Shown: piece after piece, positions 1 through 64,000 of the stretch
Layout of the letters: each line of letters starts with the position of its first letter
Numbering within the stretch: the stretch's first letter is position 1
Source of the DNA: Dichotomocladium elegans
Taxonomy: Eukaryota; Mucoromycota; Mucoromycetes; Mucorales; Lichtheimiaceae
Reading direction: 5' to 3'
DNA length: 64,000 nucleotides
Assembly (NCBI GenBank): GCA_025716815.1
Contig: JAIXMN010000030.1
Coordinates: 310,001 to 374,000 of the forward strand
Program-made: the position numbers and the translations under genes
Notes under the pieces: model-generated
The model's database searches: none
What the model was told of the DNA's origin: nothing
The model's input: only the letters and a program-made list of their open reading frames with translations

Positions 1-240
1 CTTTCCCTCTTGCTTTTTCGCTGTCGACTTCCTTGCCTCTTCGCTCACTCAGTGCAATTTGCTGATGCCCCGCCATTGCCAGTTTCCTGCCCGCCATTGT
101 GCCCCTGCTTTTACTACCGCTCTTGGTGCACCACCCGTCGTCCGCCGTGGTTATCATCACCCGCACATCTAGATACGCCTGGTGTGAGCCGGGTTGGAAA
201 GTCAAAGTGTAAAGGGATGGGTTAATGTTTTCTGTTAACT
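1..240 (+). repeat. diverged dispersed repeat, copy 1
   Basis: This stretch resembles the reverse complement of about 62,441-62,690. Both can be read as short peptides sharing the pattern PPWL..AHLD.P and then KSK.KG, and at DNA level they share a run around GGAAGTCAAAGT-like sequence followed by a (T)AACTAAC-like stretch. The reading frames are short and Pro/Cys-rich, with no recognisable domain, so I treat this as repeat sequence rather than a gene. It touches the window edge, so its left end is unknown. Confidence 0.5.
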
Positions 241-307
241 AACAAAAGGTTTTTACCTGTTGAAACGACAATGTCATATAATTTTATGCGACATTATTCT
301 TCGTCAG

Positions 308-462
308 AAGGTGGATCCAGTGATTGTGTGTTACCATCTTTCCATATTTATTCGAGAGATGTATAGTAAATATTTGTTCCCTATGTCCTAAACCCTAATA
401 TCTGCGGTGCGAGAAAGAGAGAAAGATGCGGCAGGGTGGAGATCAATCACTGGATCCACCTT
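308..462. mobile_element. 155-bp MITE-like element with 19-bp perfect terminal inverted repeats
   Basis: Positions 308-326 (AAGGTGGATCCAGTGATTG) and 444-462 are perfect reverse complements. The 117 bp between them are AT-rich and non-coding. This is the shape of a miniature inverted-repeat transposable element. A degenerate half-repeat, AAGGTGGATCACTGG, lies at 661-675. No clear target-site duplication flanks the pair, so the true ends may lie slightly outside. Confidence 0.6.
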
Positions 463-844
463 TATTCAAATAATGTTATGAAGCCTTCGACCTACCGCCT
501 CGGCGAAAAGGTAGCTTTTGGCATTTTTTGCCCTAGCAATTCGGACCGAGAACAGCCCGGTGCTGTCTTCTAACAAAATAAAAGACTTTCGTTCATTCAG
601 CAAACCCGAGCCGCTATAGCCCTTCATTTTGGCCATCCTTGCGAGTTGTTCTGTAACTCAAAGGTGGATCACTGGTACCCACAAAGCATCTAAGCTGGTT
701 CGCAAGACCGAAACATTTTTACACTATTCTCTGTGGCTACCAATGATATAACTGTTGAATAAAGAGTTTGCACAGTCTCCCATTCTTCTGAAGGCTGCAA
801 TTCTTTTTTTTTTCTTTCAAAGGATGTGGCATGACCACTTATTA

Positions 845-3707
845 CTAGATAACTAGTGGCTCCGTAAAAAGCTCATCGTTCTGGCGAGCTATCCTGTAGG
901 ACAATGTCGCTCCGTCGTGGTAAATGAGATAGAGAATGTATACAGCTGAGGAGCCGTAATCACCAGCAATCCTTTGCGCAGATAGTCCTACACATGCGCA
1001 CCGAAAGATAAAGAAGTAAAAGCCATTTAGAATGGACGGTTGTCTTAGAGCTTAATATGCATGATCAAAATATACTGTATAGAGGAGGGCAATTTACCAT
1101 ATAGCGGTTTGCTTTGCATATCGTGGTCTGGAAGGTATCGTTCATGGTTGAATATGATTGTTTGTTGACCATCGCTGAGTCTGACGGACAGCATGCGCGT
1201 AAGTGCAACAGTGCCCTTCTGGCTGGCGCAGATAAAGAGCTCTAGCTCTGGTATCCATTGGACCATATTGAGCCTATCCATTGCCACCAGCATCCGATCA
1301 GAGCGCACGTCCACGTTGCTGATAATTCCACGCTCAAACCGTATGGTCTCCATGGATCCAGTATTTGTGCGCAGAAGGAAGAGATCTTTGGGTGTTGTAA
1401 CAATGAGTCGTTCAATCAAGTCTAAATTCCTCTTTTTCTTCGCCGTTGTCCTATCAAAGGGTGACCGCATCACCGAAGGAATAACATGTTTCTGGTCTGA
1501 CTCTTCGTCTTGATCATCTCCCACGTCTAGCGCGTTTGTGATGGGAGGTCCGTCATCGACGCTCTTGTCCTCTTCTGTATCACTCCACCCTCCTTTAGTC
1601 GACACTGGAATTGGCTGGACGCTACGCATAGGAGGCCTATTGATTGACCAGCGTTCACCTTGCAATCGATCACGTAAATTACGATGTTCCTCGGCTGATA
1701 AAAGCTGATGCCCCTGGTTTCGACCAAGTTGCATAAATACAACGTCCTCATCATCGCCGTCGTCAAACCAGTCTGAGTCAATGTCAATGTCATCCGGGTC
1801 CCAGCTAGTGACAAGATCTTGGTCATAAACTGCATCGTGATCATCCATAGCTTCAGAGTCTGACATGCCAAAAGAGTCAGCCGTATCTTGTGATTCAAAA
1901 TACATTTCAGCATCTTGATACTCGTCCTCCGGAACAGCTGGAGGAACGCTAGATATACCGGTACCGCTACTTGCATCAGTGGTATTCCTACCACTGCTCT
2001 CCTCATCGCCGTCTTCGTTGCCTAGCGTCATATCCGCTACATCCACCCGCTCGCCCCATCGGAGGGCAGTAGCCCGCCGGAAATCTTCCCACAAAGATCT
2101 CAGTTCTGTCGTTTGCTCGCTGTCTTGAGGAACATCTGAAGTAGCCGTTTCATCGCCCCGAGTTGATCGATATATGTCAAGCATCCGGCGGAGTTCATCA
2201 ACGGGCACATGCACATTTCCTGTTGGGGTCACCCTTCCATATTGCAGGACCGGTTCGTCATTCTCCACGAGGATAGCTTCATATAAGGAGTCCATCAGTT
2301 CCTCCTCAGAGCTATGGCCGCGGTCAAGCTCGGGAAAATTGACTCGATAAATAGGATTAGGTGCCGAGTGGCAAAGATCAAGGGATTGTAATGTAACTGG
2401 GCGTTCCTGGCTGATTCTCTTGGCGATCTTTCGACTGACTTGCTCTGTCCCGCATTCAGCGTTTTTAAAGTCCCGCAAGGATACGAATTTTACAGACCAA
2501 CACCTTTTATATATTGGATCACACGTCATCTGTCACTGTACAAGCAGTGGCGTTGTATTTCTGTTCTTTTACTTACCAATAATTGCTGTCTATTCTGTTG
2601 GCGGAGAATTGACGCTCAGTAACTTGCTGTCCCGTCTTCACATCCCATATTCGACATGTTTGATCTATCGAGCAGCTGGCAAGGAAGCGACCACTGCTGC
2701 TAAAATCAACACAAGGAATATTATTTTCATGACCGATTAGGCGAATTTTGTCGACGTCATTATTTATGAGAGACGGTATGTTCTGCCGACGCTTGCCAAA
2801 CATCTGCGCTGCGGCCGGTACACTCTGCATGTTGAACACAGTGACTATATAATTGTTGGCGGATACTGCAATAAGACCTTGATCACTATGGACGGCGATG
2901 CCCCATGTAGATGAGCCATCGTTGCTAAACAGAATAAAGGCAGAGTGGGACAGCGAATGAGCAAATATCGATTAATGGACATCCGTTTGTCTCTTATGAT
3001 GCAACCAGGGTTTACCTGAGCATAATAGGTGGCAGGTCCAGTTGATCTGTTCGCCAGACCCACACTTCTCCGGCATCAGTAACTGCAACCAGTGCTTCTT
3101 CGTTAAATATTCGAGATAGCTTAATCTGATTGATAGTATGTTGCTATGGTCAAGTTTTGGACCATCAATGAAGCGTCAGCTATATTTTTCGGATTAATCC
3201 ACATTTTCTCTCTTACTTCGGAAGCACTATGAGGGCCAGATAGCCTATCGATTTGCTTTCCAGATCGACCCGAAAAAGGCGTTATCCGATAGACAAATAT
3301 ATCGCTATCCACAGCTATGTAAAGTGTTTAAGTAGCTAGTGTGCAATGTCCTTTTTTAAATGATGTTGCAGCACCCGAGACATACCAGCAAATATAATCG
3401 TGGGATCTCGTTCACTTAACGCGCAAAGATTCATGCGCTGAATGGGAATTGACACAAGTGTATCAGTAAGAAACCTACAATAAGTCTAACGACAGCCGAT
3501 AATTTACCCAAACTTTTGCACCGGATATATCGAGTTTGACCGTATCCTGTAATAATCTAACCTTTAAAATTATTGATCAGTTTTACAATGAAAATCCGGA
3601 ATAGCGGCGGTGTTCCCCACATCAAGGAGATTATAGTTCTCAAGAGCCTGATGAACGCTTTTGATCGCTGGAGGAGAATGCATAGAGCTCGAGTTGGTAG
3701 TTGACAT
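845..3707 (-). CDS. Crt10-like WD40-repeat protein
   Basis: A multi-exon gene read from ATG at 3707 (protein start MSTTNSSSMHSPP) to TAG at 845-847. The N-terminal half has WD40-like blades, such as IPCVDFSSSGRFLASCSIDQTCRIWD near 2,640-2,740 and a VTDAGEVWVWRTDQ strand near 3,060-3,110. A long acidic Asp/Glu/Ser stretch fills about 1,500-2,300. The C-terminal part (MVQWIPELELFICASQKGTV, then LYLIYHDGATLSYRI in the last exon) fits the Crt10 family, known in yeast as a regulator of ribonucleotide-reductase transcription. Two introns are clear: 2504-2576 and 1051-1097. The second restores the conserved C-terminal strand that a plain reading would cut off. Exons between 2,840 and 3,600 were read only approximately. 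The family call is moderate; a WD40 protein is firm. Confidence 0.68.
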
Positions 3708-4375
3708 AGCAAGAGAATGAAGATCCTGTAGGTAAAAAAAAAATAAAGCTATGTCGGGGACTTGAATTAGGAAAAATGCCGCATAAATTGTACTGTATGC
3801 TGTCGTATCAGTGGATAAAAGATTCTACGTCCAGTGGTCAATAGAAATACGAATCCTTATTCTTTACACAACGCTAACCCGAGGGATGAACAGCTCTTCA
3901 ATTCAGTTCCAGGCGATATCCAGGACCGGGAGGCAGAAGGACAAAAAGAAAGCCAGCAAGCGCAAGAGATGGGTGATGGCAAGGGAAATGAGCGGAATAG
4001 GAAAAGAACCTGCCGTGTCTGTACAGCCTATAGAGCATATCAATGATGTGGAACGCATGAATTTGTTTCATCTGGTCGTGTAATTCACGATAATGTATAG
4101 TACGAAGAACAGTAATCGCTGGTAAAGAATGGATCTTTTATTCTATACAACAGATAAATTATCATCCATTATATTTAGAGTATCTCGTCCTCTCATAGGC
4201 GATATGGTTTCGTCCTGTTTGCTCGTTTCTTCAGAAGGCAACAACTCAGACTACACTTTTTTGCACATATCACGTGATTTGACACTCGTTTTTTGCCTTG
4301 GGGGGGAATTCAAAAAAAAAGCCCGGTACGGAAAAGAAGCCGCTATTTTTTATCCTCAACGCCTGCCCATAATAG
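3708..4375. other. intergenic, divergent promoter region
   Basis: This lies between two divergently transcribed genes (Crt10-like, CCCH protein) and should hold both promoters. Short frames at 3,811-4,083 contain a lone Cys pair in a basic context (KRTCRVC) but do not extend into any domain. I see no convincing gene, RNA or repeat. Confidence 0.4.
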
Positions 4376-6238
4376 ATGCTGTCTGATAAAGAAATTGCAG
4401 AACGCATTGCACAGCTGACCGGTGCAATCAACGAGCACAAAAATAAGCAATCAGCATCTAATTTTCATAATGGACTTACAAGGCCTGCGCCTCGACCACC
4501 CTATTTTTCTCCACATATGAGATTTTCAAACACTTGGACGCCAGGACAAAGACACATGTCGGCTGTTTACAACAACACCAGCAGAGCTCCGAGCCCGAGG
4601 CCTGCCAGTATAGTTCCGAAAAGCTACAATAAGAAGCTTGTTCTGAATGGCAATTCATCAGCTTCAACATCAGTTACAAGTGTGGCATCACCTTCGATCA
4701 ATCGCATCCCAGCATCCAGTAGTCCCCACAAAAAGCTTGTTTTAAACAATTCGTCATACCCACCTGTAACGTCGGCAGCACAACCAGTATCACAGCCGCC
4801 GCCGCCGCAGCAGCAGCAGCAGCCACTAATAAAACCTGTTGCAACTTCTAATTCTCCAAAGGAAGTTGTCATTGATGGTGTGAAATTTATTGTCAAGGGA
4901 AGAAAACTTATCCGACAAGATCGGCTGAAAGGCCAGCCTCTTCCAGCGGGAGTCAACCCGAACTCACATATAGTGGTTGTTCGGCAGAACGTAAAACGGT
5001 AAATTCGATGACTGTTTGGGGAAAGAATGTTGAACAAAGGTGAAAGAGACTGACCGTACGCACATGTGCGTTTGGTGTGCGTCTATATGCGTCCGGGGAT
5101 CGATGTAGACGATTTAATCCGAGCAAGAACATCGTGCTTGGGCAGGCGCCAAAGAAGATGGGGTTAACGACAAGCAGAGTGCAACGCAGTAAGAAAGGCA
5201 ATATGATACTTGTGCGTGATCCAGACGGCTATATCCGGCAGGGGCCTAGTGGCAAGTCTTTGGTGCTCAAGTCGAAGCGTGCGATCAAGCGATACTGCGG
5301 CCTCTTTACGAGATATGGTAAACAAAAAAGCTGTCCTGTTTTTTGGAGGGAAGCCCATTGTAAGAATTGCTCACCTTTTGACCGGTCGGGGGGTTGGTTA
5401 CCGAACCTCAGGAAAATGCCCCAAAGGCATACGATGCGCATTTGTTCATGATCCCAATCACCGTGCTATATGCCCCAGATTTTTGCAAGACCGATGCAAA
5501 AAACCGGCCAACCTCTGTAATCTCTCACACACACCAACACCGCACATCATGCCACACTGTGTCCACTTTCAGCGTGGACGCTGCACGAATGCCAGTTGTC
5601 CGTTTATGCATGTGCGTGTTCGTCCTGATGCTCCTGTCTGTCGAGCATTTGCGATGGAAGGATATTGCGCAAAGGGGTTGCAATGCCACGACAAGCATAT
5701 CCATGTGTGCCCAGAATTTGCAGAAACTGGCAAATGCTCTAATGCCAACTGCAGGTTGCCCCATGTGGCCAGACGTACCTCTCAGGAAAAGGGGTCGGCA
5801 GGCGTGGTGCGACCGGGCAGCTGGACGAGTGCAGCATATGAGCACGCGCAAAGGAAGAAGGCGATGAGCGAAAAACAAGCAAAGGCCCAGCTCAAGCCGC
5901 ATAACATGCAAGAGGCCTTCCAGAATAATGATACGCCCAAACCATCACGCGAGGAGGAAGAAGAGCAGGGGTTTGTACGGCTCTTTGATGACAGCGACGA
6001 TGATGAAGGATGGTCGCAGTATTCTTCTAGAGAAAATGATCCAGTCGAGACGGAGCAGCTGCGGTTTAATGACGATGACAGCGGCAGCGATGGAGATCCA
6101 GAGACCGAATCTGAAGAAGAGGACGAGGAGGAGATGATGGATGAAGAGGAGGAGGAGGAGGAATACGAAGAATATGAAATAGCGGAGGATTATGAAGATG
6201 AGCAAGATAATACACCAGACGATGAACAGCAGCGATAA
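4376..6238 (+). CDS. five-finger CCCH zinc-finger protein, ZC3H3-like
   Basis: A three-exon gene of 552 codons; introns are 4999-5108 and 5318-5411, and the exon sum is in frame. The N-terminal ~200 residues are Ser/Pro/Gln-rich with two copies of a KKLVLN motif, then a VVIDGVKFIVKGRKLIRQ strand. Splicing the second intron builds the first finger (CGLFTRYGKCPKGIRCAFVH). Four more CCCH fingers follow in tandem (for example CVHFQRGRCTNASCPFMH and CPEFAETGKCSNANCRLPH). The last ~90 residues are extremely Glu/Asp-rich. Five tandem CCCH fingers of this spacing are typical of the ZC3H3 group, nuclear RNA-binding proteins linked to polyadenylation and mRNA export; the role here is inferred. The 3' end faces the esterase gene only 26 bp away. 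Confidence 0.82.
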
Positions 6239-6264
6239 AAATAAATAGAATGATGTATTGAACG

Positions 6265-7341
6265 TTAATACAGACTGAGAACTGATACTGCGAAGGCGAG
6301 GGAGATGGCATGCAGCGTGCCGGCAGTGATGTGGTGAACTCCCGAATTCGTGACGGCTGCACTGGGGCTCTCTTGTGGACGGTATTTTGCGTCTACTGCG
6401 TTTGCGATCTGCGAGTGGACAACGCTGGTGAGGTGAGCATCGTTGTACCAGAAGTAAGTGTTCCCGTTCTGGAGCGCATTGGGGTCTGTACGTGGATCGT
6501 TTGTTTGGGTGTAATAAGTGTTTGGGTCTCTTGTGATGCCATAGTCTCTTGGATGTTCGTATACATGATAGATCGTTGAATAGAGGTCGATCGGCTCGAT
6601 TGCCACTCCTGATTGAGACAAGGAGTGGACTGTGGAGGCAAGGTGGTTATTGAACGTTTGTATCCATGCACTGGATTTCGCTGCTGTCCCTTCCTGGGCT
6701 ACAGACGGGCTGATTTCAAATGGTGCCATATTGAAAAGCACAAAGTGCTTGGCTCCGGCCTCTTGGTGTAATCTAGTCACTTGGTCCTGTATACATCTCA
6801 GGACACTGTCAACGCCTTTATTACATGCGGTTGGCATCCATTATGAAATGAAGACAGGTACTCCTCGCGCAATGATGCCTCCTGTGCCGAACTTACTTTT
6901 ATTGCCCACCATATCGTTGATACCGACCATGATGGAGTAGAGGACATCCTCAGAATCGTCCGCTTTCCGGGACTTCAGGAACTCATTTACTTGCTTTGTA
7001 ACGCTCGAACTCGTCGTTGTTCCGGTATCTGTGCAATACGCACCACCCACCGCGTAGTTTTCAATGGACACGTTTGGCCAAGGTAATTGGCGTATCCATT
7101 TTGGACCATTGCAGACATCGCTATTGTCCGCTAGAACGATGTCAGTCAAAGAAGTTCCTTTTCCCTCCCTTCCCCTTCTCCTTTTTTTGTACACGTGCGC
7201 GCCCTATGCTTTTCCAATTATTGGCTTACTCGTGTAGGAATCACCAAACGCGATGATGTTGCTAAAAGTGGATGCGGTATCCTGTGCGATTGCTGCGTGC
7301 CTGATAGCATAAATGATGCCAAACAAAAGATACAGGAGCAT
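6265..7341 (-). CDS. secreted, probably GPI-anchored SGNH/GDSL esterase
   Basis: Three exons and 307 residues; introns 7158-7229 and 6816-6896, in frame. The N-terminus (MLLYLLFGIIYAI then AAIAQ) is a signal peptide. Block I of the SGNH hydrolases is seen as IIAFGDSYT (catalytic Ser), block III as VGINDM, and block V as NDAHLTS, giving the Asp-x-x-His pair. The protein is therefore a likely active carboxylic-ester hydrolase or lipase acting outside the cell. The C-terminus ends in a Ser/Asn-rich linker followed by a hydrophobic tail (AISLAFAVSVLSLY) with no cytosolic residues, as expected for a GPI-anchor signal. The substrate cannot be told. It converges on the CCCH gene. Confidence 0.8.
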
Positions 7342-8160
7342 GAGTTATATTTAATTTACGGGCGAGGAAGACAACGTTGGATGCTTTGACGCTGAAAAAG
7401 GAGGAGGGAGAAAAGAAAAGGGCGGGGTGTCCGCTATCTCTTGTCGACCAACCCGATCTTCTTGCTACTTTAGCGCGATCGGTGACATCAACTATCGTCT
7501 AGTTTTGGCACCGCACAAGCTATCTCATGTATTTTCCTATAGCAGTACCTAACAAGCCAGAACTCATCCATTAGAGCATTTTGACTCTGTCCATCAATGC
7601 GACTATGGCAACAGAAAAACGCAGGATGTGAAATGATGCCTGTACGATCCACATTCCCCTTAGAGAAGCAAGGTATACATTTGAAACGGAGCTCAAGTCT
7701 GTTTTGAATAATGGCTGGCGAAAGGGTGTTGAGATTGCCCGAACCTAAAATTCCTAGCTCGGCGCCTATCGACCCATGTCGGCCCGACCTAGCTTCCAGG
7801 GCATGAACTTTTGAGAGTTAAATGCAGGTTTCCAGGGCTTCCACTATCCAATGCATCACTAAAGTGAGTGCATTGCAACGGCTAGTTCCTGATCCAAGCT
7901 TATACCACCATCAAGATGAGAAAACCAATAAACATTTGATAGATGTTCCACCTAGCATGAATCTAAAAAATCCCTCGGCAAAGCGAGTTTAAGCTGAGGA
8001 TCGGAACACAGCAAACACCTCGTGATTGCTCAAAATCATGCATTGCGACGATTGGTCGGACACGGTCCTGTATACCATAAGTATCCTCCCCCCCCAAGCT
8101 GTGGGGAACGCAAAACCTCCTTTGCTCTTTTTCAGCAAAAACCATCCTGGTGCACTCATC
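7342..8160. other. intergenic, divergent promoter region
   Basis: The 819 bp between the start codons of the SGNH esterase (minus) and the acyltransferase (plus) must carry both promoters. I see pyrimidine-rich runs but no gene, repeat or RNA signal. Confidence 0.4.
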
Positions 8161-9989
8161 ATGCCCTTCGGCATTGGACATGAATTAGTCATTCAAATCT
8201 CAAGAATTGCATTATGGTCCTTCTTTGCTGATATCTCGCTCCAAGACGAGCACAACATCCCGGCGGAAGGACCCATGATTGTGTAAGGCCCGTCATCCGT
8301 GTAGGCCTCAGAAGCATCCTGTCTAGAGCATTGCCATCCCCCCTTTTTTCACTTCTAGTGCTGCGACTCATCATAATATGATTGTCGATCCTGCTGTCCT
8401 TTCGGTCACATTTCCCGGACAACTGCGATTCCATTACTGGGGCAAAGATAGTATGTTCAGGCACCCGCTCGCAAAGCGGTTCCTTGAAAACTGCGGTGTG
8501 GTGCCTGTCGATAGGAAGAACAAGAACAATGCGCAGCTTTATGCAGCAACCTACGAGGTGATGCGCCTCGGCGAGTCGGTGGCCGTCTTTCCTGAAGGAA
8601 CAAGCCATACCCTTCCACATCTGGGTGTTCTCAAGGATGGCACGAGTTTTGTACGTGTAAAAGAAAAAAAAGGAGGAAGAGGAAGAAGAAAAATGAAAAT
8701 AACGATCGGTTTCCTTTCTTCAAGGCCGCACTTGAATATGCAAAGCAGGTTGAAGATGATCCGAGACCCAACGCCGATGGATCTTTGCCACGACAACCGG
8801 TCGTCTTGCCTGTTGGCATTGTTTATTCCGAAAAGTCAAAGTACCGCAGTGTCGTTATTGTAAAGTGAGTGTTTTGTGTCGGTCTCATGAGAAGGAACAA
8901 AGAGCTCTCACACGTGGAGCCGGCGTGCAATTAGATATGGCCAACCCATTTCAGTGGACCCTTACTTAGCAACCTACCGTGAGGATCCTAAAAGGGCAGC
9001 CAAGCAGCTCACTGCGGACCTAACAAGCTCACTAAAATCATTGACTGTCGATGCGCCGGACTGGGAGAGCCGGGATGCAGCCGAGATGGCGCGACGGTTA
9101 TTGTTTCCCGGCCAGGGCAAGCTCATGCGCGACTATATCCCTGTCACACAAAAGTCAGTCAGTCAATCAATCCACGACCGTTTGCGTTTCTATAGCCCAT
9201 TAACCCGACGTCTTTCCTTCTCTGTTTGTTTGCAGTTTGATCACATCTTTCACCGAATTGGCCAAAACGGATCCGGAGGTGGCTGTGCTTCAACAGAGTT
9301 TGCGAGCATACAAGCTCGAACTGGATGCGTTGGCCCTAAAAGACTCTCATATTGCAAAATATGATGAGAAAGACATCACCGGAATCGCAACCACAATTGG
9401 CTTATTGCGACACACGCTTGCCTCGCTTCTTGATTTGCCCCTCATCCTCCCTGGTATTGTGTGCCACTTGCCGCTTTATATTGCGGGTCATTTTGCAGGC
9501 AAGTTTGAAATCTACGAAGAGGTGAGAGCACAGGACAAGATCATGCTCGGGATCCTGCTGCTTCCGATTGTGTACGTTGCCATCTTTATTTGGGGATGGT
9601 TAACGCTATTTGGAGGCACATCTTTTGGTTTTCTGGAGGCGCTTGCGACGCTCGGGATCTTGGCATGGTACCACACCGTTATGATCGATGAGCGGTATGA
9701 GGATTTCAAGGATCTCATGGGACGCTGGCGTTTATTTGATGCGTTCGTCCTGGGACGTGGCATGTGGCGACGAAAACAACGGATCTTGCATCTCAAGGCC
9801 CTGAGGGACACGAACATAGCGAGTGTCCGAGCGATGATCAAGCAATACGAGAGCAAGAATGCAGCAGTACACGTGGTATCCGTAGCAATTCGTAATCGGG
9901 CTAAATACCTGCATAGTCTGCCCCGGCTGCGCGGGGAAGCAAAGACAATCGCGAAACAATATGCTTGGTCTTTATCGCTCGATGACTAG
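8161..9989 (+). CDS. glycerol-3-phosphate / dihydroxyacetone-phosphate acyltransferase (Gpt2/Sct1-like)
   Basis: Five exons, 508 residues; introns 8283-8358, 8651-8724, 8865-8934 and 9154-9235, exon sum in frame. Splicing the first intron creates the acyltransferase block I motif THHNMIVDP (His-x4-Asp). Block III appears as VFPEGTSH and block IV as VVLPVGIVY. The C-terminal half has at least two long membrane segments (around IMLGILLLPIVYVAIFIWGW and FLEALATLGILAW) and ends in a basic tail. This layout matches fungal sn-1 glycerol-phosphate acyltransferases of the endoplasmic reticulum, which make lysophosphatidic acid as the first step of phospholipid and triacylglycerol synthesis. Start chosen at ATG 8161, which precedes a membrane-associated helix; no upstream in-frame domain is lost. 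Confidence 0.85.
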
Positions 9990-10131
9990 AGCAATTCTAT
10001 ATGTTCGTCCTGTGTAATCCTAGTAGAATATCCAAATCCTCAATATAAATCTCCCTCTCCGGTCTCCTTCCGATTGTATTAAGCTAGCCAAGATGTATTG
10101 CAAAAATGTACTACTATCCAGATGTATCTTG

Positions 10132-10766
10132 CTATGGAGCTGCCAGCATCCGCTGGAGGTTCCCATTAGCGTTTGCTGCCATCAAGTCATCGCAACCGCC
10201 CACATGCTGTTGCTTGATGAAAATATTAGGAACCGTGCGTTGTCCCGTCCGAGTTTCCAAATAGTCTTGGATAGCGGTGCCGTTTTCTACAAGTCAGGAA
10301 GAAAGAAGAGATATCCAGTGCATCAGACAAAGCCTAACTTGTCACAGTCTCTGTGTGTCTCACTCTCATTATTCAATTCCACAGCCCTGTATTTAACACC
10401 AAGCTGATCCAGCAACTTTTTCGCTTTTTTGCAATACGCTTTTTATCCACACATAGAAGGACCGATACACACATACCGGAAAACACATAGCATTATTAGC
10501 AATTTCAGGGGAGGTTAAAAAGGAAAGAAAGGATAGGACCACATACGACAGTAGGTCTTCGAATAGACAATGACCTCATTGCTCTTGATTTGTTCTTCCA
10601 CAGTTTTCGCCAATTCCTCCTTCTCTTCTTTGGAGAGCTGAGGAGGGAAAAAGTAGGACAGGATGGAGGAGAGCATGAGGACGATGAGGGATGGTAAGAC
10701 GAGGACGAGAGAGAGAGTCTGTGTGTATATGCTTTTAATATTGGAGGCAGCAGAAAAGCATCGCAC
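10132..10766 (-). CDS. dithiol glutaredoxin
   Basis: Introns 10439-10546 and 10287-10363. Joining the first two exons builds the CPYC redox site at the splice junction (VYSKTYC, then PYCKKAKKLLDQLG). The last exon carries the cis-Pro/GSH-binding strand TVPNIFIKQQ and the HVGGCDDL turn, and ends at TAG 10132-10134. These are the full catalytic and glutathione-binding features of class I glutaredoxins, which reduce disulfides with glutathione. The 5' end is uncertain. ATG 10766 gives 149 residues with a hydrophobic N-terminal stretch before QLSKEEKEELAK, which would make it membrane-bound or secretory. Alternatively that stretch, which ends in a pyrimidine tract and CAG, is an intron and the true first exon lies upstream. 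Confidence 0.85.
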
Positions 10767-10916
10767 TGTCTGAGTTCCAATCCGGGCGGGGAGGGGGAGG
10801 TGTGGAGAGTGTACGCGAGCCCAGTTGCCCGCTGCGCGGAAGCCTCGGAGAGTCTATTCGGAGGAGGGAGCTGCAGATTGGTTCTATCCCTTTTTTCGAG
10901 CCCTTGTTGCGGAACC

Positions 10917-11644
10917 ATGACTGTAAGTAACAAGAAAAGAAGGAAGGAGCGGGCGAGATGGTGGTAGGGGCACATGAAGAAAAGTGAGAGCAAAAAGAGA
11001 AGGTGGATGGATGGATGAATGGATGGATGGATAGAAAAAAAAAAGAAAAGCTGGGGAAGGAGGAAGAAAATGACACTATGGATTAAGGATGGGAAAGCAA
11101 ATGCTTTCCAAGGGGCATGTCCATACTCGTCTCCTCCCCTTGTCTTTATCATACTTTACTTCCGGAGAGAACCTACGCGCATGCATTCGGGCATTGCTTT
11201 TATTGGAAGCGGATTCCTTTAACGCTGATGAACCCACTTCATTCTCTTTTAGCTGGCTGTTGATCTTTTGAACCCCTCTGTTGAACACGAAAAGCGCTCC
11301 CACAAGCTCAAGAGACTTGTTCAGTCGCCCAACTCTTACTTCATGGACGTCAGATGCCCTGGTATGTTTATTTTTTTATCATTTTCGCTCCCTCTGGGCA
11401 GGGATCAAACACCAGGCTAATTCATGTATAATCAAGGCTGCTTGAACATCAGCACTGTCTTCAGCCACGCTCAGACCGTTGTCTTGTGTTCCTCGTGCGG
11501 CACTGTCCTTTGCCAGCCCACTGGTGGTCGTGCCCGCTTGACTGAGGGTGAGTTTTTATTTATTTAGTTTTGCGTGTCATGCAAAATGCTGACGATATGA
11601 AAAAAAACCTTCTAGGCTCCTCGTTCCGCAGAAAGGCCAACTAA
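10917..11644 (+). CDS. RPS27: 40S ribosomal protein S27 (eS27)
   Basis: Four exons give an 84-residue protein; introns 10923-11252, 11362-11436 and 11548-11615. The first coding exon is only ATGACT. The product begins [17 protein letters not shown] and contains the zinc-ribbon cysteines CPGC (37/40) and CSSC (56/59), ending in SSFRRKAN. This matches eukaryotic eS27 over its whole length. The protein is a structural part of the small ribosomal subunit. The 330-nt first intron is the longest confirmed intron in the window, a common trait of fungal ribosomal-protein genes. The start codon lies about 150 bp from the proposed start of the divergent glutaredoxin gene, so the two may share a promoter. 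Confidence 0.97.
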
Positions 11645-12419
11645 AAAAAGAAGCCGCAAGGTTGAATTAGACAGTATACGTATCTTGCTGTCTGGTTTAT
11701 CTGGACATTAACAAAGGAATGCTTCATGCTTAAAGCACTATTGGATCAGATTTATAATGTTGTTATAATGGGTGGTCGCAGCATAAATGCAGGAACTACT
11801 GTAATCCTGGTTATCTTTCAATATTTGAGGAAGACCGCTACCTTGTTGTGATGTTTACGATGGGAACCATAGTCGCTGAGAGTCATCGGCTATTCGTTCA
11901 TCCAGAATAGAGAAAAGATATCCCTCTTGCTGCTGCTGTTGCTGCTGCTGCTTTGATCGAGGCTGGAGTTATGGGTGCTACAAGGATGATGGGCTAAGCC
12001 TTTTGGTTTGCGACCCTGGTGGCATTAGATGCTACATGACTACTTAGGGGACTGAGCATCGGCATTGTTCCGTCGAGCCCTGCGCATGAACCAAGGCATG
12101 GTATGTTTGTCTACAAATCATGCAGGCACTCGTAGTGGCCACAGCGAACGGAGGCACGCGCACACAAGAGGTCATCAATGTGATTCATGATATGCACTCG
12201 GTCTACGATGATCCCGCCGTGATGTTTATACATAGGCATAAATTGCAATGTGGGGCGTACAGGGGGCTTTGCAGCAATGCCGATCTTTTGGGCGTACGAA
12301 TCTCTTTCTGGATGAATATATAAAGACTTGGGCCATCATCGTTCCATGATGGTGTTTCTATTTCACTCGCATTTTTAGCCAGGTGCGAGGATCTTTTTTT
12401 TTTTTACTCGCTGTCTCCT
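11645..12419. other. intergenic with short CTG tract
   Basis: This spans the 3' region of RPS27 and the promoter of the dioxygenase gene. A (CTG)n-like tract lies near 11,929-11,953. A 67-codon open frame at 12,120-12,323 shows no domain and is probably not translated. I see no RNA gene. Confidence 0.4.
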
Positions 12420-15173
12420 ATGCTTTCGCAGACCACGAAACCAACCAAGGTACGTGAATGCCAAAAACTGCACCTTTTTTTTCTCTGCGGGACGAAAACA
12501 CATCTTTTGCTCACATCCATCTATAAGCAGCCATCGTCCAAAAGCCTTCGCGTCCCGAATGAGCCTCACAAGCCATTTCTGTCGACCCTGGCGTCCGATA
12601 GGGATCTTCGGCCTCTCGAGCTTATGAGGGACATCAAAGTCAGCGGGGGAGAACACGGCCTTGTCAAGGCCCTTCATGCGCTCTCTTTAAGTATCAAAGA
12701 GTCGCACAAACCGGAAGGCGCCAAGAAGCAAAGCGTAAAAGACATTATCAAGTGCGTTTTTGAGAAACAAGAGAATAACAGCAACCCCTTCGAGCCCTCG
12801 CCATCGAGCCAGCCCACAGGCGCTGGGTGGACTTTCAACGCACTGATAAAGAATCTGGAGGAGGTAACGGGTCTGACACCCAACAATGTCAAGACGGTCA
12901 AGGAGATCTTGGCGCTACCTCTCCATCAACAACGCGTGGTCTTAGGAGGCATTGTTGAGACGTGAGTCGTTGATTTTCAGGGCTGGGCACGTATGAACAA
13001 CTGATCCGAGTGAGGGATGGAAATTTCAAAAGGCTTTTGGCGTCCCGTGCTCCGGTAAATGACCGCCGTAACACCTTTGAGGCTGTGATGCGCATCCTCA
13101 GCTCCTTCGGCCCAGAGCAAGACGAGCTTATTCATAGCCTTGTTCAGCCGCTGATAATGACCTTCCATGCAAGTTGTTTTTCCATTTTTTTCTTTGGAGG
13201 GGTGGGAATGCTAAGGTTTGTTGGCGCTATATCTATTTAGAATGATATCCACAAACCGTTCATCAATATCGTGGGCAACGAGTATCGGTCAGCAGATGGT
13301 GGCGGAAACAGCGCATGGTTCCCCGACGCAGTAAGAAGCCATGATTGCAATCAGGCACGACCCTTTTACTCAAAAGGTTGGATTTTATTGTTTGGTCTAG
13401 GGACGAGCAGGAACAAATTACTCGCGCACCGTGACCTCGACATCTTATGTAAATGCCAACTTACCGGCGCCCAAGGATGTCTTCGAAAAGCTACTCATGC
13501 GCAGAGAGTTCACGCCTCATCCTCAAGGCGTCAATGCCCTGCTACTCTACCTGGGAACGCTTATCACCCACGACCTGTTCTATACTGACCCTACCAACCC
13601 AATGAGAAACCTGACATCGAGCTACTTTGATCTGTGAGGCTCTTGCATCCCCTACTCAATTACTCCACTGATTTCTTCTGGATTTACTTCTGCAGGTCTG
13701 TGCTCTACGGATTCAACAGCGCCGATCAACGTACTTTGCGTCAGATGAAAGGCGGTCTCTTGAAACCCGATCAGTGGTTTGATAAGCGCCTTGTAATGCA
13801 GCCCCCAGGTAAGTCTGTCCTTTTTGATTGCATAGCTGTGAGAGAGAGAGAGAGAGAGAGAGGCTCACGGCCTCTCCCTTCCCTTCCCCTTTGGCGGAAT
13901 CAGGCGTTTCAGCCTTACTAGTTCTTTTCTCGCGCAACCATAACTACATTGCTCAGACGCTACTCGAAAAGAATGAAAACCGCCAGTTTTCATACGGACC
14001 GAATGAATACCTTTCTTCCGCCGAAGAACAGGACGAGAAGCTTTTCCAAGTGGCCCGTTTGGTGAATAATGGATGGTAAAGCGAGAGATGAATGTGTTTC
14101 AGAAAGACATCCGCAATCCTAAGTCATGGTTGCTGTGTTAGCTTTGTTAATGCGATTATTCATGAATATGTGCGCACCATTCTTGGCACCGATCCCAATT
14201 CGTACTTTGAGCTCAATCCACTCAGCACGCCCTCTGAGCCGGCGTACGGCAATTGTGTGTCGATTGAATTTAATATCATCTATCGCTGGCACGCCGGTAT
14301 TGGCGAAGAGGATACGGAATGGATGACGAAAATGATGTCCTCGCTCGGGAGCAAGATCCGACGTCCGTCGGGCGAGGTGCTCACGAAAGAGGGCGGTACA
14401 GACCAGAGCTACCTTGATGGGCTTATTGAAGGTTTCAACGAGGCGTACAGCTTTGGTTCGGCTGGGGATCTCGGTCTTGGGTTGCCTGTAGCGAATGCGC
14501 GGCGCGACCCTCACACAGGCCGGTTTGACGACAAAGACCTGGCCAGTGCGCTGCGGCGCGGTTACACCCAAATCGCCTCCGAGATAGGCAACGGTCGGAA
14601 TATACCTCCCGCGCTTCAGCACACGGAAATACAAGGTCTCCTTCAGAGCCGCAAGCTCAAATGCGGCACACTCAACGATCTTCGCCGTCACCTCAACCTG
14701 ACGCCCCTCACGTCCTTTGAAGACTACAGCAACAAACCAGAGGTCGTTGCTGCACTCAAGGAGCTTTACCAAGATCCGGACGATGTCGAGCTGTTCACCG
14801 GTTTGCTGATTGAGCGATCCAAGGTCACCGGCCTGCATTTACCGTACACCATGGGTCGTGCCATTCTCAGTGATGCTACGAATTTGCTACGAAATGGTAA
14901 AATGGAGGGAGGGATGTGCTGAGAAAGAGGGCGGGCAAACTTTAATTGCGGTTCAATTTCCCAGATCGTATTCTATCCCAACAGCTCACGCCAATCAATA
15001 TGACAAACTGGGGCTACGATTATGCCATGGGAAAGGGCCAGCCAGGAAAACGTGTTTTGCCTTTCATGCTGACGCATTTGCTCCCCGACGCTCGTGCAAA
15101 CCAGGAACCTGTCTTCAGCGACGAAGAACTCAAGTATCTCTTCACGATCCCTGGCAGAAAGCCATCCAATTAA
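12420..15173 (+). CDS. fatty-acid (linoleate-type) dioxygenase, animal haem peroxidase domain only
   Basis: Nine exons, 729 residues; introns 12450-12527, 12962-13014, 13169-13240 (GC-AG), 13331-13400, 13634-13695, 13809-13903, 14076-14141 and 14897-14964. The summed exons are in frame. The protein is an animal-haem-peroxidase-type dioxygenase related to fungal Ppo / linoleate diol synthases. The distal-haem motif is LGTLITHDLFYTD, RNHNYIAQ is present, and the YRWH motif (IIYRWHAGI) carries the catalytic Tyr and proximal haem His known in PpoA. Known relatives oxygenate C18 fatty acids to make oxylipin signals. Ppo proteins normally carry a C-terminal cytochrome P450 domain; here the protein stops at TAA 15171-15173 and the next gene runs the other way, so that domain is absent. 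A second-step isomerase, if any, must be a separate protein. Confidence 0.85.
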
Positions 15174-15390
15174 ACGAGGCTTTGTCAATAGCCCTATAAT
15201 CAAAAATACAGAGACACAAATATAAATATTATTTATTGGAGTAGAGCAAAGGGTTAAATGGGTTGGGGGGGGAATAAACATGACAATATCCTTATAGTGT
15301 TATGTACAATATCATGAAATATAGACACTGAAATGACGGCGGCCGCAGTAGCTAGCGTCGGATTCAACGTAGCAAGAACTTGGCTCAACT

Positions 15391-17179
15391 TCATGCGGCT
15401 GAATGTGTATTTTCGTTGCTGGAACCTTCATGCTTCGGCGGTGTAGCATGTCGCGTGAGTTGCTCATGCCCTCCATTTGGATGGCCTTGGTGAGTAGATG
15501 TGGGTGGATGCGGCGGCTCGACCGGCGTTGGCCCTTCAGAAGGTCCTGGCTGCGCTGTGATCGGGTGTTCAGATGCTGAACGGTCCTCAGACATGGCGTC
15601 GAAAGGCACCGAAGATGAGGACGGGTCTTCTTGCTCCACAGGGTCGCAGTCGTATTTGCAGATAGGACACAGGGACGCTTTCTTTGTGAGCCAAACATCT
15701 GGATCATAAGATACCCCCAGGGGTGGGAGGGGGGGGAGAGAATCAGTCAGTTCGGATCATCTCACATGCTCTTCTAAAAACTCTGTACCTATGCAGGCGA
15801 CACAGAAGCCATGGTGACAGGGAAGTACTCGAATGTTATCAAGCTCCTTTAGTTCCTCGAGGCAAATTGCACACACTGTATTCGTTGTACTATCCACCTT
15901 CCATGTCTCGACCGGGCACATGTCGTTGAGTTTCAGAAGTGACATCTTGTGCTGCTTGTCTCGGTTCACTCCGGAAATGGCGTGGAGTCCCATGGCGCCG
16001 TCCTCCATAGCAGAATGCGCGTCTCTTTCGCTCCTGTTGGCAATGAGATTGTCAAAATTTCGGGCACACCGGTAGCAACGCAACACCAGCAGCACTGACG
16101 GGGTCAGGAGGATGCATCATCAATTGTCAAGAAAATATCGTTCCATAAGAATAGACTTACATAGAAGAAAAACACCAATCGCCGCAATGAGATACGCAAT
16201 GTAGCCCTTGTTTCCCGAGAAGATGCTCCAGGCGCCGTCGGAGTCGCCGCTGGGGGTTGGATCATTGTTATCTGCGGTCGTAATGGTGGTCTCGTGAAAG
16301 TACGTGGCAATCTGGACATATCGTTGCTTCAAGCTGCCGCTCGGTGTGCTGGTGTAGTTTCGAACCATGTCCTTCAGCGCAAGGCCGTATGCGTTCGGCA
16401 CAAAATAGACTGCAACAAAGACGTTGCCAAGAGACTGCGCGACATTATTGTCGCTCATGCGGCTCGCATCTCTCTCCTGCGGCAAGGGCGCGGCCCACGT
16501 CGGGTACGACGCGTTGGATGGCAATTCGCGGATGATCGCCACGTCTGACGAGCTTCGATTATCGTAAATCAGCACCGCACCGATGTTGAGCCGGTATGTG
16601 CTCGAGAGGGACTGTGTCGTGCTGATCTTGTCAGACCATCTCTCACACCGCCCAGACCGCTGAATCAGCGCAACCGATGGCTGCGACATCATGGACGGAC
16701 TCGTCGCTGTATTGCCATTCAGACTCTGGATATCGCCGATGGATGTGCCTGGGCAACTGTCGCCAAAATCAAGCAGAAGCCGCTTATCATCAAGTTCGCG
16801 TGAGCGCTCATTGTGGAAACAGAACAAAAGCTATGCACGTGCAGAGGTGCCTTTGCGTTTACGTTCATTTACCTGGTTATTGCCGAAAAGATCGTTATGG
16901 ATAAATACAGTTTGGAAGTCCTGGCTATAGAGCTTTATCGAAGTGTCATCGATGTACGTGGCTGTTTGATTGGATCGTCCAATGTCGTACTCCAACATCA
17001 CTTGCCTTGTTGCAACAAAAGACCGCATGTGAGAAATAAAGAACGTCAAAACCTCTTATTAAGATTCCATACCAAATGAACGGGTTGGTTCGGTTCGCTT
17101 GGGCGCGGGCGCATGAGGGTGCAAGCCATAATACGATTACGGTGAGAAATGCCCAAGAATTTCTTGGACGCTTCATCAA
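15391..17179 (-). CDS. PA-TM-RING E3 ubiquitin ligase (RNF13/GOLIATH-like)
   Basis: Five exons, 499 residues; introns 17006-17072, 16807-16872 (acceptor could instead be near 16,831), 16095-16160 and 15699-15788. The frame sum is consistent. The protein starts with a signal peptide (WAFLTVIVLWLAPSCARAQA). It continues with a lumenal protease-associated-like domain (for example LNIGAVLIYDN), then one membrane helix (GYIAYLIAAIGVFLLLLLVL, completed by splicing). A RING-H2 domain follows: CAICLEEL, LPCHHGFCVACI, then CPIC in the last exon. The tail is Pro/Ser-rich. PA-TM-RING proteins sit in endosomal or vacuolar membranes and ubiquitinate sorted cargo. It converges with the dioxygenase gene, 217 bp between stops. 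Confidence 0.87.
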
Positions 17180-18089
17180 AGGAGTTGTTTTGTATATGTG
17201 TTCCGACAGGAACCTGAAGGTATTGAGTGGAAAGAGGAAGAGTGGTCCGATCCAAGCCGGGGGAGGTTCCTTTTTTTAAAGAGAGAGGAAAAAGACGGGG
17301 CGAATGATCGAAACTCTGGTTGCTGAGCGACGTACGTGATCTCGTGATCTAGTCTATCTTTGTAATCCATGTGTTGCCCTGCCAACTGACGACCTTTTTT
17401 TTCGCTTCAGGATAGGAGATTCCAAATATAGCAATGATCTTAAAGTTTCTCCATGAAGAGAATTGCTTCGCACCTACACATTTACCCGATCCGACGGATC
17501 TTAAATATCCCGGGTAGCGTATCGGATGAAAGCAAAGGACTTAACAATAGTGGAGGAAATGACTCAGTTCCCCTCGCAGGTCTTCACTTTGAAATTGAGC
17601 ACAGCAAAGGATGAGGCGTCAGCCGACGGTTAAAACATAAGGACCTTCGCACGCACACAAATTTCGTTCACCAAACATAGTTAAAAAACGGAATGATGTT
17701 CTACGATCCTTTTCTACAGGATTTTTCCTCGCCATTCAGCCAGTTGAACTTTTTGTTTGTGGGTTATGAAAATAGTTTAGCAGTTGAGTAGCAAATATCA
17801 TTTGACATTCTTGAAAATGACTTCGCAGAGCCGATACAGGATTATCTATTAGTAAAACGCCTGTTGGCTGACTCAGTCACCCAGTCAGACTATGTTCAGT
17901 GTGGCACGGGCAGCGACTCTAGACGACCAGAGCTGTAGTCTCACAAGAAGCGCTGAAATGCCACAGAACCGTGCGCGCGGCATAAATGCGACTGATCATT
18001 GGTCATCTTTCGATCACTTGACAACTCAAGTTTTACTACATATATGGGCTACCGGTCTCAGATTACGTGCCCATTCCTTTGTACCGATC
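17180..18089. other. intergenic upstream of the Fanzor gene
   Basis: This holds the promoter of the PA-TM-RING gene and the left flank of the Fanzor locus. Around 17,869-17,890 there is a small inverted repeat (CTGACT...AGTCAG), but I could not match any sequence here to the inverse of the right flank. I therefore cannot place the left end of a transposon. No other gene is seen. Confidence 0.4.
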
Positions 18090-20226
18090 ATGGCCGACGC
18101 CAAGACCAGGGTCATCAAGACCTCTTTAAGGCCTATTGGGTGGAAGCAGCAGTATCTGGAGAACCTGGAGAACCTGGTCCGGACTACCTACTTTCTCACC
18201 ACGCACACATACCAGCTCTCGCGCTGGATCCTCCTCCACGAACTGGAACGCGACCATGACTTCAACCCCTGCGAGCTCATCGGTCAAGCCGTCGACCAAG
18301 ACTATTAGGACCCTCATAAAGACACACCTCGAAGGCTACTCGAAGGCTGCCAACGTTGAGCCTGGACAACATCCCAACATGTCCCAGGTCGCAGCCTATG
18401 TCAGTACCGAGATCATGACTGCCTACAAGATTAATGTCCAGCAGCGGTTTGGCGAATGTTTACGGCGCGTTGTCAACAGTCTGTTGAACGTGCGTCAGCG
18501 GAAGGAAGCTATACGCAAAGAAATGGTTAGCAGCGATGAACACGAGTTCCGCCAGGTCTGTGAGGAGAGAATCTGGAAGCCAGCCCGTCAAATCAAGGAG
18601 CCACTGCGACGCAGAAACCCGGATCACAGCAATCTCACACCGGAAGCCCATCTCATCCTCGCTGAACTGTCACCGATCCTTCAAGCGTACGACGACACTT
18701 ATAAGTTCGCCAAAGATGACATCTACTATGATGTGAAGAAATCTCCGGGAAAACATCTTAATGCTTTTTATCAGCTCTGCAAGTTCCTAGGGATGAGGGA
18801 GGCAAAGTCAGTCCAGTGTTTTCCTCTCTGGACTTCTTGGATTCCATGCCACATCCACATCCACACGCGAATCCTCTGCCAGCATATATCAAGGCAGGCA
18901 TCCACTAAAGACCCACCGATTGAGAAGACATGGGGGAAGGTACTTGACCTCAAGTCCAAGGCATTCAAGGATAGGCATGACAGGAGGTTCTTTGGAGCAA
19001 TACAAACAGACGGAGTGTCTGTATCAATCATACTCAAGACCCCTGAGGCAAAGAAGAATCTTAATCGCAAGCGAACCCGGACTGATACCGGTGATATCAT
19101 AACCGATGACAGTGCTCTGGAGCCCGAATGCTTACGCATTGCCGACAGCATGAGGAACAAGGGCGCTCGGAGGGATCAGAGCAAGAACGATCACTCCGCA
19201 GACTGTTCCTACATTCATGACATCCCACACGACGAGCTGCAAGAGACCGAGGGCAAGTGTCTTCTCATTGATCCAGGCCGTCGCGATCTCCATTATGGGA
19301 TGCATGAGTTGAGCACGCCCGAGCTCCCTAAAATACACCAGTATACACGCAACCAGCGCGCCCGAGAAACACAGATGGTGCGATTTCGTCAGATACGCGA
19401 CACTGGCAAGGATCGCTATGATAACAAAAACAGCATCCGCGAGGCCGAGACTAGGCTTGCACAGATATGCCACAGCATCGTCAATGCCGCCAGGTACAAG
19501 CTCTACGTCGAGTCCCGCGCAAGGGAGTGGTCACTGCTCAGCAGCTTTTACAGCAGAACCACCACAACCTACACGACATCGACCCATCCTGTACACAACA
19601 AGTACGGGCCGGCAAAGAGCGACTGGGGAAAGCGTCGAGCCCGAAAGATGCATCCGTATGTAGACCATGAGGCCCACAATCATCCTCTCCATTGGAAATT
19701 ACGCCTCTCTGCCTACATAAACCAGAAGCAGGCCGATGCTCGATTGGTGCGCACTCTACGACGAAGATTTGGAAAGGACACCGTGCTTGTCATGGGAAAC
19801 TGGTCTGCACCCATAACCCGCTTCCACGAGCCCATCCGCGGCAAGGGCTGGAGGGATATATTCAAGAGGCATGGGTTCAAAGTTTATTTGATAGACGAGT
19901 ACCGCACCTCCGTGACCTGTCCCGAGTGCTCGGACCGCCTGGAGACCTTCAAGCGTATTCCCAATCCACGACCATGGCAGCGAATAAAGCGTCCTGAGAT
20001 CAAATGCCACGGGCTTCTAAGGTGTACAAACCTAAATTGTTCGAAGTCCATGGAATTCTCTCGCTCGCGGCTTTGGAACCGAGACACAGCAGCGGTACTC
20101 AACTTTCGGCACATCCTCTTGAGCCTCCGGACCAACGGAGAGATTCCAGAGCGATTCCGACATCCCAAGGCCACTGCAGCAGCAGCAGACAATAAGAACT
20201 TCCCGGCCCTGTTATCGCAGGATTAA
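18090..20226 (+). CDS. Fanzor-type RNA-guided DNA endonuclease (TnpB/OrfB relative), with apparent frameshift
   Basis: The protein has all RuvC-nuclease landmarks of Fanzor/TnpB. RuvC-I is LLIDPGRRDLHYGM (Asp codon 19270-19272), RuvC-II is YLIDEYRTSVTCPEC (Glu codon 19897-19899), and RuvC-III is LWNRDTAAVLNFRHIL (Asp codon 20083-20085). A four-Cys zinc finger (CPEC ... CTNLNC) lies between II and III. Upstream are the conserved stretches CFPLWTSWIPCHIHI and DTRILC-like HTRILC. The 70-residue N-terminus (from ATG 18090, MADAKTRVIKTSLRP) is in one frame and meets TAG at 18306-18308. The rest (RTLIKTHLEGYSKAA onward) runs in the next frame to TAA 20224-20226. The two join smoothly near 18,300, so one base appears inserted relative to an intact gene of roughly 710 residues. 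No GT-AG intron solves this. It may be a recent break, a sequencing error or recoding. Fanzor proteins are known to cut DNA guided by a 3'-derived RNA. Confidence 0.9.
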
Positions 20227-20300
20227 GATGCTATAAGCAAGATGCTCAGGCCACTCTCCATTCGACGAATGGAGGGGAGGCACCCTAAAGGTGAGACAAC
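20227..20300 (+). ncRNA. candidate Fanzor guide-RNA (omega-RNA-like) scaffold
   Basis: Directly after the Fanzor stop are two consecutive hairpins. The first has a perfect 8-bp stem, 256-263 with 267-274 of the 20,000 block (CTCCATTC / GAATGGAG, loop GAC), extendable with C-G pairs at 20251-20252 and 20279-20280. The second is CACC/GGTG at 20281-20284 and 20290-20293 with a five-base loop. In known Fanzor and TnpB loci the guide RNA comes from the 3' end of the nuclease gene and its downstream flank. Position and structure fit; transcription is not shown. The end of the scaffold and the guide cannot be placed. Confidence 0.45.
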
Positions 20301-20777
20301 TTCGTAATTGGTTTGCCATTCTGCTAACATTCTCACGCATAAATTACCTCTATCAAAACGCAAATACTACACACTGCTGGCGTAATATTCATTACCGCGT
20401 GGCGCAAACTTGATTGCAAATAATAGTAACACGCGATACAACAATGGGCGGAGGAGGGACGATTGCAATGCACTGAAAATTTCACGTTTCTGCTCATAGC
20501 GGCAGAGTACATTGATAACTTCTGTAAAAAAAACCTTGTTTTATCAGGATCCCAGACAGATCTGTATTATCCTCTTTTGTTTCTATCATAGAAATCCATC
20601 TCATTGCGATCATTCTTGTTCATCTAGCCCCCCCCGCCAGTCTCCAAAACAGAAAGGGGGTTTCCTTTATTAGGAAATACCATGCTCTGTCTTCCTTGTG
20701 ATATGATTGGCCGAAAACCATTCCCAAAGTTAAACCAGCCAAGCACCCAGATAAAATAAACCGTTTTCTTTATCGAA
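20301..20777. other. intergenic, right flank of Fanzor and BRE1 promoter
   Basis: AT-rich sequence with C/G homopolymer runs (near 20,628). No terminal repeat matching the left flank was found by eye. If the Fanzor locus sits in an IS607-like element, its right boundary and the natural guide would lie near the start of this stretch. Confidence 0.35.
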
Positions 20778-23700
20778 ATGGCCTCCACTCCGCCTGTCGA
20801 CAAAAAGCGACGCTGGACAGAAGGCGCAGAATCCAGTGCTCCGCCACCAAATGATATCGCGACGCTCTCACGTCCACCATTAAAGAAACGCTTTACCGCC
20901 AATGGCACAGTTCCTATTATCAATCACCCACCGCCGCCAGCAGTGCCAACTACGCAGCCGGCACAGCAGCAATCGAGCTCACCTATAGCAGCCACAGCAG
21001 GTCCCTCTGCTATCAGTGGCAGCAGCAGCGCCAGTACCGGCAGCGGCACTACGAAAGGCGTCCCGGAAGCGCCAAGTGTTCCAATTTCCGCGCTGGAGGC
21101 CGATGCAAAGTTCATTGTAGGTCATAGCTCATTTTGACATTTTGGACCGCACCGTGTTGAATAATACGATTTAGGCCACGCATGAGGATCTTCCCAAGGA
21201 GGCGCTGCTTAAGAAAATGCGCGAAGCTAAAGTAAGCATACTCCTGTAATCTCGTAATCAAGCCATTTAAATATATGTCTATACATGATTTAGGGGGAAT
21301 ATTCAGAACTGGAAGGAGCGATCGCTGTGATCGACTCCAAGCGAGATGATCTTGATACGCGGTGTAGCCTAATTCGGCTGCAATGGAACCTGGTATGCAG
21401 TAATTACCTAGTCTTTAGGACTTGTGCTCATTAGACGGTTGTTGTGCGCTAGCTGCTACATGACCTTGTCATTGTTGCCAAAGCGCTTGGCCTGGACCCG
21501 CCTCCTGCAAATGGTATTGCGCGACAGCACGGGATAAACCTCACAGTGTGCTAATAAATCGATCTATTGACAGGCCTACCACGTATCGATCGCGACCTCC
21601 ACGAGACAGAGAATGAGTTGATTGACGCGAAGAACGCTGCGCGGTTAATCGCCGCCCAGGTGCTTGAGGCAATCCAAACGTGGATGAAGGAGAATGAAAC
21701 GGTACATCGTGAGTGCGGAAAGAGTCATGGTAAATATGAATCAGTCAAGGCAGTATTCTATGATGCATGTGAAGACTTACAATGAACAAGACCATCAAGA
21801 AAAGCAGAAACTGCTGACAGCTTGGATCAGTAAGGAGATCGAGGACTTGCGGTTGACATACAAAAGCAGCCACGGGCTGGTGGATGAATTAATGCGGCAA
21901 AATAAATCGATCACTGGCCATTTGGAACGAGCGATCCATGATACAAAATTAGCGGAAGAGCAGCTAGAACAAACACACAAGCTGCTAGATGAGTCGGCGG
22001 AGAAACTTGCGCAGGCGGAAAAACGATCGGATCGTCTCGACAGCAAGGCAGTTACTGCTTTTCCCGCTCCAAACCAAGATGTACGGTCCCCTTTGCATCG
22101 CGATTCATCGGTCGGCATTGCCCAGGCAACCGCAAATCAGACCAAAGAAACATCATCTCCCAGTGTAAATACATCTGCCCTTCATGGAAGCCGACTTGTG
22201 CGAGTTTTCTAATGCCATCCTACAGCCCGAATTTACAGAAAAGCAAATGGCCAAGGAATATCGCATGATTGTGGACGCTCGCAATCGCGAACTCCAGGAA
22301 CTCCGGCGCGAGAAGGAGCAGTTGATTGATGACCTTGAGCGGCTGCGTGGGAAATTTATCTCGTTAACGGACGAACAATTGATGGCTACCGAGTATTTCA
22401 AGACGCTTCAACTATCCCTGGATCATTACAAGGCGCGAGCACATTACCTTGAAGATATTAAATTACAGCTTGAAGAAGAATTAGATGATGTGAGGGCAGA
22501 GCGCCGAAAACTGGCAGATGAAGTCAAGACAGAAAAAGGAGCTCAGGAGGCAGCAATAGAGGGGGAGATGAAAAGATTAGAGAATGACCTACAACGTATC
22601 CGCAAACAACATGATGATTACCAACAAATTGCGGATACCCAAATCAGTAAGAAAACCCGCGAGGCGGAGCTGTATGAGGCTACTGTTATTGACGTGGAAA
22701 AACAAGCGGTAAGGTCCTACGATAATGAACCACAATTAAGTGACTAACGTTCCGTATTTTAGCAACGCATAGCCGATCTGGAAAAAAGATTATCTGAGTT
22801 ACGGGTATCAATACAAGACTCAACCAATACATATGCAGAGATGGCGCAACTCTATGACAAGATCCACACACAAATAAGGTAGGAAAAAGTATCTTTTTTT
22901 TAAAAAAAGGAATCGTTGCTTATATTGTTTGATCTAGCGATGCACGGATAGTGCTTGATCTACTAGAATCTAATAATCTTAAGGACTTGGCGAAGGATCC
23001 TCAGCTACAGATTGACTTGGAACGGAAGTTTGCGTTTTGGGAGCAAGTGGGAAATACTCGGGAGGAGATCCGATCTTTGATGAATCGGGTGGACGAGAGA
23101 TTCTTTGAATACAAAAAGATTGAGCTGATGATCAGCTTTTTTGTAAATGTAAGGAAGTGAAGTGATTGATGATGCAACCTCCACCTTATGTGTGTTACCA
23201 TAGAACGAATCCCAACTGATGACCCAGATCGATCGAGCAGGCGCTATCTTCACTAAGCTCGAAGAGCAAAGTTCAAAGCCGGTCTTTAACCATTCTCAGA
23301 AAAACGAACAGAAAACAAAACTCCAGGCTGAGGTAGGTGAAGATAGCGTGACATGGATGAAATAGTAATCTATTCCGAAATTTGTAGAAATCAAAGTATG
23401 CGCATACGTTTGGATCCCTCAAAACGGCAAAGGAAAAGCAATCTGCGAATGTGGCTACACTGCGCCGTACGAGCGAGCAGCAGCTTGAACATATTCGGCA
23501 ATTAGAGGATCGTGAAAAGAGCATCGAGCAGCAAGTCGTGAGTGCAGCGATTCTGAATTTAGGAGTAAGGGTTACTGATGATCAAGGGTAGTGCGAGAAA
23601 GAGAATGAAGTGCGGAAAACCGTACGCGCTGTTGAGGAGCACCGTAATACTGTTGAAGATCTACAACATCAATGTAGTGAAATCCGGATATCGTCAGAAC

Positions 23701-24205
23701 ATAACGACAACTATTTTCACGAGGTAAGTTGTGTTGGTGTCGTGTCGTCTAACTCTGTTAACAAGGAGCTCAATTTTTCCCTCTCCCCAGCTGCAAAAGA
23801 TCCTCAAGGATAAGACTAAGGCGCTTGACGAAGAGAAGCAGCTCCGGAGGCGAGTGGATGAGGACTATGAAAAGATGCAGCGAAAATGGAATGCTTTATC
23901 TCAAGGAGATAGCGCAGCAACCGAACAGTTATTCCAAGAATGCGAAGAACTTCGGGCAAGTAGAAATGCTTGGATTAGGAGGGGGAAGTGAAGGGTTTCT
24001 CATGCAGTCCACGTATTTACGCGAGAAGTAGACTTTACTGAAATGTGGAGCGTGCCGCACAAGATTCAGAAAGCGGCTATTGGCAAGATGTATGCACACG
24101 TTCTGTGCAGAATGCATCGAAGCTCGCCTTGAAACTCGGCAACGACGATGTCCGACATGCGGAGAATCTTTCGGTGTCAATGATGTCAGACCATTTATAC
24201 TTTAA
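20778..24205 (+). CDS. BRE1: BRE1-type E3 ubiquitin ligase for histone H2B
   Basis: Fourteen exons, 874 residues, exon sum in frame. Introns: 21117-21174, 21232-21293, 21393-21452, 21514-21573, 21709-21790, 22165-22225, 22709-22762, 22879-22937, 23149-23203, 23333-23387, 23538-23591, 23724-23790 and 23956-24031 (GC-AG). The N-terminus is basic (MASTPPVDKKRRW) and Ser/Pro-rich. The middle is almost continuous coiled coil (for example RELQELRREKEQLIDDLERL). The last exon encodes the BRE1 RING: LLKCGACRTRF, RCMHTFCAECI, RCPTCGESFGVNDVRPF, at the extreme C-terminus as in the family. BRE1 with Rad6 mono-ubiquitinates H2B on transcribed chromatin. The GC-AG splice before the RING is required; without it the protein ends before the catalytic domain. 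Confidence 0.95.
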
Positions 24206-24864
24206 TGCATGAAACCCATTGTTCCTGCTTTGTCTCAATACATATGTCGTTGTGTTAAGACCACAATGCAGTGGTTAAGGATATTGTTGTCACGGCATTT
24301 AACAGCTATTACAGCAACAGCTTTAGCTCATAGCTTATTCCATTCTGTCATCTGCTCTTGAGATAATGCTGATAATCGCATCGATGTTCTGGATAACAAG
24401 CGAATGCGTTGATGATCTTACCAAAGAAAAAAAGTTTGCAACATATGTTTTTTGTATAGAGCTTTGTCGGTAAGGGGATTGTAGTAATGATTGTTGTTTG
24501 CACACGATCATGACTAAGCTGGCCGAAAATGATGATAAACACGAGAACAAAAAAATTACTAAAGGAGACCATTTAATTTGAAGGAGACGGATTTGTAGGA
24601 GCGAGGACCTCCGAGTAAGCAGAAAATTATGCACTGAAATGTTTTCTGTATAACTCCCCCGACCCCATGATGAAAGGAAAAAGTCATCGTGCCTAACTGC
24701 CCAGCAATGTTATTCATAGGCAACGCTCCCCAATCTAGATAGGCAGTTTGGTATCTATTGAAACATTCCTAAGTTACGAAAGAGGAGCAAGAGGACGAGG
24801 AGGAGGATTAAAGTATGAGAAGCGCGCGCGAAATAGGAGCAATTGAAAGGAGCAAAGTTAAATG
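24206..24864. other. intergenic
   Basis: This is the 3' region of BRE1 and sequence upstream of the small secreted protein. Short open frames on the minus strand (24,335-24,634) are low in complexity and show no domain. Nothing else is seen. Confidence 0.4.
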
Positions 24865-24871
24865 TATAAAA
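24865..24871 (+). promoter_or_regulatory. TATA box of the small secreted protein gene
   Basis: TATAAAA lies 70-76 bp upstream of ATG 24941, a usual distance for a fungal TATA element with a short 5' leader. Confidence 0.5.
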
Positions 24872-24940
24872 CAGCGGTGCGGAACTGAGGTTAGGTCGAA
24901 TGCTAAGACATCTTTCTCTTTTCAAGCACTCTTTGTAAAT

Positions 24941-25447
24941 ATGCGGTTGACTGCCATTCTCTTTGCGCTTTGTGCGGCTGCGGTTGCGACGGCTTCCCCG
25001 AGAACGGTGCGAACCGACACGGTGACCACGCCCGCAAACGACGGTGTTGTATCGACGCTTGCCAGCCTTGCGGAGCCCGTGGGTGTTGTCAATATTGGCC
25101 AGAACAGCCAGACGAGGACGACGACGACGACCACACGACGCCGCAAAGTGCGCCGCGTGTTCTCGAACACGCAGCAGCAACCTCCGCTGAATCTCGAGCG
25201 CCTGGCCACCTTATCCTTTGCGGCCGCGCAGGGCGAGGGCAGGCAAGCCGAGAATTTCGTCTTCAAGGCCGCCAAGCAGGCTGACCAGGACCTCGGCATG
25301 GCCAAGAAGCCTACCATGCCTCAGCCAGCGACCCAGCCTCCGAACCTGCCTGGCCAGGCGCCAAAGCCGGCAACCGTTCCCGTGACCGCGTCCCTAGAAC
25401 GACCACACACCAACGAGCCGGCTTACAACTATGTTGCTGCTGCGTAG
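24941..25447 (+). CDS. small secreted protein, unknown function
   Basis: A single-exon frame of 168 residues starting at ATG 24941. An in-frame ATG at 24815 is ignored because it lies upstream of the TATA box. The N-terminus MRLTAILFALCAAAVATA is a clear signal peptide with cleavage likely after ATAS. The mature part has a Thr run followed by RRRKVRR, which could be a Kex2-type processing site, then an Ala-rich helix and a Pro/Ala/Thr-rich tail ending in AYNYVAAA. There are no cysteines in the mature part. The coding stretch is GC-rich compared with its flanks. I do not recognise the family; a cell-wall or effector-like secreted peptide is possible. Confidence 0.65.
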   Translation: MRLTAILFALCAAAVATASPRTVRTDTVTTPANDGVVSTLASLAEPVGVVNIGQNSQTRTTTTTTRRRKVRRVFSNTQQQPPLNLERLATLSFAAAQGEGRQAENFVFKAAKQADQDLGMAKKPTMPQPATQPPNLPGQAPKPATVPVTASLERPHTNEPAYNYVAAA

Positions 25448-26369
25448 AACAAATCGTCTACCTCGATGGATGGGGACAGGCCTCTTTTTTATATATATGA
25501 AGCACACGTTTGATACGTTTCTTTACCCCTCCCTCTCCCCGCCATCGCATTCACTCTCTGAACTAAAGAAAAGCGAACACACCTATCCTTTCTATTCCAC
25601 CCCCTTCCCCGTTCCCCTCCCCCCTCCCCACTTTTTTCTCTTTGCCCTTCTCTCCCTTCCTCTTAAAACATCTTTCTATCGCGTATGGTGTGTATAGGTG
25701 GCCCTCAATAAACAATGCAGTACAGTAATACTCTTGCTCCGATTATGTACAATAGTACGTATCTGTGACGGCAAAGTGTTTACCATGGATTGGGGAAACG
25801 TCTCCGGCTTGAATCAGTCGGGAATATTTTCTGCTCGGGAGAGGAAGCTAAATGTCTATGTAACCCATTCTCCACAATGAGATTAACAAAAAGAAGCACG
25901 TGCGCGCTCAACGGACAAACGTACAACGCCCATGTGCACTGCGACGATGAAATGTCGTGTGAGAGACATACGCACCGGGGAGCGTATGATATAAATCCAA
26001 CTGGCGAAAGAACACGCCTCACATAATCAATTGCATGGGAATATTCTACAAACGAACAATGCAGTAAATGACAGGCTTCCGCTTGGCTACAGACAGAAGA
26101 GCAAGGCACAGTAACGTTTCCCACCGACACGAAATAGGTCGTTCCGCGAGCAAGCGCTGCAGCCTGTTATCATTTTCGCCCCCTGCTTTAACAGATATTT
26201 GATCACACAACTACGAGGCCCCCGGAGTAGTTAGCTAGTCAGAAATGGTGTTTCCCCCTTTCCCCAAAGATGATTTATGTTTCCACCAATGGACAAAATA
26301 ATATGAATGTGTAACACAATGTTTACAATTGTGGTGCAGCTTCGCGATGGTGTCTATAGGAAGTTGGGT
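25448..26369. other. intergenic, pyrimidine-rich
   Basis: A strongly C/T-rich stretch (about 25,520-25,680) follows the secreted protein gene and is probably its 3' untranslated region. The remainder has short frames without domains. No gene is supported. Confidence 0.35.
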
Positions 26370-26903
26370 AAATGGAGACGCACTTCATGGTATACTATGT
26401 TGGCTTCTGTCGCTGGTGTGTTTGACACCATATCATTGATTGCATCTACATCCGTGTCCTTCGTCACCAAGATGGCACAGTTGCTATCATCCTCAGGCTC
26501 TGAATTATGATTCCCCATATTGAAGCAATGGCGTCTATGATAGCCACACCATTCTGGATATCAGTACCCACGTCGGTAATCGCTACATATGCTCGTATTG
26601 AAAGACGGGCCGCCCGTCTCCAATGGCAACAGGAGTCTCACCAAAGCAAAGGCTGATACCCACAGGTATTGCCTGTAGAGCACGCACATTCTCTGTCAAT
26701 ACAAAGCTTGACATTACCGTCAGTCGGGAAGGAAGCTGAGCGAATATCTGCTTCCTTGCACCGACAATTTCGGAACGCATGCTTTGGTTTATCATAGGAA
26801 AAAACCGCCAGAGCTCACCACGAAAGACAACGACGTCGTCACCAAAAGCCACCTGGTCGAGAACGGGATGCAGACTAGAAGCACCTTCTATGGATCCTAG
26901 CAA
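26370..26903 (-). pseudogene. decayed PIF1-like (Helitron-type) helicase fragment
   Basis: On the minus strand, 26583-26903 encodes a stretch matching the helicase core of PIF1 proteins: FGDDVVVFRGELWRFFPMI (family form: VVVFGGDFRQILPV), then SEIVGA and LTENVRA (family: LTxNMR). In another frame, about 26,402-26,480 encodes CAILVTKDTDVDAINDM, the downstream PIF1 motif (AILTPKN..V..IN). The two parts are separated by stops and a frameshift, the N-terminal ATPase motifs are missing, and the key Gly-Gly-Asp of the motif is altered. This is a dead fragment, probably left by a Helitron or another repeated helicase. Confidence 0.72.
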
Positions 26904-27691
26904 AAAGATCGATTTTAATATGTAACATGAAAAAAAAACCTCCCGACACGTCTCAACGCGTTAACGGATGGACCTTATGTATGGGGTGAAAATGGAGACA
27001 CTCTTATGAAAAATAGATCGTTTTCAGTACGGTGTGTTTTTACGCACCTTAGAGATCAGGCTGATTTGGGTAAGATAAAAAAAAAAAGACCATCCGCGGA
27101 GATACTTATTGACGTAGTATGAGTCTTTGCTCTTTTCTCTAATAAAGTCCACCCCCTTGGAGTCTCACGACTTATTATTGTCTGTATACAGCAATTCATT
27201 ACACGTACTATAGTGACATGCGAACGGTTTAAGAGCACTGCACTTCGTTTATATGTGCAATCCGTTGAGAATGTCAGGTACCCGGTAAGCAGACTAGATT
27301 GGATTTTTGTTTAGAGCTTTATCTGGCCTATTGAATAGAAGGATCGCTCTCTTTAATATTGAGTTCTGTTGAGCCATGAGTCCCTTGATGAAAGGGGTCA
27401 CGCTATTACTATGTTCTGATAAATAGTTGCTTAGGCGCACGATCCCATTAATTTTCTTAGTGAGCTATGACCTAGAGTGCGTCCATGTTATGGAGGGATC
27501 AACGTGCATCCATGCGCGAGGATAGCCACGCCATGAATATAAATCATATGTTGGGTCGATATCCTGTTTTGAGTATAAGCATAATTCTATGGATAATCAA
27601 TCTACGACACACTGAATGGACGTACCTATTCGGAAGTAAAAAAGTATGAAGAGGATGTTCATTCTCTCTTCGTAATGCTGCACATTACAGA
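26904..27691. other. intergenic, AT-rich, unassigned
   Basis: Sequence between the helicase remnant and the dispersed repeat, with many stops in all frames. It probably belongs to decayed mobile DNA, but no element can be delimited. Confidence 0.3.
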
Positions 27692-28363
27692 TACTCGCTA
27701 CACCGCTAAAAATGAAATGAACTCGTCCAAAACAAACTTCATTTGCTTACCGGACTTGATGAAATTGTCAGAAAGTTTCGATTCCTCTTATAACCAACTT
27801 TCAGCTGCTTGACCCCCCAACATACCTTGCTGATGTCCCTGCGTTGGCATAAAGTACTCAATCTAGCCTATGTATTAAAGTATCGATCTTCCTGTTCTGA
27901 CTGTCATTGGCAATATCATCGCCATCCGACTCAGATTTTTGCCAAAGCTCGCTTCAAAGTACGGATTTTACCACCACACGGCCTAGGACGCCCTTTACAA
28001 TCTGAATTCTTTATGAAAGACCGCCATTGCTGAGCATGCTCCGTCGATCACATACCGTAACCCGCCCGCATAGGTGCTAGCAAACTAATTTTGCAAAATA
28101 AGTATGAGTGGGATGACGCCCAGTAACCGAAAATTTACGCTGACCCCATTAGCCTGCAGGATGACAAAGTGGATCATCATAGCCCTCTCCCCATATAAAC
28201 GAGCGAGAGCAACCTCATATTCAGGAACGTCTAATATCGCGGGATCATGCTGAGCAGGGAAAAGTAGGCAAGTTAAATACCGAAACTTCCTACCCTGGGC
28301 CAATCGGGTCGAATGTTTGTACTCGGCGTATAGAATGACGGCTCACGCCACCAGAGATGACAT
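27692..28363 (-). repeat. dispersed repeat R1, copy A (672 bp)
   Basis: This stretch aligns along its whole length, in the same orientation, with 48,301-48,940. Shared blocks include GACTCGTCCAAAAC, TTGCTTACCGGACTTGATGA, CGCCCGCATAGGTGCTAGCA and CCATTAGCCTGCAGG. Both copies carry minus-strand peptide debris, such as QGRKFRYLTCLL and LQANGVSV, broken by stops. The flanks of the two copies differ, so the ends are roughly where alignment is lost. It is a decayed multi-copy element of unknown class. Confidence 0.82.
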
Positions 28364-30652
28364 TATTTAGAGCTGACTCAAGTTTGGGGCGAACGTTTTG
28401 CGAGCTCTAAGGATATTATAACACTTTGCTTCGCCGTTGCTACGTGGATCCAATCGAGGGCAGCGGCGAATTGCGTTGATATGCTTTGTCGTACATGGAC
28501 CAATGTTAATAACCCGTCAGTATGAAATACTCCCGTTTTATTGAAAACATAGGCGCTTCTTGTTATAAGCTCATATTTTAGTCTCGCTGACAAAAGTTTT
28601 TCTTTTGTATGGAAGATGAAAGAGTAAACATTGAAAGAAAGCTTTCCTGCTTTATATGGACTGCTAGTGTTACCATGTTTACCATATATAGCGTACTTTG
28701 ATATCAAAGATAATCTAAACACCGGTTCATTGTTGCAAGTAAAGATATCCAAGAAGAGCACGCAGCTTACAGGGGTGGGGAGGTGATGACCTTGGGGCGG
28801 GGCCAATTTTGCGGCGGTGGTTCTAGAGAGCGAAAGGCGTCTTCTTGTTTGTCCAACCAAGTGTCCCGAGTGAGTTCGTGAAGCACAGAACGTTTCGGTG
28901 GTGCATAGAGAGAGAGTGTGTGTGTGTACACAGATAGCAAGAAGTAATAAAGCAGATCAAAATGCAATACGTAGATGGTGCAAGAGAGACTCGCATGTGC
29001 GCGTCTTGTGCAAGCTCAGCGTCTGACGGCAGAACCCTGGGCTTATACACACACAGGAGCGCGCGAGTACATAAAAAAATAAAAGCCCAGAGCTCCTTTT
29101 GGCTCTTCCCATGGCAAGCATTTCATGCAAAACTTCAACTGTGGCTGTGCTCATATTTAAAACTGGTTTTCTCTTCCACATGTTCCTGATCCTCTTCAGC
29201 AACATTGCTGCTGCAAAACAATGAAAATTCAGATGAATCATCGTCCACTACAGCGGTAAGGAATAAACCCCCCCACCTTTTTATTGTGCTTGTAGAGAGA
29301 CTTGATCGAACATGATCATCCACCCATCTCCTCCTTCCAAAACGGTCCATCCAGGAGGAGAGGAATAACACAAGAGGCCTAGCACAAAGAGGAGGGACAT
29401 AGCAGAAGCATGCACAATTTCCTGGGTTGCGGTAAGATGTTCTTCGGTGCGGGGGGAGGGAGGATTGGTTGGGGGGTTGATGAAACGCTTTGTGCCACAC
29501 ACACACAAGGAAGCTTGCTATGCATCTGTGTATGCGTGCACAGCGTTTTCAGGTTCACAAGCAGGGCTGTGCACACTGGCAATAAAAACGTGTAGATATC
29601 TCTCGCCCTGCAAGCACAATACATACCGCCGTTGTCTGGAGTTAACTTTCGCCGAGGCTCCTCTGTGGCCCTCCTCCCGCCCTCCCAATATCGTTCAATT
29701 ATCTTGGGGCGGCGATTTCCGAAAGACGTACAAGTAAAGAGATGGCGGAGGATCAAATTTAGAACACAAAGCATGACGGCGTTCGGTGGGTTAAAAAAAA
29801 AATTGAGCTTCTCTGAAGCGATCGATTCAGGCACATCATCTCGGGTTAAATACATAGCAAGGAAATGCAGGGAATGGGCTTTCATTTGCGATGGGAAGAA
29901 GGCAGGTAACATGAAATGTGCTTCTCACCTTTTACATCAGACGGCCTATTTTTATCTGCCATCGCAGCATCCCCCCCATCTTAGCGACAGAATACCCTTT
30001 TTGATCGAACACATACCGGATGCCAACCGGTACTTGCCATGGGCAAGGTGTAACCCTTACTCTTCCCATCCGGACATCGCAAATGAAATACATAGTTAGG
30101 GCTAGGCAGCTGCTGCGGTGGCTGCAGCCTCATATGCTTCTCCTCGTCATAACGTGAAGGGGGCTAGCCGGTTGACCACGATCGAGAGCTTTTCATATCA
30201 TCCCGTCAGTCCTTTTGGTCGTCTCTGATATATCGTAAAAACGTTTCAAGAACGTCAAATAAAAATGAAGAGGTCACTTCGATCCTAGTCCAAAGAAGGG
30301 ATAGTTCGGATCTTCAGGACCGTACACCAGCAGCGCTCCAGAGCGAAACAGAGAAGTATCTGCACAAGACACCTCCTCTAGGATATCCCAGCGCGGAACG
30401 CATAGGGGTCTTCGACAGGCAGCACGGGTGTTTGTCATTTTTTTACGCATCATGTGCGTCGATTGCCCTCCGATGGGCTTAATCAGGCTTTGCAGTGTTA
30501 AGCCAATTAACAGCGGTTGTCACCCAAGCTCTATTTATATTTAGCGTCTAGACTTTTTTTTTACTTTCTTTGTTCCAGTCCGGATATCTTTTCGTTCTCT
30601 CGTCTTCCTTCTTCTTTCTCTTACTGATTTATCGTGAACTACCACAGCCATC
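28364..30652. other. gene-poor stretch upstream of chitin synthase
   Basis: About 2.3 kb without a supportable gene. Between 28,950 and 29,930 the minus strand has several splice-like sites and medium frames (for example one reading MLLKRIRNMWKRKPVLN near 29,150-29,210). I could not join them into a protein with a known domain; a small spliced gene here is possible. A TG repeat lies at 28,916-28,928. The last 130 bp hold a TATTTATA element near 30,533 that may serve the chitin synthase gene. Confidence 0.35.
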
Positions 30653-33600
30653 ATGCGGCCCGGAGTTCACTATGGTCCGGTCGACACATCAGAAGAGGGG
30701 ATAGCTTCGTCGTACGTCGAGTCAACGACTACCGCCTCGAGCTCTAGTTATAACATGACCACCATCGGACGACGACAAACAAAACTCGGTCGCGCACCGA
30801 CGAGGCGTGTTCTTCCCGGAGCAAACAGCATTGCCAACGCCGGCCAGAATATCCAGCGGGGCCGCACGCTGATCAGACCAGACCGATATCAGGAACCTCC
30901 GCCACTGCTGACAGGCAAGCCCGAGAAGAGTCGAGGCTGGTTTGATCCCTGGGTCTTCTTGTCGCTCGTAGTGACATTCTGGGCACCACCAGTCCTTCTC
31001 AGATCGATGGGTATGGGTGACAAGGGAATGCAACAGGCATGGCGAGAGAAGATCACCCTGTGCTTCTTGATTGCTTGCTTGGGTGGCATTGTTGCGTTCA
31101 TTACTATTGGCGTCAGCTCGGTGCTATGTCCTCCGGAGCAGTCCGCGAACCTTCAAAACTTTGCACGTTATAATGACACGTTGAATAGTGGTATGTCTGC
31201 TTGAAAAAATGACGGGGAGGGAGGGAAGGAGGGGGAAAGGTCAGGGGTAAAAAGGCGCAGGATGAGCTGAACTGAACCGAACTGAACTGGGTTATAAGCT
31301 GGCCTACTTGGCATCCAGGGGTGGCAGGTCAATGTATCTCAGGCCGCAACTCCGACCGGTGTCAATTTCTATGATTACACCGCCGTTCCCGGCACAGACA
31401 TCACCAACCTTTTCCAGCATGGCACGGGACTGGCATCGTGCTCTGACACGGGCAATGCCCTTGCCAACTCATTTGCTGCCATCACATACAATCCGTGCTC
31501 GCCCAACAATGGGAACAATGGCTGCCCGCTTGGTCCCATTACCGATGCGACTTTGGCGAGCCTTCACATTGAGCGGACGACTCAACGGGTTGGCTTTGAC
31601 TGGAACACGCTCGCGAGCCCCAACCTGACGAATTACTTTGTGCTGAACGGAAATGTACTCAACATGAACCCCTACATTGCGGCCTATCCTGCAGCACTTC
31701 CTAATGATGTCCTCGACGAGGTGATCCGCGCGGTCCTCAACCAGACCTTCGCTCAAGGTGGTCGAGACGCCACCAAGATGTTCCAGCGCCGCCCTGAGCT
31801 TGAGGCTGCGATGGCATGTCTTCAGGAAAAGTATACTGCTGGGTTCATTGACAAGATCACTCCCGGTTGCTTTGCGTCACAGCTTATTTTGTATTTTGCG
31901 CTTGGGTGTGTCTTATCCATCGTGTTTGCTCGCTTTGCCATGGCGCTCATTTTTGCATGGTTCACCTCCAAACGCCTCTCGCGCACACCGCCGCCCAGTG
32001 CATTGTCTCAGCAGCTGGAAATGAGCACGGTCACGACGCCACTAAAAGGCCCGAACACAAATCAGACAATTGCGATCGGCAACGATCTCTATACTGTCAT
32101 GCTGATTACCTGCTATTCAGAAAATACCGAAGGCATCCGTGGTACTGTCGAATCGCTGTCCAAGACAATCTACCCGGATGACCGCAAACTCCTTTTTGTT
32201 ATTGCGGATGGCATCATCACCGGCCACGGTGAAACCATGACCACCCCTGACATGTGTCTTGGGCTGATGCATTTTGACGATCCGTCCGCACCGAACCCGG
32301 AACCCCAGCCTTACATTGCTGTCGCCAACGGCGCAAAAATGTACAATCGCGCAAAGGTCTATGCTGGACATTACGGTATGTATCTGGCCAATGATTTGAT
32401 CAAGCCATATAGCATGAGGTTAACACAGTCCCCCCCTCTCTCTCTGTCGCTATCCCGTCTTAGTATGTGAGGGTCACAAGGTTCCTATGATCCTCGTTGT
32501 AAAATGCGGTAACCCCGACGAAGATGGCAAGCCCAAGGCGGGCAATCGCGGAAAACGTGATTCCCAGCTCATTCTGATGAACTTCTTCAGCCGCGTTACT
32601 TATAACGACCGCATGACTCCTCTTGATTACGACCTTTTTCAGAAAATCACAAAACTGACTGGTGTCACACCCGACTTTTACGAATTGTGTTTGATGGTAA
32701 AGCGCAAAAGCGCTAGGAAAGCATTTTAGTTTATAAATACAAAGAGCTACTTGACTGACATGGGAGAACGTGGTCCGGTAATGACGATGATTAGGTCGAC
32801 GCTGACACGAAGGTATACGACACCTCACTCCGACTTCTTGTTAACTGCATGGTCAACGACAATCTGATTATGGGTCTCTGTGGCGAAACGAAGATTGCCA
32901 ACAAGCGAGACTCGTGGGTCACGGCCATCCAGGTGTATGAGTATTTCATTTCACATCATCTTGCGAAAGGGTTCGAGTCCATCTTTGGTGGTGTCACTTG
33001 CTTGCCTGGCTGCTTCTGCATGTACCGCCTCAAGGCCCGCAAGGGTGATGGCGACTGGGTGCCGATCATTACGAAACCGGAGATTGTTCAGGAATACTCG
33101 TCCAATACGATTGACACACTGCATCAAAAGAACCTGTTGCTGCTAGGCGAGGACCGGTTCTTAACGACGCTCATGCTTCGCAATTTCCCCCACCGAAAAA
33201 TGACCTTTACGCCCCAGGCGGTAAGTTATTTGATTGATTTGATGTCGCGAACGGCCATTGATCCGAAGCTGTATATATATATAGATCTGTAAGACGGTCG
33301 TCCCGGATGAGTTCAAGGTGCTCTTGTCCCAGCGGCGGCGATGGATTAACTCGACGATCCACAATCTCTTTGAGCTTGTGCTGGTTCGCAACCTATGCGG
33401 CACATTTTGCTTCTCGATGCAGTTTGTTGTGATGATGGATCTGATTGGAACGCTGACACTTCCTGTGGCGATTATCCTGACGGTGGTGCTGATCGTGTCG
33501 ATTGCGCAAACGCAAATCACGAGTTTCCAGAATGCAGTGCCGCTTGTTCTGCTTCTGATCGTCCTGTTTTCTCCGGCCATTCTGATCTTGCTCACCTCGC

Positions 33601-34088
33601 GCAAATGGGTGTATCTCGGCTGGATGTTTGTCTATCTTCTGGCGCTGCCGGTATGGAATTTTATTCTCCCGGTCTATTCCTACTGGCATTTCGACGATTT
33701 CTCGTGGGGTGAAACCCGGAAGGTCGAGGGTGAGACGAAAGGCGACGGCCACGGCAACAAGGATGGAGTCTTCAATCCGGCCGATGTCTCGCTCAAGCGC
33801 TGGGACGAATACGAGCGCAGACGCGTGCGTGCGCATAAGCGACGGGAACGGAAGGAACGCCAGCTGCGTGAGATGGGCCCCGTCCATCTCACACACGCGA
33901 TCGTGGAGGCCGACGATGATGAGAGCAGACGCGGCTTGCTAGCTGAGTCGCGCATCGACGACGATGATTCAAGCTACTTTGACCCCTCGCGCGAAGCGCC
34001 TGCGACCGCAGGCAGCGGCTATTACCCGTCATTTAGACCCACCAACGACAATGACAACCCATCGCCACCGCATGCACATCATGGATGA
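30653..34088 (+). CDS. chitin synthase, class IV-like (Chs3 type)
   Basis: Five exons, 1,025 residues; introns 31191-31298, 32376-32463, 32697-32794 and 33221-33284. The exon sum is in frame. Two N-terminal membrane helices ([18 protein letters not shown] and [17 protein letters not shown]) precede a lumenal region, another helix, and the family 2 glycosyltransferase core. Diagnostic motifs are [20 protein letters not shown] and [16 protein letters not shown] (the Q/RxxRW chitin-binding motif), followed by three or more C-terminal helices. The tail is basic then acidic. The enzyme polymerises N-acetylglucosamine from UDP-GlcNAc at the plasma membrane to build wall chitin, the substrate for chitosan in Mucorales. 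Lack of a myosin head separates it from class V; the class IV call rests on the overall plan. Confidence 0.93.
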
Positions 34089-34525
34089 GCGAGCACGGGC
34101 CCGCTCATCACTCCCTCTCTCTCTCTCCCCGGCCGGGTTTAAAACTTGGATTCATTTTCTTTGTGTACAGGCTCTATTTCTACATTACCCCGCACAGCCA
34201 GCTTCTTTATTTACCCCCCCCCCATCCCACCATACAAACAATTCCCCCTCCCACTATTGTTCATTTCGCACACGCAAAAAATGTATTGCTTCATTACAGT
34301 ATAAATAAATAAACCCTTTGTGGACATTACCCTGAATGGCTTAATATTACGTGTTCATGATATATAAAACAATGGGGGGGGAAGGAAAGTTAAACCCCCA
34401 TCACATACACAAACATCTCCCCCGCATACACACACCCCCGGAGGGAAGATTTGCATGACCTCTATTTTTCCTTCTTCTTCTTCTTTTGATCTTTTCCACT
34501 TTTAGTTCTGGAAAGAAAGAAAACA
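34089..34525. other. intergenic, C/T-rich
   Basis: 3' region of the chitin synthase gene followed by the promoter of the next gene. It has long C runs (near 34,215 and 34,375) and pyrimidine tracts. No gene is seen. Confidence 0.35.
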
Positions 34526-35249
34526 ATGGCTTGCTGCTTTAGTAAAATCTTCGATGACCCTCTATCGGCGGTCAAGGTGGTCGTTCCCTCTATCGCGGTG
34601 GAGTTTATTCTCCACAAGAAGGTGTGGGAAAAGGCGTCGCTCCGCGACTTGACTCTGGCGCTCGCGCTTGTCAATGCTTACTGGTTCGCTTCGACGCTTA
34701 ATGTCAGCTTCTTCGATACGTGTCTGATTTCCAAGATGCCAACCATTGATTCCCGACAACAGATGGAGATCAACTGCCGCCGTTTCCAATGGTTTAACAA
34801 GGCAGAGGTATACATATATATAAAAGATGCATAGAAAACAGTGGGGGATGGGGTGGGGAAACAAAAAGAACCTTTGATTGGGGAGCCACAAGATAGAGAG
34901 CTCTCATTATGTATCTATTATCTATATATCTATATCGATCTAGCTTGTCGTTGGCATCGTCAGCCTCGATTTGTATTGCGAGTGGCGAAAGCGTATCCTG
35001 GACCACGACGGTTTCGTCGACATTGTGCTCGCTCAGGCGGTCTTTGTCCCGGCACTGATCAGCGCTGCCCAGGCAGCCTATTTCCTCCCCAAGGGATCGT
35101 TGTGCTGCTGCAATAAGGGCATGATCGAGGGCGTTTCCGCCAATGATAAGAAATGCAAGATCCATTACGCTTACGTCGGCATGGAGACAATCAAGATCGC
35201 CAGTCTTGCTGTTGCTGGGCTTCGTTTTGGCCGCATGCTTACCGTCTAA
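34526..35249 (+). CDS. small Cys-rich multi-pass membrane protein, unknown
   Basis: Two exons, 195 residues; intron 34808-34943. The start MACCFSKIFDDPL has a vicinal Cys pair that could be lipidated. Hydrophobic segments are near LTLALALVNAYWFASTLNV, LVVGIVSLDLY (built across the splice), IVLAQAVFVPALISAAQAAYF and IKIASLAVAGLRF, suggesting up to four membrane passes. A CCCNKG motif lies between passes three and four. I do not recognise the family. It sits head-to-tail behind the chitin synthase, but nothing in the sequence links their functions. Confidence 0.75.
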
Positions 35250-35830
35250 TATATATATATATATATATATACATCCATGAATGCACCAAAAATAAATATG
35301 TATGTAAAAACAAACAATAAAAAAAAAACAACGATATATGCCTGATTTCCATAAAGTGTGTGTTATGTGTGTGGGGGCATGATATATCCCCAATTCCCCT
35401 ACGCACCACCAACTGAGTCTTTTAACGCGTCCTGAAATGCTACGTAGAAACCCATGTAAAACACAGTGCATACTTATGTCTAGAAGGTGGGAGAATAAGC
35501 CTGAAGCAGCGCAGAGTCATGCTCGTAAATACAATGTTCTACTCCATCCGGTCCCTTCGTGTGAGCTGAAGGGCTAGGAAACTGCAAGAGCTCTATTAAA
35601 CGTAGTATGTTAGCGCTCATCCCATTTCTGGATCACCAACCAACCAACTTTCCGACCCAAACTATATACAAAGGACCTGTTATGCATTCTATCAAACATT
35701 TATTGGATACAATGGGGTTTTTTCCCCAAGCAGTAGTAATGACTATAGTCATTCCCCGTATCTCCACGTAACAACCACCCGCAGATGCCGTGTTGATAAG
35801 CAAGAAAACAAAAATCAAGAAAAACTAAGC
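35250..35830. other. intergenic with (TA)n microsatellite
   Basis: A TA dinucleotide run at about 35,249-35,271 follows the preceding stop codon directly. The remainder lies between two convergent genes, and I see no further feature. Confidence 0.4.
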
Positions 35831-38103
35831 TTATTGACGGAAGGATGCATGCACCTCCTCCAAGGACTTGCCGGATGTCTGTCACCGAAAGGATGGTGAA
35901 TATCCAAATCAGCAAAACAACATATTTGGAGGGGGGGGAAATGACGCGCTTTACCTCTGGAACCATCTGGACAACCAGCACCCAAAAGAAAAGAGAGATG
36001 ACGGCATAGCCCCAAAAAGTGATGGCAGTCGAGAGCCCGTTGGCCAGGGAGAGAAAGGTCGATGCAACGACGAGGTTGCAGGTCCAGTTGACGGCAGTGG
36101 CAATGCCATTGCCCTTTCCGCGCGCGCGTGTGCTGAATAGTTCGCTTTGGATAAGCTATGGAATGGATTGAATGATTAGGTTTTATGCGCTGCGAGAATG
36201 ACCAAAGACACACAGACCCAAGGGGCATATCCGAGGCCGAGGGCATAACTCGCCACATAAATAAAGAGTGAGACCAGGAGACTGCCGGATATCCATCTGT
36301 CGCTGGGTTGGGCCGGACATCCCGTCGGGCTTCGATAAAGGTCGTCTTCGTGGCCTGCAACAAAGTCACAGGTGCCCCGCGAATCCATCCAGCCGCATCG
36401 TTCATCGAGGACACACCGTGCGCAGTTGGAGCCGTACAGATCGCATGTTTCCTGCCTAGGCATAAAGCCTTGAAGAGCAGCAAATGACCCTCCGAGCAAG
36501 AGGAGCCCGAGAGCCATGGTGAACATGGTGAAAATAAGCATCCTACGCCGCCCCACGCGATCAATGATCTTGATGGCAACAGCAGTAAAGGCCATGTTGG
36601 TCATGGCAACAATGATGGCCGCACTGGTTGAGTCGCTGTGGTCGCGAAAGCCTGCCATCTGCATTATCGTGGCTGCGTAGTACATGGCTGTGTTGAAGCC
36701 TGACAGTTGCTGTGCGGCTTGCAGCAAGCAGGCTGCACATAGGCTGGACAGATAAGTGGGATGCACACCAAAAAAGCCCCCCGGGGGAGAGGCATGAATT
36801 TGCTTACCAATAGCCAGAGGCTGGTAATTTTCCGAGTCGAGTAGCAATTCCCGAAAGGGAACGGTATCGTTCTCTTGTTTGATGTCCGTCTCAATAGCTC
36901 GAATTTCTCGCTCAATGAAGGCGTCCGAGACGGACTTGCCGTATATATTACGAAGGACGACTGACACTTGATCGGTCTCTCCCATTGCGATAAGTCGACG
37001 GGGCGATTCGGGTATGAATGGTAGCACTGAACCGGGCGAGGGGAGGAGGAAACTTCACGCGTCAGCAAACACACACACCCACGGAATGGAATAAATACTT
37101 GCTGAAACACTGGGCAATTGCAGGAAATGCAGCCAGGGCAAACATATATCTCCAGCCATGGGGAACATTGGCAAACAAAATATTAACAATATAGGCCACT
37201 ACCTGACCAAATGTGACCATGAGGGTATTGACGGTCGATAGCTGACCACGGAAATCCTTTGGTGAAATTTCACCTAGGCGCGTTCAGCGCTGTCAGTCAA
37301 ACCGCATGATTCCTGCAGCAGATGAGAAATACTTGCTTATGTACACTGGCACAATCATCGACGCGATGCCCACTCCGAGTCCAACGACAATCCGCCCAAT
37401 CATGAGGACCGTATAGCCTCCGGCGAACGTAAGCAGCCCTGCGCCAATGATGAAGATGATCGATGCTGCCGAGACAACGCACTTGTAAGCAAAACGGAAT
37501 AAGTCAAACGAACGAGTTTCCAGCGAGTTAAATTCCCACCCGCCCTTTGCCTTACCTTGCGCCCAACTCGATCGGCATACTAAGCGTTGGAGATCAACAG
37601 AGGGTGAAAGAGAGCACATTACTCGAAAAAAACGATGATGCATACACTAAGACCCTTCCCCCGGATCAATTACCATGCCTGCCAAGAGACCACCAAAGAT
37701 AGCGCCAAACGTCGTACCGCCCACCACCAGTTCTTTTTCGGTGATTGTCATGGTAAAGTCATCCTCGAGTGGCTGCAGCGCGCCCGAAATGACTGCGACG
37801 ATGGTTTGTCAGGCCACGATGGCAACAGGAGACACAATGCACACCCTTTCCCCCGGTTCTGGGGCTATACCTACCGCCTGTGTCATAACCAAACAGGAAT
37901 CCGCCCATACAGGTGCAGAAGACGAGGATGTACACGTAGCCTGTCAATTGCTCTGGTTCCTGAATGCGAGCAGGGAATAACGTGCTCGTTTCATCATTGG
38001 ATCCCATTGTCTCTGCAGCGGTGTCGCTAGCATCATACTGGGAATCTTCCTCCTGAGCAAGCGCTTCATAACTGGAGGCGCCAATGGGGTTTGCGAACAC
38101 CAT
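35831..38103 (-). CDS. MFS proton/myo-inositol symporter, HMIT-type
   Basis: Eight exons, 581 residues. Introns: 37793-37874, 37580-37673, 37482-37555, 37274-37336 (GC-AG), 37027-37102 (GC-AG), 36156-36217 and 35879-35954; the sum is in frame. The third exon is only 24 nt (37556-37579) and encodes the loop 2-3 signature YADRVGRK. Other sugar-porter motifs are FGYDTGVISGAL, PESPRRL, AQQLSGFNTAMYY, DRVGRRR and PETSGKSLEE. A long extracellular loop with six cysteines (CDLYGSNCARC, CGWMDSRGTC) resembles the Cys-rich loop of HMIT transporters. The N-terminal tail is acidic. It most likely imports inositol with protons at the plasma membrane. A GTAAGC site near 36,818 is left unspliced because removing it breaks the frame. 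Confidence 0.87.
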
Positions 38104-38326
38104 TCTTTTTTGGGGGGGCACTGACTGCAAAAGAAATGGATAAAAATGACCAGAAACCGGAATATCTTTTGGGGGGTGGTGGATTCATGCCATTTGTTGA
38201 ATCTATCGCATGAATCATCAGCCACAAAGGTTCCCCCCATCGGGTTACGTGTATATTGACCTGTTGACTACGGCATATTTATTTTTGAAATTAAAGTACA
38301 AGTCAACGCTACACGATGATGGGCCC

Positions 38327-39265
38327 TCACCACTTGCTGTACGGCAAGAACTTGCCATCCAGGGTGATCTTGACGCGATCGCCCTTGGGATTCTCGACCT
38401 ATATACATGTATTCATTTTCGATACAACTGTTGTGTGTGCCTGATGGAGGTTTGTCACATACCTTCTCGACAGTTGCGTTGAAGTCGATAGCGGACATGA
38501 TGCCATCACCAAACTAAAGGAAAGAAACCGCGGGTCCTGCAGTCAGTTGAGAGAGGATAAAGGCGGGTGGGTTCATGACACATGCCTTCTCATGGATCAC
38601 TGCCTTTAGCGGATACCCATAGACCTGGAGAATTTCATAGAAGCGGTAGAGAAGAGGATCCGTAGGAGGAACAGAGATTAAACTAACAAGATTTGTCCGA
38701 TTACTTCATATCCCCTTCCCCCGCCATCGTATCTGATAACACACCCTCCTCGGTCAGGAAAATAGTGGGCACCAAGCTCATCTTTCAAGTGAGACGCGGG
38801 CAAGTTGAGCACCTCTGCTAATTTCTCAATCTCTCCCCTCGTGGGTTTAGCCTAAAAGAGCAACAGATATCTTTTTTCGTTCACTTTCCACAGAAGTAAA
38901 ATCGGTGGGCGGGGAAAGGAGTGGGTGGCCGTTCTTTCACCTTACCTGGCCGTAGAAAATAGAAGCCACGTAAACTTCATCGCGCCCAATCGTTTTACCA
39001 ATCTGCTCAAAGCTGCTTGTTGCATGTTTTTCATGTTTTCATTCCAACAATAGAAGAAACGAACGTTGAGTCGTACTCTTCTTTTGCATCGCGTTTGACA
39101 ACGTAAGGATCATACTTATTTACCTTAGTTTGTACTGAGCCTTCGCCTTGAACATGCGGTTGTGAAGTGCAGACAATTTCGGGTTTTCCTATGAATGGAA
39201 TCAACAAGAGAGCACGGCATTTTCCGCTCCCCATTGCACCACGATGCTTGTACACATACAGCCAT
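38327..39265 (-). CDS. CYN1: cyanase (cyanate hydratase)
   Basis: Seven exons, 154 residues. Introns: 39189-39259, 39013-39123, 38852-38945, 38683-38744, 38514-38585 (GC-AG) and 38399-38462; the sum is in frame. The first coding exon is only ATGGCT. The N-terminal half is a helix-turn-helix-like bundle ([20 protein letters not shown]). The C-terminal catalytic domain is [26 protein letters not shown] and [18 protein letters not shown]. The catalytic triad known from E. coli cyanase is present as Arg95, Glu98 and Ser121. The enzyme converts cyanate and bicarbonate to ammonia and CO2, detoxifying cyanate as a homodecamer. It lies 67 bp downstream of the FAHD1-like gene, on the same strand. Confidence 0.95.
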
Positions 39266-39332
39266 GAAGAGATGGGATGAGGAGATAAAAAAGAAGTCGG
39301 AGATTTTTTTATTATGTGTGCATAAACCAATT

Positions 39333-39949
39333 TTATGCCTTGAAGAGTCCATTCCGCGCAGTAACCGAGTACTTCACGTTCATAATGTCGCTTGGAGACG
39401 TGACAGGTTTCAGACCAGCAGTGATTACATCACCCGGGCGGATGGGACCAACACCACTTGGGGTGCCTGTCAGCAAGACATCACCCGTCTCAAGCTTCAT
39501 GATGGAAGAGACATAGGAGAGCAACATAGGAATGCTATAAAAACAGCAACCAAAGATCGGTAAAGAGAACAATGGTACATATATGTTTATATATACATAC
39601 CTGAAGATCATATCCTTCGTATTGCCATTTTGCCGGAAAGCGTCGTTCACCTAAGCGAGAATAGGAGGTTGGTCAATGCTTCTTAACATACTTTTTGACA
39701 ACATTTATTCCAGCTGGGTGCTTCGAACCTTGAGCCACAAGTCCACGTTGCTTGGGTCGGGGATGCTCTCCTTGGGAATAAATTCACTAATCGAAGCACA
39801 CATTAGCGTTTCCTTGTCCCACCCCTCGTCTCCTCTATGACCATGCAAAACCTGATGGGCGTAAACGTGTCAAAGCCCTTGGATGCGCTCCATGGAAGGC
39901 CCTTGGTCTTGGCTTCGTTCTAATCCTCGCGTTTGTCAATCCCATTAAT

Positions 39950-39991
<42 letters not shown>

Positions 39992-40586
39992 CTCTTTCTC
40001 TCTTTTCCTTCTCCCCCCCAGAAAGTACCTGCAGATTTCTAGCCGTCATATCGATGGCAAGAGCATAGCCTATATTATTACAATTACTTGACCGCTCCAT
40101 AAATCTCTTTTCCTTTCTCTCACGCACGCACACACACACACTCTTCTCTTTCCTCCTTCGATGCTGCACTTTCTTACCTGCCACATAATCCATCGCCTCT
40201 GAAGGTCGGTAATCGCGTCCATCCTTGCCAATGACAACAGCCAATTCGACTGCATTGACGCATTAAGTTTCCTCTTTTGTTTCACTCCTCATACCCATTC
40301 ACCTTCGTGATGCACCTCGCAACCCGTGGGGATCTCGACCGCGCCGCCATTGGCGAGATAGGATGAAGTAGGCTTCAAGAAAAAGAAGGGTGACTTGGGA
40401 ACAGCATTACCCAATTCTTTAGCGTGCTCGCTGACGAGATTGGGGGGGGTGGGTAGAGAATTGTTCAAGGTGAGCGTGGCTATTCTTCCTCGCCTTCATC
40501 TCGACGAAAAACCCGCACACATACCTAAAGTTGCGACCAATGGCAACAATTTTGCGGCCGGTTGTCAAAAAGTTTCTGGCAGACAT
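39333..40586 (-). CDS. FAH-family hydrolase, FAHD1-like (acylpyruvase / oxaloacetate decarboxylase)
   Basis: Eight exons, 226 residues. Introns: 40431-40524, 40250-40302, 40070-40177, 39920-40028, 39787-39851, 39651-39728 and 39535-39600; the sum is in frame. The metal-binding residues of the family are visible: Glu63 and Glu65 in HHEVELA (created by splicing) and Asp94 in ALAIDMTARN. Other family blocks are IGRNFSEHAKELGN, KGFDTFTPI and DVLLTGTPSGVGPI. The length equals that of FAHD1 proteins, mitochondrial enzymes that cleave acylpyruvates or decarboxylate oxaloacetate. The N-terminus RNFLTTGRKIVAIGRNF could be a weak mitochondrial targeting signal. Intron 39920-40028 holds a CA/TA microsatellite. 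Confidence 0.9.
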
Positions 40587-40961
40587 GGGAGAATAGAAGA
40601 AAGCCTTAGAGTGAGTTTTCACGTGTGTCTGTCAAGTCACGTTTTATTCCGTATATATGATCTGGGGGTAGGGGTGGGGGAATCCCTCCCGGCAAAGTTT
40701 GTGCCAGGACAACAAAAATTACCACCCTCCCTCCCCCAAAACAACCACGTAATTTCCAAGTTGCTTCACATGTGGATTTCTGTCTGACAACTGTAACCAC
40801 GCCCATCCAATGCTATGGTAAAAACCAAGATATACGCCGCATTGATGCGCAATTGTATAAAGTGCCAGGGAAGGGTGCGAAAAATATGCTAGCTTTTGAA
40901 GGCATAACAGTCAGGGTAGCTCGGTGGATAGTCTAAATTCTTGTTTTCAAATTCAGGAACA
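40587..40961. other. intergenic
   Basis: Upstream region of the FAHD1-like gene and 3' region of the cullin gene. A G-rich run (near 40,668-40,682) lies on the plus strand. No gene is seen. Confidence 0.35.
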
Positions 40962-43900
40962 CTATGGGATATAGACATATTCATTTTCTGCGGCTCGCCA
41001 TTCGATCATTCCTCTGTAGAACTGGCCATGAGTACATAAAATGGCGTCAAGTATTGTGTATACTGCTCACCTCGTAATAAGCGACTTAATACTTCTTTCC
41101 AAATCATCAGGCTATGGAAAAGTCCGTTATTAATACTGTTGGCATATCCAGCTTCATTATCTCATGTACATTTATATGCACAAGCCTTTCCGTTACTGCA
41201 TCATTGAGCTCGTGGTATGAAGCCTTCGTTTTGCTCTTCATTACCCGTATTATAGCAGCATCGACCTATTTATACATGAATTTTAATGTCAGTGATGGGA
41301 CATCAACATTGAAAGGGCCGGAGTAATCCATTCGTTTACTTGATAGGATCGGCTAGAAGCATGCCGCGCTTTGGTTTCTTGCAGTGGGATTTCACGGTCT
41401 GTATCATATCTCACGAATCTGCTGTAAAGGTCCAAGCTATCTTGGATCAACAATTTGGTATTGTATGTGAATATATCGGCCGCATCAATGAAATTGGGAT
41501 CAGGAGTGTCTTTGAGCAGCAGACTTTTGCCCATGTCGCATGACAGTGTCCAAAGCGTTCGCTTGAGATTCTTTTCATCTAAGCGTTATATAAGTTCCAG
41601 ATCATAACTCGATATATATGTTCTTTATTACTTGCCAATATTCGTCGCCGCTGCGATTTCGTCATATGCCCAGTTCTGTTTCTCGTACGAATTAAACAGC
41701 ATCAGGACAAGCGTTTGCAGCACGTTAGCAATGATTTCAATACCACCTCTTGGTAAATGGGCTTCGATGCGACAGACACTCAAAGGATGAGCCCATCGGA
41801 GCGACTTTCCCCTGTTACACCTCTTGAAGAATTCTTCATAGCGACGGTGATAATCTCGAATCTGTACCATTGTTATTGTCGTCGATATGCATATGAAAGT
41901 GTCACTTTCGAGGCCTACCTCCTCTGGCAATAGCAAATTGCTTGAGGTCGGAAACGACCATGCTTGCTGCGATACAGTCACCACAGTGAATGAAAAATCT
42001 GAAGATGGAGCTTGCGAGCACTATGTTTTTCTTTAGAAATGGTTTTATGAAGGAAACAAGACTTACATTGAATTCCGCATTTATGTTTTGTGACATTTCA
42101 TAGTCGTCGATGATTTTTTGCAGATTGGCGGTGTAATCAGAGCCGCATGCTATCGTATCCGCGTGAGTAATCATCTGGATTTTGCATCTTTGCGTTAGCG
42201 TATACATACCATGCTGGAGTTTGGTTAGCATCTTTTTCTCTGATTCTACTTGACTTGTATTCAGCATAAGTCTGGTCATTAACATGCGCTCATAGATAGT
42301 CTCGAATGTCGCTTTTCCTGTAGTGATAGGGGATCAATAACATTAAAACACAATACATCTATATTCGAACGCCAACCTTTAAGCGACCGGAATACGAGCA
42401 TGGTATCTTCAAACGCGCGCTCAAGTTTTAGAATGTCCTTATGCAAGGGTCAGTGATGGATGTTTTAACATATCAAGCCTACATTGATCCGATTTTACTT
42501 ACAGAATTTTTCTTCAACGACTGGAGTTTACCATCTATGTAGGTAGCGATGGCAATAGCAAACGCAGAATCACGCGATTGAACGATGGACTCGAATGTGG
42601 TTGAAAGTGCTCTCATGAAAGAAAGTTCTTTGTTGAACCCTTCGACGACGATGCGCTCAAGCTTGTTTTTAAACTTGAACAGAAACTTGACATTTTTCAT
42701 GTCCTTGTTGTACTGGTTCAACTTCTCGGCACTTCTAGACTGATAAATGCTGTTTGGTGATCCTGCTTCATAGGCACTTTTAAATAATTCACCTTGATGT
42801 AGTTCACAAAATGCTCTCGGAGTTGTGGGGTATACTGTGATTCTGTTGCGTTATAAAGAATCCGGATTATCTTCATGTCGTTGGAATCGATCAGCTGTGG
42901 CAACCCTACGTAAGGACATCCGGCGTCAGTAAATTCGGGGATGTCATCTCAATAACGATACTACCTCTTTCCAAGATCAATGTCATGCGTTCTCCTATAT
43001 AGGTTTTAATGGCGATAGTACCCATTGCTGTCCTGGTTGCATGCGGGATAAATGGCATTTGGTGTTCTTCAAAAAATTGCCGCCGTTGTGCATAAAGCAA
43101 ATATTCTTGAATGGTCAGCTTTTCGAAAAGACGGGCCGCGTCTTTTTGGTAATAACTTTCGGTATCTTGGAGGAGCCTCGGCTCAAAGTCGGAAGAATAT
43201 ATACAAACTTCTTGAACGAGACCGATTGCCGATTCTATCAGATCATTATCGACAATGCGACTTTTCCTGCAAAAGAGATGCTTGAGTTCTATTATGTCTG
43301 AACCGCCTTTTCTACCTTTTACATACCGATTCAATCGGATAAGATATATCAAATTAACGATAAGGCGTTCTTTTATCAGAGGTTCCTGGATGATGTGCTC
43401 GCCAAAAAGGTGTGAACCGAGATTGCTTTTTTTTTAAAAAAAATATATATATATATGCTGTCGTCAGCACTGTCAGGAGAGCATCTCCTCCCTTCAACGG
43501 AGATATCCGTATTCATAAGCGTACTTGCCTTATGGACCGGTAAGATGTGTTTCTCAATGCATACCGGCGGTCAAGTTCAATGAATACTTCGCTAATCCGA
43601 GCCTGTATGTGTGAATCGATTAGAGTTCGGTACGTAGTGACAGATCGCGTGCGACTTTATTACTATGTGGTCGCAGGTTGAACGCCAGGACTTCAGCAAA
43701 TAATCCAAGAAATTGTCGTTTGACGACGCCATACTGGTTGTTAACTGATGCGATAAGTCAACTTGGTTGGTTATTAACCTTAGTATTCTCATTACTTGAC
43801 CAAAAAAGATCGCATATCAACGAAATAGACGACAAGCTCGTCGTAGAGGTGATTATACAGTTCAGCGCCTTCGCCAACGCAACAAAGATTAGAACAAGCC

Positions 43901-44399
43901 TAAGCAATTCAACAGATAAGCTATGTCTATAACCCCGCTGCTAACATAGTCTGCCGATCGATCCCACGCGTCTGATCCACTGCCCATCCCACAAAGGAAT
44001 ACCTCGTACAAGGTTTGAAAACTGATCTGTGGAGCGTTGACATTACGGAAAATCGAAGATATCAACAATCGATAGTTCTCCCATGTAGCATCAAGATAGT
44101 CAGAAGACGAGATATCAGACGAACTGTCGCCTATATATTACAAATCCACCATCATTGGGCCCAGAAGATAGGACTTTTAGTGCTGTTGCGGGCTGTCCGC
44201 AGTGGGAATAAGCAAAGGTGTCACCTTTAAAATATTTGACGAACAGACGAGGAACGTCTGGCGGTGACTTTGCCAGTTTTGATACAAAGCCTCTGACGGA
44301 ATCTGCCTCCCGAATGGTTCTTCAGCAAATGCACATTGGGTGAAGGAAAAAAAAAAAGGTAGCGTCAGCGCCAATGAGCTTACTGTTTGACTGTTGCAT
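40962..44399 (-). CDS. cullin, ubiquitin-ligase scaffold
   Basis: A many-exon gene ending in a typical cullin C-terminus. The neddylation site exon (41182-41265) reads VDAAIIRVMKSKTKAS, with the acceptor Lys in IxRxMK. It is followed by DDLERSIKSLITR and the winged-helix end GMIEWRAAENEYVYIP. The cullin-homology region is LRWAHPLSVCRIEAHLPRG and VLQTLVLMLFNSYEKQNW. The N-terminal stalk has typical helices, for example TWENYRLLISSIFRNVN and SFQTLYE. Confirmed 3' introns: 41014-41070, 41112-41181, 41579-41635 (GC-AG). Exons upstream of 42,300 were identified by content but not all boundaries fixed; ATG 44399 (MQQSN) is the best start. The subtype (Cul3 or Cul4) is not decided. Cullins carry RING-box proteins and substrate adaptors. 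Confidence 0.85.
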
Positions 44400-44504
44400 T
44401 TCAAGAAAAAGGTGTAAAGGGAATGAAGACGAGAACAGGGTTCCTGTTCCGACAGAAAGACAAAGTGCTTGACTGAATTGGAAGGTCACCGGGACTGCGA
44501 ATCG

Positions 44505-44603
44505 CTATGACAGTGCCCACTCAATACAAAACACATACACAACAAGCACAAGACCTACAACCCAAAGCACGGTCCATCGCAAACCACGCGTTTCCTCGCT
44601 CAT
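44505..44603 (-). CDS. possible 32-residue membrane micropeptide or upstream ORF of cullin
   Basis: A short complete frame from ATG 44603 to TAG 44505-44507. It has a charged N-terminus (MSEETRGLR) and one strong hydrophobic helix (WTVLWVVGLVLVVYVFCIEW). It lies about 105 bp upstream of the proposed cullin start on the same strand, so it could be an upstream ORF in that transcript or an independent tiny gene. The clean charged-then-helix layout is more than expected by chance, but there is no family match. Confidence 0.3.
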   Translation of the reverse strand: MSEETRGLRWTVLWVVGLVLVVYVFCIEWALS

Positions 44604-44728
44604 TGTTTTCCAAGCCGACAATAGCTGATAATGGATAATATCATAGCCTAGATATCTGACAAAACTCAAGGAGCAATTTTTTCTATTGTTAAAAAAACAA
44701 GGCTTTTTTATTCCAGGAAAACAGAAGT

Positions 44729-45136
44729 TTACTTCTGGTACGAGAAGACGTTCTTGAGGTCTATATAGGATATGGATACTTTAGCATTACTGCATTCGAT
44801 TGGGCGGGTTTCGTTAGTCACTTACAGCCATCCTCAGTAGCAAGACGGTTGATGCTGTCGTCAGCCTCAGCCTCGCGACGGACGAAACCGCAGAGAGCAT
44901 AGGTGGCAAAGGAGCCGGTGTAGCGACCCTCGGCGTTGACATCACCAACGTTCAACTGAATGGAGGCGTGGTCCTTGGCGGTGATGAGGCGGTTAGTGGC
45001 AGAGCTAATCGGTGCAGAGAAAGGTCGGCACAATTTCAGCATGGGAGGTTTTTTGCAGAGTGTCTTCTAAATTGCTCAAGACTAACCACTTGCGGGGGAT
45101 GTACAGATCAACGACTTGGCCGTCAGAGTTTTCCAT
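44729..45136 (-). CDS. RPS21: 40S ribosomal protein S21 (eS21)
   Basis: Three exons, 86 residues; introns 45005-45086 and 44761-44825, in frame. The protein begins [20 protein letters not shown], contains [15 protein letters not shown] and [11 protein letters not shown], and ends [12 protein letters not shown], matching eS21 throughout. The last exon is only 32 nt. Without it the frame would stop at DGCK, so the second intron is needed for the conserved C-terminus. eS21 is a surface protein of the small ribosomal subunit needed for late 40S maturation. Confidence 0.96.
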
Positions 45137-45916
45137 TATGGCAGAGAGAGAGGGGGAAAAAAATCTTGACCTCTCTTGGACCAAGTCAAAATTTGCAAAT
45201 CGTCCCCTTTCTTCTAAGCCACCAACTCTTACCTGACCAATCAAGACCGTCTTCATGTCCCCAGTTCGCCCCCGTCTGAACGATGCGGAAGTCCGTTTCT
45301 TCTATTTCGATCGATACTCTCTGGCCCTGGGCGTCTATGTTTTATTTGCATGGATGTCGACTGTTTGAAAGCCAAGAGGATCTGCTCAGAATAAGCTGAT
45401 CCCAGCCTCGAATATGTAAGCGAAGCAGCAGCAGCAGCAGGTGAAGAAAAGCCAATCCATGTCAAGTTAGCTGCACGGTATTTGAAAAAAGCGGATTGCT
45501 TGCCGTCCAAGTATGAGCACGAGCACGATGGCTGCGGTTGAGATTGTTCTCCTATTGCGAATATAGCGTATAATCCGATAGTGCTGGTAATATGCGCGAC
45601 AACCATGTATCTGTTTCCAGTATGGGATGTCAACGCACAAGTGAAATGTCAAGCCTCTGCGTCTATTATGGACGATGATGGTAGGCAGATACAATCAGCA
45701 TTCGGTTTACCCGGTCGACTCGATCAGACTCACCGTCTGCGGGTGGTGGGAAGAGCAGCGCCATTGCTAAATTTAAAGCTACAAAAATCTAGCCTTGGAG
45801 GGAATGTTTTTATCCCTTCATGGTCCTACCCTATGAGCGAAGTAATTGATCAACATATCGGACACTGTACCGAGATCATTCAGCCATCTCACAGCTAGGT
45901 TTACCGTAATCATATA
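45137..45916. other. unassigned stretch with medium open frames
   Basis: Upstream of RPS21. A minus-strand frame at 45,253-45,620 (for example LVLIL- and AAAAAS-containing, ending GGELGT) and an overlapping plus-strand frame (45,581-45,898) are both open, but neither shows a domain. Candidate splice sites around 45,640-45,735 (GTGAGT donor after MALLFPPPAD) hint at a minus-strand gene that I could not complete. Confidence 0.3.
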
Positions 45917-45942
45917 TAGTGGCCACCCGTTTATAGTGATAC
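45917..45942. repeat. solo half of the TA-MITE terminal repeat
   Basis: ATAGTGGCCACCCGTTTATA and the following six bases match the terminal inverted repeat of the element at 46,819-46,994 with a few changes (family form CAGTGGCCGCCCGTTATAGT). No partner repeat is near, so it looks like a truncated or decayed copy. Confidence 0.5.
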
Positions 45943-45989
45943 ATTTATGACGATCATTATGAACTCCCCTCTCTCTTATATGGTTTCTG

Positions 45990-46733
45990 TTTGGCGCCAG
46001 CAATTTTCTCACAAGACTGTGGATGGAAGTATCCTCATGAATTCAATTAGACTTATTTCAGGAATCATGCCAATGCTCGCTATGGCCACATAGATTTTCT
46101 CGGCTTGCTCCAATACGGAGCTGTAAAGTTCAACAACTCCCTGCTGATACAAGACATTCGATGCTTCCAATTTATGTACTGCTGGCTTAGCTTTGTAGCA
46201 AAGCTTGGAGCTGCTCATAATTGCTAACCGCGGCCCATGTCCTTACCTTCTTTAGGTTTTTCTCTAGGTTAGGAGCTTTTTCATGCTGAATCAAGCATGA
46301 AATTATATGAATGAACAAAAGATGCAGCAAAACAAGCTCGTCGCTTAGTGGCTCTGTTTCGCACAACTATGCGGACATTCACAATCCCATTAGAGTGATA
46401 GCATTTGGCTGGAAGTAGAAGGTGTCCATATAACGGATGGATATGGACAGGTTCATATCGTTGATGAAGTCATGTGTTCGCTTAATAGATCATCTATTTC
46501 ACGTCTACGTGGTCCGTTATGTAGCCTGATCCAGGTATGTCACAATTCAGAAAATAAATGGCAAGATTCAAATTGAATACACAATATGCACTGAGCAAGA
46601 CAAGGTCAGATTCTCCATCGATGGTTACCAAAGTAGCCAAGTGTAAATGAATATCCCATATCACGACATCCACTTACCAGAGCAGTCGGTACATAGCGTT
46701 TGTCTTCTTTTCGTCGTTTTTAGTATCAACCAT
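45990..46733 (-). CDS. possible spliced gene, unrecognised
   Basis: The minus strand reads MVDTKNDEKKTNAMYRLL from ATG 46733 to a GTAAGT donor at 46677. Helix-like exons follow downstream: AYCVFNLNLAIYFL near 46,550-46,590, LSDELVLLHLLFIH near 46,310-46,360, HEKAPNLEKNLKK before a GTAAGG donor near 46,247, and VELYSSVLEQAEKIYVAIAS near 46,075-46,130. The donors and helical content suggest a real small gene, but I could not fix a continuous frame and know no matching family. It may also be a pseudogene. Confidence 0.35.
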
Positions 46734-46818
46734 TACGTAGCAGGGGGCTATTCAATAGAAATCATGACGGCTTGTCTATAGGCCTTCACTGCTCAAAGGT
46801 ATCCATATAGGTGTTGTA

Positions 46819-46994
46819 CAGTGGCCGCCCGTTATAGTGATATTCGTTGTAATGATAATTCGTTATAACGATACACTTTATAAATACCAAAATTGCCAGG
46901 TAGGGCTTATTCCAATTCGTTATAGTGATAATTCGTTATATAGTGATGGGATTTCCTGGAACCGAGGGTATCACTATAACGGGCGGCCACTGTA
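46819..46994. mobile_element. 176-bp MITE with 24-bp perfect TIRs and TA target duplication
   Basis: The ends 46819-46842 and 46971-46994 are perfect inverted repeats starting CAGTGGCCGCCCGTTATAGT. The element is flanked on both sides by TA (46817-46818 and 46995-46996), the target site duplicated by Tc1/mariner/pogo-type transposases. The interior is AT-rich and contains further copies of ATTCGTTATAGTGAT-like units, but no coding frame. It is therefore a non-autonomous element that needed a transposase supplied in trans. Confidence 0.9.
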
Positions 46995-46996
46995 TT

Positions 46997-48300
46997 GAAA
47001 TTCCCTTGTATAAATCTTGGTGGGGGTCAGCCAGAACTGTATATGACTTCTCTGAAGGAACTTGTCAAGGGCGCCTTATATTGGCTCCAATCGATATGGA
47101 GGGTGGATGTCCTCTACCATATTTGCTCTCATGACCACTGCATTTAATTTCAATATATCCCATCCATTACTGCATCTTTTATCTCCTTAAAAAGTCCTCT
47201 TGTATTTTGCTGTACTAAATCATCAGGATATAGCCATTGTCCCAACCTGATTCCTCGTCGTTCCGACCTGATCATTGTCACACCTCATTGATCTATTCCA
47301 ATTCGGTGCGTACCTACTCTTGTCCGGTTCCTCTGGCTCTGCCTTGCCCCTGGTAATCATCTGACTCGGTGTATAATGTGTGATAGAATGTACTACATCA
47401 CACCCCCTCCCGTAATGTGTCGTGGCCTCCGATCCCAGTCCGTGCGTGTCTTTCGCCTGACAACGTACCTACTCTTCGGTTCCGTACTGTGCTATGTGCA
47501 TTTCCCTGGCCTTTGCCTGGGTTTGCGACATTTGCATACGATCTTTTAAGATGATCAAAGTCTCGCATATGCGCCATTCGCGCTTTGTGCAATGGGAAAT
47601 CGTTGGTTTGAAAGTCATGGACACACTGTTTCTACAATGGAAATAGATGATAAGCCTCAACGGGAGACTTGAGCATCAGCCTGAAGTAGAAATATCGTGA
47701 GTGGATCCATGCATAAGGAGCACAATGGCATTCTTTTGGCACGCGTGCATTTAGATCTCTTCGATCACATATATATATATATATATTTACCCGAGAACAT
47801 GAAGACGGCATCCAAGGATTCGAACTTGACGGAGACGAGCAAAATCATTGAAAATATAAAGATCATGGACTTGTAAAGGAAAGACACAGGGTTTTCGTCC
47901 GGTGGTGCACCACAATTTCGATGCTACTGTGCATATGTTCACTTGCAGTCAACATATTTCCGATACCGCAACCAGATACAGGACTTGTACTGGGGCAGTT
48001 TGGAAGAGCTTACTGTCGCGTTCCTCGTAGAGGCCGTGGCTTCATCGGATCCAGGTCAAATTGCTGCTGCAGATATCATCCATTCGATGTAATAGATGCA
48101 ACGTAATGATAATTTTTGGTTTGGCTGATATGTATGCCCCCATCTTTTTATTATACAACAGGGTCCCTCGACTGCTGGAAGCAAAAGGCAATAAAATCCT
48201 GGAGGGCACATATGTGCATCGATACGTGAGTAGTTTATTGGACACAGTATTTGGCGTTGAACCCCCCGTTTTCAGCATGATTAGTAATAAGCATTAAATA
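46997..48300. other. accessory DNA with retroelement-like debris
   Basis: No gene is supported. A short internal repeat, GTACCTACTCTT followed by CGGTTCC, occurs near 47,310 and again near 47,466. The minus strand at 47,398-47,592 reads a basic peptide (MHKARMAHMRDFDHLKRSY) that may be a relic of a retroelement gag or similar, but this is only a resemblance in style. A TA microsatellite lies at 47,769-47,786. Confidence 0.35.
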
Positions 48301-48940
48301 TGCTCGCTACACCGTTAAAAATGAAAATGGACTCGTCCAAAACGAGCTTCATTTGCTTACCGGACTTGATGAAATTGTCAGAATGTTTTCGGTTTCTCTT
48401 ATAGCCAACCTTCAGCTCCTTGACCCACCCCGCCAACATATCTTGATGACGTCCCTGCTTGACATAAGGTGCGCAATTTGGCTTATGTATTAACATATCG
48501 ATCTTCCTGTTCTGGTTGTTATTGCCAATATTATCGCCATCCGAGTCGGCATTTGACTACTGGACGGCTCAGGACGCCCCTTTACCACCTGAATTGTTTG
48601 CGAAAGCCCGTCATTGCTAAACATGTTCCGTTGATCATATAATGTAACCGCCCGCATAGGTGCTAGCAAACCAATTTTGCAAAATAAATATGAGAGGGAT
48701 GACGCCCCAGATAATCGAAAGCTTACGCTGACCCCATTAGCCTGCAGGGTGACAAAGCATATCAACATAGCCTTCTCCCCAAATAAATGAGCAAGAGCAA
48801 CGTCTACTATGCGGGTTCATGCTGAGCAGGGAAAGATACATAGGCATGTCAAACACCGGAATTTCCTACCCTGGCCAAAAGATTTGAACGTATGTACTTG
48901 GCATATAGAATGACGGCTCATGCCACCAGAGATGACGTTA
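48301..48940 (-). repeat. dispersed repeat R1, copy B (640 bp)
   Basis: Second copy of the repeat at 27,692-28,363, same orientation. It has point changes and small indels spread along the length. The minus-strand debris here includes SGKQMKLVLDE, LQANGVSVSFRLSGA and GQGRKFRCLTCL, in several frames. The copies differ by many substitutions, so neither insertion looks recent. Confidence 0.82.
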
Positions 48941-51373
48941 CAGAGCAGAGGAAGAAGGTTGTCCTTGGATATCATGACACCATTGAAGCTCGACTGGTCA
49001 ATCCAAGGACTCAAGGGATCTTAAAGCATACATGCCAGTGGGGTCTTTAACCGTTAAAAACAGCACCTATTTGGTTTCGTTGAAAGACTAGGACCTTGTC
49101 ATGTCGTTATTTAGCAGCATCAAAGACATGGTACACACTGTTTGATTCTTCCCTGGATGCCATATTGCCATTGGCTACTTCAACCTTTTGGATGAGGTTA
49201 GGAACAAAACGGCACCGTCTTCCAATGTAGAAACGGCTATGATCCGAGTGTACCTCTTACTCGTGTGGTGTGCTTCTCCATATGCTTTAACTTACGTGTA
49301 TGTCCACATGGTCAGGCAGGTATGTGATGGTAATATCCAGCACGAAATAAGCAGAGGGAGACGCAAGGGACGAGCGAAAACAACAAAAAAGGGGGTAGAG
49401 GCCTGGACATGCCTGCCAACTCACTGCCAACCGGGGTGTCCAGTATCTGTCGCATTTTCTTCCATACACTCCGGTACGGATAAGGTCGGCCATTCTAGAG
49501 ATAGCAAGTAAAAGCGCAAATAAATACCGTATGGATCTATACTGGGTTAAGACCATGGAAGGGAAGCTGAGGATGGAATGGCAAATAGATAGAACGGTGA
49601 TGGGTGTTAGGGATTTAGCGCTCGGTATAAAACCCAAAGGGGCTGAAATCGAGTCTTTTGAGACGTGATCCTCTTTGTTGAATAAAAACAGGTCTCTGTT
49701 TTATATGATTTCAGACCAGGGTATCTGGGGTGGACTAACCGTGAGCCGATGACCAATTCTTCTGTGGAGAGGAGTGTTCCTGGGAAATTATGTCAAACGA
49801 TGGCTGGATCAGGAAGTTAACTTTCCGCCCACTACTGCGCGTGAAAGCGCAGCGTCATGAACCACAAGGCTAAGACAAGAACTTCATTGCTCTAATTATA
49901 GGAAATCAAAGTGAAATAGGAAAGGGGTAATCGATGATGTCTTGATTGATGATTCTCATCGTAAAATCAAGCGTTCGAGACAAGATCGTCTTTATCCAAT
50001 GAAAACAACCCATATCTTATACAAACTCTGACCAGCCCATGGCGGCCTCCATGGACTAAACATAAGCCGGGGAACAACTAGGTGTACCGTCATTTTTATT
50101 TCGTGCGTTTCGGCGTATGCTCTTGGTCTCACGGGTATCAGTGGAAGGATTATGTTCACTGGACAGGCGATCGAGCATGCAGATGATCCATGTGATATCA
50201 ACGCTATGCATAGCCCTTGGACGAGAATTGACATGACGAGTCATCAAACGCTATGAGGATAGATCATTTGGTGGGATGATTATCTACCATACGACTGGAA
50301 TAGTGTTTGTACTTAGACTATTCGTCTATGGTCTTCGGCGTATTCGATCAATTATTTCCGAGGTTGTCGAAGAAAATAAGAGGCCGATCAATCATACCAT
50401 CTCTTTTGTTCCCTCTTTTCATAGCGACGCAAGGAAGGTCTACATTTCAGATGATCCCGGGTAGCGGGTCAGGACGGTATCACACAGCAACTTTTTTATG
50501 TCGACGGAATCATCACGATGATCGATTCAAAAGACTATTTTGGTCGATACCGCATGAGCAATGAGCAATACAAAACGGACCAGCTTGCGCAGATCCGGAT
50601 GACTTCGATTGTGTCATCATTAACAAACGTATCAGAAGATGAGGCTTCGGGACTCTCTATGCATCTGTCGAGCAACATGCCGTCTGTCGCTGCTCTTTTA
50701 GTTTCCAAAAGGATGGGGACCAAAACCGTCAAACAAACGTCCAAGAGCGTCAAAAAGCAACACGATCCGATGATTGAGCAAAAACCATGCTACTCGTTCA
50801 TGAGCAAGAGGTGCGCGCATTTGTACACAAAAGAGGTCGTTGCCTTTAGAATTCAATATATCGGATCAATGGGAGTGCTTGGTGTAGAGGGGAAGGGCTC
50901 AAAATGAAGATCATTCAGGGTGTGGATGATCGTCTTGTCAGCAGAGAGCAACGGTCATGGAAGAAAGAAACGCGCCTTACGTTGTACCACGAAACCGCAG
51001 CTATTTTCTCTTTCACATTTGACATATCGCCTGTAATCTACCACTCTACAGTGTTTTGCTGCTTCAGAAATATACACGTTCCTCAGGCAAACATTTCTCA
51101 CAATGGGACACATGTTTCGAGCCGGGCAGGGTTGTTACACCGATGGCAAATGCTACATGAAGACGAATCAATGACATTTGATCACTGATGAGGCAGACTG
51201 AATTGACTCACTGAAGGGCCGAGGAGAGAGAGTGTGTGTGTGTCATTGTTTAATTATTTGTGTGCGTATGAAATATCTCGCTCTACTCCGGATTTAGTAA
51301 AAAAAATCACTTTCCGGCCTTTTATCCTTATCTTATTCTTCATGTGTACTTCCATGGGCTCCTGATTCGAACA
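48941..51373. other. accessory, gene-poor region and GATA-factor promoter
   Basis: Open frames such as 50,518-50,907 (plus, starting MIDSKDYFGRYRMSNEQY) have no recognisable domain and sit among repeat debris; they may be relics of a transposon. A GT microsatellite lies near 51,233-51,243. The last few hundred bases should hold the promoter and leader of the GATA gene. Confidence 0.3.
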
Positions 51374-52349
51374 ATGGACACTCTCAGTGCACCGAATACC
51401 TCGAGCTCGCTTCCACTTGCTTCATCCCATCAGCTGGACACCCCACCTACTACTAATAATAATAGTAATAATAATACCACAGCGGTTGGCAGCAGCCACA
51501 ACGGCATTGCACCGCAGAAACCAAAACAGAATAAAGTGGACGAAACCAAGCCATCGACAAAGAAAAAGGAAGTCTACCAGGTTTCGGCAACGCAATGCGC
51601 CAATTGCGGGACGACAACGACGCCGCTCTGGCGACGGGCACCGAACGGCGACACAATCTGCAATGCTTGTGGACTCTACTTTAAGGCTCGGAATCATTTC
51701 CGTCCGCCCACACTGAAACGCAATACCCACCGTGCAGCTACCGCTCACAAGGACGATCAGCAGCCTCCTCAACAAGAACAGCAGCCGGCATTCTCAATAA
51801 ACAGCTTTACTGCTACCACTACCACCACTACCACCACCAATGACTGCGGCAGCGGGCCTGAGAGTGGCACCTGTCCCGGAGGTGGCCAATGCAATGGCAG
51901 CGGCGGAAGCGCATCCTGTGCAGGCTGCCCGGCATTTAACCAGCATCAGGTCAATCGGCATACCATGATCTGCGCGAATTGCCGAACGACGACGACGCCG
52001 CTCTGGCGCCGCGACGAGGCCGGCAACACGATTTGCAACGCCTGTGGACTCTACTATAAACTGCACAATATGCACCGTCCGGTCAGCATGAAACGCAGTG
52101 TGATCAAACGGCGGAAACGACTCGTGGTGGCCGAGGTTGAGGGCGAGTCGGATGACGGTCATAATCAGGAAGAACAGACACAACAGGGGGATCATGAAAT
52201 AGGGGCCACCTCTCCATTAGAGGAGGAAAAACATCACCACCACCATCAACAGCAGCAGCAGCAGCAGTCAGAGCTAAGGTTGCCACGGCCGGTGAAGAAG
52301 AAGAGCAAGCGATTCAAGGCGACACCGCCACTACCATTATCATCACAGT

Positions 52350-52381
<32 letters not shown>

Positions 52382-52846
52382 CAACAGCGGCCGCCTCCAC
52401 CGCTGCCGTTGCTGCGACGAGATGAGGAAGAGGTACCTGCCATCGAGGATTACATTGTTCCGCGGAGGCGGGAACTTTCAGCGTCGACGTCGACGTCCTC
52501 ATCTCCGCCCATGCCACTCGTAGCGCTTCATCCTAGAATGTCCCATTCCTCTAGCGGGATCGAATCGCTTCTCCTGGCTGCCGAGGTGGAGAAGAGTCTC
52601 CATCCCCCCTCCCAACTTCCTCCGCCTCCAGCACATCATCTTCATCCTCTTCCGCCCATATCACTCCCGCCTCTTGGTTCCTCTCTGAAAGATTTTGACG
52701 ACGTCATCGAACGGCTACTCTCTCTGCGTAGGCAACCATCTTCCCACCATGTATTACTTCAGCATGTCCCTCATCTCCAGGATCTTGTGCGGCGCGTGGA
52801 GGCCGCGTCAGTGCATCCTTCTCAACAACGTTCGTCTCTGTTTTAG
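51374..52846 (+). CDS. Fep1/SRE-type iron-responsive GATA repressor
   Basis: An intronless gene of 490 residues from ATG 51374. Two GATA zinc fingers are present: [18 protein letters not shown] then CNAC, and [18 protein letters not shown] then CNAC. Between them is a Cys-rich segment ([20 protein letters not shown]) with the four-Cys spacing that marks iron-sensing GATA factors (Fep1, SreA, Urbs1). These bind GATA sites when iron is sufficient and shut off siderophore and iron-uptake genes. A basic stretch ([11 protein letters not shown]) follows the second finger. The rest is low complexity, with poly-Gln, poly-His and Pro runs, and ends with a possible Leu-rich helix ([14 protein letters not shown]). 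No iron-uptake genes are seen nearby. Confidence 0.92.
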
Positions 52847-52998
52847 CTAACACAGCTGTTTTGGTGCATAAAGAATTCAAAAATTATGTGTGCTCAAGAA
52901 AAAAGGAAAATGTACAGGCGAGAGGATAGTGGTGGTGGTAGTGGTGGAGAAGGGTAAGTAAGACAAAATAGCCTGGGGTGAAGGTTGGGGTTGCGGGC

Positions 52999-53022
52999 AC
53001 AGAGAGAGAGAGAGAGAGAGAA
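52999..53022. repeat. (AG)n microsatellite
   Basis: A run of AG dinucleotides in the intergenic space between the convergent GATA and CEP120-like genes. Confidence 0.7.
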
Positions 53023-53134
53023 GAAAGAAAACACTATGTACTTTGCTATACTATACTACACGCACACGCACGCACGAATAAAAGATAAATAAAAACATAA
53101 AAACAATAGACAAAATAGAGGACACGATACTCGC

Positions 53135-55159
53135 CTAACTCGTGCTGGTATGATGAGATGGGATCCTGGCCTTCTTTTTCTTGAACCAATCCAGGAGATC
53201 ATGTGTACCCACAGGCCGCTTTGCAAAACTGGTCTTTGCTCTGTTGTCGTTGTTGCTCTTGTCCCTCTTTCCATTGTGTGGTTCTTCTTTATTTTTGCTC
53301 ACACCATCGCTGCTGATTTTCATATCATCATCATGTTCACCGGACCACCAGCCACTTGTCAGACCAAACCGAACCGTGACAGTGGCGATCGCATCACCCT
53401 TCTCCTTTTCGGTCTCCTGACCGTCTCCCTCGCTGCCGCTGCCGTCGCGGCAGCGGTGGTGATGGTGGTGGTGTCGCCACCATGGAGCTTGATTCAGTCC
53501 TAGGACGGGAAACGTTCGTTCGACAAGATTGGGGTGGATTTCGCAAATGTTACTGCTGTTGATGCGAGCATACGCGTTAGCGTTGTTGACCGATTCATAG
53601 AGCGAGTGCCGGTTGCCACGAGACCGACGATAAAAGGTGAGATTGGAGAGGGGCACATGGGCCATGCCGACCACGGTCTCCTTACTCAGGAGACCGGCCA
53701 CACTGCTTCTGCTGTTGCTGCTACTGTCGTCGTCGCTCAGCAGTAAAAGCGATACCTCAAGAAACCGAAGATCGCAAAGCCATTGCTGGATGTCGGCCAG
53801 GTGGCCGCGCAGATGGAAACACGTCGGCCATGCTGACCGTGACGGCAAGGGCGAGCATGGGTTGCTGCTGTTGCTGTTGCTACTGCTATTGATACGAGTG
53901 GAGATGGATGAGGCAGGACATTGTATGGTCTGCGACAGGAACCGGTAGGTGAAGAATGGCTTCCGAGCCACACCGCGACGCCCGTTCAGACGAGGCGCGA
54001 CTCGATAGTGGGTAGCATCGAGAATGCGGAAATAAAATGTGTACTGCGATTGGCCCTTGCCGATCTGATGGTACTGCAATTGTCTATGATTGTTTTTGGT
54101 CAGTGACGGAGAAGGAGGAGTGGGAGGCGGCCATGACAACCGAGCCTGTGGTGGCGACGGTGGCGAGGGCGATGGATGATGTATCGGTAACGTTGGACGC
54201 TGCGGGTGACGTGGGTGGTGATGGTGATGAGGCGATGGTGGTCGCTGGGGCGATTGCTTGACCTTGATCTGACGAAATTCATTTGCCAACCGCTCGATAT
54301 TTAAGTCAATATTTTGGCGCGACTGCTTGAACGAGCGCTGCGAGGAGGGTGAGGATAGGATGGTTGTGGTCGACGTCGTGACGCTATCGGAAAACAAGAG
54401 GGGTGTGGATGATGCATGGCTTATGTGATCAAGCGACTTGAGTTCTAGCATGGGCGAATGAACGCTGTTGCCTCTGCTGCCGCTGCCGCTGCCATTGGGG
54501 AGTTGCTTTGGCGGCGGTGATCGTACGCTGGATGAACGAGTGGCGTTAGTAACACCCGCACCAGAACCAGAGGCGTTCTTCTCGTTTGGCATCGCTACAA
54601 TAAACAGTCCAGCCTTCACCTCTTCGCCCTTTTCAAGTTTCTGCCACTCGCCCCTGTCGGCCACAAACCGATTGACCTTGTCCATGCCCGCTGCCGGTCC
54701 GCGATGGACTACCATTTTGGCTTCCGCCACACGAAGGCAGAATGTTCCTAGAGTCTTCTCCCTGGCATCGGTGGTGACCGACTTCACAAGGAGACTGATT
54801 TCGCAATCGTGCTCTCGGAGACGCTGCAGAAGCTTTGTGGAAATCAGGTATGCCAGGGTCGTGTTGAATTCCACATTGCCTTCCCGCGAGATGGGCACTG
54901 GCGCGCTACTGATTAGTGATGCAGGCGGAATCAGGTCGTCCACAGCAGCAGGTAGATGCAACTCTAGCTTGCTTTGAATAAAGATATCATGTTCCGTGCT
55001 ATGAGAAAAGAAACGACCTAAGCGTTTTGAGTTGGATAGTGGTCAGAATAAATAAGGGGACGTTTAGTTCGTGTTTTTCCTTCTTCTTCTTGCCGTCTAA
55101 CCTTTTTGTAGCGATACCAGGATGGCGTATTCGCAAGTCCGTGTCAGAAGTAAAGACAT
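53135..55159 (-). CDS. CEP120-like C2-domain protein
   Basis: Two exons, 646 residues; intron 55018-55101, in frame. The first exon begins MSLLLTRTCEYAILVSLQKG and splices to RFFSHSTEHDIFIQSKLELH, the start of a C2 domain (with NVEFNTTLAYLIST). A Ser/Pro/His-rich linker follows, then a second C2-like region: YTFYFRILDATHYRV, KPFFTYRFLSQTIQ, FHLRGHLADIQQWLCDLRFL, GMAHVPLSNLTF and IATVTVRFGLTSG. This order and the SPFF-like and HLADIQQWL blocks fit the CEP120 family (DUF3668). In animals CEP120 acts in centriole elongation. Mucoromycota have no centrioles or flagella, so the role here is unknown. The extreme C-terminus is basic (KKKKARIPS). No coiled coil of the animal type is present. Confidence 0.75.
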
Positions 55160-55698
55160 GCTATGTTTCTTTTTTCTTTCTTTTATATATGTATATTAAG
55201 AGACAGGGCGGGAAGAATATAAGTTCCAAAAAGCGAGAAATAAAAGGCGCATTTCTCCTTCTCAGCCAGAGAGAGAGAGAGAGAAAGAGAGAGAAAGAGA
55301 AAGAGAGGGAAAACAGACGATAAGAGCAAAAACTTCCCCCTCCCCCCGCAACCCCAAGCAGGGAATTTATACCCTCACTTTTTGCTCGCGCTTGGCCTTC
55401 GCTCACACGATCATCGATTCTTCCTCTCAGGGAACTTCAGCATGGCATTTTATATTCGGCCATTGCCATCATATGGTATCTTTGAAGATCACCTGGAGAC
55501 GTGACACGGTTCTCCATATATGGACAATGGTGCCATTTCTTGCCCCACATCAAAGTTTTAAAGAGTGGGAAAGGAGAAGGATAAATGCCCATACGCACAC
55601 ACACACACACACTTCTTCGACATGTTGGAGAATGCATAGCTCCGCGATATCTTTTATATATCTCTCTCTGTTTCTCCTTTTTTTCCGCCTTTATTATC
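55160..55698. other. intergenic with GA-rich leader
   Basis: Promoter of the CEP120-like gene and 3' region of importin alpha. A (GA)n tract spans about 55,268-55,306 and a CA run lies near 55,595-55,612. No gene is seen. Confidence 0.4.
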
Positions 55699-57000
55699 TT
55701 AATGCGTTCCTCCAAAATTAAATCCGCCCTGAGGTGCCTGTTCATGCTGCTGGAATGTAAACTGCGCACCGGTTTCCATCTCCTCCGTCTCACCATCATC
55801 CTCTTCGGAGAAGTACTTATCGATAATGTTGAATGCCTTCTTGTAAATCTCGCTATTGTCATGCTGTTGTAACTCGTGTATGTAATCCAATCCATTGCAC
55901 TCTTCGATCAGCATAGCATAAGGATTGAGTCCATCAGGCGAGTTAGCCCGCTCGAGCTCACCCACGCTCAGAATATTTTCCAGACCATCTAACGTCACCA
56001 TGATGATCTTGTTGTCCATGTTCATCAAGATATCACACAGCGGCTTGATACATCCCTCTGCAACGAGATATTTAATTTGATCAGGCTTATTGAGTCCACC
56101 CGACGTCGCATTGCAGATTGCCCAGCAGGCCTCCTTCTTGGTCTTGAAATCTCCGTGGGCCAAAATCTGGATCAGCGGCCGCATCAGACCCGCATCAATG
56201 ACTGCCTGGATCTGCATCGGGTTGCCGGCTGTAATATTCGACAAGGTCCAGCACGCCTCTTTGCGGATAGCCTCCTTGGGGCTGGCAAGCAGTTGGTGGA
56301 GCGCATTGATGGCGCCGCAGTTGATAATTATTTGAGTTTGATGGTCGTCGCCAGTGACAATATTACCCACCGAACGCAGCGCAGGGGTCTGGACAGACGT
56401 CTGGGGATGGCTGAGCAGCTCTATCAAGCGCGGGCACAAGCCTGACTCGACAACTGCCTGGATACGGTCGTTCTGACCATCGGACAGGTAAGAGATAGCC
56501 CAGCACGTATCGATCAAGACCTCGTCATCCTGCGAGTGAATAAGCTTCGCAAGCACCTGAAGGGCAGGGGCCACGAGCCGCCAGTCCGGTTGTGGATTCT
56601 TACCGCGGCAAAAGTTGGACAGGGTCCACGTTGCGTTCCGGAGCATGGACACCTTGGTGGTTTCCTCAAAAATCGACAGCAGTGGTGGGAGTGCACCGTA
56701 CTGCAACACATAATCTCGGCAGCGAGCGCTGTCTCCTGCAATGTTGCCCAATGCCCATACTGCCTGTTCCTTCACATCTATTACCGGGCTGCTCAACAGC
56801 TCAATGAAACGGGGCACTGCACCCGCCTCGAGTACCACCTGCGTCTGCTGCGATGAGCCTGATGCAATATTCGTCAATGCCCACGCGGCTTCAAACTAAA
56901 TGAAACATTTGTGTAAGCAACCTTTATTTTTGTTTTTTTTCGGTCCTATCCGCCTCTTTTCCCCCTCGCCTGTCGCTCCAAATATTGCCACCAACACTTT

Positions 57001-57037
<37 letters not shown>

Positions 57038-57536
57038 CCTGAAGGATCGAGTTAGGTGAGGCCAGGAACTCGACAAATCGAGGCACTACGCCGCAAGCAA
57101 TCACTTGCTCAATAGGTGGATCTTTTTCCTTTGAAAGAAGCTTTCGAAAGTGCGATGTCGCCTTCAGTTGTATTTCTGCGTCTTCCGAGTAGAGACTCTG
57201 CACCATTTCTGGCAGGTCAGCTGCGAGCTAGCGACAGAGAGCAACAGCAGCAGCAGCAGAGTTAGTGCTCTTAAGAAGACTATCCCACATGAAAAGCGCG
57301 TGGCAATGGCCACTCAGCACGCCTACCTGATTGTCAATCGCAAATCCGTCTGCTTCATCGTCCGATTCGTCCGGGAGTGTTTCAATATTAAAATTGCGTC
57401 GCTTGGCAAGGTTTTCCTCTTTCTTTTGCTTTCGAATCTCAACCTGAGCAGTCTCGCGCCGACGTCGAACTTCCTCCGGCTTAAAATGACTGCGCGCCTT
57501 GTACGCATTACGGCGAAGATCAGCGAGTGGATCCAT
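55699..57536 (-). CDS. importin subunit alpha (karyopherin alpha)
   Basis: Three exons, 531 residues; introns 57228-57326 and 56896-57038, in frame. The N-terminus has the basic importin-beta-binding region ([29 protein letters not shown]). About ten Armadillo repeats follow, each with the Trp-Asn ligand-binding signature, for example [50 protein letters not shown] and [13 protein letters not shown]. The C-terminus is acidic ([15 protein letters not shown]) and ends in a Gly/Phe-rich tail. It binds classical nuclear localisation signals and imports cargo with importin beta. The second intron contains a long TA microsatellite (57,002-57,035). Confidence 0.97.
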
Positions 57537-58739
57537 GTATATGTTAAAGGAGATTGAAGGGGTACGGAGGAAGGAAAAGAGTTTAAAAAAGAAAAAAAGT
57601 GAGAAAGAAAAGTAAAAAAAAACCTTTGGCATTCACAGGTTTTTTTTTTTCCCTCCTAAAAATAAATTTTGCGCTACACCTTTACTTTCTCCTACTGCAT
57701 TGTTTGTTACTGGCTGAACTTTGAGAATTCAATGGTGCCTTCTTTTTTTTTTCTAACAGAGAGGGTTTCTCATTCGCGTATGCTATAAGGTCATGTTAGA
57801 GGCGTGCGCTATTCCATTGGTCGTAGCCTCTCCACTCATGCGTCAGGCGCCACGATGAAAGATCCATTCGTTGCATAATCTCTAGCAAAGGAGGCCGAAT
57901 GAATGGCTGACGATGAGAAACAGAACACCCTACTCGAAAAATCTATCATGCTGCCCAAATGAATCATCAGACAGCGAATACGCGATCTCGATTACCCGTC
58001 AGGTACTCGATAATCCGAGCAAGAAGCCGAAGATCGTGCTTCGTAAAATAGCTACTCAGCCGAGTGTTTCTCCATCTCTGTGTATGTATGTATACGGGAG
58101 AGGGCAGTGAGGAGGATGCGCAAAATAAGAAGTTTCTTTCCATCAACGACATGACTCTACCATGTATCATCATTCTGCCCATAGTATGTCTTTATGGAGG
58201 CACAGTAAGAGAACGACCGATGGGCACCAAGCTTAGTAAACAAGAAGTCTAAACTTGTAATGTAACTGCTTCCTGCTACTGGTCATTATTAAGAAGCTGT
58301 AATATCATGTGCAGAACTGGGCACGCAGAAACATGCATAACCTTTTATAGTACCTTACTATTCTTACGCACACAGCTGGCCACTGGCTGAATGTGGCCAT
58401 TAGAGTATATATATTCTCTCTCTCTCTTGGCATTGCTTATATATGCCAATGATAGATAGTAAGTAGATATCTCTTTCGTCTAAGCCAAGTGAATACAGCT
58501 CTGTCCTGTTGATCTTCCCTCGGACAGTATTTTCAGACCACTGGCCGCGTTTCGAATTAGGACAATGCGTCTTCATCTTTTCCATTCTGTCATCTAGGAC
58601 GTCGGTATTTGCGAAGAAAGCGTTTATTCGGGCGTGGGAGAGAGAAAGAGAGTAAAGGATGTGTAAAAGAATCAAAGCAAGAATACACAAAGGAAAGTGA
58701 AAAAAAAAAGAATGATCAAACTAATTTATCTCTCTTTCT
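57537..58739. other. intergenic
   Basis: Upstream of importin alpha, with T-rich runs near its start codon (57,605-57,650). Further right there are only short frames in 57,900-58,690 and a CT-rich stretch (58,417-58,429). No gene, tRNA or repeat could be supported. Confidence 0.35.
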
Positions 58740-59411
<672 letters not shown>

Positions 59412-60130
59412 ATGGAAAATAAAATAAAGTGGGGGAGGTGGGCAGAGAGGAAAGAACGTTGCTTCGGGGTAGACGGAAATGTGCGAGTGTGAGTTTTATA
59501 AAAGAAAAGGAGACTAAAGACACAGAGTGCGTGCGAGTGGGGTGTATGTGTATGTGTGTGCATGTGCCGCAGCCGGTTCCATGTGACCTCTGGCGCATGA
59601 TTGACAACTGTCCAATCAAATGATTACACTGTTCTCACCCTGCTCCCCTCCCCCCTCACGCACGCACACACATACTGGCCAACACCGCAGTCAGTGGAAC
59701 CTTGTGTAGAAGACGCGATCCGACTTTTGCCTCGCGAGCCGCAGCACCAGCCACAACCGTTGTTTGCATTTCGCAGTATTGTACTTGGCGCAGCCAAACG
59801 TGTCAACAGGAACTTCCTGCTATCGCTTGACGAGGACATCTGCTGAACAGATATGTGTCATTTCTGTGCCTCGCTGACGACATTGTCCGCAGCCCACTCT
59901 TCGAATTATAAGTTAAGATCCTCTTTTTTTTCCGGGGGGGCATAATCATTTCTGCACACGCGTGCTGTGGTGGCGTTGTTGTCTGATGATTCTATGACGA
60001 TTAACTATTGTATCAACGGATATGAGATCGCATGATTTCTATTTAAGCTGGGTGTGTGGTCTATGGTATGTAATAAGGCTTTGCTCTCTATGCGTGTCTG
60101 ACCTGTGATAAGCCAGTATCATGATCGACT
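59412..60130. other. intergenic
   Basis: Promoter of ATG8 and 3' region of the amino-acid transporter gene. A minus-strand frame at 59,624-59,839 (MSSSSDSRKFLLTRLAAPST) is Ser/Cys-rich with no domain; it could be a short gene or chance. A run of G (59,933-59,939) is the only other feature. Confidence 0.35.
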
Positions 60131-61932
60131 TCATCGGAACTGACTCATCGCATTATACGTGAGGCACACACACATTATAGTGGCCCCATACACAGCTAGG
60201 CACATGGCAGTAATCTTTTTCCATTCCCAGGGTTCGTGCTCATGAAGCTTGCAGTAAAAAATGCCTGGAAGAATGAAGGATATAGTAGTCGATCCTGTCG
60301 ATCCGACAAACGCAAGCACCTAATTATGACCATTAACATCCTGTCTCTCCCTCTCTCTCCACGTATTCCTTCTTCTGCATCTGTTTACCACATCTAACTC
60401 GCTAACAGTGATTGCAATCAGATAACTGAATACAAGAATCCACGTTGTCATCACGTAAAACTTAAGGGCAGATGGAGGCGGCGGAACCTTGTGGCCTCGC
60501 GTCTTTGGATTGAACCACGCCAGAATCTTATCCAAGGACGCCCTGCATGGATGCGCCTGCAGTGGGTAGCTAAAGACCACCAAAATAACGATTGCCAGGC
60601 GTCCACCGGCCACAAACGTGCTCTGAGGATCTTGTGTTCATCTGTAAGCGCACTGATCCCGACTTCCATACTAACAAAGACATACATTCCAATATGATAT
60701 TGCCATGAACCATTTTACCGTAGGTGAGATAGCCTAGGATGCCGATTGCTTCATAGACTACACCCGCGCTGGTGATTGAATACCGAATAACATCATTCAC
60801 GCGCTTCTGGCTGTTGTCCTTGAGCTCATTGTACACAAAGAAGATCTAAAAGCAAGGGGATGGGAGCAATTATGAGTACATTGTTCTCGCACACTCATCT
60901 GCGCACACATATACACACACTCTCTCTCACTCTCTCTCACAATAGTACGTTCTGGTGGCATGTAAATGCAAACACAAACACAGGCATCCGACGGAAAATA
61001 ACCGTTGAAAAGCTAATCAACTCAATGGCTGGAGAAGGTGCCGTCTCGTCCGGGACAAAAAAGTGATACACGATAATAGCGCACAGGTAAACGACTGCAA
61101 AGAGAGCAATCACGCTTGTGTACTTGAGAGAGTCCAGCTTTCTCAAGAAACTTAACGGGAGGACGGCGGTACACGTGAGCACAGTGATCCAGAACCGTCG
61201 ATCTACCCAGATGGATGTTTCTGGGAAAGCTCCACACACCTAAGTACGAAAGCACCATGAAAATGTAAGAAAGCCAAAATCATCGTCATTACCCATGAGC
61301 CCCATTCTAATCGTCTAGCGTAGATATAGATACCTGAGGCATCAAATCTCCAATGATGATCAAGTAACTGACAGCAACGCCGAAGCATTTGATCGCGATG
61401 GCCAGATCAAAAAAAATGGCCAGGTTGGGCCATGTAAGCTTTGATATGGCAAAAAACGAAGCGTTCCGGGTCCCTTCTGTAAAGCCAGCACAACAGGACA
61501 GAAAGTAAAGACCCATTCCCGAGGCCGTCGCCGAGAAAAGGATCACAATAATGCCCGGTAACAGGCCCACGGACGCGAGCGCTGCAGGCTACCCATTGGG
61601 AAAACGAAACGGTATGAGTTTCTATAAACACCACTCCGACCGTCATAAGCATTCACACAACACACCATGGCAAGGAGTCCAGTACCGAGGATGGTGTTCA
61701 AAAGATTGACAGAGGCACTGAGCGGCGAGGCAGTGGCATGATCATGAACCGAGTCCCCAGGACTATGATGAAGAAATGCAGAGGCGGCGCTGGAAAGCAA
61801 CGGCTGCTGATCTTCCACGGGATCGAGAATTAGCGGAGAAGCCGAGGATCCCGGATGGAGAGCGGCTTGAGCGGCGGGATTGGCAACCTGCTGTTGACTA
61901 TCATCCACTTCTAACCGTTCGTACCCTGACAT
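60131..61932 (-). CDS. vacuolar amino-acid transporter (AVT5/6/7, SLC38-like)
   Basis: Six exons, 467 residues; introns 61589-61665, 61240-61333, 60846-60948, 60631-60685 and 60320-60388, in frame. The N-terminal cytosolic tail is followed by the first-helix signature of the amino acid/auxin permease family (SASVNLLNTILGTGLLAMPAALA). About ten more helices follow, for example LPGIIVILFSATASGMGLYF, CFGVAVSYLIIIGDL, FTCHQNIFFVYNEL, SAGVVYEAIGILGYLTYG and VLAFVGSTGSTTISFILPG. The motif HQNIFFVYNEL is built across a splice. Relatives Avt5-7 move neutral or acidic amino acids out of the vacuole with protons, feeding recycling after autophagy. The substrate is not shown by the sequence. Confidence 0.9.
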
Positions 61933-62155
61933 GAAAGCAATCTAGGGGAGGGGGGAGGTCGCGGAAGAAGAAAGACCGACAGGGGAAAAGAAAAATGGGA
62001 AGCGTAGCTCCTCAAACGGAAACCTTGTTTTATTATTGGGTTAGTGTCATTCTCCTAGGGATCCGGAAGGACGAAGAGCGATCAGCGGCGGCAATGCCAT
62101 GAAGAACATTGGTCGTTGATGCAAACGCTGCCCTTTTGCTTTTCTCGCCCAGGGG

Positions 62156-62197
<42 letters not shown>

Positions 62198-62440
62198 GGA
62201 TGCACACACAGGGACTCTAACCTTTTTATATCTAGAGAAGCAGATGCATTCCGAAGCCTCGGGTGCCCACAGTGGGTTCAATGTTGACCGCATGAATGAG
62301 GAGCTAGCTACTTGGCATCTTATATAAATAAATGAGCAATCTATATTGACGTGATGTTAGTTGTACTTTGCCAAGAGCACAAATGATTGCTTAAAAGACT
62401 GCTCTGAGTGTGTACCTTAATTTCCAAGGTAAAATTTTCG
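61933..62440. other. intergenic with (GA)n microsatellite
   Basis: Upstream of the amino-acid transporter. A GA run at about 62,160-62,194 is likely in the 5' leader or promoter. No gene is seen. Confidence 0.4.
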
Positions 62441-62690
62441 TTAGTCGACATAAACATCTCCCTTAAACTTTGACTTCCAAATCCCGGATAACACAGGTAT
62501 ATCCAGGTGCGCACATGGCCATAACCATGGCGGAAGATTGGTGATGCGTCGGGGGCAACGGCACGAGCACGTCAGAAGCAGCAGCGATGCGGCGGTTGGA
62601 ACATGCACAGGCAACGCAAGACGCAAAAAAATGAGGAGAGGGCCTTTGCCAAAGGCAGCTCTACCCGATGATGCTATTACATTTTGACCT
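62441..62690 (-). repeat. diverged dispersed repeat, copy 2
   Basis: Inverse-oriented relative of window positions 1-240. The minus-strand peptide ends PPWLWPCAHLDIPVLSGIWK, then SKFKGD, matching the pattern in copy 1. The copies share only patches, so the duplication is old. The element class is unknown. Confidence 0.5.
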
Positions 62691-63579
62691 CTCTTCCATG
62701 GCTCATCTAGTACGGGTACGATCAGTCAATCTACAACGACTGATATAAAGATTTATACCGGACAACCCATGAATAAAAGTCAAAGGATGGATTGATAAGG
62801 AGGAAATAGTTCCGTCAGCATCTCCATTATCTATGAGAAATCAGTTCCTCGTGTGATTGACAACGTTGAAGCAAGCACCATGATATATCAGATGATGTCC
62901 CCTTCAGAAGACCTACATCAACGATTCTCATCGCTGCTATTTCATAACGCTTCTTGCTTATCAGCCCACAGACTTCTGTTGCAGACAAGTTGAAACGAAC
63001 CCTTTAATTCTTTCATATTGTCATCATGATGATCTAAAATACACACAGGCGATGACTCAGCTGCATGTCATACATCAAGGGTATTCCAATTTATCAGAAT
63101 GTGGCAGACGAAGTGTCATAGTTTGATTACGATGCAGCAAAAGAGTGCATGTTGTTGTATCAAAATTGTTGTCTCATAGCAATGGACATGTGTGTAATTA
63201 TATACTTACCATCAATGTTTAAACAAACATACACACCACAAGGACTCGCATGCCCTTCTTTTGCCTGAAAAAAAGCTCTTTATCATCTGTTTCGCGACGA
63301 ATTGTTCCATACAATCAGACAAGCGGCCATTCATCCGTCATAATTATAAAGTCTATATCATCATTTTATCCGAGATCCGACCTAATACTGTAAATGGCAT
63401 AGCAGTAATGCCCTATATACCTCAACAATCTTTTCAACGTATCCAAAGAAATCTGAGATCACTCCTTTCCTCTCTTTTTTACCATATCTATACCTGTATA
63501 CGTACCGTGATGATCACTGTAGAATTGTCACAAGTCGGATCAAACCATTCGATTTTTCACTGAATCGAGCCACCCGTGC
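62691..63579. other. accessory, unassigned
   Basis: AT-rich sequence without supportable genes. Open frames up to 100 codons (63,261-63,563) show no domain. It probably belongs to decayed mobile DNA next to the transposase remnant. Confidence 0.3.
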
Positions 63580-64000
63580 CTCGCTTTCCAAGAGCCTACA
63601 CATTTTACATTGCTCTTCATAACCCATCCAAACTGTTTAATAAGTTTGATTCCAGGCGAGTAAAATGGAAGATAGGTGCATCAAAACCCTGAGACTTGAT
63701 GTATTTGGAGATATCATTGGCCTTATGAACAGATGCATTATCTGTTACCAAATAATGGACCTCTAGATGTTCAAATTCATTCATTTCATCCATGGTAGCC
63801 TAAAGAAAGATGAAATAATGTCCAATTACATTTCCTTTGCTTGCAGCTATGGACTGTCCAGCTGTCTGGTGGGTAGTTGTTGGTGAGTCTCAGTGATGCC
63901 TGACGCCGAAATTGCTCCCACGATGGCAGTTGTTTTCGTTCCTGGTTTTGTTACTGTAAATGCTGCATTTCATGTTAATATGGAATACAGGGCTCATTAA
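63580..64000 (-). pseudogene. broken Tc1/mariner-type DDE transposase, C-terminal part
   Basis: The minus strand reads EFEHLEVHYLVTDNASVHKA, the second-Asp block of Tc1-like transposases (family form: VMDNAPIH), then NDISKYIKSQGFDA. After a frameshift it reads YLPFYSPGIKLIKQFGWVM, matching the family's third block (YLPPYSPELNPIEQFW) with the catalytic acidic residue replaced. Stops and frame changes show it is dead. The 5' part runs off the window end, so the element boundaries are unknown. Confidence 0.75.

Follow-up and report, generated by a model that had tools for sequence, protein, structure and literature searches.

Two features of the Spu-1 element frame the locus reported here: two conserved bases, CA, lie 5' of the left repeat at Fanzor and ghost loci alike, and the TAM of its nuclease, SpuFz1, is CATA, both as described by Saito 2023 (PMC10432273). 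A TA duplication at Spu-1 is treated as putative in the account of Bao and Jurka 2013 (PMC3627910). Here we describe a locus in a 64-kb stretch of DNA (the window) from Dichotomocladium elegans, a member of the Mucorales, that is very likely a decayed copy of a multi-copy, TA-bounded element, carrying Fanzor1 and no transposase, with its N-terminal frame broken and its left end kin to the inverted repeats of a Tc1/mariner-type element in this genome. We refer to the copies of this element as family A. Among the papers searched, none names both Dichotomocladium and Fanzor.

The initial annotation of this DNA recognized a gene of the Fanzor family, and that call is borne out by phmmer searches of the PDB, in which the nearest match of the window frame is Parasitella parasitica Fanzor1, PpFz1 (9cf0; E 1.5e-101), with Spizellomyces SpuFz1 (8gkh) matching at E 1.8e-49; both alignments are far beyond chance. 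Up to E 1 the PDB search yields four matches, three to Fanzor1 chains and one that is unrelated (E 0.1), and the window protein is, judged by its sequence, nearer Fanzor1 than other RuvC families. A Pfam TNB domain match in the frame is weak, at 17.8 bits where the cut-off is 26.3. The Asp, Glu and Asp codons that had been placed at 19270, 19897 and 20083 are present exactly there, and we take them to be those of RuvC-I, -II and -III; the four-Cys zinc finger was likewise correctly recognized, as all four Cys codons of the zinc ribbon were found (Table 1).

The gene is nevertheless neither the single unit (18090..20226) nor the intact one that had been annotated. The ATG at 18090 opens a frame other than that of the catalytic residues, with a stop at 18306-18308, and the 72 residues read from it match the N terminus of PpFz1 (E 7.3e-7), from which it follows that the N-terminal and catalytic pieces were once one gene. 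What separated them, and destroyed the N-terminal frame, is a 62-bp deletion. By BLAST the gap at 18282-18289 is seen against nine of the nine other copies compared; in a base-by-base alignment of seven of these nine (L033 and L038 were left out), all seven hold 62 bp between two GGTCAAGC octamers, and the window keeps one GGTCAAGC. The product read from the ATG at 18256 (656 aa, P0001) is without a PpFz1-like N terminus. Taken together, these alignments make the window copy a Fanzor1 by descent and not an intact member, its N-terminal part being incomplete, and it has probably lost the ability to yield a functional nuclease.

Table 1. Features of the window element, in window positions.
Feature	Position	Strand	Remarks
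Whole family A element	17712..20428	+	2.7 kb; limits set by loss of homology to other copies; left TTC (17712-17714) included
Candidate TAM	17712..17716	+	TTC (left flank, unless element DNA) plus TA; from left-flank counts
Left end	17715..17784	+	83% identity with the L061 inverted repeats (Tc1/mariner type)
Original N-terminal coding segment	18090..18308	+	72 aa, ends at stop, matches PpFz1 N terminus
Remaining Fanzor1 frame	18256..20226	+	656 aa if ATG 18256 is used, equal to database protein P0001
62-bp deletion junction, GGTCAAGC	18282..18289	+	shifts the frame; 8-mer present twice, around the missing stretch, in other copies
RuvC-I Asp codon	19270..19272	+	D328 of the 645-aa frame 18289-20223
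RuvC-II Glu codon	19897..19899	+	E537 of the 645-aa frame 18289-20223
Four-Cys zinc ribbon	19918..20040	+	Cys codons at 19918, 19927, 20023 and 20038
RuvC-III Asp codon	20083..20085	+	WNRD motif
Putative omegaRNA scaffold block	20195..20300	+	C-terminal codons plus 3' flank; retained in ghosts
Right end	20334..20428	+	79-84% identical in more distant elements

It had been suggested that this might be a single-copy locus outliving its transposon and lying away from repeats, and that the genome be searched for further copies. That search, once run, returned at least 18 family A copies, window included, with a common left-end region and 3' region; the locus is not single-copy, and its supposed distance from repeats is wrong in effect, as it is a multi-copy repeat itself. 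At least 157 stretches of the 39.4-Mb genome match the window protein, gene pieces and a second Fanzor1 family counted in. The searches for copies scored the best 68 of 769 and the best 40 of 87 candidates, and their counts are lower bounds. All 17 of the other family A copies carry a stop or frameshift, as established by codon comparison for 16 of them and by an in-frame stop in the N-terminal part for L004; merging of BLAST pieces may have raised the number of frameshifts in places, and the two copies for which frameshifts are the only such evidence (L012 and L021) are both also split into several frames in a protein-to-genome search.

The element has TA at both ends (17715-17716 and 20427-20428), and no inverted repeats pairing its two ends were found within 16000-22000. 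The other possibility raised by the initial annotation, a mobile element with plain ends, stands as regards mobility and comes close as regards the ends, which have no long inverted repeat but are TA-bounded and, on the left, kin to a Tc1/mariner inverted repeat. Helitron-like or IS605-like ends were weighed by eye and dropped after the Tc1/mariner relative was found. Among right ends, 43 of 46 finish in GTA, duplicates included (54 loci, with 8 low-scoring ones out), or 45 of 48 once L033 and L038 are counted in (56 loci, 8 low-scoring ones out; 40 distinct). The latter two are family A copies ~14 kb apart on contig C112, with near-identical left flanks and identical right flanks, and both have an identically placed insertion of roughly 2.1 kb close to the right end; the pair is probably a local duplication. 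As to the host genes said to flank the element, PA-TM-RING and BRE1, RING finger matches do lie on the minus strand at 15757-16095, on the PA-TM-RING side, but of three ORFs scanned on the side of BRE1, none rose above Pfam cut-offs.

A second Fanzor1 family in the same genome, family B (L041-L050; 3.9 kb in L043), has copies that are ~98-99% identical, except for L042 at 94%, with ends of the form TATAC.../...GTATA: TATA opens seven of eight left ends and closes 17 of 25 right ends (27 loci, the low-scoring L122 and L124 dropped). Once a 69-base GT-AG intron is taken out, eight of ten fetched copies give the full 709-aa protein, with 0-4 residues different from that of L043; L042 and L048 were left out of this protein count, the site sought by the script being missing in them. 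For the first exon the PpFz1 match has an E of 8.2e-120, and the intron lies inside the zinc ribbon. A decayed transposase suspected by eye upstream in family B gave no Pfam match. Elsewhere in the window, at 46813-46998, is a 186-bp stretch that has 90% identity to a segment from inside family B and contains a 16-base tandem repeat.

Substitution patterns were compared at two depths. Between the window copy and 18 family A loci (two of which are views of one), dN/dS is 0.49-0.83, and pooled over pairs of eight other family A copies it is 0.72. Relative to eight other copies, the window copy has 15 private nonsynonymous changes (1488 sites) and 5 private synonymous ones (423 sites), a rate ratio of ~0.85; these changes look neutral, and such near-neutrality suggests that the window copy drifts. 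This is largely the picture, of many degenerate copies at near-neutral dN/dS, that the initial annotation had set against its own reading. Comparison of the window with seven loci of a diverged subfamily, however, gives dN/dS values of 0.23-0.28 for six of them and 0.41 for L029, which argues that purifying selection acted on the lineage during its mobile phase.

These data bear on several ways in which the window copy might still matter to the cell. It could be imagined that this is a domesticated single-copy Fanzor retained for a host function, and both the low dN/dS between subfamilies (0.23-0.28 in six of seven loci) and the placement of the locus between host genes would agree with it, but with at least 18 copies, a broken frame and 15 to 5 private changes the idea is barely credible; indeed, copy number and the frameshift already refute it here. 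That the window copy is really intact and its 62-bp gap a fault of the assembly is highly improbable: although the gap rests on a single assembly, a clean deletion between 8-bp direct repeats is a usual biological pattern, and the other family A copies have different lesions. The 656-aa frame from ATG 18256 might instead encode a shortened yet working Fanzor, as it is open up to 20226 and retains the catalytic residues, but it is missing the segment that matches the PpFz1 N terminus and the changes in this copy are near-neutral, and we regard this as improbable. The reading we prefer remains that of a decayed copy of a mobile element, and the question then becomes how the family moved and persisted.

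In the 2.7-kb element itself, inspection of the ORF list revealed no transposase, no other ORF of note and no other recognizable gene. L061 (C112:221400-225600, the element occupying L061:116-4043) is of Tc1/mariner type, with TA at both ends, inverted repeats of 156 bp that are 95.5% identical to each other, and a transposase spread over two overlapping frames, in which DDE_3 (E 2.1e-17) and HTH domains were matched. Aligned with the left 70 bp of the window element, its repeats show 83% identity; the window right end has no such match to them. As the window element has no DDE transposase of its own and L061 has a DDE_3 gene, the former is at most a non-autonomous member of the Tc1/mariner type. 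A transposase of Tc1/mariner type probably mobilized family A in trans, L061 being at most a candidate source of it. At another locus, L062 (C61:1-8300), a retroelement that by eye looks to be of Gypsy type sits between two pieces of an L061-type Tc1/mariner element.

The left flank bears a mark of its own. A C stands at -1 of the left TA in 37 of 44 distinct ends as first aligned, and in 40 of 44 after the TA was re-registered blind to the C, compared with 18% of TA sites in the window (p 1e-25 vs 40/44). These ends belong to family A, its subfamily and the gene-less ghosts described below, and are what is left of 66 loci after removal of 17 scoring below 40 and 5 duplicates; 10 of them are without TA at register and 4 without C at -1 (L011, L020, L070 and L081). 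When the ends are split simply by best-scoring reference, the 16 assigned to family A have C at -1 in 15 cases, T (11) or A (5) at -2 in all 16, and T at -3 in 13, TWC being found in 12 of 16 relative to a background of 0.024. The 28 assigned to the ghosts and subfamily have C in 25, T at -2 in 15 and A or G at -3 in 20, and TWC in only 4, with C alone common to both groups. We consider C-TA a candidate TAM, with TWC-TA the candidate form in the window's family A.

The mark is confined to one side of the element, for among 40 distinct right ends the TA is followed by T in 20, A in 8, C in 6 and G in 6, and with G this infrequent there is no mirror-image G. Nor is it evident in the L061-type partner, in which C is at -1 in 2 of 10 distinct ends (Fisher p 1.8e-5 vs 40/44), a count made by eye from 12 rows, among which two pairs have flanks that are identical or almost so, several of the ends coming from the same elements. 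The two ends of the partner resemble each other, so that a preference for one side would be expected to appear at roughly half of its ends; tested against this proportion, 2 of 10 has p 0.03. None of 12 joined flank pairs returned an empty site, the matches being the flanks themselves and the known C112 duplicate, and it follows that the C may belong to the element and that a TA duplication is putative here too. Given CA and CATA in Spu-1 (Saito 2023), the present pattern would be a second such case, here with a relative not showing the base.

The ghosts L051-L053, known from full-length sequences of ~900-970 bp, retain the left and right ends and a ~100-bp block that overlaps both the 3' flank and the C-terminal codons of Fanzor, but have no gene. 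With both ends and the putative RNA block present and the nuclease gene absent, these are, on their sequence, ghost loci in the defined sense. Used as a genome query (best 40 of 187 candidates scored), L051 has at least 48 matches listed. In 15 of these, its own locus among them, nearly the full length is covered; some of the rest are 5' parts of the diverged Fanzor subfamily. The 3' block is a putative omegaRNA (reRNA) scaffold in which we propose hairpins CCTGT/GCAGG, CTCCATTC/GAATGGAG and CACC/GGTG. Its 106 nt fold with a z of -2.06 relative to shuffles, 5 of 200 being as good, and neither the block with 30 more bases (z -1.20) nor the right end (z 0.31) stands out in this way. In the hairpin arms, 90.4% of cells pair, vs 33-50% with the arms slid. 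Covariation is weak, with 3 pairs changed on both sides vs 0.7 expected and 13 of 500 shuffles as high; the covariation score is below the shuffle mean, and RNAalifold favours a fold different from the proposed hairpins. The block is not specially conserved among eight ghosts, with 0.82-0.85 identity over it vs 0.74-0.92 elsewhere, and at gathering scores the window has no Rfam match.

It is tempting to combine these observations in a single cycle. In an intact copy, RNA comprising the 3' block and a right-flank guide, read from the flank just after 20428, would load Fanzor1; when the transposase moves the element away, Fanzor1 would cut the empty site consisting of left flank, TA and right flank, and repair from a sister or homologous copy would restore the element. 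Through such restoration, copies beside a TAM would be retained or multiplied, the ghosts being served in trans by Fanzor1. Insertion could then be possible at TA sites generally, with the left mark arising because RNA-guided cutting of empty sites keeps or multiplies the copies that have a left TAM, a step that we put forward tentatively. The Fanzor-less, transposase-bearing relative would serve as its natural control, albeit a weak one with 10 ends, several of them from the same elements.

It is this step alone, and not the identity or history of the element, that is challenged by an alternative to which we would give close to an even chance: that the left C and T-rich flank are the end of the element or an insertion preference of the transposase, with no role for Fanzor in copy survival. 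The C at -1 is almost as constant as the TA, and the missing empty sites, the unremarkable conservation of the putative omegaRNA block in ghosts and the weakness of the partner control given its alike ends (p 0.03) all agree with this. What speaks against it is that -2 and -3 in family A are graded (T11/A5; T 13/16), looser than the first bases of the element in the same rows, and that the partner with a similar left end has C at only 2 of 10 ends; the absence of a mirror-image G after the right TA (6/40) points the same way. The mark, one-sided, found at 40 of 44 insertions, gene-bearing and gene-less alike, and not evident in the transposase-bearing relative, is an indirect sign that RNA-guided cutting aids the persistence of such elements. 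The mark predicts a TAM open to test, and the full frames of family B in the same genome suit TAM tests.

How does this locus compare with its relatives? The closest named proteins among the matches listed are Fanzor-like proteins of Coemansia (Kickxellales; P0002-P0008) at 36-45% identity, in a search that scored only candidates sharing most words; P0002 has 49% identity to the window protein in a separate alignment and tree comparison. Coemansia belongs to a different fungal phylum from D. elegans, and the tree that the initial annotation had proposed, when built, gives the placement weak support (82/94). Horizontal transfer from Coemansia was considered and set aside, as that support is too weak and the tree holds no Mucorales Fanzor besides families A and B. 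The closest solved structure is PpFz1, whose catalytic motifs and zinc ribbon align with the window frame; PpFz1 has the N-terminal segment that the window frame is without, and its TAM, given as ATN (PMC11423790), is unlike the candidate C-TA.

Among described elements, PGv-1 and PUl-4 are similar in that Fanzor1 resides in a TA-bounded element having an end akin to a Mariner-type repeat (Bao and Jurka 2013, PMC3627910). For PUl-4, as would be so for the window element, the transposase is described as supplied from elsewhere; its repeats are, however, reported as identical to those of Mariner members (PMC3627910), whereas in the window the likeness is 83% over 70 bp and restricted to the left end. 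Another close parallel is Spu-1 of Spizellomyces punctatus, which in the description available (PMC10432273) is likewise a Fanzor1-only element with no transposase between its ends, 2.1 kb long to the 2.7 kb here, and is accompanied by gene-less ghost loci with a 3' RNA block, putative in our case. In both systems conserved bases lie directly 5' of the left end, and in Spu-1 these match the TAM, although they read CA-TA there and TWC-TA (family A) or C-TA in D. elegans; Spu-1 also has 30-nt inverted repeats, whereas the left and right ends of the window element differ (PMC10432273 for Spu-1). Finally, two features set family A apart from Spu-1: none of its 18 copies is intact, and the same D. 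elegans genome contains a transposase-bearing relative with a similar left end.
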